DNA of 64,000 bases from Nostoc sp. HK-01 (GTDB taxonomy: Bacteria > Cyanobacteriota > Cyanobacteriia > Cyanobacteriales > Nostocaceae): contig AP018318.1 in the NCBI GenBank assembly GCA_003990705.1, positions 3,599,501 to 3,663,500 of the forward strand, given 5' to 3'. Under the pieces are notes generated by a model that was not told where the DNA came from, ran no database searches, and saw only the letters and a program-made list of their open reading frames with translations. The translations under genes and the position numbers were made by a program. Positions 1 through 64,000 of the stretch are shown here, in pieces. Numbering within the stretch: the first letter of the stretch is position 1; each line of letters opens with the position of its first letter.

Positions 1-1
1 G

Positions 2-100
2 AATGGTCGTTTAGCGGCGATTGGTTTTGTGGCTTATTTATTGTGGGATTTAGCCGGTTATAGCGTCCTGCGGGACGTATTTCACCTCATTGGTTACTAA
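2..100 (+). CDS. High light-inducible protein (Hlip), 3' end only
   Basis: The window opens inside this gene; 32 codons and the TAA stop are visible. The peptide NGRLAAIGFVAYLLWDLAGY carries the chlorophyll-binding N-G-R-x-A helix of the Hlip/Scp family, small one-helix thylakoid proteins that bind chlorophyll and carotenoid and protect photosystem assembly under excess light. It is almost identical to the C-terminal half of the next gene, so the two are a tandem duplication. The 5' end lies outside the window, so length and promoter cannot be judged. Confidence 0.85.
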   Translation, partial: NGRLAAIGFVAYLLWDLAGYSVLRDVFHLIGY

Positions 101-142
101 AGAAAAAAGTCGAAAAAACTAGTTTATTTTTGGAGAAAAATC

Positions 143-355
143 ATGGAAACTCGTGAAACTCGTTCCTCTACTGATTTACCAGTGATTGCTAATGCTTATA
201 ACGGCCGCGATCGCAATGAATTTCTGTTTGGCTGGACTCCCCAAGCGGAATTATGGAATGGTCGTTTAGCAGCAATTGGTTTTGTCGCTTATTTGCTGTG
301 GGATTTAGCCGGTTATAGTGTTCTACGTGATGTATTACATCTGATTGGTTATTAA
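143..355 (+). CDS. High light-inducible protein (Hlip)
   Basis: A 70-residue one-helix thylakoid protein of the Hlip/Scp family. The soluble N-terminus (about 1-32) leads into FGWTPQAELWNGRLAAIGF, whose E-x-x-N-G-R-x-A pattern is the chlorophyll-binding signature, then one membrane helix ending at residue 70. A GGAGA ribosome site lies about 6 bases before the ATG. It follows the upstream copy by 42 bases, so the pair is probably co-transcribed. Such proteins protect photosystem II assembly intermediates and quench excess excitation; which Hlip class this is cannot be told from sequence alone. Confidence 0.92.
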   Translation: METRETRSSTDLPVIANAYNGRDRNEFLFGWTPQAELWNGRLAAIGFVAYLLWDLAGYSVLRDVLHLIGY

Positions 356-431
356 GTTTAGGGAACAGGTTACAGGAAGTGGGGAACAGTAAATGAGGGT
401 AATAGTTTTACTTACCTACACCCTTACACCC

Positions 432-1556
432 CTATATCCCTATACCCCCAGCCTTGGGAAGGCGGAACCAAAATCTGGAACCGCCTTCTTGACGTGCTGA
501 ATAACCTATACTTCCGCCCCAATGCTCAATCGTCATACGGCAAAAATAAAGACCAATACCGCCTCTACCTGAACGATTTTGACCTTGGGAAAATTTTTGA
601 AATAAATTATCTACCATTTCTGGTGGTACACCTTCACCTTCATCATCGATAGTGAACAGAATATATTCTGCTTCTGCTTGCAAACCTATAGTGACAGTAG
701 AATTTTCTGGACTGTGGCGATAAGCATTTTCCATTAGATTTGTAATGACCCGATCTAAACGCGATTGTTCACCAACAACTTTCCAATCTGCTGTGATATC
801 AACGTCAGCAGCAAGATTTAACCGCTGATTAGTCAGAGCAAAAGTAGCTTGGAATAGCTCTATGACTTCTTGTATAGCCACTAAAATATCTGGAGAAGTA
901 TGAGTATCTACAATAAAACTTTCTAGCGATCGCACCTCAGCCGAAAAAGCATCTAAAATATTTCTAATTAACATTTCTTGCTTAATAGATTGCTTGCGGG
1001 CAATTTCTAAATGTTCTTTGCCTCTATCTGTTAAATTTTCAAATTCTAGCAATGCTAAACAGCAGTTAATTGCATTTAGTTGCCCTGCTATATCATGGAT
1101 AATGCAATTAATTAATACTTCTTTTTTTTGATTCTCTTTTAATAATTGCTGATAATTTAATTGTTGTTCTCTCCCTGCTTGGATTAAGTGTTGCTTGTAT
1201 TTAAATTTATCTTGGGCTAATTCAATTAACAAAATTTTACTTTTATTTACACACAAAGCATAAGCTTCTAGTTGTTCTTCATAACCGTTTAAATTTTTTT
1301 GACTCCAGATACCAGAACTTAGCTTGCCAATGCTATTGCTATCCCAAAAATCTTCGGCATCAAACAAAAAATTTTCTAAAAAAGCAAATTCCTCTTGGGG
1401 AATTAACATATTCATACCAAATTTTAATTCCTGGCTACAAAAACGCCTCAACCAATTAGGTGGTTGAGCCGTAACTCTAAATAATCCAATATCAATTTTT
1501 TCTAAAACTAAAATATTTAAAGCTAAAAATAAGTCAGATAATATAGTTTTATTCAT
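432..1556 (-). CDS. Sensor histidine kinase (soluble)
   Basis: A 374-residue two-component kinase without membrane segments. Residues 1-120 look PAS-like, followed by a helical linker. The dimerisation helix has IIHDIAGQLNAI with phospho-acceptor His154. The ATPase domain shows the N box (NLMENAYRHS), the G1 box (DDEGEGVP) and the G2 box (GGIGLYF). It is the last gene of a five-gene minus-strand operon with a PAS-like protein, a Ras-like GTPase and an OmpA-domain protein. No response regulator is adjacent, so the output partner is unknown. The family call is secure; the specific signal is not known. Confidence 0.9.
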   Translation of the reverse strand: MNKTILSDLFLALNILVLEKIDIGLFRVTAQPPNWLRRFCSQELKFGMNMLIPQEEFAFLENFLFDAEDFWDSNSIGKLSSGIWSQKNLNGYEEQLEAYALCVNKSKILLIELAQDKFKYKQHLIQAGREQQLNYQQLLKENQKKEVLINCIIHDIAGQLNAINCCLALLEFENLTDRGKEHLEIARKQSIKQEMLIRNILDAFSAEVRSLESFIVDTHTSPDILVAIQEVIELFQATFALTNQRLNLAADVDITADWKVVGEQSRLDRVITNLMENAYRHSPENSTVTIGLQAEAEYILFTIDDEGEGVPPEMVDNLFQKFSQGQNRSGRGGIGLYFCRMTIEHWGGSIGYSARQEGGSRFWFRLPKAGGIGI

Positions 1557-1582
1557 AACATAAATATATAGAATTTAATTAT

Positions 1583-1996
1583 TTATTCTTTAGGTAGTTG
1601 ATTGAGTAATTTATCAGATTTTTCTTGTAATAAGTTGGAAAGATTTGCTTCTTGTTGCATAGCAGAGAGATGTTTTTCATCTAAAATACTATTTAATAAT
1701 AATATCCAATCACCTTCCTCTGAGGGAAAAATATGGATGTCTGCACAGATACCAACATCCATTTTAACCAAGGGTAAAAAGATAGGAGTATCATCTAAAG
1801 GTAGTAAACCTTCTAGGAAAAAAACTTGCTGGCATATAGATATTCCTGGACTAAGATTCATAATGCCATACTCAGATAGTTTTCCACCCCAGGCTACTAG
1901 ACAACCATCTTTTTTGACTAATAAATAGGCAAGAGATCGCTCTTCTATAATAAAGTTGAGCAGATATAAAATCACAGCATGGGGAATATCTACCAT
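1583..1996 (-). CDS. PAS-like protein of the GTPase operon
   Basis: A 137-residue soluble protein. Residues 20-105 alternate short strands and helices in a PAS-like order (LAYLLVKKDGCLVAWGG, then hydrophobic strands near 95-102), followed by a helical tail. This fold call is inference. Its ATG directly abuts the stop codon of the upstream GTPase gene, and the kinase gene follows 26 bases downstream, so it is almost certainly co-translated with them. The N-terminal part of the downstream kinase has a similar pattern, which suggests the two share a sensory or docking role. I do not recognise a named family. Confidence 0.7.
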   Translation of the reverse strand: MVDIPHAVILYLLNFIIEERSLAYLLVKKDGCLVAWGGKLSEYGIMNLSPGISICQQVFFLEGLLPLDDTPIFLPLVKMDVGICADIHIFPSEEGDWILLLNSILDEKHLSAMQQEANLSNLLQEKSDKLLNQLPKE

Positions 1997-2494
1997 TTAT
2001 CCATTTAAGATTTTATTAGTAAGAGTTTGAAAAACTTCTTCTACACCCTGCCCAGTTTTAGCACTAGTATTAATCACAGTCCAACCTTGTTGGATAATGA
2101 CATCTAGTTCATGAGCTTCGATTTCCCATTCATTGGTCATATCCCACTTGTTAAATACCAAAATAAAAGGGACTTTACCAATACTTTCTTCTACTTTAGT
2201 TTGTAGCTCAAAAGCTTTATCCAGAGTATTGCGCCGAGTGCCATCTACAACTAATATATAACCAGATGAACCTCTGAGATATGACATCCTAACTTTTTGA
2301 AACTCGTCTTCACCATAAAGATCCCAAAGGATTAAATTGACATTATTCCCCTGAAAATCCAGAGTCTTTTTGTCAATTTTGACACCTACGGTAGTATAGT
2401 ATTTTTCCGAAAAAATACTGTAGATAAACCTGGAGACTAAACTTGTTTTACCTGTAGCAAATGCACCTACCATACAAACTTTTTTCTGAATCAT
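1997..2494 (-). CDS. Ras/Rab-like small GTPase
   Basis: A 165-residue single-domain small GTPase. The P-loop GAFATGKTS is at 10-18, a switch I Thr lies in YYTTVGV (near 34), WDLYGEDE at 57-64 occupies the switch II position, NKWD is at 115-118 and TSAK at 143-146, so all G boxes are present. The residue matching Ras Gln61 is Glu62, which predicts slow intrinsic hydrolysis and need for a partner. It sits 2 bases after the OmpA-domain gene and abuts the PAS-like gene. Bacterial relatives such as MglA act with roadblock or longin-type partners in polarity and signalling; the role here is unknown. Confidence 0.9.
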   Translation of the reverse strand: MIQKKVCMVGAFATGKTSLVSRFIYSIFSEKYYTTVGVKIDKKTLDFQGNNVNLILWDLYGEDEFQKVRMSYLRGSSGYILVVDGTRRNTLDKAFELQTKVEESIGKVPFILVFNKWDMTNEWEIEAHELDVIIQQGWTVINTSAKTGQGVEEVFQTLTNKILNG

Positions 2495-2496
2495 AT

Positions 2497-4284
2497 TTAT
2501 TTAGTTTTGTCAATTATTAAGACTTGAAAAGATACTCGGCGATTTAGCCGTTTAGCATCTAAATTAACTTCGCTCTGGTAAGGTAGTTTAGAACCTACAG
2601 CCACAAGTTTAAATTTATTGATGTTAATTCCTGGAGAATTGAAATAAGCTAAGATTTTATTCGCACGGGCTTGACTGAGAAACAAATTTTGTCGTTCTGT
2701 TCCCGTAGTATCAGTGTGTCCTCTAATTTGAATCTGCACATCTTTGTCTATAGAGTTGGCTGTATTGAAAAGCTTTTGTATAACGTTGCGTAAATCTGGT
2801 AGCTTGTTAGTTTCTCCGGGAATAAAATTATCTTTTCCTTCTTCAAATAAAAGTACTGTTGCGTCAATTTTCTTTTTAGCTGACTCTAATTCTCTCAGTT
2901 CAGTGGATATAAGATTTTTAGTTTGAAATTGTGTCACTCCTGGTACAAAACGCCATAGTTTCTGAGATTCCAAAATCCAGTTGTGTGGTGCATAGCCAGT
3001 GGCAGAAAGAATGCCATTATGATCAACTTCTAGCACTACAGTTTTTGGTGGTTGTAGTAGTTTGGCTGTTCTTTTAGCTATTAGTTGTGGTTCCAAAGAT
3101 AGGTAAGATTGCCACTTACTAATTACTTTGTCAGGATTGAGATTTGTAGGTTGTATTAATGTGTTGGGATCTACAGCCAACGGATCACGCATTCCTGAAA
3201 TAAAATGCTTCCCGTTGTAATAGCGCGTATTCACCACTACAATTCCTGGCTGAGAGTTGAGTTTATGGAGATAAGTTTGCCAACGGATATTTTCTCTGAG
3301 AGTAAAAAACCCCCAAGTTCCAGATGCGATCGCCATTAAACCTAAAAAAGCCCAGGCATAAGTATAATTTTGCTTTGAAGCAGTTTTATACTGAATGGCT
3401 AAACAACTTTCTAAATAAGGTTCACTAGCTTGAAATGGTTCTGTTTCTCCCGCAAAGCTATGTAGTTCTGTACCTAGTTTGAGATGAATTTTTTCAATAG
3501 CTGCTTGAAAAACTGCGCGTAATTCTTGCGGTGGTTTACCACGAACAATCCCGGCGACGATTGCTTGTGGCCCTGCTTCAATCCAAATTGTCAGTTCGCC
3601 AAATCGCAAACTACGTAATGTATCTTCTTGCTGGACACCAAAAGAATCTTTGACAAAATCTTGAATTGCTGTCAACATCGCCGCTACTAAATCAGGATCT
3701 TGAACAGCTAATTGCTGGAACATTACATGGTGCAGCAATAATCCTGTTTGTTTGTGAATCAGAAATATTTGTTCAACGCGGTAAATTAAAGTTCGCAGCA
3801 GGACAATTTCCGCAAATGATTTCCCTGTACGTTGTGCTTCTAACCTCCACTTTACACTTTGTAGGGACAAACTATGTTCTAGAGCTTGATTGAGCGATTG
3901 CATCATCTCATCTAAAGATGTGGCGATCGCTTTTCGCGCCGCTGGGCCGATTATGGGAAAAAATGCTTCTGAAAGTACATTTTCATCTTGGGTGACAGAA
4001 GCTTGAATTGCTTCTTCCACAGTTGAAACCATTGCTTCTACTAGTTGTTTATCTTGCTTGGAACGCAAAACTACAGCTTCGGGAAGCAAATGACTGATAT
4101 CTTCTGGTAGAATTTGGGGATTATTTAATCGTTCGTAGAGTTTATTCAGTTGACTTGGTTCAACACCAAGAAGGACACTACGAAGTACATTCAGTTCATC
4201 TTGATTGAGCGAATCTAAGTTAGAAGATTCCCCATTACGGCTTGTAGCTTCTAGAGGTACTCGATTCGGGGGATAGTTATTCAT
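2497..4284 (-). CDS. Envelope protein with longin/roadblock-like region and C-terminal OmpA domain
   Basis: A 595-residue protein. Residues 1-160 are mostly helical. Residues 165-275 (LIHKQTGLLLHHV, LTAIQDFVKDSFG, ELTIWIEAGP) resemble a longin/roadblock-type sensor fold; this is inference. One membrane helix lies at about 307-327. A BON-like stretch (about 340-450) follows, then a peptidoglycan-binding OmpA/MotB domain (about 470-590) with GHTDTTGTE, LSQARA and a conserved C-terminal NRRVSF. The cytoplasmic part and the wall-anchored part are thus joined across the inner membrane. The Ras-like GTPase gene follows within 2 bases and is the obvious candidate partner. Confidence 0.85.
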   Translation of the reverse strand: MNNYPPNRVPLEATSRNGESSNLDSLNQDELNVLRSVLLGVEPSQLNKLYERLNNPQILPEDISHLLPEAVVLRSKQDKQLVEAMVSTVEEAIQASVTQDENVLSEAFFPIIGPAARKAIATSLDEMMQSLNQALEHSLSLQSVKWRLEAQRTGKSFAEIVLLRTLIYRVEQIFLIHKQTGLLLHHVMFQQLAVQDPDLVAAMLTAIQDFVKDSFGVQQEDTLRSLRFGELTIWIEAGPQAIVAGIVRGKPPQELRAVFQAAIEKIHLKLGTELHSFAGETEPFQASEPYLESCLAIQYKTASKQNYTYAWAFLGLMAIASGTWGFFTLRENIRWQTYLHKLNSQPGIVVVNTRYYNGKHFISGMRDPLAVDPNTLIQPTNLNPDKVISKWQSYLSLEPQLIAKRTAKLLQPPKTVVLEVDHNGILSATGYAPHNWILESQKLWRFVPGVTQFQTKNLISTELRELESAKKKIDATVLLFEEGKDNFIPGETNKLPDLRNVIQKLFNTANSIDKDVQIQIRGHTDTTGTERQNLFLSQARANKILAYFNSPGININKFKLVAVGSKLPYQSEVNLDAKRLNRRVSFQVLIIDKTK

Positions 4285-4485
4285 TACCCAAATCCCTTAA
4301 TTTACAATTAACATGCAGTTGCATTTTATTAAATCAACTAACAAGACAATTAACTTACAATGTCTCTAGCGTAGTTGTTCTACTAAATTAATAATCTTTG
4401 ATAGGGAACCGAATAAAGCACTATTATTCAGGAATAATGCGAGAATATGAGCTTGATGCTCTATACACTTAAAAATATGTGGAAT

Positions 4486-5094
4486 TCAGAATTTATTGTC
4501 TGTATTCAACCGAATTGCTAATTCTGTGAATAACGCTGCCAGCTTAGAACGGTCTGTTTTCTCTTTTTGGAGTTCTTGGGTTTCTCGTGTCAGCACCGTT
4601 ATAATTTCTTCATACTTTTGTTGAAGGTCATCTTGTAAATTTTTCGATTGGGTCAATATCTGTTCACGCAATTCTCGTTGACGGTTAGAGGTTTGTTCGT
4701 CAACTTGAGCAATTTTATTTTCTAAAGATAGGTTAATATTTTTTTGCTCTTCAGAGTGCGATCGCATCATCGCATCACGTTCTAGCTGCTCTTTTTTCAA
4801 CTGTTGTGTTAAAGAATCAACCTCTTGTCTCACATAACTTTCTAACGCATCTAAACGTTTACGCGTTTCATCTCGCATATTCACCAGTTCAGAAACTAAA
4901 CGGTCTTCCAAACGGGCAAATCTTTTGTCAACGTCGCGTATCTGGCTGCCAAAAAGAATATCTCTGACTTTATCTAAGCTGTTAGTTTCACCAATCCCAT
5001 TAGTACTAAATTGCAGCTTATTGTTGACTGAATTTGACCCCCCTTGCCCTGGTTCTACAGTATTTTGATTGATATATTCTTCAGGCGGGTTCAT
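4486..5094 (-). CDS. Coiled-coil protein of the GTPase-OmpA operon
   Basis: A 202-residue hydrophilic protein with no membrane segment. Residues 40-55 hold FGSQIRDVDKRFARLEDRL, after which almost the whole chain (55-185) is a charged heptad-like coiled coil rich in Glu, Gln, Arg and Lys. It is the first gene of the minus-strand cluster, 201 bases before the OmpA-domain gene, so it may have its own promoter or share one. I know no defined function; a scaffold or tether for the GTPase/envelope system is only a guess. An internal GCGATCGC site is present. Confidence 0.7.
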   Translation of the reverse strand: MNPPEEYINQNTVEPGQGGSNSVNNKLQFSTNGIGETNSLDKVRDILFGSQIRDVDKRFARLEDRLVSELVNMRDETRKRLDALESYVRQEVDSLTQQLKKEQLERDAMMRSHSEEQKNINLSLENKIAQVDEQTSNRQRELREQILTQSKNLQDDLQQKYEEIITVLTRETQELQKEKTDRSKLAALFTELAIRLNTDNKF

Positions 5095-5200
5095 AAGTTT
5101 GATCCTTCTTGAAGCTGAATTTGGTTTTGTTCTTATACTTATGATGCTACATTTAGAGCCTATGCAAAACCATACACTTAAGTATACTTAAGCACATTTT

Positions 5201-5226
5201 ATAAAAAACATCCTCCTTTAGGAGGA
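5201..5226 (-). terminator. Intrinsic terminator of the SLC13-type permease gene
   Basis: Read on the minus strand, a TCCTCC/GGAGGA stem with a four-base loop is followed by TG and a run of T. It begins about 24 bases after the permease stop codon. Confidence 0.75.
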
Positions 5227-5249
5227 AATATTATGGATTTATGTTAATT

Positions 5250-6587
5250 TTAAATAAGAAACCGCACTAACACGTATAACCCCGATGTTACCAATTGCAG
5301 AAACATTACAGGAATACCGTAATGCAGAAAAGTTTTAAATGAAATGCGACGACCATGCTGTTCAGAAATCCCAGCGGCAACTATATTAGAAGAAGCTCCG
5401 ACAAGTGTACCGTTACCTCCCAAGGTTGCCCCAAACATCATGGCGTAAAACAAAGGTAAAACTTCAGCCGGAAACTGCCCTTGATAGTCTTGTGCTAAAA
5501 CTTCTGCTGGTGCTAATTCTACAGTCACAAGATATTGTTTAATTAAAGGAACCATCGCCACCACTAAGGGAATATTCGGCACGACACTAGATAATATCCC
5601 CACAAAAAATAATAAAAAGAGGGAACCGAGAACAATATTTTTCCCTAAAAAAATTGCCAAAAACCCTGATAAGCTATTAATTACTCCTGTTTTTTCTAAC
5701 CCTCCAATCAATACAAAAATACTCATAAAAAATATTAATGTACTCCAATCTACATCCCGCAAAATGTTATTAACGGTATCAATGCGAGTATGATGAGATA
5801 GTAACAAAGCCAAAGCCGCACCTAATAAAGCCACAGCCGCAGGGGAAATTGGAACTGGTAAAGATTCACCAATCACAAAAAATACTAATACGGACGCAAT
5901 GATAACTGCCCCCACAGCGACAACGCGTGGATGATTAATTTGGGTATGAGGCAATTCTTCAAGGTTATCAAGTTTGCTATGCCAAATTTTCCGAAATAGA
6001 AATGGTAGTGTGGCGACGACTGTAATAACTGCAAGGACTCCGCCTAAACTTAATTGCCATAAATATTCTGTAAAACTAATATTAATGGCATCCCCAACAA
6101 TAAAAGTAGCAGGATCACCCACTAAAGTTAAGAGACCAGCACTATTAGCTATAAAAACCATTAATATTAATAATGGTACAAAATTAATACCTATTTCTTG
6201 CGCCATTGGGGGAATAAGCGGCGCTAATAACATAACTGTTGTGGCATTCGGTAACACTGCACAAATAGGGGTAACAATCCCCACAATACTTAGTAACAGT
6301 CGTTTGCCATCGCCTTTAGCTAAAATGACAATTTGAGTGGCTAAATAATCAAATATTTTTGTCGGTTCAAATGCCCGCACAAGCACCATAACACCAAAGA
6401 ATAAGCCTAATGTTCCATGACTATTGCCGATGTAACCCACGGCTTCTTTTAATGTCATAACGTTGGTGAAAACTAGTAACAATGCTCCCAATAAAGCCGC
6501 AATAGTCAGATGTATCCATTCCGTCATAACTAGGATAATTACACCCAAAAATGTTAAAATGCTCAGGAGAGCTTGCAAGTTTTCCAC
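5250..6587 (-). CDS. SLC13/ArsB-type anion or Na+-coupled permease
   Basis: A 445-residue inner-membrane transporter with about 11-12 hydrophobic helices. The two inverted halves are marked by VLPNATTVMLLAPL with NSAGLLTLVGDPATF in the first half, and PLVVAMVPLI with ATLGGNGTLVGASSN in the second; these are the paired hairpin and S/T-N-x-x signatures of the ion transporter superfamily (SLC13, ArsB, NhaD, P protein). Length fits the family. The substrate cannot be read from sequence; no arsenic genes are nearby. A hairpin with a T run lies 37 bases before the start, and a terminator follows the stop. Confidence 0.85.
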   Translation of the reverse strand: MENLQALLSILTFLGVIILVMTEWIHLTIAALLGALLLVFTNVMTLKEAVGYIGNSHGTLGLFFGVMVLVRAFEPTKIFDYLATQIVILAKGDGKRLLLSIVGIVTPICAVLPNATTVMLLAPLIPPMAQEIGINFVPLLILMVFIANSAGLLTLVGDPATFIVGDAINISFTEYLWQLSLGGVLAVITVVATLPFLFRKIWHSKLDNLEELPHTQINHPRVVAVGAVIIASVLVFFVIGESLPVPISPAAVALLGAALALLLSHHTRIDTVNNILRDVDWSTLIFFMSIFVLIGGLEKTGVINSLSGFLAIFLGKNIVLGSLFLLFFVGILSSVVPNIPLVVAMVPLIKQYLVTVELAPAEVLAQDYQGQFPAEVLPLFYAMMFGATLGGNGTLVGASSNIVAAGISEQHGRRISFKTFLHYGIPVMFLQLVTSGLYVLVRFLI

Positions 6588-6623
6588 GTTGTCCCTCTTG
6601 ATTTGTGCTTAATTGCATACTAC

Positions 6624-6658
6624 ATAAAAAGCCACCTAAAGTATAGGTGACTTTTTAT
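6624..6658 (-). terminator. Hairpin with T run in the permease leader
   Basis: On the minus strand the stem GTCACCT/AGGTGGC is flanked by A and T runs, so it can end transcription in either direction. It sits 37-71 bases before the permease start, where it would act as an attenuator or block read-through from the Usp gene. Confidence 0.6.
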
Positions 6659-6717
6659 AAGCCTTATTTAACTAAAAGGATATCTAGAAAATTTTTGGTT
6701 TTGTAATTAAGATTTGG

Positions 6718-6744
6718 CTATCCCTCTTCTTTTAGGAGGGATAG
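6718..6744. repeat. Intergenic hairpin, CTATCCCTC/GAGGGATAG
   Basis: A perfect 9-bp inverted repeat with a 9-base loop lies between the Usp gene and the permease gene. No clear T run follows, so it looks more like one of the small dispersed palindromes of this genome than a terminator. Confidence 0.5.
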
Positions 6745-6785
6745 GGGGATCAGGTGAAATATTTAATACTTCTCAGACATCCTCT

Positions 6786-6815
6786 AAAAAATAACTGCTA
6801 TTTGCGACAGCAGTT
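6786..6815 (-). terminator. Intrinsic terminator of the Usp-like gene
   Basis: On the minus strand AACTGCT and AGCAGTT form a 7-bp stem that begins within the TAA stop of the Usp-like gene and is followed by ATTTTTTAG. Confidence 0.75.
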
Positions 6816-7473
6816 ATTCATCAATGCCATTGGGTATGCCTAAAATAGCACAAGGAAAATTAAAACCTAGGGTCTGAATAATTGCATGATTAATGGATCT
6901 ACACCCTAGAAATAGAACATTAGCTGCTTCTAATTCCACAACTTTTGTCAGTTCTGTAGCAACATCACCAAACCGCAAATGCGATTTAAAAGAACCTTGC
7001 CATTCTTCAGCTAAACTTCGGGCTTGCCAAAGAATTCTGTCTGCTTCTTCGAGAGGAGCTACAATTTGTGCTTGTAGATGTTGGGTGATGCCTTTAAGTT
7101 TTGGTTGAGTTAATACGGATGTTGTCGATTGGTATACATCACTTACTCCACATTCGCATGGTGTTAAATAATTTGCCCAATTTCCTTTATCCAAATACTT
7201 ATCATTTTGGTTTTCTTCTACTACATAAACTGCTTGGACTGTAACTTGCTGATTTGTAGCTAAACGCGTTTGATGAGCAATCCAAAAAGCGATATCTAGT
7301 GCGGTATGACTATTAGGTGAAGCGTTGTAAGCAACAATTAAGTTGACTGATGGTGCTGTTTGATAATTTGTAAAAGAACGTCTTTTTGGCTCTGGTATTA
7401 ATACCATTTGCTCAACTAAATCATTTCTACCTATGGCGCTTTGGAGGCGTACTAACATTGGCTTAATGTTCAC
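6814..7473 (-). CDS. Universal stress protein (UspA-like)
   Basis: A 219-residue soluble protein with one Usp-type alpha/beta domain (about 42-215). The N-terminal strand has LIVAYNASPNSHTALDIAFW, typical of Usp nucleotide-binding folds; the C-terminal part has ELEAANVLFLGCR, where Usp proteins usually carry G-x2-G-x9-G(S/T), so ATP binding may be weak or absent. It starts with GTG behind a good AGGAGA ribosome site. A ydaO-type riboswitch lies upstream at 7664-7797, which fits the reported links between Usp proteins, osmotic or potassium control and c-di-AMP. Confidence 0.8.
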   Translation of the reverse strand: MNIKPMLVRLQSAIGRNDLVEQMVLIPEPKRRSFTNYQTAPSVNLIVAYNASPNSHTALDIAFWIAHQTRLATNQQVTVQAVYVVEENQNDKYLDKGNWANYLTPCECGVSDVYQSTTSVLTQPKLKGITQHLQAQIVAPLEEADRILWQARSLAEEWQGSFKSHLRFGDVATELTKVVELEAANVLFLGCRSINHAIIQTLGFNFPCAILGIPNGIDE

Positions 7474-7663
7474 AGTTTCACTTCTCCTAAAGAAAATAAA
7501 TGATGAATGAGAAGCAGGGTAAATGAACTATAAAGTATGAAGTGTGAAGTATGAAATTTATAGTAAAAATTTCATCCTTGAGACTTGATCCTTCAAGATT
7601 CATTTTTGATCCTTTCTTTAAAGAAACCCCAATAACAACTGCTATTACAGCCAAATTTTTGGG

Positions 7664-7797
7664 AGTTCCTTCCATTACCGACGGAGTTAGCTGACGGGCT
7701 AAGACTGGAAGGTGTCTTTCTGAAAGATTAGCCCCATATATTTGGTTCCTCCGTTTCAAATCATGATTGTTGATGGATTTGAATTAGGCGACCCGCT
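7664..7797 (-). ncRNA. ydaO/yuaA-type c-di-AMP riboswitch before the Usp gene
   Basis: Read on the minus strand, this leader holds the ordered conserved blocks of the ydaO aptamer: GGAGGAACCAA, then GGGGCTAATC, then CCCGTCAGCTAACTCCGT followed by a GG-rich closing arm. Downstream, AACTCCCAA can pair with TTGGGGTT just before TTTCTTT, giving a weak terminator-like platform. It lies between the ABC transporter ATPase stop and the Usp start and shares its core with the copy at 11311-11513. Class ydaO binds c-di-AMP and is usually an OFF switch. Boundaries are approximate. Confidence 0.85.
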
Positions 7798-7817
7798 AAA
7801 AGAAATAATAAACTAAT

Positions 7818-8657
7818 TTACTCATTTTGGGTGAAATATCTATCAAGGAAATTCAAGGCATAATTACGCAATTCAAAATATTCTTGGGAATTACGCATAG
7901 CGGCTCTATCGCGTGGATGATCGAAAGGTACTTCTAAGATTTCCCCGATATTAGCGGCTGGGCCATTAGTCATTAAGACGATGCGATCGCTCATATAAAT
8001 AGCCTCATCAACATCGTGAGTAATCATCATTACGGCTTGGCGATTGTTTTCCCAAATATCTAATACTTGTCGTTGTAATTTACCTCTAGTTAAGGCATCT
8101 AAGGCTCCAAAAGGTTCATCCATCAGCAACATTTTTGGACGAATTGCTAAAGCTCTTGCAATGCCTACTCGTTGTTTCATACCTCCAGAGATTTCATCAG
8201 GATACTTATCTGCTGCCGGGGTTAAGTTTACCATTGCCAAGTGTTCGTTAACAATGCTAATTTTTTCGGCACGATTTGCATTTTTTAACACTTCATCTAC
8301 GGCTAAACGGATGTTTTCTCTGACGGTTAACCAAGGTAATAAAGAATAATTTTGAAAGACCATCATCCTTTCTGCGCCTGGCTTGCGGATTTCCTTTCCA
8401 TCTAGTCGCACTGACCCAGAAGTTGCTGTTTCTAAGCCAGCAACAATTTTTAATAAAGTTGATTTACCACAACCAGAATGACCAATTACGGAAATAAATT
8501 CATCTTCACCAATGCTGAGATTGACACCATCCAGAACCACAAAATTACTTTTATCTGGTGTCGGATAAGACTTGACTAAATTTTCAATTTCTAAGAAGTT
8601 ATTATGAGACATAACTTGCTGTTCAGTATTGATTGAAGTGGGTGTATATTTCATCAT
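7818..8657 (-). CDS. NrtD/CmpD/SsuB-type ABC transporter ATPase
   Basis: A cytoplasmic ATPase of about 279 residues. The Walker A motif is GHSGCGKST, the Q-loop VFQNYSLLPW, the signature ISGGMKQRVGIARAL, Walker B MLLMDEPFGALDAL and the H-loop MMITHDVDEA. It belongs to the nitrate/sulfonate/taurine importer group. ATG at 8657 is chosen over an upstream TTG because GGAG lies 6 bases before it. It is the last gene of the importer operon after the permease and binding-protein genes. There is no NrtC-type fused ATPase, so the set resembles three-gene importers such as cynABD. Confidence 0.9.
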   Translation of the reverse strand: MMKYTPTSINTEQQVMSHNNFLEIENLVKSYPTPDKSNFVVLDGVNLSIGEDEFISVIGHSGCGKSTLLKIVAGLETATSGSVRLDGKEIRKPGAERMMVFQNYSLLPWLTVRENIRLAVDEVLKNANRAEKISIVNEHLAMVNLTPAADKYPDEISGGMKQRVGIARALAIRPKMLLMDEPFGALDALTRGKLQRQVLDIWENNRQAVMMITHDVDEAIYMSDRIVLMTNGPAANIGEILEVPFDHPRDRAAMRNSQEYFELRNYALNFLDRYFTQNE

Positions 8658-8711
8658 CAAAGGCTCCGCTAAAATTTGAACTATTTGTTAGTCAATGTTG
8701 AGAATTAATAC

Positions 8712-10154
8712 CTAAGACATAAAAAAACGCACCGGAGATTTAGCCCGAATTTCAAAACTGTTGAGATAGCCTACCGGGTCACTAGGGTCGAAGCGTTTTT
8801 TGTCAATAAATACTTCTGCTGCTTCAACTTTGTAATCGTCTTTAGGGCATTCAATACCCATTTCTGAGGCTATTTCTCGATATAAATCTGTTCTCCAACC
8901 TTTTTCGGCTAATTCCTCGGCATCTTTAGGAAATTCCTTGATTTGTCCCCACCGGGCGGCTTGAGTCATTAACCAAATACTTCTCGACTGCCACATAAAT
9001 GTTGAGTGTTCATTTGGCTGTTTGGGCAAGTTATCGGGAATATCGTAAAAGATGGTAGTATCAGCAGCTTGGATGGTGCGGTCTTTGCCATCAAACCCGC
9101 CATAGTTGTAACTTCCCAAAATGCCTGGGGCTGTAAATTTGGTAATTGGGGCATTCTTGTTTTTTGGTCTAGCACCAGTAAAGGAACGGTTGGTAAGTAG
9201 TTCGGCGACTTCTTGGCGATTTTCTGGTTTACTACAATATTGACAAGCTTCAATCATCGCCTTTACCAAAGAACGATAGGTTTTAGGATATTTATCGATG
9301 AAGAATTCCATCACGCCTAATAATCTATCGGGATGTCCTAGCCAGACTTCCTTACCTTGGGCGAAGGTAAAACCAACACCTTCGTTACCTGCAATTGCTC
9401 TGGTGTTCCAAGGTTCGGCTACCATATAAGCTTGCATTGCCCCAATTCGCACGTTTGTCACCATCTGGGGAGGTGGGACGATGATGACGCGAAACTCTTT
9501 GAGAGGGTCAACACCAGCCGCCGCAGATATATAACGCACGAAGTATTCGTAAATCGCGGAACTCAGAACTACTGCCCAAACTCGATTTTCTGGTGGTTGC
9601 TTATCAAAGTAGGCGCGAAAATCTTTGCCAAAGGCCTCTAATGCACCATCACCATATTGTTGTTGATATTCGTACCAAGGACGCAAGCCAAAATCCCACA
9701 TAGCTTTATTCATGGTCATAGCATTACCGTGGCGGTGAATGGTCATAGCTGCACACAAGGGTGCGTGGCGTGCGCCTTCCGCCCCAATTCTGGCGTTAGT
9801 GACAGCCCCAGATACAACGGGCGCAGCATCTAAACGACCAAAAATTAGACCGTCGCGAGAAGTTGCCCAACTTGCTTCGCGGTTGAGTTTGACGTTTAAA
9901 CCATACTTGCGAAAGAAACCTTTTTTCCAGGCGATCGCAAATGGCGCACAATCATTAACAGGAACGTAACCAACAGTAATATCCGGTTTTTCTAGGTCTT
10001 GAGGCCTGACTACGGGTTTGACGGCTAAAGCTTCTTCTGTCAGTCCTGATGCAGATCTATCTCCTGAAATTCCACAGGAAGATAGGGCAATTCCGGCTGT
10101 TGTTGTGCCAATTCCTAATAAAAAATCTCTTCTAGTCCAATTATTGTCAGTCAT
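8712..10154 (-). CDS. NrtA/CmpA-type substrate-binding lipoprotein
   Basis: A 480-residue periplasmic binding protein of the nitrate/bicarbonate/cyanate family. The N-terminus has the twin-arginine motif WTRRDFLLG followed by a hydrophobic stretch and LSSC, a likely lipobox. The mature part has the family pattern VGYVPVNDCAPFAIA, then GRLDAAPVVSGA. ATG at 10154 is preferred because it places the Tat motif near the start; a GTG 24 bases upstream is possible. It lies between the permease and ATPase genes. Substrate is unresolved: nitrate, bicarbonate and cyanate binders are too alike to separate here. Confidence 0.88.
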   Translation of the reverse strand: MTDNNWTRRDFLLGIGTTTAGIALSSCGISGDRSASGLTEEALAVKPVVRPQDLEKPDITVGYVPVNDCAPFAIAWKKGFFRKYGLNVKLNREASWATSRDGLIFGRLDAAPVVSGAVTNARIGAEGARHAPLCAAMTIHRHGNAMTMNKAMWDFGLRPWYEYQQQYGDGALEAFGKDFRAYFDKQPPENRVWAVVLSSAIYEYFVRYISAAAGVDPLKEFRVIIVPPPQMVTNVRIGAMQAYMVAEPWNTRAIAGNEGVGFTFAQGKEVWLGHPDRLLGVMEFFIDKYPKTYRSLVKAMIEACQYCSKPENRQEVAELLTNRSFTGARPKNKNAPITKFTAPGILGSYNYGGFDGKDRTIQAADTTIFYDIPDNLPKQPNEHSTFMWQSRSIWLMTQAARWGQIKEFPKDAEELAEKGWRTDLYREIASEMGIECPKDDYKVEAAEVFIDKKRFDPSDPVGYLNSFEIRAKSPVRFFMS

Positions 10155-10205
10155 TGTTGTTGTTTTATATTGGCTCACGCAGAGGTAAATTAACGTCAGT
10201 TGGAT

Positions 10206-10325
10206 AAACCTCTCCCCAACCCCTCTCCGATGCGGAGAGGGGCAAAAAATATTTGTAGTTTATAGAAAGAATCAGGTTTTCAAAGCCTCTCCCACCGTGG
10301 GGGAGAGGTTTGGAGAGGGGTTTTG
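10206..10325. repeat. Compound GC-rich intergenic repeat
   Basis: Two hairpins sit between the permease and binding-protein genes: CCCCTCTCCG/CGGAGAGGGG (10220-10242) and CCTCTCCC/GGGAGAGG (10286-10308). Their outer flanks are also complementary. A related element at 19789-19874 shares TCTCCGATGCGGAGAGGGG, so this is a dispersed genomic repeat that may also limit read-through inside the operon. Confidence 0.8.
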
Positions 10326-10364
10326 AACATCCTTACTTTATGTAGTGATTGCTGCTGAGGTATG

Positions 10365-11216
10365 TTATTTAACTGTTGTTGGGCGATGAGTTACAAATTC
10401 TTGGAGTTTACCAACAGCGAAATCGAGAATTAGTCCAGTTAAACCAATAACAAATACTGCAAGGAACACTGAACTCAGATTCAACCGACTCCATTCATCC
10501 CAAACAAAGAAGCCGATACCGATACCGCCTGTCAGCATTTCTACAGCGACAATAACTAACCAAGCAATGCCTAAACTAATTCGCAAGCCTGTGAAGATAT
10601 AAGGTAAACTGGCAGGCCAAATAATTTTGGTAATTCTCCGCCAGCGCGGCATTTCTAACACCCGTGCTACATCTAAATAATCTTTAGGGACGCTGGCAAC
10701 TCCCAGGGCTGTGTTGATAATTGTCGGCCATAGGGAGGTAATGAAAATTACAAAAATGGCTGAGGGATCTGCCAAGTTAAAGATAGCTAAGGCAATTGGC
10801 AGCCAAGCCAAGGGTGAAACAGGTTTAAATATCTGAATAATAGGATTAAGGGCTAACATTGCAGGCCTAGACATCCCAATCAGAAATCCCAAAGGAATGG
10901 CCACGACTGCACCTAACAAAAAACCAATCAACACGCGGCGCAGACTGGCAATTAATAACCAGCCAATGCCTAAGTTACCTGGCCCACGTTGATAAAAGGG
11001 ATTTAAAATATAGTCTAAATTGGCAATTAAAGCCTCTGGTGGTGTGGGCATCAATTCATGGTTAGCCAAGGCAACCGCCCACCACAATAAGATAATTCCT
11101 AAAAAACCTAGGATGGGTAGAAAGACGACATCCTTAATGATTACAGGCTTTGTTTTCTGCCATACAGCTTTTCCCGCGATCGCTAAAATCGCTGCGAAAT
11201 TTAATTGCAATATCAT
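10365..11216 (-). CDS. NrtB/CmpB/SsuC-type ABC transporter permease
   Basis: A membrane protein of about 283 residues with six hydrophobic helices. The cytoplasmic EAA-type loop for ATPase contact is near ALGVASVPKDYLDVARVLEM, and KPVSPLAWLPIALAIF is typical of nitrate/sulfonate importer permeases. ATG at 11216 has GAGG nine bases upstream, so it is preferred over the TTG at 11249. It is the first gene of the importer operon, and the operon leader carries a ydaO-type riboswitch 95 bases upstream. Confidence 0.9.
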   Translation of the reverse strand: MILQLNFAAILAIAGKAVWQKTKPVIIKDVVFLPILGFLGIILLWWAVALANHELMPTPPEALIANLDYILNPFYQRGPGNLGIGWLLIASLRRVLIGFLLGAVVAIPLGFLIGMSRPAMLALNPIIQIFKPVSPLAWLPIALAIFNLADPSAIFVIFITSLWPTIINTALGVASVPKDYLDVARVLEMPRWRRITKIIWPASLPYIFTGLRISLGIAWLVIVAVEMLTGGIGIGFFVWDEWSRLNLSSVFLAVFVIGLTGLILDFAVGKLQEFVTHRPTTVK

Positions 11217-11310
11217 CTCTAACCTCAGCAGGTTTAAGTACAGGTACAAAAATCTGAGCAGTACCAGCCTTGGACACTGATGAGATCAACACATTATAAA
11301 AATGCTATCT

Positions 11311-11513
11311 CTTCAGTCTCCTCTCAATGCCTACGAAGTTAGCTGACGGGCTAGGGCTGAGAGATGCCCCTCTCTTACAAGTGCTGAGTAATTAGTGCTG
11401 AGTTGAATTATTAATCACTCTGTACTTTTTACTTAACCTTTCTATGAGATACGCCCCAAAATTTGGTTCCTCCGCTTCAGCGTTTGCGTAATTTGACGCG
11501 CTGAATTAGGCTG
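11311..11513 (-). ncRNA. ydaO/yuaA-type c-di-AMP riboswitch before the ABC importer operon
   Basis: On the minus strand the leader holds GCGGAGGAACCAA, then GGGGCGTATC, then CAGCCCTAGCCCGTCAGC followed by TAACTTCGTAGGC, the most conserved segments of the ydaO aptamer, in the expected order. An insert of about 90 bases separates the first and last blocks, longer than in the 7664-7797 copy; it fits an extended variable stem. The expression platform between 11217 and 11310 is not clear by eye. By family this should sense c-di-AMP and shut the operon off when ligand is high. Confidence 0.85.
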
Positions 11514-11848
11514 ACTTACTCGAATTGTCAACAACATAGCGAAATATAACATTGCTGTCCAGTAAAAACAACTTCTGGGGATAGACTCTATTTGTTGATT
11601 TAGCCTAATTTGATGAATCTTTGGGTGAGTAATGATGTGTGACGCATCTACACCTTTGGCTCATTAGGACTGATTATCCGATTTATCAAAAACTCAAGAC
11701 AAATAGGTAAAATCTATCTCTATAATTACGTAATATCTTCCCTGATGTAGTTGAATTATTCCGTTAATTTTGACCAAAAAAACACTGTTCTCGATAAACT
11801 AGTTGTAGATCAAAATTACTTAACTAAATCTATACAAAATTTAACGTA
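11514..11848. other. Intergenic region between the importer leader and a kinase gene
   Basis: AT-rich DNA that must hold the divergent promoters of the riboswitch-led operon (minus) and the kinase (plus). No gene, strong palindrome or clear -35/-10 pair stands out. Confidence 0.5.
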
Positions 11849-13039
11849 ATGGATTTTAGTGTCATACTGGCTGAAAATACTCACAGTATCATCGAGAAAT
11901 GGATAGCAGCAGTCCGTCAAGATAGGCAGATTGAAAGTGCTGATGACTTGTCTTACACAGCGATTAAGAATCATATTCCTGATATTTTTCAAGCAATGAT
12001 TAGTGTACTTGCAGAATCTCAGGTTAGTGACATCAAGTCTATACTTACAGCCAGTTGGCAGCACGGATTACTCCGGGCGGAACAGGGGTTTGATCCGACA
12101 GAAATTGCGAGAGAATATCGTCTGTTACGAATAGTAATATTTGATACTTTAGAGGCAGATTTATTACAAGGAACACCTGCGGAAATTGTGCGCTATATGC
12201 GTTTAATTGATGCTGTAATAGATGAAGCGATCGCTCGATGTTTTAAAAGTTATGTTGATGAGCGTTTGCGAGAATTAAGGCATCTGTATTTATCATTAAC
12301 TCTGCATAATGAAGAACTTACACGGTTAATTAATGCCAATCAAGATACTTTTTCGCAACTCGCCCACGAACTAAAACATCCTTTAACATCCATTATTGGC
12401 TACTCAGATTTATTTTTACGACAACAAAAACGCAATTCTGATATTAAAGATACTTATACTAATTTAGAACATATTGAGCGTGTATTACGTAATGGTAGAC
12501 ACTTACTCCGCTTAATTAATGATGTATTAGAATTATCAAGATATGATGCGGGTAAGGTACAATTGCAAGTCGCACCCACCAATGTACAAGAATTGGTGAT
12601 TAACGTGTGTGAAATGTTAGAACCTTTAGCCGAAGAGAAAGATTTACAAATTATTGTAGACTGCGATCGCTGTCCCCAAAAAGTTCTAACTGATGAGTTT
12701 CAATTGCAACAAATTATTACCAATCTTGTCAGTAATGGGATTCGCTATACAGAGTCAGGCTTTGTGAGAATAGTGTGTCAAATTTTAGACGAAAACAACT
12801 GGTCATTTATGGTTGCTGACACAGGAATTGGGATTGCGCCAGAAAACCAAGCGCGGATATTTGAACCTTATTATCGTGTAAACAAAAGCGATCGCACTTA
12901 CTTACCTGATAGTACAGGATTAGGACTGGCGATCGTTTCTCGGTTAGTCAAATTACTCCAAGGAGAAATTAACTTAGAATCTCAGCTAGGCGTTGGTTCT
13001 ACATTTACTGTAACTTTCCCCTTAAAAATCAATAGCTGA
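11849..13039 (+). CDS. Histidine kinase with RsbRD-like N-terminal domain
   Basis: A 396-residue cytoplasmic kinase. Residues 1-150 are all-helical and resemble the N-terminal RsbRD domain found in stressosome-related and kinase sensors; this fold call is moderately sure. The HisKA helix has FSQLAHELKHPLTSIIGY with His173. The ATPase domain has an N box (NLVSNGIRYT), G1 (DTGIGIAPENQARIF) and G2 (STGLGLAIVSRLV). There is no membrane segment and no adjacent response regulator. The gene is monocistronic by spacing, with a small membrane protein gene 85 bases downstream. Confidence 0.9.
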   Translation: MDFSVILAENTHSIIEKWIAAVRQDRQIESADDLSYTAIKNHIPDIFQAMISVLAESQVSDIKSILTASWQHGLLRAEQGFDPTEIAREYRLLRIVIFDTLEADLLQGTPAEIVRYMRLIDAVIDEAIARCFKSYVDERLRELRHLYLSLTLHNEELTRLINANQDTFSQLAHELKHPLTSIIGYSDLFLRQQKRNSDIKDTYTNLEHIERVLRNGRHLLRLINDVLELSRYDAGKVQLQVAPTNVQELVINVCEMLEPLAEEKDLQIIVDCDRCPQKVLTDEFQLQQIITNLVSNGIRYTESGFVRIVCQILDENNWSFMVADTGIGIAPENQARIFEPYYRVNKSDRTYLPDSTGLGLAIVSRLVKLLQGEINLESQLGVGSTFTVTFPLKINS

Positions 13040-13124
13040 CAGAACTAATTACATCCTTCACAAGTTCCTCAGATTTTTTGCCTAAATTAAAAACTGGGCG
13101 ATTATAAATCGAGAAGATTTCATC

Positions 13125-13574
13125 ATGCTGAATTATAGAGAAAGAATTATTACTATATGGACAGCATTTCTCCTAGGATTATTGTTTCATACACAACTAG
13201 GTTTAATGCCGTTATTTCATGGTTTGTCTGTAGCCGAATCGCAACACGCCTCACAAATGAGTGATATTTCTGTAATTCTGTGGCTAATGTTGGGATTTTT
13301 CACACTACCCATATTGGCGATAATTGCTACTTCTTTTACGGAATCTAAACGCTACCGCGTCTTACATTTTGCATTGACTGTATTTTATAGCGTGATGAAC
13401 TTGCTTCATCTTGTAGCAGATTTATTTGTGCAGCCAATTTTGTGGTATCAGATAACCTTGATGGTGATTTTGTTACTCATCGGTTTGTTATTAAACTTAG
13501 TTTCTTTTGAATGGATGAAAATACAACCTAAAAGTAATAAACCACAACCAAGGCTAATCTCTCCACACTCTTAG
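13125..13574 (+). CDS. Small four-helix membrane protein, unknown function
   Basis: A 149-residue protein with four hydrophobic segments at about 10-30, 48-68, 80-100 and 105-128 and a short basic C-terminal tail. No signal peptide or catalytic motif is visible. A weak GAGAAG ribosome site precedes the ATG. It follows the kinase gene by 85 bases on the same strand, so it could be co-transcribed, and it converges on the RNase III gene. I do not recognise the family. Confidence 0.65.
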   Translation: MLNYRERIITIWTAFLLGLLFHTQLGLMPLFHGLSVAESQHASQMSDISVILWLMLGFFTLPILAIIATSFTESKRYRVLHFALTVFYSVMNLLHLVADLFVQPILWYQITLMVILLLIGLLLNLVSFEWMKIQPKSNKPQPRLISPHS

Positions 13575-13589
13575 AAGTTAGATAAATCT

Positions 13590-14273
13590 CTACAACATAC
13601 CTTCTTGTTTCAACTTAGCCAGTGCATTTTCAGCAGCAGCTTTTTCCGCATCTTTTTTGTTACGTCCCTTTCCTTCTCCATACTCTTTACCATCAACAAA
13701 TACTTTTGCGGTGAATATTGGTGCGTGAGACAAACCACCTACCTGCTTTGTAATGTATTCAGGCGGGTTTATTGTTATATTGCGTTGTACCCATTCTTGA
13801 AAACGGTTTTTTGAGTCTACATTTGAGCGAACTAGAACAATTTGTTCAGGTACAGAATCAAACAATGGTTCAACAATAGCCCGTACTGCTTCAACATCAC
13901 AATTACTGTCTAAATAATAAGCACCCACAACAGCTTCAAAAGTGCTACTCAGCAAATTAGGATTTTGAAAACCACCATCTAAAATCGCTCCTCTTCCTAA
14001 CCGCATTCTCAAATCTATACCAACTTCTTCAGCAAATTTGGCTAATTGCTTTTCATCTACTAATGCAGAACGTCGGCGTGTTAATTCATCTTCTCCTTTT
14101 TCTGGGTTGTGGCGATAAAGATATTCACCACTTAAAAAATTGAGTATAGCGTCACCGAGAAATTCCAAGCGTTCATTATGTTCTCCTTCTCCTGGGTTTT
14201 CATGAACATAAGAACGGTGAGTCAGCGCCCGACGTAAAAGTTTATCATTCCGAAATGTTAGAAGTTTGTGCAT
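13590..14273 (-). CDS. rnc: Ribonuclease III
   Basis: A 227-residue double-strand-specific endoribonuclease used in rRNA processing and mRNA turnover. The catalytic signature NERLEFLGDAI is at 33-43, with the second metal-binding region at FEAVVGAYYLD (about 113-123). A double-stranded RNA-binding domain fills about 155-225 and ends in AEKAAAENALAKL. Length is normal for the family. Cyanobacteria often carry more than one RNase III gene or a mini-III as well, so this may not be the only copy. Confidence 0.95.
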   Translation of the reverse strand: MHKLLTFRNDKLLRRALTHRSYVHENPGEGEHNERLEFLGDAILNFLSGEYLYRHNPEKGEDELTRRRSALVDEKQLAKFAEEVGIDLRMRLGRGAILDGGFQNPNLLSSTFEAVVGAYYLDSNCDVEAVRAIVEPLFDSVPEQIVLVRSNVDSKNRFQEWVQRNITINPPEYITKQVGGLSHAPIFTAKVFVDGKEYGEGKGRNKKDAEKAAAENALAKLKQEGML

Positions 14274-14318
14274 TGTTTTTTATGTGGCGTTAATTAACTA
14301 TTTCATTAAATATTAAAT

Positions 14319-14825
14319 TCAATATTGGTTGTTTACTAAATTAGGTAACTCATCCACAAAATGAAAGTTATTATCACCAACTAGTCCCATCAATTTAGGA
14401 CTGGCACTACCTCTTTGAGCAAAAACTATCACCTTTATTTTCATAGCTTGTAGCAAAGCAATCAAACCAGCATAGTCCCAATCTCCTAATATTAGGATAA
14501 TGATATTAGGGATAGTTGTTCGGTTTGGTGCAAATAGTTTGACACAGTCTGCCATCAATCGATTATCCGCGCTATTCTTTGATAAATCAGTAACATTTAT
14601 ACAGTCAATTTCCAAAGACTCTAAATTTTTTATACTAGTTAATTGTCCTGGATAATGTGAATTGTAGTAAAGTTTTTTGTAATCTATTCGCCCTTGGAAT
14701 TGAGCAAAATTTAGTAAAAGCTGGGCTTTATCCTTACTTAAATAGACATTCTGAATATCACAAAAAATCGCAACAGAATTTTTTCGCTTGCTTGTTTTTC
14801 CGTTATAGGGTAGATGAGCAACCAT
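14319..14825 (-). CDS. NYN-domain protein (LabA/PIN-like nuclease fold)
   Basis: A 168-residue soluble protein with one NYN domain. Conserved acidic positions are visible in VAIFCDIQNVYL, in SADNRLMADCVKL and in LGDWDYAGLIALL, which together would form a PIN-like metal site. Family members include LabA of Synechococcus and predicted RNases. It lies 45 bases upstream of the RNase III gene on the same strand, so an RNA-related role in a shared transcript is plausible but not shown. Confidence 0.85.
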   Translation of the reverse strand: MVAHLPYNGKTSKRKNSVAIFCDIQNVYLSKDKAQLLLNFAQFQGRIDYKKLYYNSHYPGQLTSIKNLESLEIDCINVTDLSKNSADNRLMADCVKLFAPNRTTIPNIIILILGDWDYAGLIALLQAMKIKVIVFAQRGSASPKLMGLVGDNNFHFVDELPNLVNNQY

Positions 14826-14953
14826 GTTAATTTATCCAGTGTTTTTCTTGACTGGACAGCTTCAACACTTAGATACATCTAAAATAAATTTATACTAATA
14901 AATTGCTTTATTAGTACACGCTTACTTACAGGTTGCAAGATTAACTAGTTTCA

Positions 14954-15142
14954 GTCTCAGTAGTAGCATTCCTATTTTACCTACGGTATTTTGCGTTGAC
15001 TTTCGCTTGAACATTTAGACATAAGTCCTATTTCTTCTTCTAATCTACGATTTTAGAAGACTTTATTTAACATTAGGCTGAATATTCAACCGAAGGTAAA
15101 CGCAAAATACCGCAGGTAACATAGGAATGCTACTACTGAGAC
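14954..15142. mobile_element. MITE-like 189-bp palindromic element
   Basis: The ends GTCTCAGTAGTAGCATTCCT and its inverse at 15123-15142 start inverted repeats that remain recognisable for at least 50 bases, so nearly the whole element folds on itself. It contains no ORF. This matches a non-autonomous miniature element moved by a transposase elsewhere. No clear target duplication was found. It lies in the 603-base gap between the NYN and YjbQ genes; the rest of that gap shows nothing else apart from one GCGATCGC site. Confidence 0.75.
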
Positions 15143-15428
15143 AAGAACCAATTTTTGCACCTTAGAGTTTTGCTTTTTACTTTAGAGCGCAGTTGTTTTT
15201 CTGTCTAAATCTAGAGTTTCATAATTGAATATGTATGTCAAGATAGTTTTTCATGAAGAATTTTAAATATTTTTCAAACACGTCCATAAGTCAGGTTTCA
15301 AGTTCAATCTGACTTCTGAATTTCTGTAACCGTTATTCTAAAAATAATTTTAAACACCCACCCTCTAAAATTTGTTTTGAGCGATCGCACTACAATAAAA
15401 TCTGCAATATCTGTTTAAAGCCTTGATT

Positions 15429-15866
15429 TCATTCGCCGGAAATTTGCACAGATACAGTTCGTTGACGTGGCCCATCTAATTCAAAAAATAATACAGATTG
15501 CCAAGTTCCTAAAGCTAATTTTCCATCCACAATAGGAATTACTTCACTGGTACTTAACATCATTGCTAGTAGATGAGAATGGGCATTCATCGGTTCATCT
15601 TCGGGAACATCTCGTAAATGCAAATCATTGTGTAAGTAACGGTCTGACTCTGGTGCTAATTTAGCAAAGAATACTTTGATATCTTCTAATAATCTGACTT
15701 CATATTCATTGATAGCTAAAGCTGTTGTTGTGTGGCGGGAGAAGACTAAAACTTGTCCGTTTTGAATTGAGGTTTTAGCAATTAAATCTTGGATTTGTCG
15801 GGTGATGTTGTGAATATTAATTCCTGGTTCGGTGGCTATTTCGATTAACTGATGAATTATTGGCAT
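15429..15866 (-). CDS. YjbQ/UPF0047 family protein
   Basis: A 145-residue protein of the UPF0047 family, annotated in databases as secondary thiamine-phosphate synthase because some members complement thiE mutants; the true reaction is not established. Family signatures are SRHTTTALAINE (about 43-54), DLHLRDVPEDEPMNAHSHL (80-98) and LGTWQSVLFFELDGPR (118-133), with the conserved histidines that bind metal. Length is normal. The gene stands alone between a long gap and a divergent peptidase-like gene. Confidence 0.93.
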   Translation of the reverse strand: MPIIHQLIEIATEPGINIHNITRQIQDLIAKTSIQNGQVLVFSRHTTTALAINEYEVRLLEDIKVFFAKLAPESDRYLHNDLHLRDVPEDEPMNAHSHLLAMMLSTSEVIPIVDGKLALGTWQSVLFFELDGPRQRTVSVQISGE

Positions 15867-16020
15867 TTCTGGAAATTTAGATACTGTTCAAACACCCAAC
15901 GACTGGAAGTCGCAGCTATAACAACCCAGTCTATCTATGCAGACTATCAGAAATCCTACTCAAAAATGGAGCGATCGCCCCATAATTAAGAAAGATTAAG
16001 CCTGAGTTAAAAAACTGACA

Positions 16021-16698
16021 ATGAGCCAAACAGCCCTCAATTTAGTAGCCATATCAGTCTTTCTGATGACTTTTTCGGTACTGCTGGGGCCATTAATCAA
16101 CTTATCGCCGACAGTACCAGCACTCGCCACGTTCACCATTTTGGGAATCGCTACTTTAGACAGTTTTAGCTTGCAAGGTAAGGGTGGAACTATCTTGCTA
16201 GATTGGATTGCCGGATTTTCTAGTGAACACCGCGATCGCATTATCCACCATGAAGCGGGACATTTTTTGGTGGCTTCTTTGCTGGGTATTCCCGTAACTG
16301 GTTACACCCTCAGCGCCTGGGAAGCTTGGCGAAAAGGACAACCAGGACAAGGCGGTGTGGCGTTTAATGATGCTGAGTTAGCTGCACAATTAGAAAAAGG
16401 TTCTATCAGCGCCCAAATGCTAGACCGTTACTGCACAATGTGGATGGCTGGTTTGGCGGCGGAAGCTTTGGTATTTGAACGCGCTGAAGGTGGCGGTGAT
16501 GATAAAGCTAAGTTGGCGGAAGTCTTAAAAGTTGTAGGTTTTTCCGAGTCAGCCTTTCAGCAAAAACAAAGATTTCATGTTTTGCAAGCAAAAACTCTGT
16601 TAGAAGAAAATTGGTCAAGTTATGAAGCCTTAGTTCAAGCTATGCAACAACGTGCTTCTATTGAAGAATGCCAAAGTGCGATCGCTAGTACAAAATAA
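16021..16698 (+). CDS. M41-like (FtsH-like) peptidase domain without AAA ATPase
   Basis: A 225-residue protein. Two hydrophobic segments (about 5-27 and 33-50) anchor it in the membrane. The zinc motif HHEAGH is at 76-81, followed by a helical region with MWMAGLAAEALVFE and an acidic cluster (GGGDDKAKL) where FtsH carries its third metal ligand. No ATPase module precedes it. Such stand-alone FtsH-like peptidases occur in cyanobacteria and plastids; substrates are unknown. Activity is likely, since the zinc motif is intact, but unproven. Confidence 0.82.
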   Translation: MSQTALNLVAISVFLMTFSVLLGPLINLSPTVPALATFTILGIATLDSFSLQGKGGTILLDWIAGFSSEHRDRIIHHEAGHFLVASLLGIPVTGYTLSAWEAWRKGQPGQGGVAFNDAELAAQLEKGSISAQMLDRYCTMWMAGLAAEALVFERAEGGGDDKAKLAEVLKVVGFSESAFQQKQRFHVLQAKTLLEENWSSYEALVQAMQQRASIEECQSAIASTK

Positions 16699-16783
16699 AA
16701 ATACAACGAAGGGGTATAAGGGTATATGTATCTAAAACCCTTACACCCAGTCTCCACAGAAAATCTTTGTGCGTAAGGAACTA

Positions 16784-17485
16784 TTAATTGAATCCCAACA
16801 GATAACCAATAGCTTTCATTACACCCAAATAAAAATTACCTTCTCTTTCTCGGAACAGTTGAAAGGGTTGCATAGGGGAACCAAAAAATGGTCTGAGAGT
16901 CCAACCTAATTGGCTACCTACAAAAGCATAAAGAAATAGCCAAGATTGTAAGATTCGCCTGCGAGTTTTACTACCATCATCCTCTTGTTCTATCACTATA
17001 TTTGCTGCTTGGTACAAAGCGGAAATACCGATAAATCCTGTGATGGCAAAGATTAATACATTTAATACCAGTATAAATTGATAGTTATTAGTGGTGAGCA
17101 AGAAAAAGAGAGTGATTGGTGCAAAACTAAATAACAAAACACTCGTAACAGCAACGGCTGTGAGTACTAAAATAAAGTGCTGCCCAAAACTCCGCTTAGA
17201 ACCAAAGATAATATTAGAAAAAAACAGTGTGGGCAGACAAATTAGCAAGGTAATTAAATAAAGTGCGGGTAGTTTCACCGCCGAAGAAACAGCCTGCATC
17301 CAACTATGAGAAGAGCCAATAATTGCCCCATAAATGGCAATAAAAATAGAACTACAAACCAGCAAAGAAATTATCTTACTGGGGATTCTAATTCCTTGAC
17401 GGACTTCATCTAAAAAACCTTGGCGATCGCGCAGTAAGCCAATTAACACCGCAAAGTATTTAATACTGCCTGCTTTCCGTTCCAT
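16784..17485 (-). CDS. Conserved multi-helix membrane protein (Yip1-like)
   Basis: A 233-residue protein with about five membrane helices between residues 35 and 215. The last helix leads into WTLRPFFGSPMQPF, a motif I associate with a widespread but uncharacterised membrane family. ATG at 17485 is chosen because GAGG lies eight bases upstream; a longer frame begins at 17503. It is 25 bases downstream of the CruP-like gene on the same strand and may be co-transcribed. Function unknown. Confidence 0.7.
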   Translation of the reverse strand: MERKAGSIKYFAVLIGLLRDRQGFLDEVRQGIRIPSKIISLLVCSSIFIAIYGAIIGSSHSWMQAVSSAVKLPALYLITLLICLPTLFFSNIIFGSKRSFGQHFILVLTAVAVTSVLLFSFAPITLFFLLTTNNYQFILVLNVLIFAITGFIGISALYQAANIVIEQEDDGSKTRRRILQSWLFLYAFVGSQLGWTLRPFFGSPMQPFQLFREREGNFYLGVMKAIGYLLGFN

Positions 17486-17510
17486 TATGTTATCCTCACA
17501 CACATATTAT

Positions 17511-19064
17511 TTAACTTTCATCACAGTAATCAGCACCAGAACCATACTTCCAAGCATCTACCAAACGATGCCAATAATATTGTTGTTGAGTGGGTAGGCT
17601 CTTAATCCATGTTTCTAACACTGGACTCAGAGTAAACAAGGCAGTGTAAACACCTAAATTACCGTAATGCACCAGCCAATCAAGTAAGTTGACTAAACCA
17701 ACTTGGGGAATTATCTTGGCAATTAATTTTGGATGAGATAATCCAGTTTTAATTAATGTTTGTGTTAATGCCGAAAACTGCACCACATCTTGCAAAAATG
17801 GCTTGAGGACGGGATTCCCTAGATTTTGCATTTCTAGAAATACCGCCGACAGCAGCTGATTAATTTGCTCTGGGGGGATATTTTGATTTATACCCACACT
17901 CATAGCTTTTTGAAATAACCAAGTTACGCTCAAATTTGGTTGATATGGTTGCAGTAGTGACAATGCCTGTGCAGATAATTGGTTTGTTTGTAATGCTGCT
18001 TCTACCCCAAAAGTTAAACGCTGCAAATGACGCACCATTGCGCCAAAACCACCAAAACTTAAAGGCGATTGGCTACCACTGCTATCTCCCACTGGTAAAA
18101 TCCGATGCCAAGGAGTTTTGAGTGGACTATTGCGGTAAGTTGGGAAAAAACCAAATAACGCCCGTTGAAATTTTAAATGTTGTAATTCCACACCCTGATA
18201 TTTTGGCAACAGGTGTAGATATTCTGCAAATAAAGTTTCTAAACTCAAGCGTTGTGGATGTGCATCCATGTAGGTAAATAAGTAGGTGGTTCGGCCATCT
18301 CTAGCGGGAAAAGCTTCCCAGAAGTATTGGCACTGATTCTGCAAGGATGTAAAGGATAACAACAAATCGCCAGATTGATTTTCCGGAAATCCTTGAGTGC
18401 AACTTCCCACAACTAAACATAAAGCATCTGGTTTTTTGCCTTGGCGTGCTTGTTGGGTGATGGGAGAAAGGTGTCCCATTGCGTCGATGAGCAATTTCGC
18501 TGAAAATTGCTGGTTGACTATTACGCCATTGGGATGAACAACCGCCTCAATAAATGGTGTATTTTCAAATAACTGTCCGCCGGCTGCGAGGAATTTATTT
18601 TTTAATGTTGCGAGTAGATATACAGGATCTACTCCGATATTGAGGACATTTTCGACCCAAACTTCTGTACCGCCATGAAAACTTACCCTGGCTGGATTAT
18701 ATTGAGTAGCGATCGCTCTTTCTAATTCTTCATCAGTCAGCAGGTTTAATTGCAAAAATACTTCTAATTCTGAGCGCGAAATATTCCATTCTTGTTCTCT
18801 CCCTTTTAATATCCCGCGCTCAATTAACGCCACCCGTAACCCGCGTACTGCTAAGGCGCAACCAATTAAAATACCTAAAGTCCCGCCACAAATAATTGCA
18901 TCCAATTCTACATTATCTAAATCTTGCTGACTTTCCTTAACTACTGTTGGTATTGGCGCAGTATTTTCTCGAATTGCTGTCAGGATTTCATCAGTGCGAC
19001 GTAACCCGCGCAACGCATCACCAGGAAGTTGAGACAGAATTTCTTCAGTTAGTGAACTAGACAT
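17511..19064 (-). CDS. cruP: CruP/CruA-type lycopene cyclase-like flavoprotein
   Basis: A 517-residue FAD-dependent oxidoreductase-like protein. The Rossmann region is near 50-80 (DAIICGGTLGILIGCALAVR). The family pattern PVGDSSGSQSPLSFGGFGAM at about 328-347 is typical of the CruA/CruP carotenoid cyclase group. The size fits CruP rather than the longer CruA. CruA makes gamma- or beta-carotene from lycopene; CruP has little cyclase activity in tests and is linked to limiting carotenoid peroxides and oxygen stress. The CruP assignment rests on length and motif and is less certain than the family. Confidence 0.75.
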   Translation of the reverse strand: MSSSLTEEILSQLPGDALRGLRRTDEILTAIRENTAPIPTVVKESQQDLDNVELDAIICGGTLGILIGCALAVRGLRVALIERGILKGREQEWNISRSELEVFLQLNLLTDEELERAIATQYNPARVSFHGGTEVWVENVLNIGVDPVYLLATLKNKFLAAGGQLFENTPFIEAVVHPNGVIVNQQFSAKLLIDAMGHLSPITQQARQGKKPDALCLVVGSCTQGFPENQSGDLLLSFTSLQNQCQYFWEAFPARDGRTTYLFTYMDAHPQRLSLETLFAEYLHLLPKYQGVELQHLKFQRALFGFFPTYRNSPLKTPWHRILPVGDSSGSQSPLSFGGFGAMVRHLQRLTFGVEAALQTNQLSAQALSLLQPYQPNLSVTWLFQKAMSVGINQNIPPEQINQLLSAVFLEMQNLGNPVLKPFLQDVVQFSALTQTLIKTGLSHPKLIAKIIPQVGLVNLLDWLVHYGNLGVYTALFTLSPVLETWIKSLPTQQQYYWHRLVDAWKYGSGADYCDES

Positions 19065-19189
19065 AATCGTGAATTCCCGCAGAGTTCCTACTTATGATCG
19101 TATCTTTGCGGAATTTCACCAAATTAGTACATTTGTATTAAAATGCTGCTACAATGCCTAACAAGCTCAGTAGTATTAGCAGAGGAACT

Positions 19190-19678
19190 ATGAAAAAAAT
19201 CGAACACAGTGGTAAAAGTTCCATCTTCCGCCCTTCATCACAGCCTGCAATTATCCCCCTACAGCCACAACAAGAAAAGATAATTAGTGGTTGGGAGCGT
19301 TTAGTGGCGCAAGCCCAAACTATTAATCAAATGGCCGCAGAATTAGAAGCTGAGATTCTAGAGTTAAAAGCAATAGCTAGTGCTATCAACAGTCAAACAA
19401 ATTATTTGTCAGGAAATGTTAAATCGCGTAAAAGCGTTTGTAAGTATTTCACAGTTAGCATTCCTTGGGTGAAACAAAAATCAGATGAGTGCTTAATTTT
19501 GACGACGCGAAAAGTTGATTTATTCCGAGCCGAAAGAGAAGCGGCATCACTAGCGCAGAAACTTAGACAGCAAAATAAAAATAGAAGATTAGCCGCACAG
19601 CGACACAAAAAAAACCAAGAAAAGGCTGATACTGAGACAAAAGTTTTTTTCTTGGGGGCGCTAATCAATAAATCTTAA
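19190..19678 (+). CDS. Hypothetical basic coiled-coil protein
   Basis: A 162-residue hydrophilic protein, divergent from the CruP-like gene. Residues 35-75 and 118-145 look like helical or coiled-coil segments; the C-terminal third is very basic. ATG at 19190 has GAGG five bases upstream and is preferred to the ATG at 19154, which lacks a ribosome site. I recognise no family. The basic tail could bind nucleic acid, but that is a guess. Confidence 0.6.
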   Translation: MKKIEHSGKSSIFRPSSQPAIIPLQPQQEKIISGWERLVAQAQTINQMAAELEAEILELKAIASAINSQTNYLSGNVKSRKSVCKYFTVSIPWVKQKSDECLILTTRKVDLFRAEREAASLAQKLRQQNKNRRLAAQRHKKNQEKADTETKVFFLGALINKS

Positions 19679-19788
19679 AGTTATGAAAATTGAATTGTAG
19701 TACGCCTTATCGGTTGTAACAGTTATGCTGATTGAAGTGGCATTGGTACTTTTTTGCTAAGTACTAGAACACCAATTCATTAATTAAA

Positions 19789-19874
19789 AACCTAACCCCC
19801 AGCCCCCTTCCCTGCAAGGAAAGGGGGTTGCTTAACTCCCTTCTCCGATGCGGAGAGGGGTTGGGGGAGAGGTT
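19789..19874. repeat. Compound GC-rich intergenic repeat
   Basis: Two hairpins (CCCCCTTCC with GGAAAGGGGG, and CTTCTCCG with CGGAGAGG) are flanked by complementary outer arms AACCTAACCCCC and GGGGGAGAGGTT. It is kin to the repeat at 10206-10325. The surrounding gap 19679-20012 holds no gene. Confidence 0.8.
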
Positions 19875-20012
19875 ATTTCATGATTACTGAATTGATACTC
19901 TAGATGCCACACTACTACAATCCAGCAACACGCCCTAATATTTGCATTCTGGCAACAACTAGAATGTAATATTTGGGAAGATCAATCAGCGCATAAAAGG
20001 GGTAAAAAGAAG

Positions 20013-20342
20013 GTGTTAAATATCAAGACACTTTTGGTGATTGCCGTTGGTTTTTTACCATCCCTGTTTTCCTTATGGTTAATCCGTAAAACCCAATTAC
20101 GGACAAGGGCGCAGCTGAGACAAGCAGCCATGAATTTTTCTGGGACAAGGGGTAGACAAAATATCAGACCGATGGATGGCGATCGCTACTACTTGGAAGG
20201 AGTAGGCTATCTTATTGGTGACATTAGCTGCAAATTTAACGCCCGTTCTGGTTACATCCGTTGTGCTGTTAACCCCTGTGGCCCTTGTCAAGGTTGTCGT
20301 TACTACGAGCAAAAAGAATTAACTAGTAGCGAACAAGCCTAA
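20013..20342 (+). CDS. Small membrane-anchored Cys-containing protein (DUF6464-like)
   Basis: A 109-residue protein. One N-terminal membrane helix (about 5-25) is followed by a soluble domain with CKFNARSGYIRCAVNPCGPC and a second close Cys (CQGCRYYE); five Cys in a short span suggest metal binding or disulfides. From memory it resembles the cyanobacterial DUF6464 family; this should be treated as tentative. The start is GTG behind an AAGAAG ribosome site. It is found only by itself here, with no operon partner. Confidence 0.7.
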   Translation: MLNIKTLLVIAVGFLPSLFSLWLIRKTQLRTRAQLRQAAMNFSGTRGRQNIRPMDGDRYYLEGVGYLIGDISCKFNARSGYIRCAVNPCGPCQGCRYYEQKELTSSEQA

Positions 20343-20411
20343 AGATTAAATATTTAAACTACTTTGCCCTTCAGTAACAAGCCAGGTTATTCTTCCTGTT
20401 GTGTTTATTCA

Positions 20412-20960
20412 TTAATCAGGAACAACCGGACTCAAAGGACTAAGGGGAGCAGTAAACACGTAATAAATTACTCCAGAGCCGAGAATCATAATCGCCAAAC
20501 TGAATAAAATTACCCAGCGGTCTGTAGGTTCATAATTATCATCTTCAATATCACGACGCACTGCAAAATAGTGTGCCGTTGACAGCCATACCGTAACTAA
20601 CCCAACTAGCGAAAAGACTAAACCCAACTTCCAACCATTACCAGGTGTGGGTAACAGCGGGACTTGAAAGGCTCGCAAACGAACGATAACGACTCCAAAA
20701 CCCAACAGTGCGATCGCAGTTCGCATCCAAGCAAGATAAGTGCGTTCATTAGCTAAATGATCCCTGATTCGTGATGGATTTAGCCTTCCTGGCTTTTTCT
20801 TTTCTTCTGTTGGCTTAGACTCTAATTGCATCAATAACACCCTTAAACCCCAAGAGGCTCCCCTCCAAAAAATTCCCAAGTAATAGCAAATTTCTTTCCA
20901 GATAATTTGCCACTTGTGCGGCGATCGCACTTGCAAAAAATATTTAATTTGTTTGTACAT
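20412..20960 (-). CDS. DUF202/YidH-like membrane protein
   Basis: A 182-residue protein. An N-terminal amphipathic region (1-60) precedes the DUF202 signature RDHLANERTYLAWMRTAIAL (about 67-86) and three membrane helices ending near 172. DUF202 proteins are small inner-membrane proteins of unknown function; eukaryotic relatives are the Vtc transporter-chaperone subunits. ATG at 20960 is preferred to a TTG nine bases upstream. No operon partner. Confidence 0.85.
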   Translation of the reverse strand: MYKQIKYFLQVRSPHKWQIIWKEICYYLGIFWRGASWGLRVLLMQLESKPTEEKKKPGRLNPSRIRDHLANERTYLAWMRTAIALLGFGVVIVRLRAFQVPLLPTPGNGWKLGLVFSLVGLVTVWLSTAHYFAVRRDIEDDNYEPTDRWVILFSLAIMILGSGVIYYVFTAPLSPLSPVVPD

Positions 20961-21086
20961 TTTTGCCAAAATTTATTTTAATGCAGATATCTTAAGAACA
21001 CAAGCCTGAATAATATTATGACTGCCAAAAATTAGCCAAAATACGGTTAATTTTTAGCATTATGCCTTATTCTGCTCATTTTTAAC

Positions 21087-21104
21087 GCTAGATAATTATC
21101 TAGC
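21087..21104. promoter_or_regulatory. Perfect 18-bp palindrome upstream of the LysR gene
   Basis: GCTAGATAATTATCTAGC lies about 183 bases before the LysR start in a 326-base gap. Its ATAATTAT core resembles the short interrupted palindromes bound by LysR-type regulators. Binding by this regulator is inference. The rest of the gap is AT-rich with one GCGATCGC site and no gene. Confidence 0.5.
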
Positions 21105-21286
21105 TAATAGCGATCGCTCAACTAACTTTTTGCATATTTGAGTAGGCACATTAACAATGTGTGTATTTATTATTGTTATTTTCTACTGTATTTAATCTCA
21201 TCAATAGAATCAAATGTTTTTATTTGTCAAAATTATAAATATAAGTGATTAAATTTGGAAATCCAGGTTTTTAGGAATAGTTTAGT

Positions 21287-22270
21287 ATGGCAGGGATGAC
21301 ACTGGAGCAGCTAAGAATCTTTCTCGCTGTAGCAGAGCATCTACACTTTACGCGTGCAGCTGAAGAGCTTTATATTACTCAGCCAGCCGTTAGTGCAGCA
21401 ATTCACAACTTAGAGCAAGAATACGGAGTCAAACTGTTTCATCGGATTGGTCGCCATATTGAGATTGCCGAAGCTGGTAAGTTATTACAAGTGGAAGCAC
21501 AGAAAATTCTCGACCAAGTGACGTTAACAGAACGGGGATTGCGGGAATTGAACAACCTGCAACGCGGCGAATTAAAATTAGGCTCAAGTTTAACCATTGG
21601 TAACTATTGGTTGCCAAGTAAAATTAGTGAATTTAAAAGTAAGTATCCGCAAATTTCTGTTGATTGTTGTTTGGCAAATGCCGAAACAATTTGTGAAGGA
21701 ACGGCAATGGGTCAGTTTGATTTAGGTTTAGTTGAAGGTGATGTTAAACCATCCTTACAGAATACTTTAGAACGAGAAATAATTGGGAGCGATCGCTTAC
21801 AAATAGTTGTCGGTCAAACTCACCCTTGGTTTGAACTTGGAGAAATTACTGTTGCCGAACTAACTCAAACTTCTTGGGTGATGCGAGAGCCTGGTTCTGG
21901 AACCCAGCAAAGATTTGAAGAAGCCCTAAAAAATTGGGGTATTAATATTAGTGAATTGAATATAATTTTGGTTTTCAATAGTGGCGAAATGGCCAAAGCC
22001 GCTGTCGAAAGTGGTGTAGGTGCAACCGGGATTTCTGAGTTAATGGTCAAAAAAGAAATTCAGCTAGGAACTTTACGCGCAATTCGAGTTTGCCATCACC
22101 AAGCAGATTGCAGTAAAGATTTAGAAATAGTCCGACCATTTTTTAAACTCAAGCATCGTCAACGCTTTCAAACTGCTCTGGCTAAAGTCTTTGAACAAAC
22201 CTTGATTGCATCATACACCACCATTAATTTTCCCGAACAATCTCTAAATAAGACAAAAATAAAATCTTAA
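21287..22270 (+). CDS. LysR-type transcriptional regulator
   Basis: A 327-residue regulator. The winged helix-turn-helix occupies residues 4-62 (TLEQLRIFLAVAEHLHFTRA and ITQPAVSAAIHNLEQEYG), and the LysR substrate-binding domain spans about 90-300. It converges on the TOMM biosynthesis genes, whose end is 4 bases away, so it may regulate them; equally it may belong to the CbbR/CysR-like group that controls carbon or sulfur genes. The inducer is unknown. A perfect palindrome in its promoter could be an autoregulatory site. Confidence 0.9.
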   Translation: MAGMTLEQLRIFLAVAEHLHFTRAAEELYITQPAVSAAIHNLEQEYGVKLFHRIGRHIEIAEAGKLLQVEAQKILDQVTLTERGLRELNNLQRGELKLGSSLTIGNYWLPSKISEFKSKYPQISVDCCLANAETICEGTAMGQFDLGLVEGDVKPSLQNTLEREIIGSDRLQIVVGQTHPWFELGEITVAELTQTSWVMREPGSGTQQRFEEALKNWGINISELNIILVFNSGEMAKAAVESGVGATGISELMVKKEIQLGTLRAIRVCHHQADCSKDLEIVRPFFKLKHRQRFQTALAKVFEQTLIASYTTINFPEQSLNKTKIKS

Positions 22271-22274
22271 TTCT

Positions 22275-23006
22275 CTATTTTCTTTCAGTCCCCACAGCAA
22301 CACAGTAAAGCGCCGCATGACGTTTACCATCAATACCTAACATAGTGTTCAAACTCATATCATAAAATCCGCCTATGCAAAGACTAGCCAAATCTAATTG
22401 CACAGCCATCAGACAGATATTTTCGGCTTGATGACCAGCTTCTAAAAGTGCAAAGCGGTAGCCACGCGCACCGTATTTGCATAGCGATCGCATAAAAACC
22501 GATGTAAACATAAACAAAGCATTGGCATTCACTATATAATCCTGTTGCAATAAAGGTTTGACAAAATCGTTTGGTACTGCATCATTCACCCGATGCAAGC
22601 CATGACCGCGTGGCTCATAGTGATATAGCCCATTAGCTAAATTTTCTACCGCTTGCGTTGCGACAAAAACCTCCAAAGGATAAAGCCCTCCCGCAGATGG
22701 TGAGTTTCGCGCTTCATAGGTGTAACCATCCATTTGACGCAACCCATTCAGTCCGCATCCAGCATCAAGCAACTGCACTAATTGAATCAGCGGCATAGTT
22801 GTATTAGCAAACGATCGCACCGAAGACCGTCGCGCTAAAATTTGACTCAGCGAGTTATCGTGTGGTGCTTTTGGCAGTTCCAAAAAAGGAGCTTCCGGCA
22901 TATAGCGCATTTCCGTCGCCGCAACACGCTTGACATAACTTTTCGGCACTGGCGAGTTCAAATGATAAAGCAACGCTAACTCTAGTGGCTCGTTGGCTGT
23001 ATACAT
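22275..23006 (-). CDS. SagB/ThcOx-type azoline dehydrogenase
   Basis: A 243-residue FMN-dependent nitroreductase-fold enzyme. RRSSVRSFANTTMPLIQL and SPSAGGLYPLEVFVATQAV are the SagB family FMN-binding signatures; ALLEAGHQAENICL follows. In TOMM pathways the enzyme oxidises thiazolines and oxazolines to aromatic thiazoles and oxazoles. An AGGA ribosome site precedes the ATG. It is the last gene of the minus-strand TOMM set, 79 bases after the YcaO gene. The size is that of a catalytic domain alone, without the extra subdomain seen in some SagB proteins. Confidence 0.9.
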   Translation of the reverse strand: MYTANEPLELALLYHLNSPVPKSYVKRVAATEMRYMPEAPFLELPKAPHDNSLSQILARRSSVRSFANTTMPLIQLVQLLDAGCGLNGLRQMDGYTYEARNSPSAGGLYPLEVFVATQAVENLANGLYHYEPRGHGLHRVNDAVPNDFVKPLLQQDYIVNANALFMFTSVFMRSLCKYGARGYRFALLEAGHQAENICLMAVQLDLASLCIGGFYDMSLNTMLGIDGKRHAALYCVAVGTERK

Positions 23007-23085
23007 AGTTCTGATTTCCTGACATTAAACGGAAAATGGGTATAGGGGTGTAAGGGTGTAATAAAATCCAAAATCCAAAATTGTT

Positions 23086-24414
23086 TTAAGCCATAGGATG
23101 TGGACAAGGATTGAGGTCGTTTGCGGTACGTTGTCCACCGTAACCTAACCTTTTTGGTACCTCGAATAACCGCCGAGTACCCAACGGTTCTAGCCCATGA
23201 CCAAAATATATCGGGACTAATTCACTGGCTAAAGTCCGCACAACACGAAAACCAAGCGATGCAACATCAGGGGTGGTAATTTCCACTAAATATGGTTCAG
23301 CGCCAACGGAATGCAACCTTGTAATGACAGTTCGCAATTTTTCTGCCTCGGCTGAAGACGGGTAAGTTGGTAAATCTTCAACTGTGAGGTAATTTTCATG
23401 CTCAAATAAAAATTCCAACTCGCATAACCGAGCCGTTTTATAGAAAAAAGCGCTGTGATCGTCTAAATTCTGCACATCTTCATATTGATTGAGATTAGCC
23501 CCAGCGCCATTAGCTTTGCGTTCTATGTCACCAAAGCGGGCTTGACAAACTTCAAAAATCGCCTTACGCAGTGCTATTGACCCATCAAGATGGCATCCTA
23601 AACCAGTCGCCACAGCCGGACTTCTGCCAGAACGGTCAATTAACATTGCCATAACAACGGGGATGTTAATATCAGTTGTCAAATAGAAGGTAACTAATTC
23701 AATGCCAAATCGGGCATAGTTGCGTAAAATTTCGGTTTCAATTCCGGGACGATGAGCAAAATAAATGCGGGGAGCAGGTAGGCGATTTAACCATGTAATG
23801 ATAAAAGCATCACGCTCAATCAACTCGCATAAGCCACTGTAAGCCGCAAATTCAAGAGTAGGGCCACTAGCCATACCATTAGAGGTGACAGGTAAAACAT
23901 AATCTCCTGGTTGATTACTATCCCAGTCAAAATAAACCATGAAGGCGGGGACTAACACCTGTTGGTTACTTGTCAGAGATATGGCAGTTATCCATGAAGT
24001 CTGCGTTAATTGATCAAAAGCCGGAAAGGGAAAATTTGGATCAGAATATTGGTTATCAGAAAACGAGAAAAAAGCTGGCGGATGAACGGCGGGATGACTT
24101 AAATCTGCGTAACTACTCACAATTAGTTGCCGATAATCAACAATGCTGCCACAGTAGCGCTCTACAGCTTCGCCAACTGCCCCAAAAATTGCTTGTTCAT
24201 CAGTCATCCCCCTGCCTACACCGTAGCGTAAATCATCCGATTGTTTGCGAAGCTGGAAATTTGCTAATTCAGCTTGCCACAAAACAGGAAAATCAAACTC
24301 TGTATAAGGCTTAGTAAATCTATCAATGGCGCGGATGATTCCCGTATGGGGACTAACTAAATCGCGCCAACGAGGACTAGCGATCGCAACATTCACTCTA
24401 TTCTCTCCTGTCAT
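23086..24414 (-). CDS. YcaO-domain azoline-forming cyclodehydratase
   Basis: A 442-residue YcaO enzyme that uses ATP to activate amide bonds of the precursor so that Cys (or Ser/Thr) side chains cyclise. The family ATP-site segments are visible as GAVGEAVERYCGS, SNGMASGPTLEFAAYSGLCE with LIERDAF, and the AIFEVCQARFGD helix. The chain ends in PCPHPMA, which contains the PxPxP tail typical of TOMM YcaO proteins. The start ATG overlaps the stop of the E1-like gene by four bases (ATGA), so translation is coupled. An upstream TTG at 24420 is less likely. Confidence 0.93.
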   Translation of the reverse strand: MTGENRVNVAIASPRWRDLVSPHTGIIRAIDRFTKPYTEFDFPVLWQAELANFQLRKQSDDLRYGVGRGMTDEQAIFGAVGEAVERYCGSIVDYRQLIVSSYADLSHPAVHPPAFFSFSDNQYSDPNFPFPAFDQLTQTSWITAISLTSNQQVLVPAFMVYFDWDSNQPGDYVLPVTSNGMASGPTLEFAAYSGLCELIERDAFIITWLNRLPAPRIYFAHRPGIETEILRNYARFGIELVTFYLTTDINIPVVMAMLIDRSGRSPAVATGLGCHLDGSIALRKAIFEVCQARFGDIERKANGAGANLNQYEDVQNLDDHSAFFYKTARLCELEFLFEHENYLTVEDLPTYPSSAEAEKLRTVITRLHSVGAEPYLVEITTPDVASLGFRVVRTLASELVPIYFGHGLEPLGTRRLFEVPKRLGYGGQRTANDLNPCPHPMA

Positions 24415-25526
24415 GAACAATGGGGGCAGCCAGGTTTTTTCAGCACAACGTTGTGAGTTAGTTTTGTACCCAGTAAGTCTAAATGCACTAATTTGCCATC
24501 TGTAGCAATAGGTAAACCGAGAAACATCTTAATAGTATCCAGCGCCAAGTAACTTCCAACTAACATCTGAGCGATGGGCAAATTTTCTTGCAACCTTGGT
24601 TGAGAACGGCGTTCTCGGTCGAGAAATCGCTCAATTGCCAATTCCGCTTCTGGTAGTTTGGCACAAGCTATCGACCGCATCCGATAGCAGAGATAACAAG
24701 GGCCATCTTGAGCAAAGACTAGTGGGCCAAAAGTTCCTTCCACACCAGCCGCCCCACCCGGTAGCAATGGGCGCTGCATTTTCAGGCATAATCTGTTGAG
24801 GCGATAGGCGAGATTAACAGAAACAGCATCGGTGGCGACAATTACAAGGTCAACATCTTCCAGCAAAGCATTGACTGTGGCATCGTCCATCAAATTATCT
24901 ATCACAATCTCAGTGTCTGTGATTTCTGCGATCGCCTCAATTTGTCTTGCTGCTTCCACACCCCGCAAAGCACCGATTTGATTAAATACTAAGCCTGACA
25001 TCATCATTGCATCGGAGGGAATTGTGCAGACATCATCACAAAGTCGCAGATAACCAATACCAGCACTAGCCAAGTTAATTGCAGCTATCAACCCTGAACC
25101 ACCGAGTCCGAAAACAGCAATCCTTGCGTTGGCTAAGTGTTTTTGGGCATCTTGTTGCTGAAATCCTAACTCATGATAAAGACTAATTTGCGGCAGTAAA
25201 TAAGCACGACTATCTAAATCGATAGTTTCTTCTAAAAGCTCCTCAACTAAGCGATTTTCCATCAAAAACTCTAAACATTGATTGAGTGAAGCATCTGTCA
25301 ATTTTTCGCCAATTTCCGCCCGAATTTCTCCTATCGTTCGGGAGCCATCTAGTAAAGGCAATACCATACTTTCTACATCGTGCAGTGCTTGGCCTTTAAC
25401 TGTTAGGGTTCGCCGCGTCGTATTGAAGATCATTGTTTCTTCGCCATGACAATCTGGCGGCATAACATGAACGACAACGTGTTCTAGTAGACGCAGATGC
25501 TGATTATCATTTAATTTCATAGGCAT
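24411..25526 (-). CDS. E1/ThiF-like TOMM cyclodehydratase partner (precursor-binding)
   Basis: A 371-residue protein. Residues 1-95 match the pattern of a RiPP recognition element (winged helix fold, DGSRTIGEIRAEIGEKL) that binds the leader peptide. The E1-like domain has the nucleotide motif IAVFGLGGSGLIAAINLASAG. Zinc ligands are CYLC and CPHC at the C-terminus. In TOMM systems this C protein delivers the precursor to YcaO and raises its activity. ATG at 25526 is preferred to the TTG at 25568. It overlaps the YcaO gene by four bases. Confidence 0.9.
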   Translation of the reverse strand: MPMKLNDNQHLRLLEHVVVHVMPPDCHGEETMIFNTTRRTLTVKGQALHDVESMVLPLLDGSRTIGEIRAEIGEKLTDASLNQCLEFLMENRLVEELLEETIDLDSRAYLLPQISLYHELGFQQQDAQKHLANARIAVFGLGGSGLIAAINLASAGIGYLRLCDDVCTIPSDAMMMSGLVFNQIGALRGVEAARQIEAIAEITDTEIVIDNLMDDATVNALLEDVDLVIVATDAVSVNLAYRLNRLCLKMQRPLLPGGAAGVEGTFGPLVFAQDGPCYLCYRMRSIACAKLPEAELAIERFLDRERRSQPRLQENLPIAQMLVGSYLALDTIKMFLGLPIATDGKLVHLDLLGTKLTHNVVLKKPGCPHCS

Positions 25527-25614
25527 TATTTTATTGTTAAAGCTCCATAAAAAAAGATAGAAAAGCAATTTTGTTTAGCAAAATGTAGAGAATAAAATTC
25601 TATGTTTTCGTAGC

Positions 25615-25714
25615 TAGAGCAATCTTAATTTATGAATATTTAGTTGGATTCAGATTCCAGAATTATTTGAGAATTCGGGAATCTATGTATTCACCAATGA
25701 TTAAGATTGCTCTA
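25615..25714. repeat. 100-bp nested palindrome between precursor and E1-like genes
   Basis: The ends TAGAGCAATCTTAAT and ATTAAGATTGCTCTA form a perfect 15-bp inverted repeat, and inside it AGATTCC-GAATT pairs with AATTC-GGAATCT. The outer TA on each side fits a mariner/IS630-type miniature element with TA target duplication. As RNA it would be a strong stem-loop just after the precursor stop; there is no T run, so it would act by RNA stability or attenuation rather than as a plain terminator. Confidence 0.75.
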
Positions 25715-25740
25715 TAATTGTTATTCTCTCTCCAGCTAAT

Positions 25741-26112
25741 TTAATATCCAAATCCAAAATCATCACTATCATCTGGCACACTTGATATTGAGCCAGTTTC
25801 ACTAACTCTACATCCTCCACATCCACGACATCCGCATCCACGGCATCCGCAGCCTCGACATCCGCAGCCTCGACATCCACAGCCTCGACATCCAATGCAG
25901 CCTCGACATCCAACGCAGCCTCCACATCCGCCACATCCGCCGCAATTAGCAAACCATCTTTGCTGAGTCTCAGATTCCAACATTCCTGGCATTGCCAATT
26001 TTTCTAAAGCTGCGATTTCTTCATCAGATAATAAAAGTTGTTCTAATTTGTCTGCTTTGTCTTCCAAACGCATATCTATTGTTTGTTGGGTCAGTGTTTT
26101 TTCTGCAAGCAT
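25741..26112 (-). CDS. TOMM/RiPP precursor peptide with Cys-rich repeat core (heterocycloanthracin-like)
   Basis: A 123-residue precursor. The leader (1-56) is acidic and helical (LEQLLLSDEEIAALEKLAM) and ends in QQRWFAN. The core (57-101) is three CGG units, CVG, CRG, CIG, then CRGCG repeats and a final CGGC, 17 Cys in 45 residues. A 22-residue Ser/Asp-rich tail ends in FGFGY. ATG at 26112 follows AGGAGT at 8 bases; a GTG two codons upstream is too close to that site. Cys-x-x repeats resemble the heterocycloanthracin group, in which Cys become thiazoles. The modifying genes lie directly downstream. The product is unknown. Confidence 0.85.
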   Translation of the reverse strand: MLAEKTLTQQTIDMRLEDKADKLEQLLLSDEEIAALEKLAMPGMLESETQQRWFANCGGCGGCGGCVGCRGCIGCRGCGCRGCGCRGCGCRGCGCRGCGGCRVSETGSISSVPDDSDDFGFGY

Positions 26113-26278
26113 CGTCACTTACTCCTGTTAACTTCAATTTATGAGCCTATTGGCAAATCTGCATTCAAGTTTATGAAAGCTTTGATGATGTTTGTACATC
26201 AACTAGCCTTCATCTAAGAATGGATATTAGAACGGGTAGATGTGAAGGATGACTAGAAAATAAAACAATGGTTAATGC

Positions 26279-26310
26279 TTAACTATATATACCCACACAG
26301 GTATAGTTAA
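26279..26310. promoter_or_regulatory. Interrupted palindrome in the precursor/exporter promoter region
   Basis: TTAACTATATATACC and GGTATAGTTAA form an inverted repeat with a 4-base bulge and a 6-base loop, 167 bases upstream of the precursor start. It could be an operator or a leader hairpin. Confidence 0.45.
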
Positions 26311-26514
26311 ACAAAAACACTCAGCTTTTAATTCAGAGTTTTACTAATCCACAAATGGTCAAAATCACTGTAAAATAAGTGATGGGAACTCATGGATAAA
26401 ATTGAGGTTCCCTAAAACCTTGTCTTTGATAAAACGTTTGCTACTTTTAGCAAAATACTTGTCTTGTTTTGATCATCTGACTTCTCTAACATTATCTTTT
26501 TCTAGAGTTTTTTA

Positions 26515-26584
26515 TTCTTTCTTAAGTAGTATAGTTTTTACCCGGAATCTTAATCTTGCTCTTTCTTAAGTAGGATGGTTTTTT
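26515..26584. promoter_or_regulatory. Two direct repeats 44 bp apart upstream of the ABC exporter
   Basis: TCTTTCTTAAGTAG followed by T/G-AT-A/G-GTTTTT occurs twice with a 44-bp period, about four helical turns, so both copies face the same side of the DNA. This suggests a phased regulator site for the exporter and possibly the divergent precursor. The regulator is unknown. The remainder of the 610-base region 26113-26722 shows no gene. Confidence 0.5.
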
Positions 26585-26722
26585 GTTGAGATAGACTCTA
26601 ATATAACTTGCTGCATTAGGGTACTGATGTAGAACCTAGCTTGAACACGGCTATGTAGACTAATACACAACAGAGATAAGGTGGGTTTCACTTAATACCA
26701 AATAAATAATTAGGTTTAATTG

Positions 26723-28549
26723 ATGAGCGACTTAAGAGTTTGGTTTGCAGACTACACTAAAGCTTTATTTCGTTCTCTACCTTTGCTATGGACAGCAGCA
26801 CCGAGAGAAATGATATTTTTGATTGCTGTCACTTTATTGCAAGGGTTTCTTCCGGCTATTAGTGTTTGGATTACCAAATTAGTAGTAGATACTGTAGCAG
26901 CAGCCTTAACATCTGGGAGAGAATTAGGGTATGCAATGCTTGTACCTTTGGTAGCAGGATGGGTGGGAGCTTTGTTACTAGAGACATTGCTGTATCCTTG
27001 GGTATTTGCACTTCAAGGAGATCTCAATGACAAGTTAACGGCTCACATTAGCTTATTATTAATGAGTAAAGCTGATAGTTTTGCAGATTTGAGTCGTTTT
27101 GAAGATTCTGTGTTTTATGATGAGTTACAACTTCTGCAACAACAAATCGGCTATAAACCGCTGAGTTTATTAGAAAATTTAGTGGAATTAAGTCGTTCTT
27201 TTGTGACTTTGATAGTGATAGTTGGGTTATTAGTTCCCCTAGCTTTTTGGATACCATTAGTGATTGCGATCGCAACTATACCCCAAATAGTGGTTTCTTC
27301 TCAGTATGGCAAAACTATTTGGCTAACTTTATTTGAACATAGCCCTGAAGCGCGGAGAATGCAATATTACACTTCGGTGATGCTGACTGATACCTATGCG
27401 AAAGAAATTAGGTTGTTTCAGCTAGGTTCATTTTTTATCGCACGTTACCTAGAAGCATTTCAGTCTTTACATCAAACAATGCGCCATCTGCGAGGAAAAC
27501 AAGCATTTTGGTCATCTACTTTAGCTATTCTTAGTACGTTGGGAAATGGTTTTGCTTTTTACTGGGTAGTACAGAAAGCTTTTCGCGGTGATTTCAGTCC
27601 TGGTAGTGTACTTTTATTTGTACAATCATTGACTTACTTTCAAAATAATCTCGAAAGATTTGTCGCTAATTGGGTAGATTTGTTAGAAAATGTTCTTTAT
27701 ATGCAGCAGTTTTTCAATTTTCTCGACAGTCCCATCCCAATGCAAATAAGTATACCTGGTGAGAAAGTGCCAACTCCTATTCGGTCAGGTATTACTTTCG
27801 AGAAAGTTGACTTTTACTACCCAGATAATCGTTTAGCTCTGCAAGATATTTCTTTTACTATTTATCCGGGAGAAACAGTTGCTATTGTCGGAGAGAATGG
27901 CGCAGGTAAAACTACTTTAGTGAAACTGTTGACTAGGTTATATGACCCAACACAAGGATGTATTTTAGTTGATGGAATAGATTTAAGAAACTTAAATTTA
28001 GAACATTGGCGGCAGCAAATAGCTGGTGTTTTTCAAGATTTTGGGCATTATGCGCTGACTCTGGGAGAAAATATTGCTTTGGGAAATTTAGCTGCTTTAG
28101 AAAATCCAAATATTCTCAGATATGCAATCGAAAAAGCTGATATAGCTAAACTAGTTGATGATTTTACTACTAGAGAGGATACACCACTAGGAAAGCAATT
28201 TGGCGGTACGGAACTTTCTGGTGGTCAGTGGCAAAAGTTAGCTTTAGCTCGTGCTTTTGTGCGTCAATCAGCCCAACTATTACTATTAGATGAACCAACT
28301 GCCGCACTCGACCCTCGCAGCGAATATAATCTCTACCGACGCTTTATTGAATTAGCCGAGGGTAAAACTACAATTTTGATTACTCATAGACTCGCTTCTG
28401 TACGGATGGCTGACCGAATTTTAGTTCTCAAAGCTGGTCATTTAATTGAAGATGGCACTCATCTGGAACTTTTACAACGTGGCGGTGAATATACAAATTT
28501 GTGGAATATGCAGGCACAACATTACGGGGTATCTGAAGAAAATTTGTAA
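26723..28549 (+). CDS. ABC exporter (fused membrane and ATPase domains) of the TOMM locus
   Basis: A 608-residue half-transporter. Residues 15-330 hold six membrane helices; residues 355-595 form the ATPase with Walker A GENGAGKTT, signature LSGGQWQKLALARAF and Walker B LLLLDEPTAALD, then the H-loop ITHRLAS. There is no N-terminal C39 peptidase domain, so it would export the peptide without cutting the leader. It is divergent from the precursor gene and shares its regulatory region, which makes peptide export the likely role. The start is ATG two codons downstream of a TTG. Confidence 0.88.
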   Translation: MSDLRVWFADYTKALFRSLPLLWTAAPREMIFLIAVTLLQGFLPAISVWITKLVVDTVAAALTSGRELGYAMLVPLVAGWVGALLLETLLYPWVFALQGDLNDKLTAHISLLLMSKADSFADLSRFEDSVFYDELQLLQQQIGYKPLSLLENLVELSRSFVTLIVIVGLLVPLAFWIPLVIAIATIPQIVVSSQYGKTIWLTLFEHSPEARRMQYYTSVMLTDTYAKEIRLFQLGSFFIARYLEAFQSLHQTMRHLRGKQAFWSSTLAILSTLGNGFAFYWVVQKAFRGDFSPGSVLLFVQSLTYFQNNLERFVANWVDLLENVLYMQQFFNFLDSPIPMQISIPGEKVPTPIRSGITFEKVDFYYPDNRLALQDISFTIYPGETVAIVGENGAGKTTLVKLLTRLYDPTQGCILVDGIDLRNLNLEHWRQQIAGVFQDFGHYALTLGENIALGNLAALENPNILRYAIEKADIAKLVDDFTTREDTPLGKQFGGTELSGGQWQKLALARAFVRQSAQLLLLDEPTAALDPRSEYNLYRRFIELAEGKTTILITHRLASVRMADRILVLKAGHLIEDGTHLELLQRGGEYTNLWNMQAQHYGVSEENL

Positions 28550-29136
28550 TTCGTAATTAATACTATAGTTTGGGTAGAACATAGCTGAATCCAACATAAT
28601 TATAAGTCCCCAATGATACCAACAAAAAATTGTGTGTCTCAATTATCCCTGTCGCTGATTCTTGATGTCAAAGTATTTTTCCGAGATACTTTATTAAGTA
28701 AAGCTTAAGTTTTAATACCGAGAAATATATTGCGTTATACCAATTCTCTAACATGAGGCAACACATTCAAACCCCGAAAACTATGCCATGTCTGACTTGA
28801 TTAATTACGAATTACGAATTACAAATTGGTATTACGGCTAATCCTAGCTTGCAAATTATCACATAGTTGTAACAGACAATACTTGATAAATAGGATACAA
28901 ATCGATTATTTTAGCAAGACTCAAAGATGCTCTACAATAACTAACAAGACAGTTCAAAAAGGTATCACATTCTCAATTTTTATCATTAACCTTTTGATAG
29001 ATTAGACCTGATCAAAAAAAGCTGTATATTGGGACGAGCTAAGATATAGTTTATTATTGCTCTTCATGCTGTATCAGTAAATTGCATCTCAACAGACCAA
29101 AAATTATTTACTGTATTTTTAGTAACCTGATAAGTC
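28550..29136. other. 587-base intergenic region between the exporter and adaptor genes
   Basis: No gene is visible. A TTATACCAATT / AATTGGTATTA pair at 28736-28833 brackets a 98-base stretch that includes an ATTACGAATTACGAATTAC short tandem run, a common kind of small repeat in these genomes. The promoter of the adaptor gene must lie downstream of it. Confidence 0.5.
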
Positions 29137-30453
29137 ATGACATCCCCTGAGCCTCAAATTGATTTTGAAAAAGAACTTCCAGAAACATCAGAACAACAAC
29201 CTCAAAATAAATGGCGCTGGTGGCGATTATTGTTAGCTTTAATACTCATAGTCGGGGGTGGAGTAGCGATCGCTTGGCGTTTACTTACTCCTGTACCTCA
29301 AACACCGTCAACTCATGCTCAAACACCAGGGGTAAGAGCCAAAATTTCACCTGTGCAATTAGGCACAATTGAGGAAAGTGCAGACTATATTGCAACTTTA
29401 GAATCTCGGCGTTCCATCAACCTCCAGTCGAGAATTCCCGGACAAATTACCCAGATATTTGTCAAGCCGGGACAGACTATCACCGCAGGTACACCCATTA
29501 TCCAAATAGATTATAAAGCCCAACAACCAACAGCCCTAGGCAACAATGGTTCAACCCAAGCAACCGCAGCACTACTAGAAAGCGCTCGCGCCACACTCCG
29601 CGCTTTGGAAGTAGAACGGATATCAAAGTTGGCTGAGGTGCAATCAAATCAATTAGATTACGATAGATCTGCCAACCTAGCAGACCAAGGTGCAATATCA
29701 CGACAGTCTAAGGACTTATCTGCTAACAGACTGGCGACGGCGAGAGCTAATCTTGATGCGGTGAATTCTCGAATTCAAGCTCAAAAAGCTAGTATCTTGC
29801 AGGCGGAAAATGCTATCCAGCAAGCCGATATTAATAGTAGACAACCACCAGCATCGCTTCAGTATGACAAAATTACTGCACCCTTTGGTGGTACGGTGGG
29901 CGATATCTCGGTAAAAGTTGGTGATTTTGTCACGACTTCTTCACGACTCATGACTGTTGCTGAAAACCGACCTTTAGAAGTTGCTTTAACTCTACCACTA
30001 GAGCGCGGCCCCAAATTACGCAAGGGAATGCCTGTGGAAATTATGAATTCTCAAGGGCAAGTTTTGGGTACAAGTCGAGTATTTTTAATTGTTCCCAATG
30101 TGAGCAATCAACCGCCATCAATCTTAATTAAAGCACTGTTTAATAATCCCCAAGGGCAGTTAAGGGCAGGTCAATTAGTGCGAACAAGAGTGATTTGGAG
30201 TCAGCGTTCAGGGGTGTTAATTCCGACTACAGCCGTAACTCGTGTGGCGGGTGAAACTTTTGTTTATGTGGCGAAACAACAAACAACCCCTCAAGGAGTT
30301 TCGCAGTTAGTTGCTCAACAAAGGCGCGTGAAGTTAGGCAATATCAAAAATAACTATTACCAAGTTTTGGCAGGATTACAGCCGGAAGATGAAATTATTA
30401 TCTCAGGATTGCTGAATATTCGGGATGGTGTGGCTATTGTGCCTGAGTCTTAG
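29137..30453 (+). CDS. HlyD/RND-type periplasmic adaptor (membrane fusion protein)
   Basis: A 438-residue adaptor. One N-terminal membrane helix lies at about 28-48. The lipoyl half-motifs flank a long helical hairpin (about 145-235), with KITAPFGGTVGDISVKVGDF marking the second half, and then beta-barrel and membrane-proximal domains. Adaptors of this type link an inner-membrane pump to an outer-membrane channel. No RND pump or TolC gene is in the window. It follows the TOMM exporter on the same strand after 587 bases, so it might serve it, but the link is only positional. Confidence 0.88.
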   Translation: MTSPEPQIDFEKELPETSEQQPQNKWRWWRLLLALILIVGGGVAIAWRLLTPVPQTPSTHAQTPGVRAKISPVQLGTIEESADYIATLESRRSINLQSRIPGQITQIFVKPGQTITAGTPIIQIDYKAQQPTALGNNGSTQATAALLESARATLRALEVERISKLAEVQSNQLDYDRSANLADQGAISRQSKDLSANRLATARANLDAVNSRIQAQKASILQAENAIQQADINSRQPPASLQYDKITAPFGGTVGDISVKVGDFVTTSSRLMTVAENRPLEVALTLPLERGPKLRKGMPVEIMNSQGQVLGTSRVFLIVPNVSNQPPSILIKALFNNPQGQLRAGQLVRTRVIWSQRSGVLIPTTAVTRVAGETFVYVAKQQTTPQGVSQLVAQQRRVKLGNIKNNYYQVLAGLQPEDEIIISGLLNIRDGVAIVPES

Positions 30454-30521
30454 TGTGGGTAAATTTAACCTTGGTGCGTTAGTTTAAGAGCAAATTATCG
30501 CTAGTTAAGCAGGATTAATAT

Positions 30522-31262
30522 ATGGCAGCTTTAACAGGGAAAGTTGCAATTGTGACTGGTGCATCGCGGGGAATTGGTAGAGCGATCGCTTTAAAATTAG
30601 CTCATCAAGGTGCATCTGTTGTAGTTAATTATGCTGGGAATGCAGCCAAAGCCCAGGAAGTTGTTGCAGAAATCGCACAACTGGGAGTGCAAGCAATTTC
30701 TATCCAAGCTGATGTGGGGAGTGTGGCTGATATTGAAGCACTGTTTCAAAAAACAATTGCTCATTTTGGCAAAGTTGATATCTTGGTCAACAATGCTGGC
30801 ACAATTATTTACAAGCCAATTACAGAAATTACGGAAGCAGAGTTTGACAAACTTTTTGCTGTCAATGTCAAAGGTACTTTTTTTGCCTGTCAACAAGCTG
30901 CACAGCATTTAGCAGTAGGTGGCAGAATTATTAATTTTTCTTCATCTACCACAGGGATGATGTTACCAACCTACAGTGCTTATGTAGGAACTAAAGGCGC
31001 AGTGGAACAGATAACGCGAGTGTTGTCTAAAGAGTTAGGTGCTAAGGAAATCACGGTGAATGTTGTTTCTCCTGGCCCGACTGATACAGAATTGTTCCGT
31101 GAAGGCAAAACTACAGAACAAATCAATCGTTTAGCCCAAATGTCAGCTTTTAACAAGCTGGGTGATGTCCAAGAAATTGCCGACGTGGTAGCTTTTTTAG
31201 CTAGTGAGGAAGCACGTTGGATAACTGGGCAAAATATTCGCGTCAATGGCGGGGCTATTTGA
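30522..31262 (+). CDS. Short-chain dehydrogenase/reductase (FabG-like)
   Basis: A 246-residue NAD(P)-dependent oxidoreductase. The cofactor motif TGASRGIG is at 13-20, NNAG at about 90, the catalytic Ser in NFSSSTTG and Tyr-x3-Lys in YVGTK, and VSPGPTDTELF follows. The size and motifs fit classical SDRs close to 3-oxoacyl-ACP reductase, but it is not next to fatty acid genes, so the substrate is unclear. It begins 69 bases after the adaptor gene, with an Old Yellow Enzyme homologue downstream past a tandem repeat. Confidence 0.9.
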   Translation: MAALTGKVAIVTGASRGIGRAIALKLAHQGASVVVNYAGNAAKAQEVVAEIAQLGVQAISIQADVGSVADIEALFQKTIAHFGKVDILVNNAGTIIYKPITEITEAEFDKLFAVNVKGTFFACQQAAQHLAVGGRIINFSSSTTGMMLPTYSAYVGTKGAVEQITRVLSKELGAKEITVNVVSPGPTDTELFREGKTTEQINRLAQMSAFNKLGDVQEIADVVAFLASEEARWITGQNIRVNGGAI

Positions 31263-31417
31263 GAAATTTGTCAATCAAAAATTTTTCAAATTTCTGTAGG
31301 ATGGGTATCTTGTCCGGCCAGAATTGAGGACGGGTGAGGATACCAATCCCACAAAAAGGGTAATTTATTTCTCGAAAATCCTAATTAGTAGTAATTTCAA
31401 GTTTTTAACTTCAAATT

Positions 31418-31644
31418 TCAGGCTTTTTACTCGAAGCGTCAGGCTTTGAACTCGAAGCGTCAGGCTTTTTACTCGAAGCGTCAGGCTTTTTACTTGAAGC
31501 GTCAGGCTTTGAACTCGAAGCGTCAGGCTTTTTACTTGAAGCGTCAGGCTTTTTACTCGAAGCGTCAGGCTTTTTACTTGAAGCGTCAGGCTTTGAACTC
31601 GAAGCGTCAGGCTTTTTACTTGAAGCGTCAGGCTTTTTACTGGA
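31418..31644. repeat. 21-bp tandem repeat, about 11 units
   Basis: The unit GAAGCGTCAGGCTTTTTACTC repeats about 11 times between the SDR and the Old Yellow Enzyme genes. Variants at two sites (TTTTT or TTTGA, and ACTC or ACTT) alternate in a pattern that suggests earlier duplication of multi-unit blocks. Because 21 is divisible by 3, open frames run through it on both strands; they encode repeats such as KKPDASS and are not taken as genes. Confidence 0.9.
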
Positions 31645-31737
31645 AATCTTGAGGAAAAAGCAGGAAATTCCGTGCTTCATCGGAAAATGTTCTATTCTTT
31701 TTCTTAATTTCTGACTTTTAACTACGGAAATGTCAGT

Positions 31738-32832
31738 ATGAATTCTCAAATCAATCTATTCACACCTGTTAAACTCGGCGCTTACACACTCTCCAATCGC
31801 ATTGTCATGGCTCCCATGACTCGTTTACGGGCTGTTGACAATCTTCCTAACTCACTGATGGCGACTTATTACGCCCAACGTGCAAGCGCTGGGTTAATTG
31901 TGAGTGAATGTGTAGCCATCTCACCTTTGAGTTTGGGATATATCAACTGTCCGGGAATTTATACAGACGCACAAGTAGCGGGATGGCGATTAGTAACTGA
32001 TGCTGTCCACAAACAAGGAGGACGGATTTTTCTGCAACTTTGGCATTCAGGAAGAATTGCACATCCGTTTTTGCTGAATGGAGAATTACCAGTTGCACCG
32101 AGTGCGATCGCTGGTGTTGGTTCGCTGCACACTCCTAATGGTAAAGTCTCTTTAGAAACACCCCGCGCCCTAGAAACTTCAGAGATTGCTGGTATTGTCA
32201 AGGAATTTGGCAAAGCTGCTGAAAATGCCTTGGCTGCTGGGTTTGATGGTGTGGAACTGCACGGTGCATTTGGCTATTTAATCGACCAATTTTTACAAGA
32301 TGGCTCAAATCAGCGCACTGATGAGTATGGTGGTTCCATTGAAAATCGCAGTCGATTTCTCTTAGAAGTTGTGTCAGCTGTCGCTTCTGTTTGGGGTAGA
32401 AATCGCGTAGGAGTTAAGCTTTCACCAAGTAACACATTTTATGGTATTTTTGATTCCCACCCAAAAGAGACATTTGGCTATGCCATTAATGAACTAAATC
32501 ACTTTGGACTAGCATATATACATCTAATGGAGCCAAATGAAACCGATTTGACAACCCGTGCAGTAATAAATCCTGTGACACCTCTGTTTCGGCAAATCTA
32601 TCAAGGGACATTGATTACCAATGGCGGCTACAACCGCCAAACAGGAGACAATATCTTAGCTAACAACAATGCCGATTTAGTGTCTTTTGGGCGGCTGTTT
32701 ATCTCTAACCCAGATTTACCAAAACGTTTGCAGTTGAACGCCGAGTTAAATACACCAGACCAAAAGACATTTTACGCTCCCGATGCTACTGGCTATACAG
32801 ACTATCCATTTTTAGAACTTCAGGCAAGTTAA
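31738..32832 (+). CDS. Old Yellow Enzyme family alkene reductase
   Basis: A 364-residue FMN-dependent ene-reductase. The N-terminal FTPVKLGAYTLSNRIVMAPMTR is the family FMN region, LQLWHSGRIAHP and GFDGVELHGAFGYLIDQFL give the substrate His region and barrel segments, and NGGYNRQTGD with SFGRLFISNPDLP close the FMN phosphate site. Length is normal. Enzymes of this group reduce activated C=C bonds and electrophiles. Its role may be detoxification; no operon partner beyond possible co-transcription with the SDR gene is seen. Confidence 0.92.
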   Translation: MNSQINLFTPVKLGAYTLSNRIVMAPMTRLRAVDNLPNSLMATYYAQRASAGLIVSECVAISPLSLGYINCPGIYTDAQVAGWRLVTDAVHKQGGRIFLQLWHSGRIAHPFLLNGELPVAPSAIAGVGSLHTPNGKVSLETPRALETSEIAGIVKEFGKAAENALAAGFDGVELHGAFGYLIDQFLQDGSNQRTDEYGGSIENRSRFLLEVVSAVASVWGRNRVGVKLSPSNTFYGIFDSHPKETFGYAINELNHFGLAYIHLMEPNETDLTTRAVINPVTPLFRQIYQGTLITNGGYNRQTGDNILANNNADLVSFGRLFISNPDLPKRLQLNAELNTPDQKTFYAPDATGYTDYPFLELQAS

Positions 32833-33017
32833 GTTGTGATTTCCACAACTTTTTTAGTTTTATAATCTTCCTGGAACAGCAGGCAAATCAGGTAAAGAAA
32901 GATGAGTGAACAGAAATTTGGCTCAAACGTTTTCTGGTATACAAAATTTGCTCATTAACCTGATTTAAAGTCTGTTTTTTTTGCTAGGCAATATTAGCTG
33001 ATAGGTATCTCAACACT

Positions 33018-33731
33018 ATGGATTTATCCAACATTACTACTCTGCATAACTTAGAAGCAGCCTTCGGTGGTGAATCGATGGCTAACCGTAAGTATTTGTT
33101 TTTTGCTAAAGTTGCTAGTAAATTAGGATTTGCGGATTTAGCAAAACTTTTTCGTGAAACCGCAGAACAAGAAACCGAACACGCTTTTGCTCATTTTCAG
33201 TTGCTGCATCCAGAACTAGTGGTTGAAGATCCTGCTGCTTTAACTGATGAACAAAAAAAGCAAATTGTCTCTCGTTGCTTATCTTTAGCCATTGAAGGTG
33301 AGACTTACGAATACACTACAATGTATCCTGAATTTGCCGCTGCGGCACAAAGCGATCGCGACAATCCAGCCGCCGCCGAATTTCTCAAACAAGCACAAGA
33401 ATCTGGCGAACACGCCGATACATTTCGAGAGGCCGCACACCGTTTTGGCTTGCTTAAATTTATCGAAAATTACCACGCCGATCGCTACACTGAAGCATTA
33501 GAAGTCTTAAATGGCGGACAAGCAGTCACCAGAGTAGCGAGTGATGATCCTCAAACTCGCAAATGGATTTGTCGTCAATGCAGTATGATTTACGATCCGG
33601 TGGCTGGTGATCCCGATTCGGGAATTGCACCGGGTACACCGTTTGAAGATATTCCAGATGATTGGCAATGTCCAATTTGCGGCGCTACCAAAAAGACTTT
33701 TAAACCACTAGAAGAAAAAGTCGCGGCTTAA
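33018..33731 (+). CDS. rbrA: Rubrerythrin
   Basis: A 237-residue non-haem di-iron peroxidase. The N-terminal four-helix domain carries the Glu/His ligands in [26 protein letters not shown] and [14 protein letters not shown] with [16 protein letters not shown]. The C-terminal rubredoxin domain has CRQC (about 194-197) and CPIC (227-230). It reduces hydrogen peroxide. In Anabaena a rubrerythrin protects nitrogenase in heterocysts, so the same role is plausible here if this is a heterocyst former. Confidence 0.95.
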
Positions 33732-33739
33732 GATATAAA

Positions 33740-33823
33740 GATTAGAGACTAGAGGCTAGGAACAAGGATTTTTCTCTGATTAAGATTGGCTGAGTAGAAA
33801 TTACTAGTCCCTAGTCTTTAATC
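33740..33823 (+). terminator. Long imperfect hairpin after the rubrerythrin gene
   Basis: GATTAGAGACTAGAGGCTAG and ACTAGTCCCTAGTCTTTAATC can form a 20-bp imperfect stem starting nine bases after the stop. No T run follows directly; it may be an RNA-stabilising stem or a dispersed repeat that also ends transcription. Confidence 0.5.
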
Positions 33824-33920
33824 CTTCGTCTCTTTTTCATCTGCACATTTAGTTAATAGAAAATTACAGTAAAATACTCAGCAACTGTAAAATTCTTGTT
33901 TATCTACACTAGCTATTACA

Positions 33921-34178
33921 CTATTTTTCAACTAACTCAGAATAAATGTAATATTCTGTATGATCACACCCTTCAGCCATTGAGCGATCTCTGAACATTT
34001 GGCAACAAGCATGTTCATCTTCTCTAGTTATTTTTTGGTTTATGTCTGCGGGACGGTGCGAATATTCTTCTATTACTTTCAATGGTGTATTAATCACTTC
34101 TTGAGTATTTGTATATTTTCCTAGTTCGCTGCGAAATTTATGTAGTTGCTCATCTTCAGGCGTTACCAAAATATTCAT
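33921..34178 (-). CDS. Hypothetical small protein
   Basis: An 85-residue hydrophilic, acidic protein without membrane segments. A pair CC in DEHACCQMF and a further Cys in EGCDHTEYY are its only notable residues. An AGAGG ribosome site lies about eight bases before the ATG, which supports it as a real gene. No family recognised. It converges on the rubrerythrin gene. Confidence 0.6.
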   Translation of the reverse strand: MNILVTPEDEQLHKFRSELGKYTNTQEVINTPLKVIEEYSHRPADINQKITREDEHACCQMFRDRSMAEGCDHTEYYIYSELVEK

Positions 34179-34551
34179 TGGTTGAGTACCTCTGTTATCT
34201 GTTCTAAAATTCTACTGTGTTTTGCTATGAATAACCTTTTGGGTAACTATAGAAAACATAAATAAGTTGTTAACAAATCTATTTATTGCTTGTGCCGTTT
34301 TATATCTGTTTACGAGTCAGTTCATAAATCAAACGGATTGTTATTTTACAACACAATAAAAAGACAAATATTAAAATACTTATACTGATTTTGGGCATGA
34401 GTCTGATTTTACACGTATTTCTGCTGCATCGTAGTCGCTGCTAGTTTATATTTACAACGGCAATTGTGAAAATCCGCTGAAGTCAATTGATACAAAACAG
34501 CACCCCATCCTAAAATTAGGGGACGGGAGTTTCACAGCCCATTAAACTTAG
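34179..34551. other. 373-base intergenic region before the TPR gene
   Basis: AT-rich and without a gene. A short CCCC...GGGG imperfect inverted repeat at about 34503-34524 precedes the TPR gene. Promoters of the divergent small gene and the TPR gene should lie here; none is clear. Confidence 0.45.
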
Positions 34552-36381
34552 ATGAATGCTGACGACTTTTTTAACCAAGGGTTTAACAAAAATTTGCAAG
34601 GAGACTTTCAAGGAGCGATCGCAGATTACACAGAGGCGATTCAGCTAAAACCTAACTTTGCTGAAGCCTACTATAATCGCGGCAATATTTTTTATAGCTC
34701 ACTCCGAGATTATCGTGCAGCAATTGCCGATTTCGACAAGGCAATTCAACTTAAACCTAATTTTGCTGAAGCTTATCATAACCGAGGCAATACCCTTTAC
34801 TCTCTAGCAGATTACGAAGAAGCGATCGCTGATTATGAGTGGGCATTAGCCATCAATCCCAACTTAGCAGAATCCCATCACGGTCGCGGAAATGTTTACT
34901 GTGCCTTAGGAGAGTATGATCGAGCGATCGCTGATTATCACCAAGCGATCGAGATTAATCCTGAATTAGTCACACATATAGATTTTGATATAGCACGAGC
35001 TTTTCATTATCGGGGTGTAGCTCGCAGCGAAAATGGCGATTACCAAGGTGCATTGGCAGATTTTCAGCAAGCATTACAGTGGTACCCTCAATATGCTGCC
35101 GTTTACAGCAGTCGAGGTAATATTTTCCATATTTTAGAAGAATACGAGCAAGCGATCGCCGATCATGAACGAGCATTACAGCTAGATCCTCATTTGGTGG
35201 AAGCTTATCATTATCGAGGTAATACTTGCTATGTTTTAGGCGACTATCCAGGTGCAATTGCTGATTATAATCGCGCCTTACAAATTAACCCATATTTTGC
35301 CCAGGCGTACTACAATCGCGGACTTGTTCGTTCTTACCTCAAAGATTATCCAGCGGCGATCGCAGATTTTAACCAAGCTCTGCAATTAAATCCTGATGAT
35401 GTGCAAGCATACTACGAACGGGGATTAGTCCGGGCAACTTTAGGCGATTATCCAGGTGCGATCGCCGATTATGAACAAGCACTAGCTAAAAATCCGACTT
35501 TAGCTTTAGTCTACGGTTTTTTGGCTCATGCCCGTTGTCAGTTGGGTGACTATCAAGGCACAATCGCCGATAGCGATTGCATCTTGCAAATTCACCCCGA
35601 ATATGCTGAAGGATACTGCGATCGCGCTACGGCTCGTCGTTGTTTAGGCGATTATCAAGGAGCTATTTTAGATTACAATCGCGCCTTGCAACTCAAACCT
35701 AATTTAGCTACAGCATACTATGGTCGTGGTTTAGCCCGCGAAGCGCTGCAAGATTATCTCGCAGCAGTAGAAGAATACACCCAAGCAATCAAAATTGATC
35801 CTGATTTTTCTCAAGCTTACTGTAACCGGGGTAATGCCCTCCGCCTTTTAGCCGCTGAACAAAGAGCTTTAGCCGATTACAATCAAGCCATCAAAATCAA
35901 CCCCAGTTTAGTAGAGGCTTATTACAATCGGGGTTCCCTGCGCTATGCTTTGCAAGACTATCATGGTGCAATTGCCGATTACACCACAGCTTTGCAGATT
36001 AACCCCAACTCAGCAGCATTTTACAGCGATCGCGCCAGTGCCTACTATGCTCTGCAAGATTATCATGGTGCAATTGCCGATTACAATCAAGCCATTGTCC
36101 TTGACCCCAGTTTTGCCGAAGACTGGTATCATCGCGGACGCAGTCGTTTGCTGTTGGGCGACTTACAAGGCGCATTAACTGACTTAAACCAAGCCTTACA
36201 ACGTCAACCTCATTGGGCTTCAGCTTATATGTTACGCGCTGATGTCTATCGCCAACTAGAAGATTTTCAAGGTGCGATCGCTGATTTTCAACAATCTGCC
36301 AACATCTATTATCAAGAAGGAAATATTGAGTATTATCAACAAATGTTAACAGCGATCGCTCAACTAAAATCTAACGTCTAA
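34552..36381 (+). CDS. Tetratricopeptide repeat protein
   Basis: A 609-residue protein made almost entirely of about 17 TPR units of 34 residues, many with the cyanobacterial variant DYxGAIADYxxALxxNP and YYNRG. There is no signal peptide, membrane helix or catalytic domain. TPR arrays are scaffolds for protein-protein contacts; in cyanobacteria they serve photosystem assembly, pili and other complexes. The partner cannot be predicted. Several units hold GCGATCGC sites in frame (GAIADY is encoded by it), so the repeat count may have grown by recombination. Confidence 0.95.
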   Translation: MNADDFFNQGFNKNLQGDFQGAIADYTEAIQLKPNFAEAYYNRGNIFYSSLRDYRAAIADFDKAIQLKPNFAEAYHNRGNTLYSLADYEEAIADYEWALAINPNLAESHHGRGNVYCALGEYDRAIADYHQAIEINPELVTHIDFDIARAFHYRGVARSENGDYQGALADFQQALQWYPQYAAVYSSRGNIFHILEEYEQAIADHERALQLDPHLVEAYHYRGNTCYVLGDYPGAIADYNRALQINPYFAQAYYNRGLVRSYLKDYPAAIADFNQALQLNPDDVQAYYERGLVRATLGDYPGAIADYEQALAKNPTLALVYGFLAHARCQLGDYQGTIADSDCILQIHPEYAEGYCDRATARRCLGDYQGAILDYNRALQLKPNLATAYYGRGLAREALQDYLAAVEEYTQAIKIDPDFSQAYCNRGNALRLLAAEQRALADYNQAIKINPSLVEAYYNRGSLRYALQDYHGAIADYTTALQINPNSAAFYSDRASAYYALQDYHGAIADYNQAIVLDPSFAEDWYHRGRSRLLLGDLQGALTDLNQALQRQPHWASAYMLRADVYRQLEDFQGAIADFQQSANIYYQEGNIEYYQQMLTAIAQLKSNV

Positions 36382-36825
36382 GCGAGGAAATTTTTTGCTT
36401 AATTAGCTAGATTAAGACAATTTTTGCATAAAGTCTATGTTTATTTTGTAAATTAGTGGTTTGACATAGATTTCTCAGCTATTATGATTGATTAGCGTAT
36501 AGTTTTGTTGTTTTTTGGGAAAGGCGGAGAGCAGATATAAATCAAGCATCCGCCATTTATTTTGCCATAAAATTTAAAGTATAAATACTCACTTTGATGG
36601 TTCTAAGCACAGCAATATCACAACATCAAATATCCAGCTAGAGACTTAGCAAAAAATTAGCTATCTTTGATACAAAATACTCATAAAAGCATTGGTAAGA
36701 TAATACGACTACATACAGATTTCTCTGTAGTATTATCTTTCATCTCAATTAAGTATTTTCCCTGTTGCCTCAATATCTCATCCCCAAATAGTATTTACGA
36801 CATTGTTTTAATCCTCTAAATTATT
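36382..36825. other. 444-base intergenic region after the TPR gene
   Basis: AT-rich sequence without a recognisable gene, RNA or repeat. It separates the TPR gene from a GTG-start small gene. Confidence 0.45.
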
Positions 36826-37119
36826 GTGAAATCAATTCTCCAAAGTTACTTAGAGCAAGAAATTTGGCTATTAATACGAGACAAGTGGTATTTCGCAACA
36901 ATTATCAATGTTTGTGATGATTTGTTATGCTTTAAACACAGAACGCATAACAAAGATACAGAAGAAGATACTTTGTGGGAAATGGTTGTGAAAACCAGTG
37001 AAGTAGTTGCCATTGATAAAGTTATATCTGTGATTAGTAGAAAGCCAGATGTGTTTATTTCCCGTCTGTTAGAAACTAATAGACCAACAGATAATCAGCA
37101 ACAAGAATATGAAAATTAA
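36826..37119 (+). CDS. Hypothetical small beta-rich protein
   Basis: A 97-residue soluble protein. Residues 10-70 alternate short strands (IWLLIRDKWYFATIINV, LLCFKHR, VVKTSEVVAIDKVISVI) in a small-barrel, Sm-like order; this fold idea is inference. The start is GTG. No family is recognised and it has no operon partner. Confidence 0.55.
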   Translation: MKSILQSYLEQEIWLLIRDKWYFATIINVCDDLLCFKHRTHNKDTEEDTLWEMVVKTSEVVAIDKVISVISRKPDVFISRLLETNRPTDNQQQEYEN

Positions 37120-37185
37120 AAATAATTAGTGTAGTGTAATTCTTAATGTGAAGGGTGGCGCGATCGCTTTACCCTTCTCTTGCTA

Positions 37186-37983
37186 TTATTCCTCATCATT
37201 GCCAAAAGTCACACACGGACTATCAATTTCCTCCCTGGGTTGAAAGGAACTGCAAAAACTCACAACTGCACAATTAACATCCAATTCATCAGGATGAATG
37301 CACTCTATTACTAATTCTGTTTTGACATGAAACGCACAGTCATTACATATAGTCTGACAATTTAACTGAGGCTGCTGCGAAATGGCATCGCAATTATCTC
37401 TTAATTTTTCTAAAGCTTGAAATATAGATTGAAGTTGTGGGGTTTGAAATACCTGCTTGGTAGATGTAAAAAACTCCGAGAGATTAGCTAATTTTTGATG
37501 TTCATATACACTGGCTTGGCAAACCATTTCTAATTGATCAATTTGCCGCAGAAATTGAGACTCAGGTGAATTACCTTGCTCATATTCTTCCCACAAATCA
37601 ATCCAGTATGAGCAATTAGGGAGTTTTTCTAGTATCAGAATCAAAGAATTTCTTTCTAACTGATATTTTTCTGATTGATCAACTTTGTCCCTAGGAGTTA
37701 TATCACCAGCATACACTTCTCCTAAGTCATGAATTAAAGCCATCTGGACTAATTTAGTTTTATCCACTTTAATTGCATAAATATCAACTAAAAATAATCC
37801 TAGTAGAGCAACACCAAACGAGTGTTCAGCAACGCTTTCACAATACTTAGGCTCAATACCGTGTTGTAACCAGCCCTGACGATATAATTGTTTGAGATGA
37901 TTAAATTCAAAATAAGCTTGAATAATTGGCAAAGTATTCTTGCCAGCTAACAACGTCATTGGTAAAGCAGCTTTTGTTTGCAT
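37186..37983 (-). CDS. HD-domain phosphohydrolase (YfbR/HDDC2-like) with Cys-rich tail
   Basis: A 265-residue protein. Residues 20-185 form an HD domain: the metal His in AEHSFG, the HD pair in LIHDLGEVYAGD and the distant Asp in FLRQIDQLEM. YfbR and HDDC2 relatives remove the 5' phosphate from deoxynucleotides. Residues 200-255 add a tail with seven Cys (two of them in CQTICNDC, others further on as NCA and FCS) that is not part of the usual family and could bind metal or an Fe-S cluster. Confidence 0.82.
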   Translation of the reverse strand: MQTKAALPMTLLAGKNTLPIIQAYFEFNHLKQLYRQGWLQHGIEPKYCESVAEHSFGVALLGLFLVDIYAIKVDKTKLVQMALIHDLGEVYAGDITPRDKVDQSEKYQLERNSLILILEKLPNCSYWIDLWEEYEQGNSPESQFLRQIDQLEMVCQASVYEHQKLANLSEFFTSTKQVFQTPQLQSIFQALEKLRDNCDAISQQPQLNCQTICNDCAFHVKTELVIECIHPDELDVNCAVVSFCSSFQPREEIDSPCVTFGNDEE

Positions 37984-38007
37984 TTTAAGTAGATAAATGA
38001 GGCTGAA

Positions 38008-38036
38008 ATTCCCGACTTATCAAAGAATTCGGGAAT
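38008..38036 (-). terminator. Hairpin after the hybrid kinase gene
   Basis: ATTCCCGA and TCGGGAAT form an 8-bp stem two bases after the kinase stop. A similar GAATTCGGGAATC core occurs in the palindrome at 25615-25714, so it is partly repeat-like. No T run follows. Confidence 0.45.
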
Positions 38037-38037
38037 C

Positions 38038-41000
38038 TTATGATTTCGCATGAATAACTGAAGCGATCGCCCTAACTAATTCTTCTGGAACCACAGGTTT
38101 AGCAAGATGTAATTGAAAGCCAGCCGCGAGTGCTTGGCGTTGATCATATTCAGCCGCATAGGCCGTCAAAGCAATAGCTGGAATTTGTCTGTATTTTTCT
38201 GGAAATTGAGTTTTGATTTGCTGCATCAAGGTATAACCATCGACATCTGGCATACCAATATCACTAATTAGAACATCTGGTAAGTATTCTGCCAATAAAA
38301 TTAATGCTTCTGCGGCCGATGCTGCAACTTTCACTTCTGCGTCATACATTTTGAGAATAGCAACTAATAAATCTCGCATATCAGCATCATCATCTATCGT
38401 CAATATTTTAATTTGGTTGAGATTGATGTCCTGCACTGATGTTTTATCGTCTTGGCTATATGCCAAATTATCGGCAATTACAGGCAATCTGATTGTAAAT
38501 GTTGCTCCTAAACCTTCGCCCAGACTCTCGACTTTGACTGTACCACCATGCAGTTCTGTGATGTGACGAGCGATCGCCAGTCCCAAGCCTAAGCCACCAA
38601 ATTTGCGTGTTATTGTACTATCCTCTTGACGAAAATAGTCAAATACGAATGGTAAAAACTCAGGATTAATACCTTTACCTGTATCTTTGACTTGAATTTG
38701 TACCTGTTTGCCAACTTGCTCTAAACGAATTTCTACTTGTCCATTATCAGGTGTAAATTTAATTGCATTGGAGAGCAAATTCCACATCACCTGTTGCAGC
38801 CGTCCCGCATCCCCTGAAACCTTTCCCACATCAGGACTAAATAAAGTTTGGATGTGAATATTTTTGGCTTCTGCTGCCAAGCGTACCGTTTCTAAGGCTG
38901 CTTCAATGGTAGTAGTTAAGTTGACAGTTGCTACATTTAAAATTATCTTGCCGCGTAAAATCCGCGAAATATCTAACAAATCTTCAATTAGTTGCGTTTG
39001 TAATCTAGCATTACGCTCGATTGTTACCAAAGCTCTTTCTGTTGCTTCCCCATCTAACTTTCGGGAACGTAGCAGTTGTGTCCATCCCAATATCGGATTT
39101 AGAGGTGTTCGCAGTTCATGGGATAAGACGGCTAAAAACTCATCTTTAATCCGGTTGGCGGTTTCCGCTGCTTCTCGTGCAGACTGTTCTTGTTTTAATA
39201 GTTTTTCCCGTTCTGCTTCTGCGAGTTTGCGTTCTGTGATATCTCGACAAATTGCTTGGACAGTTGGCAAACCGTTGAGTGTGAATAGCGTTGCACTCAC
39301 TTCCACGGGAAGCCGTTGTCCGTCTTTTGTGGTGTGAACTGATTCCACAACAATATGCTGTTCGACTAACAGCCTCTCGATACCTGCTTTAGCATTGATA
39401 GAGGATGAATCGATAATTTTAGCAACCGACATTGTGAGTAGTTCATCTCGGTCATAACCCAGCTTTTTACAAGCTTGTTCGTTGACTTCAATAAATTGTC
39501 CTGGTTGAAAATCGCTGGTCAAATGATAGACTAACACCCAGTCTTCCATACCGTTGAACAGCGTAGAGAAGCGTTCTTCTCTTAGCCGCAGTGCAGTTTC
39601 TACTTGTTTACGTTGCATAGCTTGCCGATAGGCATCGCTCACATTAAACAATGCGCCTTTGACACCAATCAAGTTTCCCGCCTGATCAAAATTCACCTTT
39701 CCTCGGTCTTCCACCCAGATAATTTCGCCATTGTCTGGACGCAAAAAGCGAAACTCTGAGATGTAACTACCTTGAGAGGCGATCGCTTCTTGGACTTTGG
39801 CTTGGTGCTGTTGTAGATCATCAGGATGAACTAAGTTCCAACCCTCTTCTCCTGATGCAGTCAGCATTTCTGGGAGTAAACCTAAAACATCACAGGCGTT
39901 AGCAGAACGATGAATTATGCCTGTATGAGCATCCCAAGACCAAGCCACCATCCGAGCAGCTTGTAATGCTAAACGTAAGTTTTCTTCACTTTCATTCAGT
40001 GCTGCTTCTGCTTGAATGCGATCGCGTAGCGCAGCTTGCTGTTCGCTAATATCAATCGACATCCCAGCAACTAATTGACGACCCCCAGCATCTTGGAAGG
40101 GAAATTTAAAGGTCATAAAATGATATTCCCTATCCTCTAATTGCACTGTTTCTAGAAACTGAATCATCTGCCCATAATGTAATACTTCTAAATCATGACT
40201 ACGCACTTGTTGAGCCGTTTCCCAGGGAAATAAATCAAAATCTGTCTTGCCAATTAAATCTGCTGGCTCCCAGTTAAAAAGTCTTTTTACAAGTGCGTTT
40301 ACATAAACATATCTTCCATCTGCATCTTTGATAAAACCCGTAATTGGGCTATGCTGCATAAAACTCTGAAATAATTCTTGGCTCTCTCGCAGTGCTACTT
40401 CTGTGCGTTTGCGCTCCATAAATTGCCCAATCTGACTACCAATTGTTGCCATCATTTGCAACAAATCTTCGTCTGGTGCTTGAATGTGGCTGCTAAAGCA
40501 TTCAATTACACCTAACATCTCATCCCCTAAAAGGATGGGAAAGCCAAAAACTGTATTTAAACCACTGTTAATTGCTGTTGCACCTCTAGTAAAATTTTTT
40601 TCTTCACTAATTTGGGCAATCCACGTAGGTTGATGACTTTCCCAAATCCGACCAGGAAGTCCCATCCCAGGTGCAAAAGTTATTTGCTGATTTTCTGCAA
40701 TGAAGGCTTGTAAATTACTACTTGGCGATTGCCAACTATTAACGTGACATAAAATATTCTGGTGAGAATCTACTTGCCAAATCACCCCTAATTGCCATCC
40801 CAGACTTTCACACAAAGATTGCAAAATTGCGGGTACAGCATCAACTAAAGTGGTCGCCTCAGCTAAAACGCGAGTGACAGCATACTGTGCAGCTTTGCGC
40901 TGTTCTTCCCCTTGGCGATCGCTAATACATTGCGCCTGTTCGCTAATCACAGCTTGCTTTTCGGTAATATCAAAAGTTAAGACATATATCCCGTTAACCG

Positions 41001-41370
41001 ATGGATAGGCGCGATGTTCTAACCAACGTTGCGACTTGATATGAAAATATTCAAAATTAACCGAGATTTGTGCGGCTACGGCTTGATGTAATTGCCTGTA
41101 AAGTATGCTGTCAACTGTCTCCGGCAATAATTCCCAAAAATTTTTACCTAAAATATTCTCTTGGTCAATACTAAATAACTTTATCTGGCAATGATTCATG
41201 TAGATACAACGCCATTCCCGATCCAGAAACCAACAACCATCAGTAATACTTTCCAGGAGACTTTCACCCAACGTAATCATAAATTCAGGCAAATTGAAAT
41301 CTCTCTGACCAACTACCGCCTCCGTTACCTCACTGATTTCGCTTTCCCGTGATTTCTTGTCTTCAGTCAA
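38038..41370 (-). CDS. Multi-PAS/GAF hybrid sensor histidine kinase
   Basis: An 1110-residue soluble phosphorelay kinase. Order: PAS (about 30-140), GAF (about 165-320), PAS (330-440), PAS (460-580), PAS (595-710), HisKA with VLSHELRTPLNPI, ATPase with N box NLLSNAIKFTP, G1 DTGKGI and G2 GLGLGLAIAR, then a receiver domain with phospho-acceptor Asp in VLISDIGMPDVDG and Lys in HLAKPV. The TTG start is supported by GGAG six bases upstream. There are no membrane helices. Signals and downstream partner are unknown. The GAF has no Cys in the bilin position that I can recognise. Confidence 0.92.
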   Translation of the reverse strand: MTEDKKSRESEISEVTEAVVGQRDFNLPEFMITLGESLLESITDGCWFLDREWRCIYMNHCQIKLFSIDQENILGKNFWELLPETVDSILYRQLHQAVAAQISVNFEYFHIKSQRWLEHRAYPSVNGIYVLTFDITEKQAVISEQAQCISDRQGEEQRKAAQYAVTRVLAEATTLVDAVPAILQSLCESLGWQLGVIWQVDSHQNILCHVNSWQSPSSNLQAFIAENQQITFAPGMGLPGRIWESHQPTWIAQISEEKNFTRGATAINSGLNTVFGFPILLGDEMLGVIECFSSHIQAPDEDLLQMMATIGSQIGQFMERKRTEVALRESQELFQSFMQHSPITGFIKDADGRYVYVNALVKRLFNWEPADLIGKTDFDLFPWETAQQVRSHDLEVLHYGQMIQFLETVQLEDREYHFMTFKFPFQDAGGRQLVAGMSIDISEQQAALRDRIQAEAALNESEENLRLALQAARMVAWSWDAHTGIIHRSANACDVLGLLPEMLTASGEEGWNLVHPDDLQQHQAKVQEAIASQGSYISEFRFLRPDNGEIIWVEDRGKVNFDQAGNLIGVKGALFNVSDAYRQAMQRKQVETALRLREERFSTLFNGMEDWVLVYHLTSDFQPGQFIEVNEQACKKLGYDRDELLTMSVAKIIDSSSINAKAGIERLLVEQHIVVESVHTTKDGQRLPVEVSATLFTLNGLPTVQAICRDITERKLAEAEREKLLKQEQSAREAAETANRIKDEFLAVLSHELRTPLNPILGWTQLLRSRKLDGEATERALVTIERNARLQTQLIEDLLDISRILRGKIILNVATVNLTTTIEAALETVRLAAEAKNIHIQTLFSPDVGKVSGDAGRLQQVMWNLLSNAIKFTPDNGQVEIRLEQVGKQVQIQVKDTGKGINPEFLPFVFDYFRQEDSTITRKFGGLGLGLAIARHITELHGGTVKVESLGEGLGATFTIRLPVIADNLAYSQDDKTSVQDINLNQIKILTIDDDADMRDLLVAILKMYDAEVKVAASAAEALILLAEYLPDVLISDIGMPDVDGYTLMQQIKTQFPEKYRQIPAIALTAYAAEYDQRQALAAGFQLHLAKPVVPEELVRAIASVIHAKS

Positions 41371-41557
41371 AGCGTCTCCTCATTCTCTACAAAATTCTTA
41401 TACAGTTATTAGCTTCCTGTTTTACAGTCGATAAAATGTTGTGGTACCAAAAATACATCAATTAATATTGAATAATTAATATTTTTATTTTGTTATCTAT
41501 TAAAAGCAGGATTTTAACTAATATTTTGCACCATACTGAATAAATCTAGGGTAGGCA

Positions 41558-41734
41558 ATGTCCACAACGTCAAAATCAGGCTTTGACCGAATTTTTTATA
41601 TTACCAACCTGACTTTAATTGCAATACAGCAGTTGCGGCAAGATGTAATTTCATTATTCAAAGTTGCTCACAAACCAAATACAGCAGAGAACAGAGTAAA
41701 AAGTCTTGTGAACTGTGGGTTTTTGCTGACTTGA
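41558..41734 (+). CDS. Possible 58-residue small protein
   Basis: An ATG with AGGGTAGG just upstream opens a 58-codon frame in the 463-base gap between the kinase and the cupin gene. The peptide is mildly basic with a hydrophobic middle (YITNLTLIAIQQL). No family is recognised, so it may be chance. The rest of the gap holds nothing else evident. Confidence 0.3.
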   Translation: MSTTSKSGFDRIFYITNLTLIAIQQLRQDVISLFKVAHKPNTAENRVKSLVNCGFLLT

Positions 41735-41833
41735 TGTCCTCAACTAACTAACCGCAATTATTATGGCAAATTGTCAACTTATGTGCGTTAAATTACTAAA
41801 CAATAGTAATAGTCGTCGTTGAGCAGTTTGTTT

Positions 41834-42241
41834 ATGACTCAAAATGATAACAACGAACAATCCACGAGCCATGAGTTATCTTCACATTCCGGTGCGAGAT
41901 ACTGGGGTAACGTGGAGGTTATAGAAGAAGGTGATAGCTATAGAATTAGTCGCGTGGAAATTAAACCTAGGCATGGTATTAAACCACAAATTCATTACCA
42001 TCGCAATGAACATTGGGTTGTAGTATCTGGTGTGGCCAAGGTAACTTGTGGAGAGACAGAAGTATTGCTGAACCGCAATGAATCTACTTACGTTCCAGCT
42101 GCAACATTACATAAAGTGGAAAATCCTGGCTTAATTCCCTTAGTAATTTTAGAAATTCAAAACGGTGAATATTTGGGTGAGGATGACATCGAACGTCCTT
42201 ATGACCTCAACTTAATCAAACCACCATCGGAAAATAAGTGA
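41834..42241 (+). CDS. Cupin protein (mannose-6-phosphate isomerase type II-like domain)
   Basis: A 135-residue single-domain cupin. The metal motif is seen as QIHYHRNEHWVVVSG (His, His, Glu) with the second His in AATLHKVENPG, then EIQNGEYLGEDDIER, typical of the C-terminal isomerase domain of bifunctional mannose-1-phosphate guanylyltransferases. Here the guanylyltransferase half is absent, as in other stand-alone copies. It would interconvert mannose-6-P and fructose-6-P. ATG at 41834 is preferred over a TTG five codons upstream. Confidence 0.88.
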   Translation: MTQNDNNEQSTSHELSSHSGARYWGNVEVIEEGDSYRISRVEIKPRHGIKPQIHYHRNEHWVVVSGVAKVTCGETEVLLNRNESTYVPAATLHKVENPGLIPLVILEIQNGEYLGEDDIERPYDLNLIKPPSENK

Positions 42242-42400
42242 AGATAGTCAAGAGTCAATGGTCAATAGTCAAGAGTCAATAGTTATAACCAAGTGCTGAG
42301 TTTAAAAGCAGTTGCATGAAAGCTTTGAATAATCAGCAATTTTCTAATTTATTTAACTACAGCTATAAAAGCAACTTTTGACTTTTGACTTTTGACTTAC

Positions 42401-43159
42401 TCAAAACCATCCTTCTTGTTCCAAAGTTTCGATTAGCTGTAAGCCACGAGGGTCGCCTACGCCGAGTAGTGCGGCTTTGGCATCTTCTCGCACGCCCAAA
42501 TCTTTGTCTTCAGCAAAGGCTTGAATTAAGGCATCAATAGCTGTGGCATAAACAATATTAGAGGGCAATTCTTTGCATAACTGTCCAATGGCCCAGGCGC
42601 TATTACTCCGAACTGCGGAAATTGGGTCTTGGACTAAAGCTTCAATTAAAGCGGGAATTGCCCCAACAACAGCTTCGTAACCCACCTCAGCCATTTGAGC
42701 TAAAGCACTAGCCGACCACAACCGTACAGCGGAAATATCTGTTCTTAAAGCATCTGCTAGGGGTGCTAAACAACGGCGATCGCGGCAATTACCCAACGCC
42801 CAAACTACACCTTTGCGTACATAACCGTTCCAATCGTGGTTGAGTTGGGCAATCAACGGTTCTACCGCTTCTTTACTAGGATTGCGACCAATACTATATG
42901 CTGCACTCACTCGCACTAAAGGACATGAATCCGTTAACAGGTGAATCAGTAGGGGGATAGCTCTTTCATCTTCAATATCACAAAAAGCACGCGCCGCCAG
43001 CATTCTCTGCTGCGGTTGCGGATTTTCCAGAAGGGCTAACATCACTTCTGGATCGGGTTTTGCCACTTCTGACTCAGCAGTTAGTGGCTCCATTTTATCG
43101 AGAGGGCTTTCTAGCTCTACGTCAGGATCGAGTAGGCTTAGGTCATCGTCGTCATACAT
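42401..43159 (-). CDS. HEAT-repeat protein
   Basis: A 252-residue protein. A very acidic N-terminus (MYDDDDLSLLDPDVELE) is followed from residue 40 by about six HEAT units (QRMLAARAFCDI, LVRVSAAYSIG, YVRKGVVWALGNC, AVRLWSASALAQM, AVRSNSAWAIGQL, GVREDAKAALLGVG). Related cyanobacterial proteins include phycobilin lyases, but no lyase residues are obvious and no phycobiliprotein genes are near. A scaffold or regulatory role is likely. Confidence 0.85.
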   Translation of the reverse strand: MYDDDDLSLLDPDVELESPLDKMEPLTAESEVAKPDPEVMLALLENPQPQQRMLAARAFCDIEDERAIPLLIHLLTDSCPLVRVSAAYSIGRNPSKEAVEPLIAQLNHDWNGYVRKGVVWALGNCRDRRCLAPLADALRTDISAVRLWSASALAQMAEVGYEAVVGAIPALIEALVQDPISAVRSNSAWAIGQLCKELPSNIVYATAIDALIQAFAEDKDLGVREDAKAALLGVGDPRGLQLIETLEQEGWF

Positions 43160-43339
43160 ACTTCATTTAGATGCCAAGTGGGATTTTAAGATAACCCCCC
43201 GTGCCAATAATTCTACGCCTGATAGGTATTTGCTAGATTATTGTACACTTTATGTTCACCATGATTAGATTTGTCTGGGAAATTGGGAGATATGAAGTGT
43301 GAAATTTTATCCTGTAGGCTTGTGTCTCCTACTTTTTGA

Positions 43340-43457
43340 CCATTGATCCCTTCGGGGTGACGCTCCTAACGTCGCTAACGCCAGTCGCTCATGAGGGAAA
43401 CCCCCTACAGCCCTTTGGGCATCCTACGGCTGGCGTTAGCCTCTCCCTTTGGGAGAA
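43340..43457. repeat. Dispersed palindromic repeat upstream of the HEAT gene
   Basis: GCTAACGCCAG (43374-43384) and CTGGCGTTAGC (43430-43440) are perfect inverse copies, with a second hairpin CTCTCCC/GGGAGAAG after them. The central CGCCAGTCGC-TCA-GGGAA-CCCC pattern recurs inside the GNAT gene (43822-43863). The whole 43160-43472 gap has no gene. Confidence 0.75.
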
Positions 43458-43472
43458 GACCGCGCTGGCTCA

Positions 43473-44060
43473 CTATTGACTATTGACCCCAATTTGTTTG
43501 ACCATCCACAGAGATTGAGTTTGATAACCGAGTTGGTTGTAGAGATTTAAAGCTGGTTGGTTAGATTCAAAGACTTGTAAGCCAATTTGCCGATCGCCTC
43601 TTTCTGTTGCCCACTTTTCTAAATACTGCATCAAAGCTTTACCAATGCCCCGCCGTCGATGTTCTGGGATAACGTAAAGCAAAAAAATATGAGCATGGCG
43701 ATCGCCATTAACTTGATCTACGGCATTCCCCACCCAAAGACAAGCAACGGGGCAGGGGGCAGGGAGCAAGGGGGAAGATGTATTGTAAGTTACTCCCCTC
43801 TGCCCCTCTGCCCCTCTGCTCACGCCAGTCGCCTCAACGGGGGGAACCCCCGCACGGCGCTGGCTCCCCTGCTCCCCGACATCCACCCACCACAAGGGCG
43901 TATCTTTGGATAAATATTGCTCAACAGTACGGGCGAGGTGGGCAAAATCTTGCTGGGGAAAACGCTCCTGGTAAGTTCGTTGCATAAACTTGACTAGGAG
44001 CGATCGCTCTAATGTTGAGCCACGACGAATCAAATACCCTGGTATTAATTGCTCAGACAC
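43473..44060 (-). CDS. GNAT N-acetyltransferase carrying an in-frame repeat insertion
   Basis: A 195-residue acetyltransferase-fold protein. The acetyl-CoA motif A is IFLLYVIPEHRRRGIGKALM (about 128-147) and motif B lies in ESNQPALNLYNQLGY. Between WWVDVGE (about residue 60) and ACLWVGNAVD (about 110) sits a low-complexity insert (QRRAGVPPVEATGVSRGAEG and on) encoded by a GC-rich dispersed repeat; the flanks read as one normal GNAT strand-to-strand link. The start is GTG, two bases after the stop of a 59-residue membrane protein gene. Substrate unknown. Confidence 0.82.
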   Translation of the reverse strand: MSEQLIPGYLIRRGSTLERSLLVKFMQRTYQERFPQQDFAHLARTVEQYLSKDTPLWWVDVGEQGSQRRAGVPPVEATGVSRGAEGQRGVTYNTSSPLLPAPCPVACLWVGNAVDQVNGDRHAHIFLLYVIPEHRRRGIGKALMQYLEKWATERGDRQIGLQVFESNQPALNLYNQLGYQTQSLWMVKQIGVNSQ

Positions 44061-44061
44061 T

Positions 44062-44241
44062 TTATTTGCTGAGGGTTAACAAATCAATAGCAGTAGCAGG
44101 TAAAATCACCCCAGTTCCTTCAATGGGTGCGGGTGCAGCCATATCGGCAGGTAAAAAGATGCGGGCGCTGACTGCTACTAAAGCAACGATAAATACTAAA
44201 ACTACTAGTAGTGGGGCGATGTATTGACGAAATATAGCCAT
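44062..44241 (-). CDS. 59-residue single-helix membrane protein
   Basis: A short gene below usual length cut-offs. The protein starts MAIFRQYIAPLLVVLVFIVA, so a membrane helix spans about 8-30, then a Pro/Ala-rich segment with ADMAAPAPIEGTGV faces the lumen or periplasm. The ATG at 44241 and stop are immediately followed by the GNAT gene (one-base gap), which suggests co-transcription. No family is recognised. Confidence 0.65.
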   Translation of the reverse strand: MAIFRQYIAPLLVVLVFIVALVAVSARIFLPADMAAPAPIEGTGVILPATAIDLLTLSK

Positions 44242-44345
44242 ATTCAGTAAGTCAAAAGTTAAAAGTTAAAAGTCAAAAGAAAGAAACTGAGTGCTGAGTT
44301 GAAGAATTTTCCCCTGCCTCCTGCCTCTAACCTCTATTTTTAACC

Positions 44346-44750
44346 TTAACGCCGATCGCGTTCTAAATCATCAATGACTCGTTCGCAATACCAACTTTCT
44401 GGCATCCCTGGATAATTTTGCTTTGCTTGCTCAATTAAGCGTTCAGCTGTAGCAGTATCACCATCTAACTTAGCAATCAGCCTATTTTTGAGTTGAGTGT
44501 CGGTGATGCGATCGTTAATCTCTGTGACAGACATATTTTCTGGCACAACCTGGGACTGTTCCCGACGCAATTGCCAAAATAGAACGTAATAAAGTGTCCC
44601 AAAAATTAAAATCAGGCTGAGTGTACCAAAAAAAGTAAAGAGATTAAAAGTCAAGAATCCAAGCACTAATTGTGACAGGACATAGCCAAGTAACAAACCT
44701 GTAAGTAAAAGAATAAATGTACCAATAACAACAATTACTTGGCTTCCCAT
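44346..44750 (-). CDS. Small two-helix membrane protein with C-terminal soluble tail
   Basis: A 134-residue protein. Two membrane helices lie at about 4-29 and 35-60, followed by a charged helical region (72-134) ending in DDLERDRR. Its first 16 bases overlap the end of the AmpG-like gene, so the two are translationally coupled. No family recognised; the coupling suggests a partner role for the transporter. Confidence 0.65.
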   Translation of the reverse strand: MGSQVIVVIGTFILLLTGLLLGYVLSQLVLGFLTFNLFTFFGTLSLILIFGTLYYVLFWQLRREQSQVVPENMSVTEINDRITDTQLKNRLIAKLDGDTATAERLIEQAKQNYPGMPESWYCERVIDDLERDRR

Positions 44751-46246
44751 ACATCCTCATCTTCTTCCTCAAGTCCTGGTCTAGATATTACCACTGGCTT
44801 TTGATTCCAGGGCGCAACAAACGGTAAAAGTAACAATCCTGGTAAGGCTGCTACTAAGGTTAACAAGAAAAATACAGGCCAGCCTGTGGCTTTCGCCCAA
44901 TCGCCTGCGGGTGCTGAAAGAACATCTCTACTAATCGCCATTAAGCTAGAAAATAAAGCAAATTGAGTGGTTGTAAAACGGTGATTGCAGAGGCTCATTA
45001 AAAATGCCACTGTAGCAACTGTGACTAATCCGGCGCTAAAGTTTTCGATATTTACTGCCAAGATTAATAACGAGTAATTTTTGCCAGCAACGGCTAAGGC
45101 ATAATAACCCAAGTTGCTCAATAATTGCAGTATGCCAAATATCCATAAACCGCGATTTAGGTGAATTTTGGTTAAGATTACGCCACCAGCTAATACACCA
45201 ACAGTTGTGGCGAGAAAGCCAATCCCGGCTTGAATTGCCCCAATTTCGGTTTTGGTAAAGTCAATTTCTCGCAAAAACAAATTAGCGGTGATACCTACTA
45301 AAGAATCACCCAGTTTATAAAGAATGATAAAAATGAGAATTACTCCAGCTTGAGCCAAGCCAAACCGATGAAAAAATTCTTTAAAAGGTAGAAAAATTGC
45401 TTCTTGTAAGTTTTGTGGGGCTTGGTTTTCTGGAGCTTCAGCAAGTAGCTCATCAGGCAATAATAATGATGAAACTATCCAAGCGACTATCAAGGCGGCC
45501 AAGAGCCAATAAAATATGGGCAGAGCAATAAAGCCAGTAAAAACGCCTCCCAGTAAACCAGCTACTAGCGCTGTAATAAATAGCACGAATATCACATCTT
45601 TGGCAGATATAGGCGCAGTTTCTCGGTGGTTAATGCTCTGTGGTTCTCTAGGCGCAGATAAGGTGACAAGTATGCTCCCCGCCATTAAAGCCGCCATGAG
45701 TAAGTACACACCATTCCAAGGTAGGCGATCGGCTAATACTAAGGCTAGGGAACTGGTGACAAACAAAGCAACACGATAGCCTAATACCCAAACCGATGCA
45801 CCTGCTTCCGCTTCTAGTGGGTTTAAGATGTCGGTACGGTAAGCATCGCCGGCGATGTCTTGGGTCGCACTTAAAAAGGTGATAATTAGACAGTTGATTG
45901 CCAGAATTTGCAATACTTGGTCACTTTGGGAAGGCTGTTGTAATGAGAGAGTGGCGATCGCAATTGCTAACCCAATTTGAGTAACTATCAACCAACCCCG
46001 TCTAGTACCTAAAAATGGCGGTACAAACCTATCTAGTAATGGCGACCACAAAAATTTTAGGGAGTATGGTAACGCTAACAAACCAAATAAAGTAATTTTG
46101 CCGATATCAACCTTGGCATCTTGCATCCACAGTTGCAATGTTCTACTAGTTAAGAACAAAGGCAATCCAGATGCAAAACCCAGTAATAACAACGCGCCCA
46201 TTTTGCGACTTTGGACGGCTTGGCGTAATGCTTGGATTTCTCTCAT
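44735..46246 (-). CDS. AmpG-like major facilitator permease
   Basis: A 503-residue MFS-type transporter with about 12-14 membrane helices. The family features are GFASGLPLFLTSRTLQLWM near the start, LKFLWSPLLDRF and TQDIAGDAYRTDIL. Homologues import muropeptides for cell-wall recycling in enterobacteria; substrates in cyanobacteria are not well proven. It overlaps a small membrane protein gene at its 3' end. Confidence 0.85.
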   Translation of the reverse strand: MREIQALRQAVQSRKMGALLLLGFASGLPLFLTSRTLQLWMQDAKVDIGKITLFGLLALPYSLKFLWSPLLDRFVPPFLGTRRGWLIVTQIGLAIAIATLSLQQPSQSDQVLQILAINCLIITFLSATQDIAGDAYRTDILNPLEAEAGASVWVLGYRVALFVTSSLALVLADRLPWNGVYLLMAALMAGSILVTLSAPREPQSINHRETAPISAKDVIFVLFITALVAGLLGGVFTGFIALPIFYWLLAALIVAWIVSSLLLPDELLAEAPENQAPQNLQEAIFLPFKEFFHRFGLAQAGVILIFIILYKLGDSLVGITANLFLREIDFTKTEIGAIQAGIGFLATTVGVLAGGVILTKIHLNRGLWIFGILQLLSNLGYYALAVAGKNYSLLILAVNIENFSAGLVTVATVAFLMSLCNHRFTTTQFALFSSLMAISRDVLSAPAGDWAKATGWPVFFLLTLVAALPGLLLLPFVAPWNQKPVVISRPGLEEEDEDVWEAK

Positions 46247-46880
46247 CGTTTTAGTATTTCTAGACTCATCTAAGCGAATTGCAGTTATCTTGCCATAGTT
46301 AGTGAATAGTTGCGTATAACTTTTATCAAAATTGCCATACCTTCACTTACGCTCAAACAACGGTTGACTTAATAATTGTGTTAAAAATAATTCTTGGTAT
46401 GGGTTTTTACATAAAGATTTGATGAATTCACCTTTTAAATACTATTTGTGGTGTTGAATTGTGAGAAATTTTAAACAATCACACGTTCAATACGGTTACT
46501 AGCTGCTTTTTAAGCGCTCACAAACCTATTTTGTTAAGAGTTAGTTTAACTATTAATAAGATAGTAAATGCTTATTTAATTTCATATAATTCAATAATTA
46601 TGGCGGTATTTTTATCGCTTATTTACTCTATTTTTTTATTGAGCTAGATGATTTTTTTGTGGTAAATTAATAATGAGCTATCTATCTTTAGATAGTAGAT
46701 AAACAAGCCAAATTTATCTTATTAAGTTAATAGATTTTGTAAAAACTTACTCCTATATAGGATGTAATGCAAATATATATATCTACTTAATAGAGGATAT
46801 TTATTTTGCAAAAGTTGAGTTTTTATAATCAAGATGATTGTTTGAAAATCTAGTAACTAATAACATTGAGTCGCTAAAAT
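46247..46880. other. 634-base AT-rich intergenic region
   Basis: This region between the AmpG-like gene and the NRPS unit shows no gene, RNA or strong repeat. It is markedly AT-rich in its right half, as expected for the promoter region of an NRPS operon; no defined promoter can be assigned. Confidence 0.5.
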
Positions 46881-47570
46881 ATGGTGCAACTATATACGCC
46901 TGATGAGATTGATCAGCTGCAACAAGATATTCCTTATTTAGTTGAAACTTGGAATTGGCTGAGAAGTTTTTTAGCTAAACCTCATCCTGAGTTAGGTAGG
47001 AATGGGAATGTTTGTCCATATATGCCTAAAGCACTAAACTCAAACTGTATTAGGTTGAAAGTTATTCGTTCTCAAAATCTAGGTCGGCAGGAAATATCAG
47101 ATATAGTTTTAAGTTATCGGAATGCTTTTCTAGATTTAGAACCAAAAAACAAAGAAGAATCAATTTATAAAGCGATAATACTCATCTTTCCTGAGATAAA
47201 AAATGAAGAAGCGACGATATTAATTGACAGTATCCAAAAGCAACTCAAGCCATTCTTTGTAGAATCAGGATTAATGTTAGGAGAATTTCATAAGCGTAAT
47301 GAAACGGGTGGATTACACAATCCCAATTTTCGTCCTCTTCGCAGTCCTATTCCAATGTTAGCAATTCGTTTTATGGTTGAGTCTGATCTGCCTTTTCTTC
47401 TAAGTGCCGATGATATATATTCTCAAGTTAGATATTTAGAAGCTTATTTAAAACAATTCCGGAAAAAATTCAAAGATGAAAATAAATTTAAAACTGCTTG
47501 TCAAGCACTAGATTTAGCAAAAAAACAGATAGCAAAAGAAAATAATCTAATATTCTATGAAATAAATTAA
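46881..47570 (+). CDS. Hypothetical protein of the NRPS unit (DUF6875-like)
   Basis: A 229-residue soluble protein. Conserved-looking segments are KPHPELGRNGNVCPYMPKAL (about 33-52), FHKRNETGGLHNPNFRPLRS and PIPMLAIRFMVESDLPFLL. From memory this pattern matches a domain of unknown function found beside secondary-metabolite genes (DUF6875); the match is not verified. The NRPS gene starts 28 bases after its stop, so it is probably co-expressed and acts on or with the product. Confidence 0.65.
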   Translation: MVQLYTPDEIDQLQQDIPYLVETWNWLRSFLAKPHPELGRNGNVCPYMPKALNSNCIRLKVIRSQNLGRQEISDIVLSYRNAFLDLEPKNKEESIYKAIILIFPEIKNEEATILIDSIQKQLKPFFVESGLMLGEFHKRNETGGLHNPNFRPLRSPIPMLAIRFMVESDLPFLLSADDIYSQVRYLEAYLKQFRKKFKDENKFKTACQALDLAKKQIAKENNLIFYEIN

Positions 47571-47598
47571 TAAATATCGAACTTTTTATTAAACTTAG

Positions 47599-50385
47599 AT
47601 GAACAATAAGGTCAATACTTTGAGTAATACTGAGACTTTCACCTCTTTACAGGAGTGTTACACGACTGAAGTAATTAATACTTCGTCTATGTGTATTCAC
47701 GAGCTATTTGAGCAACAAGTAGAAAGTTCTCCTGATGAAATAGCCGTGGTATTTTTAGACGTGCATAGCGAAGGCACTCAAGTAGGAGCATTCTCCGACT
47801 TGAGTGGACTGGTATTAGCTTCTCATTCGCGTAGCATCTCCGATAAGAGAAAAGTAAATCAGCAACTTACTTATAGGGAGTTAAATCAGCAGGCGAACCA
47901 GTTAGCCCATTACCTGCGCTATTTGGGAGTTGGCCCAGAAGTATTAGTGGGCATTTGTTTAGAACGATCGCTGCAAATGGCGATCGCAATATTAGCAGTT
48001 CTCAAAGCTGGAGGTGCTTATGTGCCTTTAGATCCATCCTATCCTTTAGAGCGTTTAGCCTTCATCTTGGAAGATACCCAAGCGCCTATACTACTAACCC
48101 AAGAAAAATTCCTCCCAAGCCTACCAAATCTCAGCGGCAAAGTAATTTGTCTTGATTCAGATTGGCAGGTAATTGCTCAAAACAGTCAAGAAAACCCAAT
48201 CAATAAAACTAGTCCTGATAACCTCATATATGTCATCTACACATCTGGTTCCACAGGACAACCAAAGGGTGTAATGATTCCCCACAAAGGCATTTATAAT
48301 CAGCTTTACTGGCGACAAACGAGCTTTAAATTAACAGCCGCAGACAAAGTTTTGCAGACAATTTCTTTTAGCTTTGATCCCTCCGTCTGGCAAATATTCT
48401 GGCCATTATGCTTTGGCGCACAGTTAGTCATGGCTCATCCAGAAGGACATCGAGACAGTGCTTATTTAGTTAAAGTAATTTGCGAACAGCAGATTACTGT
48501 CATGGCACTAGTACCTTCTATGCTCCAAGTTTTGTTAGAAGAGAAGGGAATTGAAAATTGCCGATGTCTCAGACATATTACCTGTGGCGGCGAAGCTTTA
48601 CCCGTTGAACTCATAGAGCGTTTCTTTGAGCGCCTGTGCCTGGATAATGTGCTATTTAATTGCTATGGGCCAACAGAAGCTTCCATTGATGCTAGTTTCT
48701 GGAAGTGCCAAAGAGGAACTAATTATCTTGTGGCTCCGATTGGTTGCCCTATTACCAATACAGAAATTTATATTTTAAATGAGGATTTGCAGCCTGTTGC
48801 GATCGGTGAACCGGGTGAACTGTACATTGGTGGAGTTGGTCTAGCGCGGGGCTATCTCAACCGTCCGCAACTAACAGCAGAGAAGTTCATTCCCCACCTT
48901 TTTAGCCAAGAACCAGGCGCGCGTTTGTACAAAACTGGAGATTTAGTTAGTTATTTACCAGACAGTAACATTGAATTCCTTGGTCGCATCGACCAACAAC
49001 TGAAGATTCGCGGCTTTCGCATTGAACTAGGAGAAATCGAAGCCACACTCAACCAGCATCCAGCGCTAAAACAAACCTTGGTGATGGCGAGAGAGGATGT
49101 TCCTGGTAACAAGAGACTTGTGGCCTATGTTGTTGCCCATCCAGAACAAATCCCTAGTCAAAGTCAATTGCATCGCTTTTTGCAAGATAAATTGCCTGAG
49201 TATATGATACCTGCGACCTTTGTATTTTTGGATGCACTGCCATTAAATCCAAATGGCAAGGTAGACCGTCGCAGCCTACCTGCACCTGAGTCATTTATCC
49301 AAAAGCTCACAGAATTTATCGCTCCTAGTAACTCATTAGAACTGCAATTAGCCCAGATTTGGCAACAAGTTTTAGGAATTCAATCTCTTGGGGTGAAAGA
49401 TAATTTTTTTGAGTTGGGAGGAAACTCACTGTTAGCAATGCGGTTATTAATTGAGATTAACCGCAAGTTGGGTAAAAGCTTGCCCTTATCTACTTTTTTG
49501 ATGGCGCAAACAATAGAACAATTAGCTAATGTGTTAACTGACCAAGAAAAATCCGTACCGTTTTCATCTTTAGTGCCAATTCAAACCGCTGGTACTAAAC
49601 CGCCTCTGTTCTTGGTTCATGCAATGGGAGGTAATGTCCTCTTTTATCGAGACTTGGTCAAGTATTTAGAACCAGATCAACCAGTTTATGGGTTACAAGC
49701 ACAGGGACTGGATGGGCAACAAACACCTTGTACTTCTATTGTCGAAATGGCATCTCGCTATCTTCAAGAAATCCGCCAGATTCAGAGTCATGGCCCTTAT
49801 TTTTTAGCAGGCTTTTCATTTGGAGGTATGGTAGCTTTTGAGATGGCTCAACAACTTTATGCTCAAGGAGAAGAAGTTGCTTTTTTGGCTTTGTTAGACA
49901 CTCCATCTTCACTTTCTGGAAATACTCCAGCCAACCAATTGGAAAAATCTCAGTTTTTTCATTTATTTAAACTTTTAAGTTTGAAACCAAAAGACCAATT
50001 AGCTTATCTATGGAACAGGATAAATTGGCATTTTACAGTAGGGAAGGTCAGCATTTTTTATCAGCTTTATCTGCGTTATATCAAACGCTCACCGCTTGAC
50101 TTGCAAATGTTGGCTGTCACTTGGGCTAACCATCAAGCAGGAACGCTGTATTTACCCTTAATTTATCCTGGTAAATTGACTGTGTTTCGCGCCAGTAAAT
50201 CAGAAATAGGTTTAGAGATAAAGCCTGATTTGGGATGGAGTCATTTAGCATCTGGCGGTTTAGAAAACTATGAAATGCCTGGTTCTCATGCAACCATGAT
50301 TCATGAACCAAACGTCAAATTTTTAGCTGAAAAATTAACTATTTGTTTACAACAAGCACGAGCCAGATTACTTAACTTTTTTTAA
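47599..50385 (+). CDS. Single-module NRPS: adenylation, carrier and thioesterase domains
   Basis: A 928-residue synthetase without a condensation domain. The A domain (about 35-565) has LTYRELN, the A3 core YTSGSTGQPKGV, YGPTEASI, YKTGDL and NGKVDRR. The carrier domain (about 580-650) has FFELGGNSLLAMRL with Ser for phosphopantetheine. The thioesterase (about 665-925) has GFSFGGMV and a late His in PGSHATMI. Pocket residues read by eye as DPWAICCIDK; no amino acid is assigned. An insert of about 33 residues between AVVF and QQLTYREL is encoded by a repeat. Confidence 0.9.
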   Translation: MNNKVNTLSNTETFTSLQECYTTEVINTSSMCIHELFEQQVESSPDEIAVVFLDVHSEGTQVGAFSDLSGLVLASHSRSISDKRKVNQQLTYRELNQQANQLAHYLRYLGVGPEVLVGICLERSLQMAIAILAVLKAGGAYVPLDPSYPLERLAFILEDTQAPILLTQEKFLPSLPNLSGKVICLDSDWQVIAQNSQENPINKTSPDNLIYVIYTSGSTGQPKGVMIPHKGIYNQLYWRQTSFKLTAADKVLQTISFSFDPSVWQIFWPLCFGAQLVMAHPEGHRDSAYLVKVICEQQITVMALVPSMLQVLLEEKGIENCRCLRHITCGGEALPVELIERFFERLCLDNVLFNCYGPTEASIDASFWKCQRGTNYLVAPIGCPITNTEIYILNEDLQPVAIGEPGELYIGGVGLARGYLNRPQLTAEKFIPHLFSQEPGARLYKTGDLVSYLPDSNIEFLGRIDQQLKIRGFRIELGEIEATLNQHPALKQTLVMAREDVPGNKRLVAYVVAHPEQIPSQSQLHRFLQDKLPEYMIPATFVFLDALPLNPNGKVDRRSLPAPESFIQKLTEFIAPSNSLELQLAQIWQQVLGIQSLGVKDNFFELGGNSLLAMRLLIEINRKLGKSLPLSTFLMAQTIEQLANVLTDQEKSVPFSSLVPIQTAGTKPPLFLVHAMGGNVLFYRDLVKYLEPDQPVYGLQAQGLDGQQTPCTSIVEMASRYLQEIRQIQSHGPYFLAGFSFGGMVAFEMAQQLYAQGEEVAFLALLDTPSSLSGNTPANQLEKSQFFHLFKLLSLKPKDQLAYLWNRINWHFTVGKVSIFYQLYLRYIKRSPLDLQMLAVTWANHQAGTLYLPLIYPGKLTVFRASKSEIGLEIKPDLGWSHLASGGLENYEMPGSHATMIHEPNVKFLAEKLTICLQQARARLLNFF
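47757..47868 (+). repeat. In-frame palindromic repeat inside the adenylation domain
   Basis: The insert in the A domain contains a 30-bp hairpin at 47776-47805 (ACTCAAGT and ACTTGAGT outer arms, GGAG and CTCC inner arms). It keeps the frame and adds about 33 residues to a surface loop near the N-terminus. Confidence 0.65.
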
Positions 50386-51832
50386 TTGTATGAACTTGAT
50401 GTCCTCTGATTTCTACTTGGTGTGTAGCAAGGCATTTTTGCCAACCTTCACGGGTGCCAATATCACTTTTTTGCTGAAGTAAACCTAATTCCTGTTCTTG
50501 TTGTGTAAGTTTAGCAAATTCTTCGTATTGGGGATAGTTAGACATGACAAAGGTTTCTTTACGATGCAGAACAGGTGGGTTTGCCCGATTTGCATAGTCT
50601 CGGTGAGTGACGTATAAAGTTTTTAAGTCAATTGTGATGCTGGCGTTTAAGGCTGGATGGGGGTCTGTGTCGAAGTCTGGATAAAATAAGTAGGATATTT
50701 GCGGTTGGTCAAGGTTATATTTGATTAGCGTCGCCCCATCAACACGCCCAATAGTTCGGCTGGCGCAACCTTCGTAAATGCGGAGTAAGGGGTCGAGGGC
50801 GGCGAGGGCGGAAACATGAACGTAAAGTGCGCCGCGTGTGTGCTTGCCAATTTTACTTTTTTCGCAAGCTGTTTGGACTACTTTTGGTCTACCTAAACTA
50901 AATAGTTTTTGGTCAGCAACTTCGCAAGCTTCTTCGTAACTACCGAAGAAAGCTTTAATGTCGTGGCGCATTTCTGACGCTAGTTGTGAGAATTTGGGGC
51001 GTTGATCAAAGTGAGTAAGGGCAAGGTAAACTTGAATATCTAAAGAACGATGATAGGCGATCGCATCCCATTCTGCTTCATCGGTGGCTTGCAGCACAAC
51101 CGCAAAGGCGCGGCGGAAGTTACCAAATTCGCTTAGTAGTTCTTGTTCGTTGGCTAATTCACCCTTGACAGGTAATCTCCCGCGTTTGGTAAAAAATGCC
51201 ATCAGTGGTGCAAGTTGTTCTTGATAGTCTTCAAAACGCTTGCTAGGAATGCGGACTCGCGGTGTATAAGTGCGCGAAAAGAAGCGAATGGCTTTGAAAC
51301 TTTCTTTTTCGGCTTCGTCGCGGAAAACAAAGTAAACACCCAATGCTACCGGGACTGCATCAACATTGAGAATTTCATCAATATATTTTTTAAGTTCTGC
51401 TTGCTCGTAATATTTTTGAAAGGTATTACGGCTAGTGACAATGCCATCATTGTAAGCGAGTTGGGCTTTGCTAGGAGCATTAATTAATACTTGAGCCGCC
51501 ACAATTAAAACTTTGCGAGTGAGTTCCCAGGCTTTGATGAGGCTTTGGTTGCGTTCTTCTAAATCTTCGATGACGTTGACAACGTAACCCAAATTAACTA
51601 CATCAGCAGGCGTAATTTGCTGATTGGGATAGTAGTAAGGATCCCAACCGTTACTGCTATAGCCGAGGTTCCCGACGCGCTGCACATCACCACCATAACC
51701 GCAGCCGTAGTCAAAAAAAGTTGTGTCCTGATTGATGATTGACCATTCTATGGCTAATCTTACAGGACGAGAGATTTCTGTGCGGGCGATCGCAGCGCGA
51801 TGACGATCAATTTCTAAGTAGCTCTCCGGCAT
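50372..51832 (-). CDS. DNA phosphorothioation-associated putative methyltransferase
   Basis: A 486-residue protein. The SAM-binding motif I is FFDYGCGYGGDVQRV (about 38-52) with VVNLGYVVNVIED after it; a large C-terminal region has no clear motif. It matches the pattern of methyltransferases that travel with dnd genes. Whether it methylates DNA or another target is not established. It is 29 bases after dndE on the same strand, and its last 14 bases overlap the convergent NRPS gene end. Confidence 0.85.
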   Translation of the reverse strand: MPESYLEIDRHRAAIARTEISRPVRLAIEWSIINQDTTFFDYGCGYGGDVQRVGNLGYSSNGWDPYYYPNQQITPADVVNLGYVVNVIEDLEERNQSLIKAWELTRKVLIVAAQVLINAPSKAQLAYNDGIVTSRNTFQKYYEQAELKKYIDEILNVDAVPVALGVYFVFRDEAEKESFKAIRFFSRTYTPRVRIPSKRFEDYQEQLAPLMAFFTKRGRLPVKGELANEQELLSEFGNFRRAFAVVLQATDEAEWDAIAYHRSLDIQVYLALTHFDQRPKFSQLASEMRHDIKAFFGSYEEACEVADQKLFSLGRPKVVQTACEKSKIGKHTRGALYVHVSALAALDPLLRIYEGCASRTIGRVDGATLIKYNLDQPQISYLFYPDFDTDPHPALNASITIDLKTLYVTHRDYANRANPPVLHRKETFVMSNYPQYEEFAKLTQQEQELGLLQQKSDIGTREGWQKCLATHQVEIRGHQVHTIKKS

Positions 51833-51861
51833 AAAGTTATCAAGAAGAACTACATTAATCC

Positions 51862-52251
51862 TTATATCTTCTCTAGGGCGATCGCAATCAAATCTTCAAT
51901 TTTCTTGATATTTTGATCGCCTGCTAAATAACCAATCCCACGATGCAAATGTAGCCGGAATTGAGTTGCTAAGGTTTCTTTATCTGTGGCATAGCCATCA
52001 TTATGACAGCGTTGCTTGAGGGCGAGGAGCAGAATATCAGACATTTCGCCACCAAAGACGCGCCATGTCATTTCCACATTACTATCTTGAGGAATGGGTA
52101 CGGGTGATGGTGGTGTTGCTTCAGCGAGGGAACGACAAAACGCCCAACGACACAAGATATTCCATTGATCAATTTTGGTGTTACGACGGAGTTTTAATAG
52201 TTGGTCTTTAGCTGTTTGAGAAAGTTTAATTCTTTCGATTGGAGATTCCAT
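51862..52251 (-). CDS. dndE: DNA sulfur modification protein DndE
   Basis: A 129-residue basic helical protein (IERIKLSQTAKDQLLKLRRN, WNILCRWAFCRSLAE, HLHRGIGYLAGD). DndE binds nicked DNA and is needed, with DndC and DndD, to place sulfur in the DNA backbone. ATG at 52251 lies five bases after the dndD stop; a longer frame from TTG at 52263 would overlap dndD by seven bases. Length and motifs are typical. Confidence 0.92.
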   Translation of the reverse strand: MESPIERIKLSQTAKDQLLKLRRNTKIDQWNILCRWAFCRSLAEATPPSPVPIPQDSNVEMTWRVFGGEMSDILLLALKQRCHNDGYATDKETLATQFRLHLHRGIGYLAGDQNIKKIEDLIAIALEKI

Positions 52252-52256
52252 ATCTT

Positions 52257-54245
52257 TTACCAAAAATATTTATTTTCCATCACTGTAGTTTGACGAGTGG
52301 ATGAGTCGTATTTGAGGAGGTATTCGCGGGCGATCGCTTCATTTTTCCTCAGCGTTTCGACTTCTTTTTTACCAATTTCCGTATCAGTAGAAAGCAGAAT
52401 TACTTGATGGCTGGCGGCGGGGAAGTATTTTTCTACTAGGTTTTGGCGGTGGGAAGAGTCAAGTCTGCCAAGTGGTGTGTCAATGGCTACTGGTAAGCGC
52501 AAGCCAGAGACTTTGGCGAGTCCCCAAAGGAAGGCGATCGCCAGTAGTTGTTTTTCCCCAGCCGACAATCGATGTTTAGGAACCTGTTTACCCTCAAAAT
52601 CAAACAGAGATAAGGCAAAGGTTTTAGTATCAATAGCAATGCGAAATACTAAATCTGATTTGTGCAGTAAATAGAGGAAACAGTTCTTCACTTCCTCCTC
52701 TAATTTATTTAGCTTCCTCAGCGTTAATTTTTCTCGAAAAAGTTTCAGCGTTTCTTGAACGTTAGTAGCTGAGGTAATAATATGTTCTCTATTTTTATGT
52801 TTTATATTTTTGTCAGTATAATCGTTTAATTCTTTTTTGGTTATTTCAATCGCCTCTGTTAACGCTGCTAATTTTATCCGAGTAGTTTCGTAATTTGCTT
52901 TAGCTTGTACAACTTCTTTTTGTGCTGCTTCCACAGCTTCACATAGCTTTTGATAAGCTTCTGGTTCGGCGGCGGTCTGCACTTGTCTTTCTAAAGTAAT
53001 AATTTCTTCTTGCAGATTTTTCAGTTTAACCAAATGTTGTTTTGCTAAATTACAAGCATTTTGTAAATGATATCTCACATTATCTAACTGGCTCAAGCTT
53101 TCTTCGTCAGCTAATAACCAAGGTGCTTCAGCTTGAAGTGAATTTGCATATAAATTATCGACATCCTCCGCTAAAAAAGATTGGATTTTATCAACTTGAT
53201 CAGCAGCAATAGTTAACTGATTTAGCCAATCAAGTAACCGTTTATCTCGATCAAGCAAAACATCTCTCGCAAGTTGCACTTGTTGAGTCCGAAATTCATT
53301 TGTTCCCTGTGCTTGTACCTGACTCAATAAATTAGGAATTAAAGCTAAAGGTAAAATCTCAGCAGCTAACTCACATAAAGATTGGCGAATGGTTTCTAGA
53401 TCTGTAGTTTTTTCCTTTTGTTTCTCCTCTAACTGACTACGTTCAGCAGCGATTTTACCACCATCAGATACAAATTTGTCTAAAGCTTCTCGCTGTATAG
53501 TTTCTAATGCTTCAACTTGATTTTTTAAATTAGCTAACTCTTGTTCTGTGACTTGATAATCTTCTTGCTGTTGTAATAACCTCTTTTCAATAACTTCGAG
53601 ATTAGCTAAATCTTTAGTATCAGCCATCTCTTTACGCTTGCGGTTGATTAAAACATCTAAATCAACTGCTAATTTGTCAGCCAATTCTAGCCCTAACAGC
53701 CCACGAATAGCTTCAACAACAATTGGTGGTGGTGTTTCTTGTTCTGCTAGTTCTTTAACTTGTTCGCCATCAAATAAAAATAAATTAGAAATTCCTAAAG
53801 GTAGTAAATTTTCTATATAGTCATCCCAGATATTTATCAGATAATCAACAGGCCAAGTATCATCGTCACCTAAAATTCCTAAAGCATCTCTACCATCTTT
53901 AGGATTTTTCTCCCAAGTTCTCACAATCCGATATTTTACTGGCTGATCATCTTCGATATGTTCAAAAAGTAACTCAATACGTGTCTTTTCAGCAGGAGTA
54001 GCTTTACTATTAACACATTGATTTAAAAAATCACTATAGCTCAAATTACCGCGCGTCGAACATTGAGCGCGTTGTCCATATAATGCCAGACGAATTGCAT
54101 CCATCAGCGTAGTTTTTCCGCCGCCATTCATACCGCCTAATAAAAGAATCGGGCGGGGATTTTCTTCAATTCTTGGGTCAAGATTAATTACTTGTCTGCC
54201 AGAATAAGGGCCAAAATTTTGTAATACCAGTTCCAAAAATATCAT
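52257..54245 (-). CDS. dndD: DNA sulfur modification ATPase DndD
   Basis: A 662-residue SMC/RecN-like ATPase of the phosphorothioation complex. The Walker A motif is GGMNGGGKTT at 37-46, central coiled coil runs about 190-540, and the C-terminal ATPase half has LSAGEKQLLAIAF and Walker B VAIDTPLGRLD. It is thought to open or nick DNA for sulfur insertion. It lies between a small hypothetical gene and dndE on the minus strand. Confidence 0.95.
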   Translation of the reverse strand: MIFLELVLQNFGPYSGRQVINLDPRIEENPRPILLLGGMNGGGKTTLMDAIRLALYGQRAQCSTRGNLSYSDFLNQCVNSKATPAEKTRIELLFEHIEDDQPVKYRIVRTWEKNPKDGRDALGILGDDDTWPVDYLINIWDDYIENLLPLGISNLFLFDGEQVKELAEQETPPPIVVEAIRGLLGLELADKLAVDLDVLINRKRKEMADTKDLANLEVIEKRLLQQQEDYQVTEQELANLKNQVEALETIQREALDKFVSDGGKIAAERSQLEEKQKEKTTDLETIRQSLCELAAEILPLALIPNLLSQVQAQGTNEFRTQQVQLARDVLLDRDKRLLDWLNQLTIAADQVDKIQSFLAEDVDNLYANSLQAEAPWLLADEESLSQLDNVRYHLQNACNLAKQHLVKLKNLQEEIITLERQVQTAAEPEAYQKLCEAVEAAQKEVVQAKANYETTRIKLAALTEAIEITKKELNDYTDKNIKHKNREHIITSATNVQETLKLFREKLTLRKLNKLEEEVKNCFLYLLHKSDLVFRIAIDTKTFALSLFDFEGKQVPKHRLSAGEKQLLAIAFLWGLAKVSGLRLPVAIDTPLGRLDSSHRQNLVEKYFPAASHQVILLSTDTEIGKKEVETLRKNEAIAREYLLKYDSSTRQTTVMENKYFW

Positions 54246-54279
54246 TTGTCTTTATAGATAAAAGGCTAGATGGGTTTTG

Positions 54280-54312
54280 AGATCCCCGACTTCTTAAAGA
54301 AGTCGGGGATCT
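54280..54312. repeat. Perfect hairpin repeat upstream of dndD
   Basis: AGATCCCCGACTTCTT is followed at once by its inverse, a stem of up to 16 bp with almost no loop. This is a common form of small dispersed palindrome in filamentous cyanobacteria. It lies between the 84-residue gene and dndD and may tune expression of the dndDE segment. Confidence 0.75.
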
Positions 54313-54353
54313 GACCACTCCCACGTCTTAAAATGAATGCGATGAACCACTAA

Positions 54354-54608
54354 TTAGTTTGTCAGAATATGCCTTGTTAAAATACTCATAACTTCGCCAG
54401 GGCTAGAACTAGGTAATAAAGGACTCCACTCGTTAACTTCCGCAAAACCAAGTTTGTATAAAGTCAAAATTGTGTTGTTAACACCTCTTTTAGAACCATA
54501 AATTACTACTTTGACAGACTCTCTATCGGGTGTTGTTTCTGTAAAGTTGTGAGTAGAAACAAGCGACGGGGTGGTTTGAATAGTCTCGGCTACAAAGCTT
54601 TTAGTCAT
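54354..54608 (-). CDS. Conserved small protein within the dnd island
   Basis: An 84-residue soluble protein. The first 25 residues are Ser/Thr-rich; the rest (VKVVIYGSKRGVNNTILTLY to PLLPSSSPGEVMSIL) looks like a compact alpha/beta fold. I do not recognise a family and it is not one of the known dnd genes. It lies on the dndD strand, 109 bases before it, and is separated from it by a hairpin. Confidence 0.6.
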   Translation of the reverse strand: MTKSFVAETIQTTPSLVSTHNFTETTPDRESVKVVIYGSKRGVNNTILTLYKLGFAEVNEWSPLLPSSSPGEVMSILTRHILTN

Positions 54609-54729
54609 GGAAATTTACCTGCTTGCTGGTAAAAGTTACTGTTACATAAACGTAACAAGATAATCTTACACCGTTTGTTACATATACAGAACATTTACTA
54701 GGTTATGAGCCTTTGACACAATCAAAGGC

Positions 54730-54972
54730 ATGGGAAAAGCAGGAAAAGCGTTGAAACAGGTGTTAGAAACATACAGCATCAGCCAAAACAAGTTAGCAGT
54801 AACAATGGGAACAGGACGGCCAAACGTTCACCGTTGGATTAATGAAATGACAGACCCCGTTGCTGATAAGCTGTTAGAAATTCGTGATGCACTCAGAAAA
54901 ATTAATCCAGCCGCCGCAGACGAGTTTATTAGGCTGTACTTAGGAGATGCTAATGATGACCAGCAAGTTTAA
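54730..54972 (+). CDS. XRE/Cro-type helix-turn-helix regulator
   Basis: An 80-residue protein with one HTH domain (about 8-62): LKQVLETYSISQNKLAVTMG, then TGRPNVHRWINEMTDPVADK as the recognition helix region. It is divergent from the small dnd-island gene and its stop overlaps the dndC stop by a few bases. It is a good candidate for control of the island, but no operator was proven. Confidence 0.85.
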   Translation: MGKAGKALKQVLETYSISQNKLAVTMGTGRPNVHRWINEMTDPVADKLLEIRDALRKINPAAADEFIRLYLGDANDDQQV

Positions 54973-56609
54973 GCCTTTGTCTGTTTCTTTTTAAATTTCA
55001 TATTTGACCAAGTTTTTGCATTGTCAGCAGTATCAATTTGTGTATCGGCTGTACTTGTTTGTTCATCTGGTGCGGTAAAATCTGCTAAAGTTAGCTGCTT
55101 GACTTTTTTAATATCACCTTGCTCAACTGCTGTTTTCAAATCTCGTTTTAAATGAGCATTTTTCACTGCTTCATCTTTAGAACGAGAACTGGTAGCAAAA
55201 CATTTTTCTAAGCTTTCGTAAATTCCTACACGACGGGACATTTTGCGAAATTGACGTTCTGTGTCTAAAAGTTTCGCCATCAATTCTAAGTGCATCTCGT
55301 TACCAGCACAGATTTCTTCTAACACAGTCCATTCATCGCTACCTAATAAGCTAAGGTCTGCGCCTGGCCGTGGGTCTTTAAATTCTTCACCAGTCACTTC
55401 TTGATAAATGCGGGGTAAACTGTCGTCAAACTCGTGTTTTTCCTCTAACCAAATACGCCGAATTTCACTCAATTCTTCAATAGAGATAAGGCTGATATCG
55501 CGCATATTTTCTGGTGCTGTTTGACGGATTTTTGTTTGCGCTTCTAAGAGTCGTGTTAATAGATGTTCACGCCAAGATTTAACGTAAGGGCCGGGTATTG
55601 GTTCAATAGAAATCTCTCCATCTAAGTTACGTTCAAATAGTTGAACTTCTCCCCATATACGGCGGAAGTCTCGTTTATCACGATCATGATCAATGTTTAA
55701 TTCTTCTAAGCGAATATCAATTAAAGGTTGTAGCCATTCTTTTTCCTCATCATTTTGAATCATCGCTTGCATAGACCTATCACTATTAACCAGTGTGCAA
55801 ACCCAGCATCCAAAACGAGAGCTACCACAACTAGGGGTAGAAGTATCAACAACTAAGGGGCATTCATTATCGGCTGTTGCACCTCGATACATAGCAAATA
55901 AGTCTTTGTTACTGTATCCCCAAGAATTATCCCATTGCATTAAATACAGCCAAACTTCATCAGTGCGCCAATCTTCTATAGGAGTGTAAAGCAATGAGTT
56001 AACGAGGCTGGGATGAGGGCTAAGGCGTTCTCGTACTCGGCCAATTTCACGTTTGGCCATGATAGAAGCACGATTGGTACTTTCAGTTTTGCGTGTTCCT
56101 AGTACAACAATTGTTTCACCACTAGCTCTGATAACATTACGGATAAAAAGGTTAGACGGATCAATTTTCAATCGTCCAGTACACCAACGAAATTTATGAC
56201 GTGGTGCCGGGTAGCCTTTGCCAATTAAACCCACCCAGTATGTTTGTTTAACATCTGGTTGTAATAAATGCGGTTCTACAGGCATTTTTTGTTCTTTAGC
56301 CGCTATTTTCATTTGCACTAGTGAGTTGCGTACCCAAGCAGCTACATAAGGATTTTCTACACCTGTATCAGTTGTAATAACATGGATTGGCTTAGTTCGC
56401 TTCTCCTGTGGGAGTTCCAGTATCGCATTCCAGACTAGCTGTAAAGTCGCTGTGCTGTCCTTACCCCCCGAATAACCAACAACCCAAGGTATGGCATCCA
56501 AACAATACAATTCTTGAATTTCAGTTGTCAGAACTTGGATATACTCTACCAACTCTGCTACAGTACGTGTCTGCTGACCTTTATTTTCTGGTTGTTGTGC
56601 TTCAGTCAT
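54969..56609 (-). CDS. dndC: DNA sulfurtransferase DndC
   Basis: A 546-residue PAPS-reductase-like protein that activates and transfers sulfur to the DNA backbone. The PP-loop is WVVGYSGGKDSTATLQ (about 42-57). Cys residues for the 4Fe-4S cluster lie in NECPL and SCGSSRFGCWVC (about 255-277). It is longer than many DndC proteins because of a C-terminal helical tail. It is divergent from dndB; the two starts are 153 bases apart. No dndA is nearby, so a genomic cysteine desulfurase must supply sulfur. Confidence 0.95.
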   Translation of the reverse strand: MTEAQQPENKGQQTRTVAELVEYIQVLTTEIQELYCLDAIPWVVGYSGGKDSTATLQLVWNAILELPQEKRTKPIHVITTDTGVENPYVAAWVRNSLVQMKIAAKEQKMPVEPHLLQPDVKQTYWVGLIGKGYPAPRHKFRWCTGRLKIDPSNLFIRNVIRASGETIVVLGTRKTESTNRASIMAKREIGRVRERLSPHPSLVNSLLYTPIEDWRTDEVWLYLMQWDNSWGYSNKDLFAMYRGATADNECPLVVDTSTPSCGSSRFGCWVCTLVNSDRSMQAMIQNDEEKEWLQPLIDIRLEELNIDHDRDKRDFRRIWGEVQLFERNLDGEISIEPIPGPYVKSWREHLLTRLLEAQTKIRQTAPENMRDISLISIEELSEIRRIWLEEKHEFDDSLPRIYQEVTGEEFKDPRPGADLSLLGSDEWTVLEEICAGNEMHLELMAKLLDTERQFRKMSRRVGIYESLEKCFATSSRSKDEAVKNAHLKRDLKTAVEQGDIKKVKQLTLADFTAPDEQTSTADTQIDTADNAKTWSNMKFKKKQTKA

Positions 56610-56762
56610 TGCTTCCTACCTCTGGACATTTGGGCGTTACCGCTTTTTACTCCAGCGTATGGAATGCGCGGCTTCCCAAAAAGTTTTTAAAAACTGATTT
56701 ATTAGTATCTAACTTTTTGGACAATATAGCTAGGTTACAAGACTAAGTTTTTAAAAATTAAT
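56610..56762. promoter_or_regulatory. Divergent dndC/dndB promoter region with two AT-palindromes
   Basis: AGTTTTTAAAAACT at 56682-56695 and AAGTTTTTAAAAATT at 56745-56759 are near-identical palindromes 64 bp apart between the two genes. They are plausible operator sites for DndB, known elsewhere as a repressor of its dnd genes, or for the HTH protein at 54730. Binding is inference. Confidence 0.5.
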
Positions 56763-58361
56763 ATGAGAGACATTGCATCTGACCCAACTGCTGATATCGC
56801 TAAAGAGTACCTGGAGAGAGAAAACAAGGAAAAAGAGGTACTAGCTTTACTTTTAGATAAGTTTTTAGAGAAAAAAGACCAAATTCTCGTTCAAAAAACT
56901 GAGATGGGCGGAAGTGAAGCTTATGTTGGTTCCGTCAGCTTAGAATGGTTTGCTAGCAGAGTTCATTTCGCTTCTGGTTTACCTCTGCTACAAAAAAAGT
57001 ACAATCAAGAGACAGATAACATTGAAATTGACGCAGATAGTATCGATGAAATTCAACAGCGTCCCGTTGACTGGTCGCGTCAAGCACCGTTAGTTCAGTA
57101 TTTAGCTGCAAGAAAAAATCATAAGTTTCCCCCAGTTCTGGTAGTAATTAACCAGCCTTGGGTGGATGATGCTAAAGCATCTGAGTGGGATAGTGAAGAA
57201 CGGGCTACAAAATCTACTACCGATTTTACGCCTCTAGATAAAGATGGGAAGGTAGGCTTACTGAATGTTTCTGAAGAGAATGTCACCATTTATGCACTAG
57301 ATGGTCAACATAGGCTAATGGGAGTTCAGGGTTTAATTGAGTTAATTAAAACTGGTAAACTCCAGCGATATAAGAAAGATAAAACTGCTGATGATAGTTT
57401 TATTACAGTGTCAGATTTAATCGAGCAATATCAAGTAGACCCTGCTTATTTACAAAGCTTACCTAAAGAAAAAATTGGTATTGAGTTCATTTGTGCAGTA
57501 AATTCTGGGGAAACTCGTAACGAAGCTAGAAGAAGGGTAAGGTCGATTTTTGTCCATGTTAATTTGATGGCTGCACCTTTAACCAAAGGTCAGTTAGCAC
57601 AGTTAAATGAAGATGACGGTTTTTCTATTGTGGCGCGAAAAATAGCAGTAACTCACCCACTTTTAGAACAACGTCCAAATCGAAACCCGCGTGTTAATTG
57701 GAATAGTGCAACTGTAGCGGCGAACTCTACAGTTTTGACGACATTGCAAGCGCTACAAGATATGTCTGAGCGATATTTAGGTCAAAAAGTTCCTCACTGG
57801 AAACCATTAGAAAAAGGTTTGATTCCGATGCGTCCAGAAGACGAAGAAATTGAGCAGGGAATTGCGGAATTTAAAAAGCTGTTTGATAACTTGGCGAATT
57901 TACCTAGCTACAAGATTTTGGAACATGAAGATACACCAGTTTTGCGAAGATTTAGTTTTGAAAAAGGTGGTGGTGAAGCCAATATACTTTTCCGTCCTGT
58001 AGCGCAAGTTGCTATAGCCCAGGCTTTAGGATTTTTAGTATTTAAAAAAGGGTTTTCTCTAACCAGTATTTTCAAAAAATTGAAAAAGTTTGACCAACAA
58101 GGCGGTTTTACTGGTATGGAATATCCTCAATCTATTTGGTATGGGGTTTTGTATGACCCTAATAAAAAGCGAGTCCAGGTTTCTGGAAAAGAATTAGCTG
58201 CAAAGTTATTGATTTACATTTTGGGTGGAATTCAAGATTCAATGGAACGCGCTGAACTTCGTAAGGCTTTAGCTAATGCTAGGACTGTAGAAAATAAAAC
58301 TATAGGTTTTGATGGTGAATTCGTAGAACTAAAAGAAGTAGGGCTTCCACCTATTTTGTAG
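56763..58361 (+). CDS. dndB: DNA sulfur modification protein DndB (DGQHR domain)
   Basis: A 532-residue protein. The DGQHR motif that defines the family is at 180-184 (YALDGQHRLMG), followed by RNEARRRVRSIFVHVN. DndB binds the dnd promoter and modulates modification frequency in other bacteria; it is not needed for sulfur insertion itself. The protein is longer than the typical 350-400 residues, with a substantial C-terminal extension. It is convergent with the HNH nuclease gene, stop codons adjoining. Confidence 0.9.
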   Translation: MRDIASDPTADIAKEYLERENKEKEVLALLLDKFLEKKDQILVQKTEMGGSEAYVGSVSLEWFASRVHFASGLPLLQKKYNQETDNIEIDADSIDEIQQRPVDWSRQAPLVQYLAARKNHKFPPVLVVINQPWVDDAKASEWDSEERATKSTTDFTPLDKDGKVGLLNVSEENVTIYALDGQHRLMGVQGLIELIKTGKLQRYKKDKTADDSFITVSDLIEQYQVDPAYLQSLPKEKIGIEFICAVNSGETRNEARRRVRSIFVHVNLMAAPLTKGQLAQLNEDDGFSIVARKIAVTHPLLEQRPNRNPRVNWNSATVAANSTVLTTLQALQDMSERYLGQKVPHWKPLEKGLIPMRPEDEEIEQGIAEFKKLFDNLANLPSYKILEHEDTPVLRRFSFEKGGGEANILFRPVAQVAIAQALGFLVFKKGFSLTSIFKKLKKFDQQGGFTGMEYPQSIWYGVLYDPNKKRVQVSGKELAAKLLIYILGGIQDSMERAELRKALANARTVENKTIGFDGEFVELKEVGLPPIL

Positions 58362-59288
58362 TTACTCTTGAAATATATTTTGGCGATGCCATTGCAGTGC
58401 TTCTAATTCTGGAAAGTATTGCTCTTTATTTGGTAACAGTAGCCTTTCACCGTGAAAATATTTCATAGGTTTAATATGGGGAGAGATTTCTTCTAATCCC
58501 CTACTTACAATAATTTTATATTGTTCATCAGCAGTAAACCAACCACGGTCAAAAGCCCAATGGTGATTCTTACACAGAGCAATACCATTATGTATTCTGC
58601 TGTCATAAAATTGGGCAAATGGTTTGATATGTGCGCCATCTACAATATTTTGATTTGCGGCTTTAGTAACTCGAAGTCCGCAAAAAGCACATTTGGAATC
58701 ATATATATGAACAATAGTTTTTCGGAAAAAAGCATTTCTAATGAAAGCTTTTCTAACACCACATTTTAGATTATGATCAAAGTTCGTTAATGTGGGTAAG
58801 TCTTCTTCTTGAAAAGATTGGTTAATTTGCAAAATATCTTCAAATTCTTCTTGCTGCTCTTGAAAGAAAGTTATTACCAGTGCATCAATTAACTCTTGCC
58901 TTGAATATTCATCTTGTAAAAAATCAAATAGTTCATCATCTAACGAAGCATATTCAACAGACTCTCTTAGCTTGTTGGTTGTTTTTGGCTGAAGTCCATT
59001 ATAATCAGGCTTAAATTCTAAATGCCAAAACCCTTCACTTTGTAGATGAATAAATGGATAGTGTAGACCACCTTGATAAGATTTAGAACCTAAAATACTC
59101 CAATATCGCTTAAATGTTTGAACTAATTCTTCTGATACTGGAATTTTATTCTCATTAAGAATTCCTCGTGTAACTAAATCAATTATAGTTAAAATTAATA
59201 TTGGTTTATATTTAGCAACACCACGTTTTTGACTAGTACTTACATTTAATTGAGAAAAAGATTCATAATAGTAATTGAAGGTCTTCAT
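58362..59288 (-). CDS. HNH endonuclease with phosphorothioate-binding-like N-terminal domain
   Basis: A 308-residue nuclease. Residues 1-125 (YKPILILTIIDLVTRG, GGLHYPFIHLQSEGFWHLEF) resemble the sulfur-binding domain of phosphorothioate-dependent restriction enzymes such as ScoMcrA; this is inference. The C-terminal HNH domain has CAFCGLRV, DGAHIKPF and NGIALCKNHHWAFDRGW, intact metal and catalytic His residues. ATG at 59288 is preferred to a TTG upstream. It lies 24 bases after associated protein 4, so both belong to the dnd island. Confidence 0.82.
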   Translation of the reverse strand: MKTFNYYYESFSQLNVSTSQKRGVAKYKPILILTIIDLVTRGILNENKIPVSEELVQTFKRYWSILGSKSYQGGLHYPFIHLQSEGFWHLEFKPDYNGLQPKTTNKLRESVEYASLDDELFDFLQDEYSRQELIDALVITFFQEQQEEFEDILQINQSFQEEDLPTLTNFDHNLKCGVRKAFIRNAFFRKTIVHIYDSKCAFCGLRVTKAANQNIVDGAHIKPFAQFYDSRIHNGIALCKNHHWAFDRGWFTADEQYKIIVSRGLEEISPHIKPMKYFHGERLLLPNKEQYFPELEALQWHRQNIFQE

Positions 59289-59312
59289 AATTTTATTAAG
59301 CTCATTCAAAAA

Positions 59313-59783
59313 TTAACTTAAAAATCTGGTAAGGTCAAATTCTTCATGTATAGGTTCCTTATTATCTTTTTCGGCAATTAAGAATAAAAGAATACGCTCT
59401 GAATAATCTACTGCTCCACGTAATTCAGTTTGTAAAATTTCTAGTCCGCCATTAGCGTATTCTTCAAAAATTTGGGTGCGTTTATCTTCATATTCTTCTT
59501 CTCGTGAAGAAATAATCTCTATATCTTGTGTTTCATTAATTCCTAATAATTTAATTATTAATTCATGCCCCAAAGAGACAAAGTTCTCTTGGGGAATGGG
59601 GGAAGGTTCTCTTTTGGTAGTCTCGCCTAAAGGTATACGCTTTTTATATCTAACACCTAAAGCAGCAGCAAATACCATCACTTCTACATAAGTTTGAAAA
59701 GGCCCTGTTGTGTCTTTTGAGGCGACTAATGATTTAACTAACTCGGCTTTATCTTTGGCAACCTTGATTCTATTTGCAGCCAT
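59313..59783 (-). CDS. DNA phosphorothioation-associated protein 4
   Basis: A 156-residue protein matching the pattern of the dnd-associated protein 4 family (FQTYVEVMVFAAALGVRYKK, then EEYANGGLEIL and an acidic C-terminal half). Its function is unknown; it occurs with dnd gene sets lacking dndFGH. It precedes the HNH nuclease gene by 24 bases on the same strand and marks the right edge of the island. Confidence 0.8.
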   Translation of the reverse strand: MAANRIKVAKDKAELVKSLVASKDTTGPFQTYVEVMVFAAALGVRYKKRIPLGETTKREPSPIPQENFVSLGHELIIKLLGINETQDIEIISSREEEYEDKRTQIFEEYANGGLEILQTELRGAVDYSERILLFLIAEKDNKEPIHEEFDLTRFLS

Positions 59784-59849
59784 TGATTTAAAATATTTAC
59801 GTTGTAGTTATGATACCCGAAAGCTAAGAGCGATTTTATACAGATGTAC

Positions 59850-59887
59850 AAACAAAAAACGCCCCCCTTTTCAGGAGAGCGTTTTGA
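59850..59887 (-). terminator. Intrinsic terminator of psbA
   Basis: On the minus strand AAAACGCTCTCC and GGGGGGCGTTTT pair (with G-U pairs) and are followed by TTTTTT. It is 38-75 bases after the psbA stop. Confidence 0.8.
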
Positions 59888-59892
59888 TTAAT

Positions 59893-59919
59893 TAGAGAAG
59901 TTGTCAAACAACTTCTCTA
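59893..59919 (-). terminator. Perfect 12-bp hairpin directly after psbA
   Basis: TAGAGAAGTTGT and ACAACTTCTCTA form a perfect stem with a 3-base loop. It starts six bases after the stop and may stabilise the psbA mRNA 3' end ahead of the T-run terminator. Confidence 0.65.
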
Positions 59920-59924
59920 GAAAA

Positions 59925-61405
<1,481 letters not shown>

Positions 61406-62905
61406 TTAAAAATCAAAATATATATAAGGTAAGCTGCCTTCTGGTGCTAACAACCACACAATATAAAAGCACAAGGGTACGAAAACCAGCTTAATTGGCC
61501 AGTTTAACTCTAGTTTTAATCGACCATTCAAAGCGTAGACCAGCCCAATAAAAGCCGCTAAAATCATCAGCATCCAGGTTAGTTGGTAAGGGCTAATAGT
61601 TAAAGCTTCTACGTACACTTTTTGGGCGAACTGTGCATCAGCAGTGTAACCCCAAAGATGTTGAAATACTAAAGAAGAATCTTGGAGATTAGGTAAACGA
61701 AACCAAATCCAAGAAGTAAAAACCATCAACTGAGTTAACAGCCAAGCAATAAATATACCAAAAGGATTTTGCCAGAAATGCGCTATTTTTTCGTGGCGAT
61801 CGCTCAAATCATCTGTTAGGCGATGAACGGCTAAAGCAATTCCGTGGAGAATACCCCAAACAAAGAAACCCCAGGCGGAACCATGCCAAATACCTGCAAT
61901 TACCATCACAATAAATAAATTCCAGCAGGTACGCATCAAACCACGGCGAGAACCACCTAAAGGAAAATACACATAGTTACGTAACCAATCACCTAAAGTT
62001 ATATGCCAGCGCCGCCAAAAATCGGCAATACTGGTGCTGAAATAAGGAAAATCAAAATTTTCTGGCAGAACTAAACCAAACAACAAAGCCGTGCCACGAG
62101 CAATGTCTACATAACCATTAAAATCTAAATATAATTGCAAACCATAGGCAAAAGTCGCTAACCAAAGATCACCACTACCTGCGCGTTGCAAATTTCCAAA
62201 GCATAAATCTACAAAAATACCTAAATTATCTGCCAAAAGTCCTTTTTTGACTGCACCTCTAGCAATTAACCATAATGCTTCGGCTACTCTTTCAGCGGTG
62301 GGAAATTGAAGTGTATTTAACTGAGTTGCTAAGTTGTGATAGCGCGTAATTGGCCCGGAAATTAATTTGGCAAAAAACAGTTTGTAGGTAGCAAATTTCA
62401 GAAAATGGTCAGTAGCAGGAGCGCCGCGATAAACATCTATTAAATAAGCAATACACTCAAAAGTGAAAAATGAAATTCCCAAAGGTGCAATTATTTTAAA
62501 AGATGCGTCTGGCGCATTGGTTTGTATGGGAAAAACTAGGTTTAATATGGGAGAAATATATTTAAATCCTAGCAATAATAAAACATTTAATATGACACCT
62601 AGCCATAATAATTTTAGTCTACGACTACTCCAATCTGCATTAGCATACTGCCATTCTTCATTAGAAATTTGCCAATCAAGATTATGTTCGCCCGGAGAAG
62701 TATTTTTGCCAATTTCTCTACCCAAGCGAAAGTTAATAAAGGTCAATGTGATTAAAAGCGGGATGTATTGAATACTCCACGAAGCATAAAAAGCCAGACT
62801 GGCAATTAATAAAGTCCATAAGCGCCATTTTTGTTCGGCTACAGTCCAGTAAATGCCTAATATACTAAGTAAAAATATGCCGTAGGAAATTGATATAAAG
62901 TTCAT
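61406..62905 (-). CDS. MBOAT O-acyltransferase (AlgI/DltB-like)
   Basis: A 499-residue membrane protein with about ten helices. The family core is HITLGDWLRNYVYFPLGGSR (about 300-320) and VIAGIWHGSAWGFFVWGILHG (about 340-360), with the catalytic His in WHG. Such proteins move acetyl groups across the membrane to polysaccharide. It follows the SGNH-like gene on the same strand, 61 bases downstream, the typical pair for O-acetylation. The polymer is unknown. Confidence 0.92.
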   Translation of the reverse strand: MNFISISYGIFLLSILGIYWTVAEQKWRLWTLLIASLAFYASWSIQYIPLLITLTFINFRLGREIGKNTSPGEHNLDWQISNEEWQYANADWSSRRLKLLWLGVILNVLLLLGFKYISPILNLVFPIQTNAPDASFKIIAPLGISFFTFECIAYLIDVYRGAPATDHFLKFATYKLFFAKLISGPITRYHNLATQLNTLQFPTAERVAEALWLIARGAVKKGLLADNLGIFVDLCFGNLQRAGSGDLWLATFAYGLQLYLDFNGYVDIARGTALLFGLVLPENFDFPYFSTSIADFWRRWHITLGDWLRNYVYFPLGGSRRGLMRTCWNLFIVMVIAGIWHGSAWGFFVWGILHGIALAVHRLTDDLSDRHEKIAHFWQNPFGIFIAWLLTQLMVFTSWIWFRLPNLQDSSLVFQHLWGYTADAQFAQKVYVEALTISPYQLTWMLMILAAFIGLVYALNGRLKLELNWPIKLVFVPLCFYIVWLLAPEGSLPYIYFDF

Positions 62906-62966
62906 ATTTTAGTCATTAGTCAATGGTCATTTGTTATTTGTGAGTTTTCATCCTTGTCTCCCCTCC

Positions 62967-64000
62967 CTATTTCGTTGACCAAGGAATTACGGGGTCGATT
63001 GCTAGTTTTTTCGAGACTTCGTAAGCACCAAAGCGGTTAAGATGGCTGGGGTCAGAAAAATAATCATTTGTTCTTGGCCAAAGTTGGCTAAAATCTCGAT
63101 AAATAAAATTAGGATTAGCCGCTAACCGAATCATGTATTGTTGAAATTCTTGCTCATATTTTTTGCGGACTGGATCTAAATACTCAGCAGTGAGAGGCAT
63201 ATTAATAAACACCAGAGGAATTTGCCGAGATTGAGTAAATTTCAAAACTTCTTGGAAGGCTGTATCTTGATTGCCTTCTATATGAAATGATTTATAGTCA
63301 TTGTCATAGTTGCCAGTAACTCTGGGATGTTTTTGATAGTATCGAGCCGGATTAAACCGTACCGATAAGGGTAAGAAACCATCAAAATCAACTGCTTGCA
63401 GAGAAGCTTCATCTTCGGAACTTTCAGAAATCGATTCAGTTGAGGGTGTCTGGGGGGAATTGCGATCGCTAATTAATGGCAAACTATCAAATTGCTTATG
63501 CAGTAAGGATTTAAGCTGGTTACGATTTTGATAGGTACTAGAAAAAGCAGCTAAAATCTGATTGAACCCATTATTTATAGCTTGATAATTAGTAATTTCA
63601 TCTGGCTTTTTATCAGGTTTGGGTTTTTCTGGAGATATTGCCGGATTTTTAGCAGTTTCTTCATCAACAGCAGTATTCTGGGCTTTTTCTAAGATTTTTT
63701 GATAGCCTGGAGAAGCAGCGATCGCATTAAATGTGATATCGTCTCGACCACTATTAAAAGCACGAGAACCATCAGCCCAAAGAATGAGTTTTGGCAGTTC
63801 TGTTGGCTCTAGTACTTGACGAATAATAAAATCTACAACTTGGGCTGTCGCACCATTTACACCAAAGTTAAAAACGTCAAGATTGGGATATCCCTGTTTT
63901 CCTAACCCTTTGGCTAATGCAGCCGGATCAACTCCCCGCAAAGCCCGCGAAGAACCAATAATTAAGATATCTGGCGGCTTGCCTTTAATATTTAATTGTT
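62967..64000 (-). CDS. SGNH-fold acetyltransferase-like protein (partial at window edge)
   Basis: The frame runs off the right edge; 343 codons are visible. Near the edge DILIIGSSRALRG holds the GxSxS-type nucleophile region, and DPSHLNRFGAYEV near the C-terminus holds the Asp-x-x-His pair of an SGNH hydrolase fold. A charged Pro/Lys-rich linker (about residues 100-120 of the visible part) and a Ser-rich segment are also seen. It resembles DUF1574-type proteins paired with MBOAT acyltransferases. The visible TTG near 63941 is not the true start. Confidence 0.8.
   Translation of the reverse strand, partial: QLNIKGKPPDILIIGSSRALRGVDPAALAKGLGKQGYPNLDVFNFGVNGATAQVVDFIIRQVLEPTELPKLILWADGSRAFNSGRDDITFNAIAASPGYQKILEKAQNTAVDEETAKNPAISPEKPKPDKKPDEITNYQAINNGFNQILAAFSSTYQNRNQLKSLLHKQFDSLPLISDRNSPQTPSTESISESSEDEASLQAVDFDGFLPLSVRFNPARYYQKHPRVTGNYDNDYKSFHIEGNQDTAFQEVLKFTQSRQIPLVFINMPLTAEYLDPVRKKYEQEFQQYMIRLAANPNFIYRDFSQLWPRTNDYFSDPSHLNRFGAYEVSKKLAIDPVIPWSTK

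Follow-up and report, generated by a model that had tools for sequence, protein, structure and literature searches.

A probable azole-forming RiPP cassette of five genes in Nostoc sp. HK-01, best fitting the anabaenasin type, with a cysteine-repeat precursor

Anabaenasins are an uncharacterized group of TOMMs (azole-forming RiPPs) described by Cox, Doroghazi and Mitchell in 2015, with 11 species and five precursors (PMC4603692). According to that paper, their clusters encode discrete C and D proteins together with Gly- and Cys-rich precursors, and Anabaena sp. 90 is among the producers. The D protein is closest to those of haloazolisin and mobilisin, and the C protein is unlike other TOMM C proteins. 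Since C and D of Anabaena sp. 90 are separated by a transposase, the same authors raised the possibility of mobility or inactivity for anabaenasin clusters. This kind of cluster appears to have been named in print already. No other paper in the open-licence literature searched used the word "anabaenasin", and the titles and abstract openings of the matches listed there gave no report of the cluster beyond that of Cox et al. Seven putative bacteriocin clusters have been described in the Anabaena sp. 90 genome (PMC3542288); the text of that article contains neither "ycao" nor "thiazole", and that of a study of cyanobacterial bacteriocin clusters (PMC3140520) neither "ycao" nor "sagb". We did not identify the cluster in either text, nor in that of PMC7232259.

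The locus analyzed here lies in a 64-kb stretch of AP018318.1 from Nostoc sp. HK-01 (the window, to which all coordinates refer). Five neighboring genes encode a precursor, an E1-like protein, a YcaO protein, a SagB-type dehydrogenase and, divergently, an ABC protein; downstream of the precursor, the C, D and B proteins of the TOMM scheme (E1-like, YcaO and SagB, respectively) each have a gene of their own. Conservation among relatives led us to correct three start sites and suggests ATG at 25520 for E1, GTG at 24396 for YcaO and ATG at 26723 for the ABC protein, all three codons having been checked. The features are as follows.

25741..26112, minus strand: precursor peptide gene (123 aa, 17 Cys), an ORF found where the sequence-only reading had placed it
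25945..26112, minus strand: leader, residues 1 to 56 (30 distinct precursors aligned; Paracoccus L068 has a homologous leader)
25810..25944, minus strand: core, residues 57 to 101, Gly/Arg/Cys repeats
25744..25809, minus strand: acidic C-terminal follower ending in GFGY (FGY end in 28/30 precursors, GFGY in 24/30)
24411..25520, minus strand: E1-like TOMM C protein (TIGR03882, PF00899; start suggested by conservation)
23086..24396, minus strand: YcaO cyclodehydratase (D protein) with the tail NPCPHPMA (TIGR03604, PF02624)
22275..23006, minus strand: SagB-type FMN dehydrogenase (B protein; TIGR03605)
26723..28549, plus strand: ABC exporter without C39 peptidase, divergent (Pfam matches; 23/25 loci)
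25615..25714, no strand: perfect inverted repeat, its 15-bp arms separated by 70 nt, in the precursor/E1 gap
26113..26722, no strand: divergent intergenic region (upstream-region alignment)

All three enzymes scored above the cut-offs of their TIGR models. The YcaO protein matched TIGR03604 with 326.8 bits (cut-off, 219.25), and its best solved-structure matches were LynD, MusD and TruD. All 17 YcaO sequences aligned from the set of 25 loci, window included, share the PCPHP of its C terminus. SagB matched TIGR03605 with 132.8 bits (cut-off, 78.4), and the E1-like protein matched TIGR03882 with 42.6 bits (cut-off, 36.9). Two C-terminal Cys pairs are invariant in the 16 E1-like proteins aligned from the 25 loci; L049 is absent from this alignment, as the stretch chosen contains a stop. 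The N-terminal region of the E1-like protein is probably a leader-binding (RRE-type) domain, a prediction based on TIGR03882 and on a weak AlphaFold model (mean pLDDT, 55.9; 65 to 83 in blocks within residues 21 to 110). Foldseek matches of this model (MccB, PaaA, MoeB, TruD and LynD) agreed with the sequence search and added little to it. No ocin-ThiF model was present among the best 25 of the 26 matches of this protein. The divergent protein matched ABC_tran, its ABC_membrane match fell below the cut-off, and no C39 model was present among its 17 Pfam matches (E up to 1). These results support the sequence-only reading, which had proposed a TOMM cluster with a leader-binding E1-like protein, a YcaO and a SagB enzyme, and an exporter lacking the C39 peptidase.

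All 17 Cys of the window precursor lie within residues 57 to 101, where they are separated by GG, VG, RG, IG or a lone G, and this core contains neither Ser nor Thr. At the DNA level, it harbors a 15-bp tandem repeat of 6.7 copies (25826-25931). The leader is acidic (net charge, -6) and lacks a double Gly directly preceding the core; the tail reads RVSETGSISSVPDDSDDFGFGY. Searched against Pfam and NCBIfam (E up to 1), the precursor matched no model, including the NHLP and Nif11 leader models. We then compared 30 distinct precursors, obtained from 32 by removing the duplicates L014 (= L053) and L021 (= L058). Six loci (L070, L071, L072, L074, L075 and L079) stand outside the counts of 30, and G292 and G295 outside the precursor search. 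In the alignment of these precursors, which were gathered partly by leader likeness, the leader and the acidic tail are kept and the core varies, with 9 to 20 Cys per precursor. When the first Cys of each core is left out, 394 of 422 Cys are preceded by Gly or Pro, compared to 178 to 227 in 1000 composition-preserving shuffles. Likewise, adjacent Cys pairs after the first Cys do not occur at all, compared to 110 to 162 in such shuffles. Both features are more than chance. The rule is not universal: among all 452 Cys, 25 are preceded by Asn, 19 by Arg, 5 by Tyr and 9 by other residues. Most of these exceptions are either first Cys residues or Cys in the divergent cores of L055, L056 and L058; the cores of L019 and L020, missed by the first filter and examined afterwards, are of the L055 kind, the L020 precursor being identical to that of L055.

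Conservation extends to noncoding elements. In 18 of the 25 upstream regions, which were aligned, the AGGA of the precursor ribosome-binding site is invariant, and a conserved CAGAT element lies some 50 bases upstream of the precursor start. The inverted repeat between precursor and E1 is a possible attenuator; the longest perfect arm in this gap exceeded that of all 30 base shuffles in 12 of the 23 loci measured, a set without L050, where the contig ends, and L057, where the start pattern was not recognized.

To define the conserved unit, we compared the window with 24 named loci. YcaO was present in 25/25 loci, the precursor in 24/25, SagB in 24/25 and the exporter in 23/25, the two remaining contigs ending before its place; E1 is in 25/25 by construction, since the loci were found through it. 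The precursor adjoins E1 in 24/25 loci, and the exception is a contig with just 236 bases before E1. Among ORFs of at least 80 aa, any other gene family was found in at most 7/25 loci, and none was a conserved local leader protease. C39 peptidases are found elsewhere in the genome at 7 places over the cut-off. The neighboring LysR, HlyD, SDR and DUF202-like genes were rejected as parts of the system, with HlyD in 7/25 loci and the others in fewer.

Co-occurrence of precursor and enzyme genes in related genomes, the absence of which would have refuted the sequence-only reading, was observed. Within the order, E1 was found in 10/291 genomes (own genome included), and a leader-bearing precursor in the same 10; in one of them (G128), it is on a different contig from E1. 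Further E1 loci from a sample of the phylum had a precursor in 6/6 cases examined. Elsewhere in the order, 12 weak matches to the precursor (E 4e-5 to 8e-4) were rejected as precursors: they begin at query residue 41 or later, without the leader, and were taken as low-complexity matches. Their inspection was confined to Cys-rich ORFs. The same reading had called such a core unusual in a cyanobacterium, which is too strong given the 24 further named loci and the anabaenasins of Cox et al.

The distribution is patchy, E1 being present in 7/16 genomes of one genus. Together with the suggestion of mobility or inactivity drawn from Anabaena sp. 90 (PMC4603692), this could mean that Nostoc sp. HK-01 carries a decaying or silent cassette. 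We regard this as improbable, since none of the five reading frames is interrupted and the window genes retain the motifs that relatives conserve.

Overall, these data argue that the five genes likely form a minimal TOMM cassette of the anabaenasin type, from which a linear thiazole peptide would be exported. In the mechanism that we propose, the E1-like protein would bind the acidic leader and present the core to YcaO, which would use ATP for the cyclodehydration of core Cys with the carbonyl of the Gly or Pro before them. The resulting thiazolines would be oxidized to thiazoles by SagB. The predicted product is a linear peptide with up to 17 mostly Gly-linked thiazoles, regular Arg and a net positive charge. 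Its leader, and perhaps also its tail, would be removed by a protease encoded elsewhere. Export would be carried out by the divergent ABC protein, and the product may have an antagonistic or signalling role.

"Up to 17" leaves room for an overlapping possibility, to which we give a lesser though real chance, namely that cyclization is partial or that rings are left as thiazolines, with the other Cys free or in disulfides. Such dense Cys may be incompletely processed, and the 17-kb Dendronalium locus (L054) has the precursor, E1, YcaO and ABC genes and no SagB. Against this, SagB is present in all other loci of the set, and the KY of its KYGARGYRF motif is invariant in the 16 sequences aligned.

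A metal-handling RiPP, in which a partly cyclized Cys/thiazole chain would bind a soft metal such as copper, intracellularly or extracellularly, seems unlikely to us. In its favor, the Microbulbifer mmr precursors, with EGKCG repeats and no protease nearby, also combine a variable-copy Cys-repeat core with the lack of a local protease (PMC12538549). However, the conserved unit has no metal regulator or transporter, its enzymes are YcaO and SagB rather than MNIO/DUF2063, and complete conversion to thiazoles would eliminate free thiols. More speculatively, the products of the proposed anabaenasin-type cassette could be the most heavily heterocyclized peptides known from nature. Cyanobacteria of the Nostoc and Dolichospermum types would secrete linear, positively charged chains with as many as about 20 thiazoles linked through Gly, which would serve to bind nucleic acids or metals. 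Short DNA units, duplicated in tandem, would change the length and charge pattern of these chains over evolution, while the leader and the GFGY tail on either side stay fixed. We consider this whole picture rather doubtful.

How does the cassette compare with known systems? The sequence-only reading had likened the precursor to the heterocycloanthracin group of bacilli. The likeness to heterocycloanthracin and sonorensin (TIGR03601) holds for the Cys-repeat core and for the presence of a SagB-type B protein. It is one of appearance and not of membership, because TIGR03601 has no match in the window precursor or anywhere in the genome, and because the window and the 24 named loci encode C and D in separate ORFs, whereas heterocycloanthracin clusters are described as having a fused truncated CD cyclodehydratase and an F protein (PMC4603692). 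Additionally, in a plasmid collection, the top YcaO scores were those of Paracoccus (259 bits), Nonomuraea (170) and the haloarchaea Haloplanus (166) and Halorubrum (160), a weak argument as heterocycloanthracin clusters are mostly not expected on plasmids. Acquisition of a true Bacillus-type heterocycloanthracin by a cyanobacterium, at odds with both the gene structure and the precursor model, can hardly be entertained. Microcin B17 (McbB/C/D) and plantazolicin share with the cassette discrete C and D proteins and a dehydrogenase. McbC was among the solved-structure matches of SagB and, weakly (E 0.0098), McbD among those of the cassette enzymes; the window precursor differs in having no Pfam or NCBIfam match and a core free of Ser and Thr. 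The MNIO-made copper RiPPs bulbicupramide and bufferins resemble it in their Cys-repeat precursors, variable copy number and lack of a nearby protease, but differ in modifying enzymes and rings (PMC12538549).

A related cluster lies on the Paracoccus denitrificans HAMBI_2443 plasmid NZ_CP141053.1 (L068), with E1 (34%), YcaO (38%) and SagB (35%) in the same order. The leader of its precursor is homologous: in a search of the 385 ORFs of four loci it matched with E 7.3e-8, and its score of 28.8 bits compares with no more than 13.0 across 2000 shuffles. No homologous leader was found in the Nonomuraea, Tistrella or Haloplanus loci (best E 0.39). A divergent ABC gene is also present, its match covering the ATPase part only. 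Unlike the window, L068 has a VIQQC/IRPC-like core with a Gly-rich end and a radical SAM C-methyltransferase gene (TIGR03975) between precursor and E1. A related leader is thus paired with a different core in a proteobacterium.

The Nostoc cassette best fits the anabaenasin type, matched through the description in PMC4603692 rather than through precursor sequences: both have discrete C and D proteins and a Gly/Cys-rich precursor. Unlike in Anabaena sp. 90, where a transposase separates C and D, no more than about 300 bases separate E1 from YcaO in any of the 24 named loci or in 7 genomes of one genus. SagB, the exporter and the conserved tail are part of the Nostoc cassette and go unmentioned in the text of the anabaenasin section of that paper. 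To the anabaenasins as described, our analysis adds the five-gene unit in testable form, its distribution, the fixed and variable parts of the precursor, including the conserved tail, and the homologous leader with another core in the Paracoccus plasmid cluster.

The cassette (22275-28549) centers on a precursor gene whose product opens with an acidic leader (residues 1-56); a core limited to Cys, Gly, Arg, Val and Ile (residues 57-101) follows, and then an acidic tail of 22 residues ending in DDFGFGY.

25741-26112, minus strand, precursor ORF (123 residues, 17 Cys)

No Pfam family matched this precursor at E values up to 1, and its single NCBIfam match (E = 0.077) was at chance level and far under the cut-off of the model. 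Genes for E1-like and YcaO proteins and for a SagB dehydrogenase follow on the same strand, and a divergent ABC exporter lies upstream. The C, D and B proteins passed the cut-offs of their curated models. A Pfam search found no C39 match in the exporter, and the leader has no double Gly immediately preceding the core; C39 peptidases occur at seven places elsewhere in this genome.

Across 17 aligned sequences, YcaO keeps E84, E87, R88, N181, E199, E202, R203 and the PCPHP end, which belong to the nucleotide and metal site, and its best matches among solved structures are LynD, MusD and TruD. Similarly, SagB keeps K177-Y178, a pair with a catalytic role in McbC-type enzymes, in 16 aligned sequences. 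The adenylyltransferase-like part of E1 aligns with MoeB, MccB and PaaA, and the first hundred residues, for which the structural model is weak, look like a putative leader-binding domain.

Scanning genome contigs with the E1-like protein gave 24 named loci from Nostoc, Desmonostoc, Amazonocrinis, Anabaena, Trichormus, Sphaerospermopsis, Fortiea, Dolichospermum, Atlanticothrix and Dendronalium, all of which we take to be Nostocaceae or close to them. We clustered ORFs of 80 aa or longer from 18 kb of the window and from these loci. E1 was present in all 25 loci by construction and YcaO was likewise found in 25, followed by the precursor (24, absent from L050), SagB (24, absent from L054) and the exporter (23, absent from L050 and L056). 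The next commonest ORF family reached only 7 of the 25 loci. The contig ends 236 bases before E1 in L050 and 495 bases before it in L056. The L054 cassette (Dendronalium phyllosphericum), which lacks SagB in a 17-kb locus and has a GRCxGC-type core, offers a natural candidate for a product bearing only thiazolines. A DUF6464 protein with a CGPCQGC stretch (20013-20342) lies outside the conserved unit.

E1 was detected at E values up to 1e-30 in 10 of 291 genomes of the order, the window's own included, and a leader-bearing precursor was found in the identical 10; weak precursor matches without the leader occurred in 12 further genomes. E1 and precursor were on separate contigs in one genome (G128). 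Of 386 genomes sampled across the phylum, 16 had E1 at E values up to 1e-40, all from the window's family, and the precursor was present in all six newly found loci examined. Within one surveyed genus, that of genome G154, 7 of 16 genomes carried E1, and the same 7 carried YcaO. The distribution is thus patchy.

Removing two duplicates from 32 collected precursors left 30 distinct sequences with 9 to 20 Cys (mean 15.1). Leader and tail were conserved in this set, which was collected partly via leader likeness: QRW stands ahead of the core in 28, and the C terminus is FGY in 28 and GFGY in 24. The cores vary in the number of repeats and in the residue following Cys (Gly 238, Arg 139, Val 24, Phe 18 and Ile 10 of 452 Cys). 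Gly precedes 360 and Pro 34 of the 452, and Asn usually precedes the first Cys of a core. With this first Cys excluded, there were no adjacent Cys pairs, compared to 110-162 in 1000 shuffles, and Gly or Pro preceded 394 of 422 Cys, compared to 178-227. Such a pattern is what would be predicted under selection by a cyclodehydratase that forms each ring with a small residue ahead of the Cys. Exceptions were L054, L056 and L058, with cores bearing GRC or FRC, and L055, L019 and L020, where Tyr or Arg often precedes Cys because of GGYC repeats and many Arg. The latter three loci join divergent, Arg-rich cores to the same leader type and end in FGN. Two precursors adjoin each other in locus L040.

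At the DNA level, the window core is a tandem array (15-bp unit, 6.7 copies), which suggests growth and shrinkage through duplication. Another array, at 31418-31645 (21-bp unit, 10.9 copies, 90% matches), is open on both strands but probably non-coding; its adjoining genes, judged by eye, are of SDR and old-yellow-enzyme type.

Alignment of 18 precursor upstream regions revealed two invariant features, a CAGAT element roughly 50 bases upstream of the start and the AGGA of the ribosome-binding site. In the window, a 15-bp perfect inverted repeat separates the precursor from E1. The perfect arm exceeded all 30 base shuffles in 12 of 23 loci measured, and did not in the other 11. This hairpin is a possible attenuator favoring the precursor over the enzymes; however, its sequence varies from locus to locus, so these may also be unrelated small repeats. 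Two 24-nt direct repeats (26516-26583; 92% alike, spaced 44 bases) lie roughly 140 bases upstream of the exporter gene. Elsewhere on the minus strand, two c-di-AMP riboswitch matches over the Rfam gathering score (7664-7800 and 11313-11522) lie within 4 kb.

A distant relative was found on a Paracoccus denitrificans plasmid (locus L068), in a record without annotated genes.

L068:3692-9156, NZ_CP141053.1, TOMM cluster

Its order is a divergent ABC gene, a small precursor, a radical SAM C-methyltransferase gene (TIGR03975), E1, YcaO and SagB. Identity to the cyanobacterial cassette is 34% for E1, 38% for YcaO and 35% for SagB, whereas the ABC gene matches the exporter only in its ATPase part. 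A model of the leaders from cyanobacteria recognized its leader (E = 7.3e-8 in a set of 385 ORFs from four loci; 28.8 bits compared to at most 13.0 in 2000 shuffles), but the core is different. This suggests that leader and enzymes form a module able to carry different cores.

From its genes, the cassette is predicted to operate in the manner of a TOMM pathway whose C and D proteins are separate. Heterocycloanthracin, to which the sequence-only reading had likened the precursor, was rejected: neither precursor nor genome matched TIGR03601, and C and D are separate, unlike in the description of that group (PMC4603692). In a plasmid collection, the matches to the window YcaO ranked, by bit score, Paracoccus, Nonomuraea and then haloarchaea; the latter agree with a remark on haloazolisins (PMC4603692) and are no proof of anabaenasin identity. 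The term anabaenasin was absent from every other paper in the open-licence literature searched. Anabaenasins have a discrete cyclodehydratase, Gly- and Cys-rich precursors and a member in Anabaena sp. 90 (Cox et al. 2015, PMC4603692), and by comparison of described features, not sequences, this group best fits the cassette. Overall, the cassette is real, conserved and functional-looking, and is most likely a member of an already named kind.
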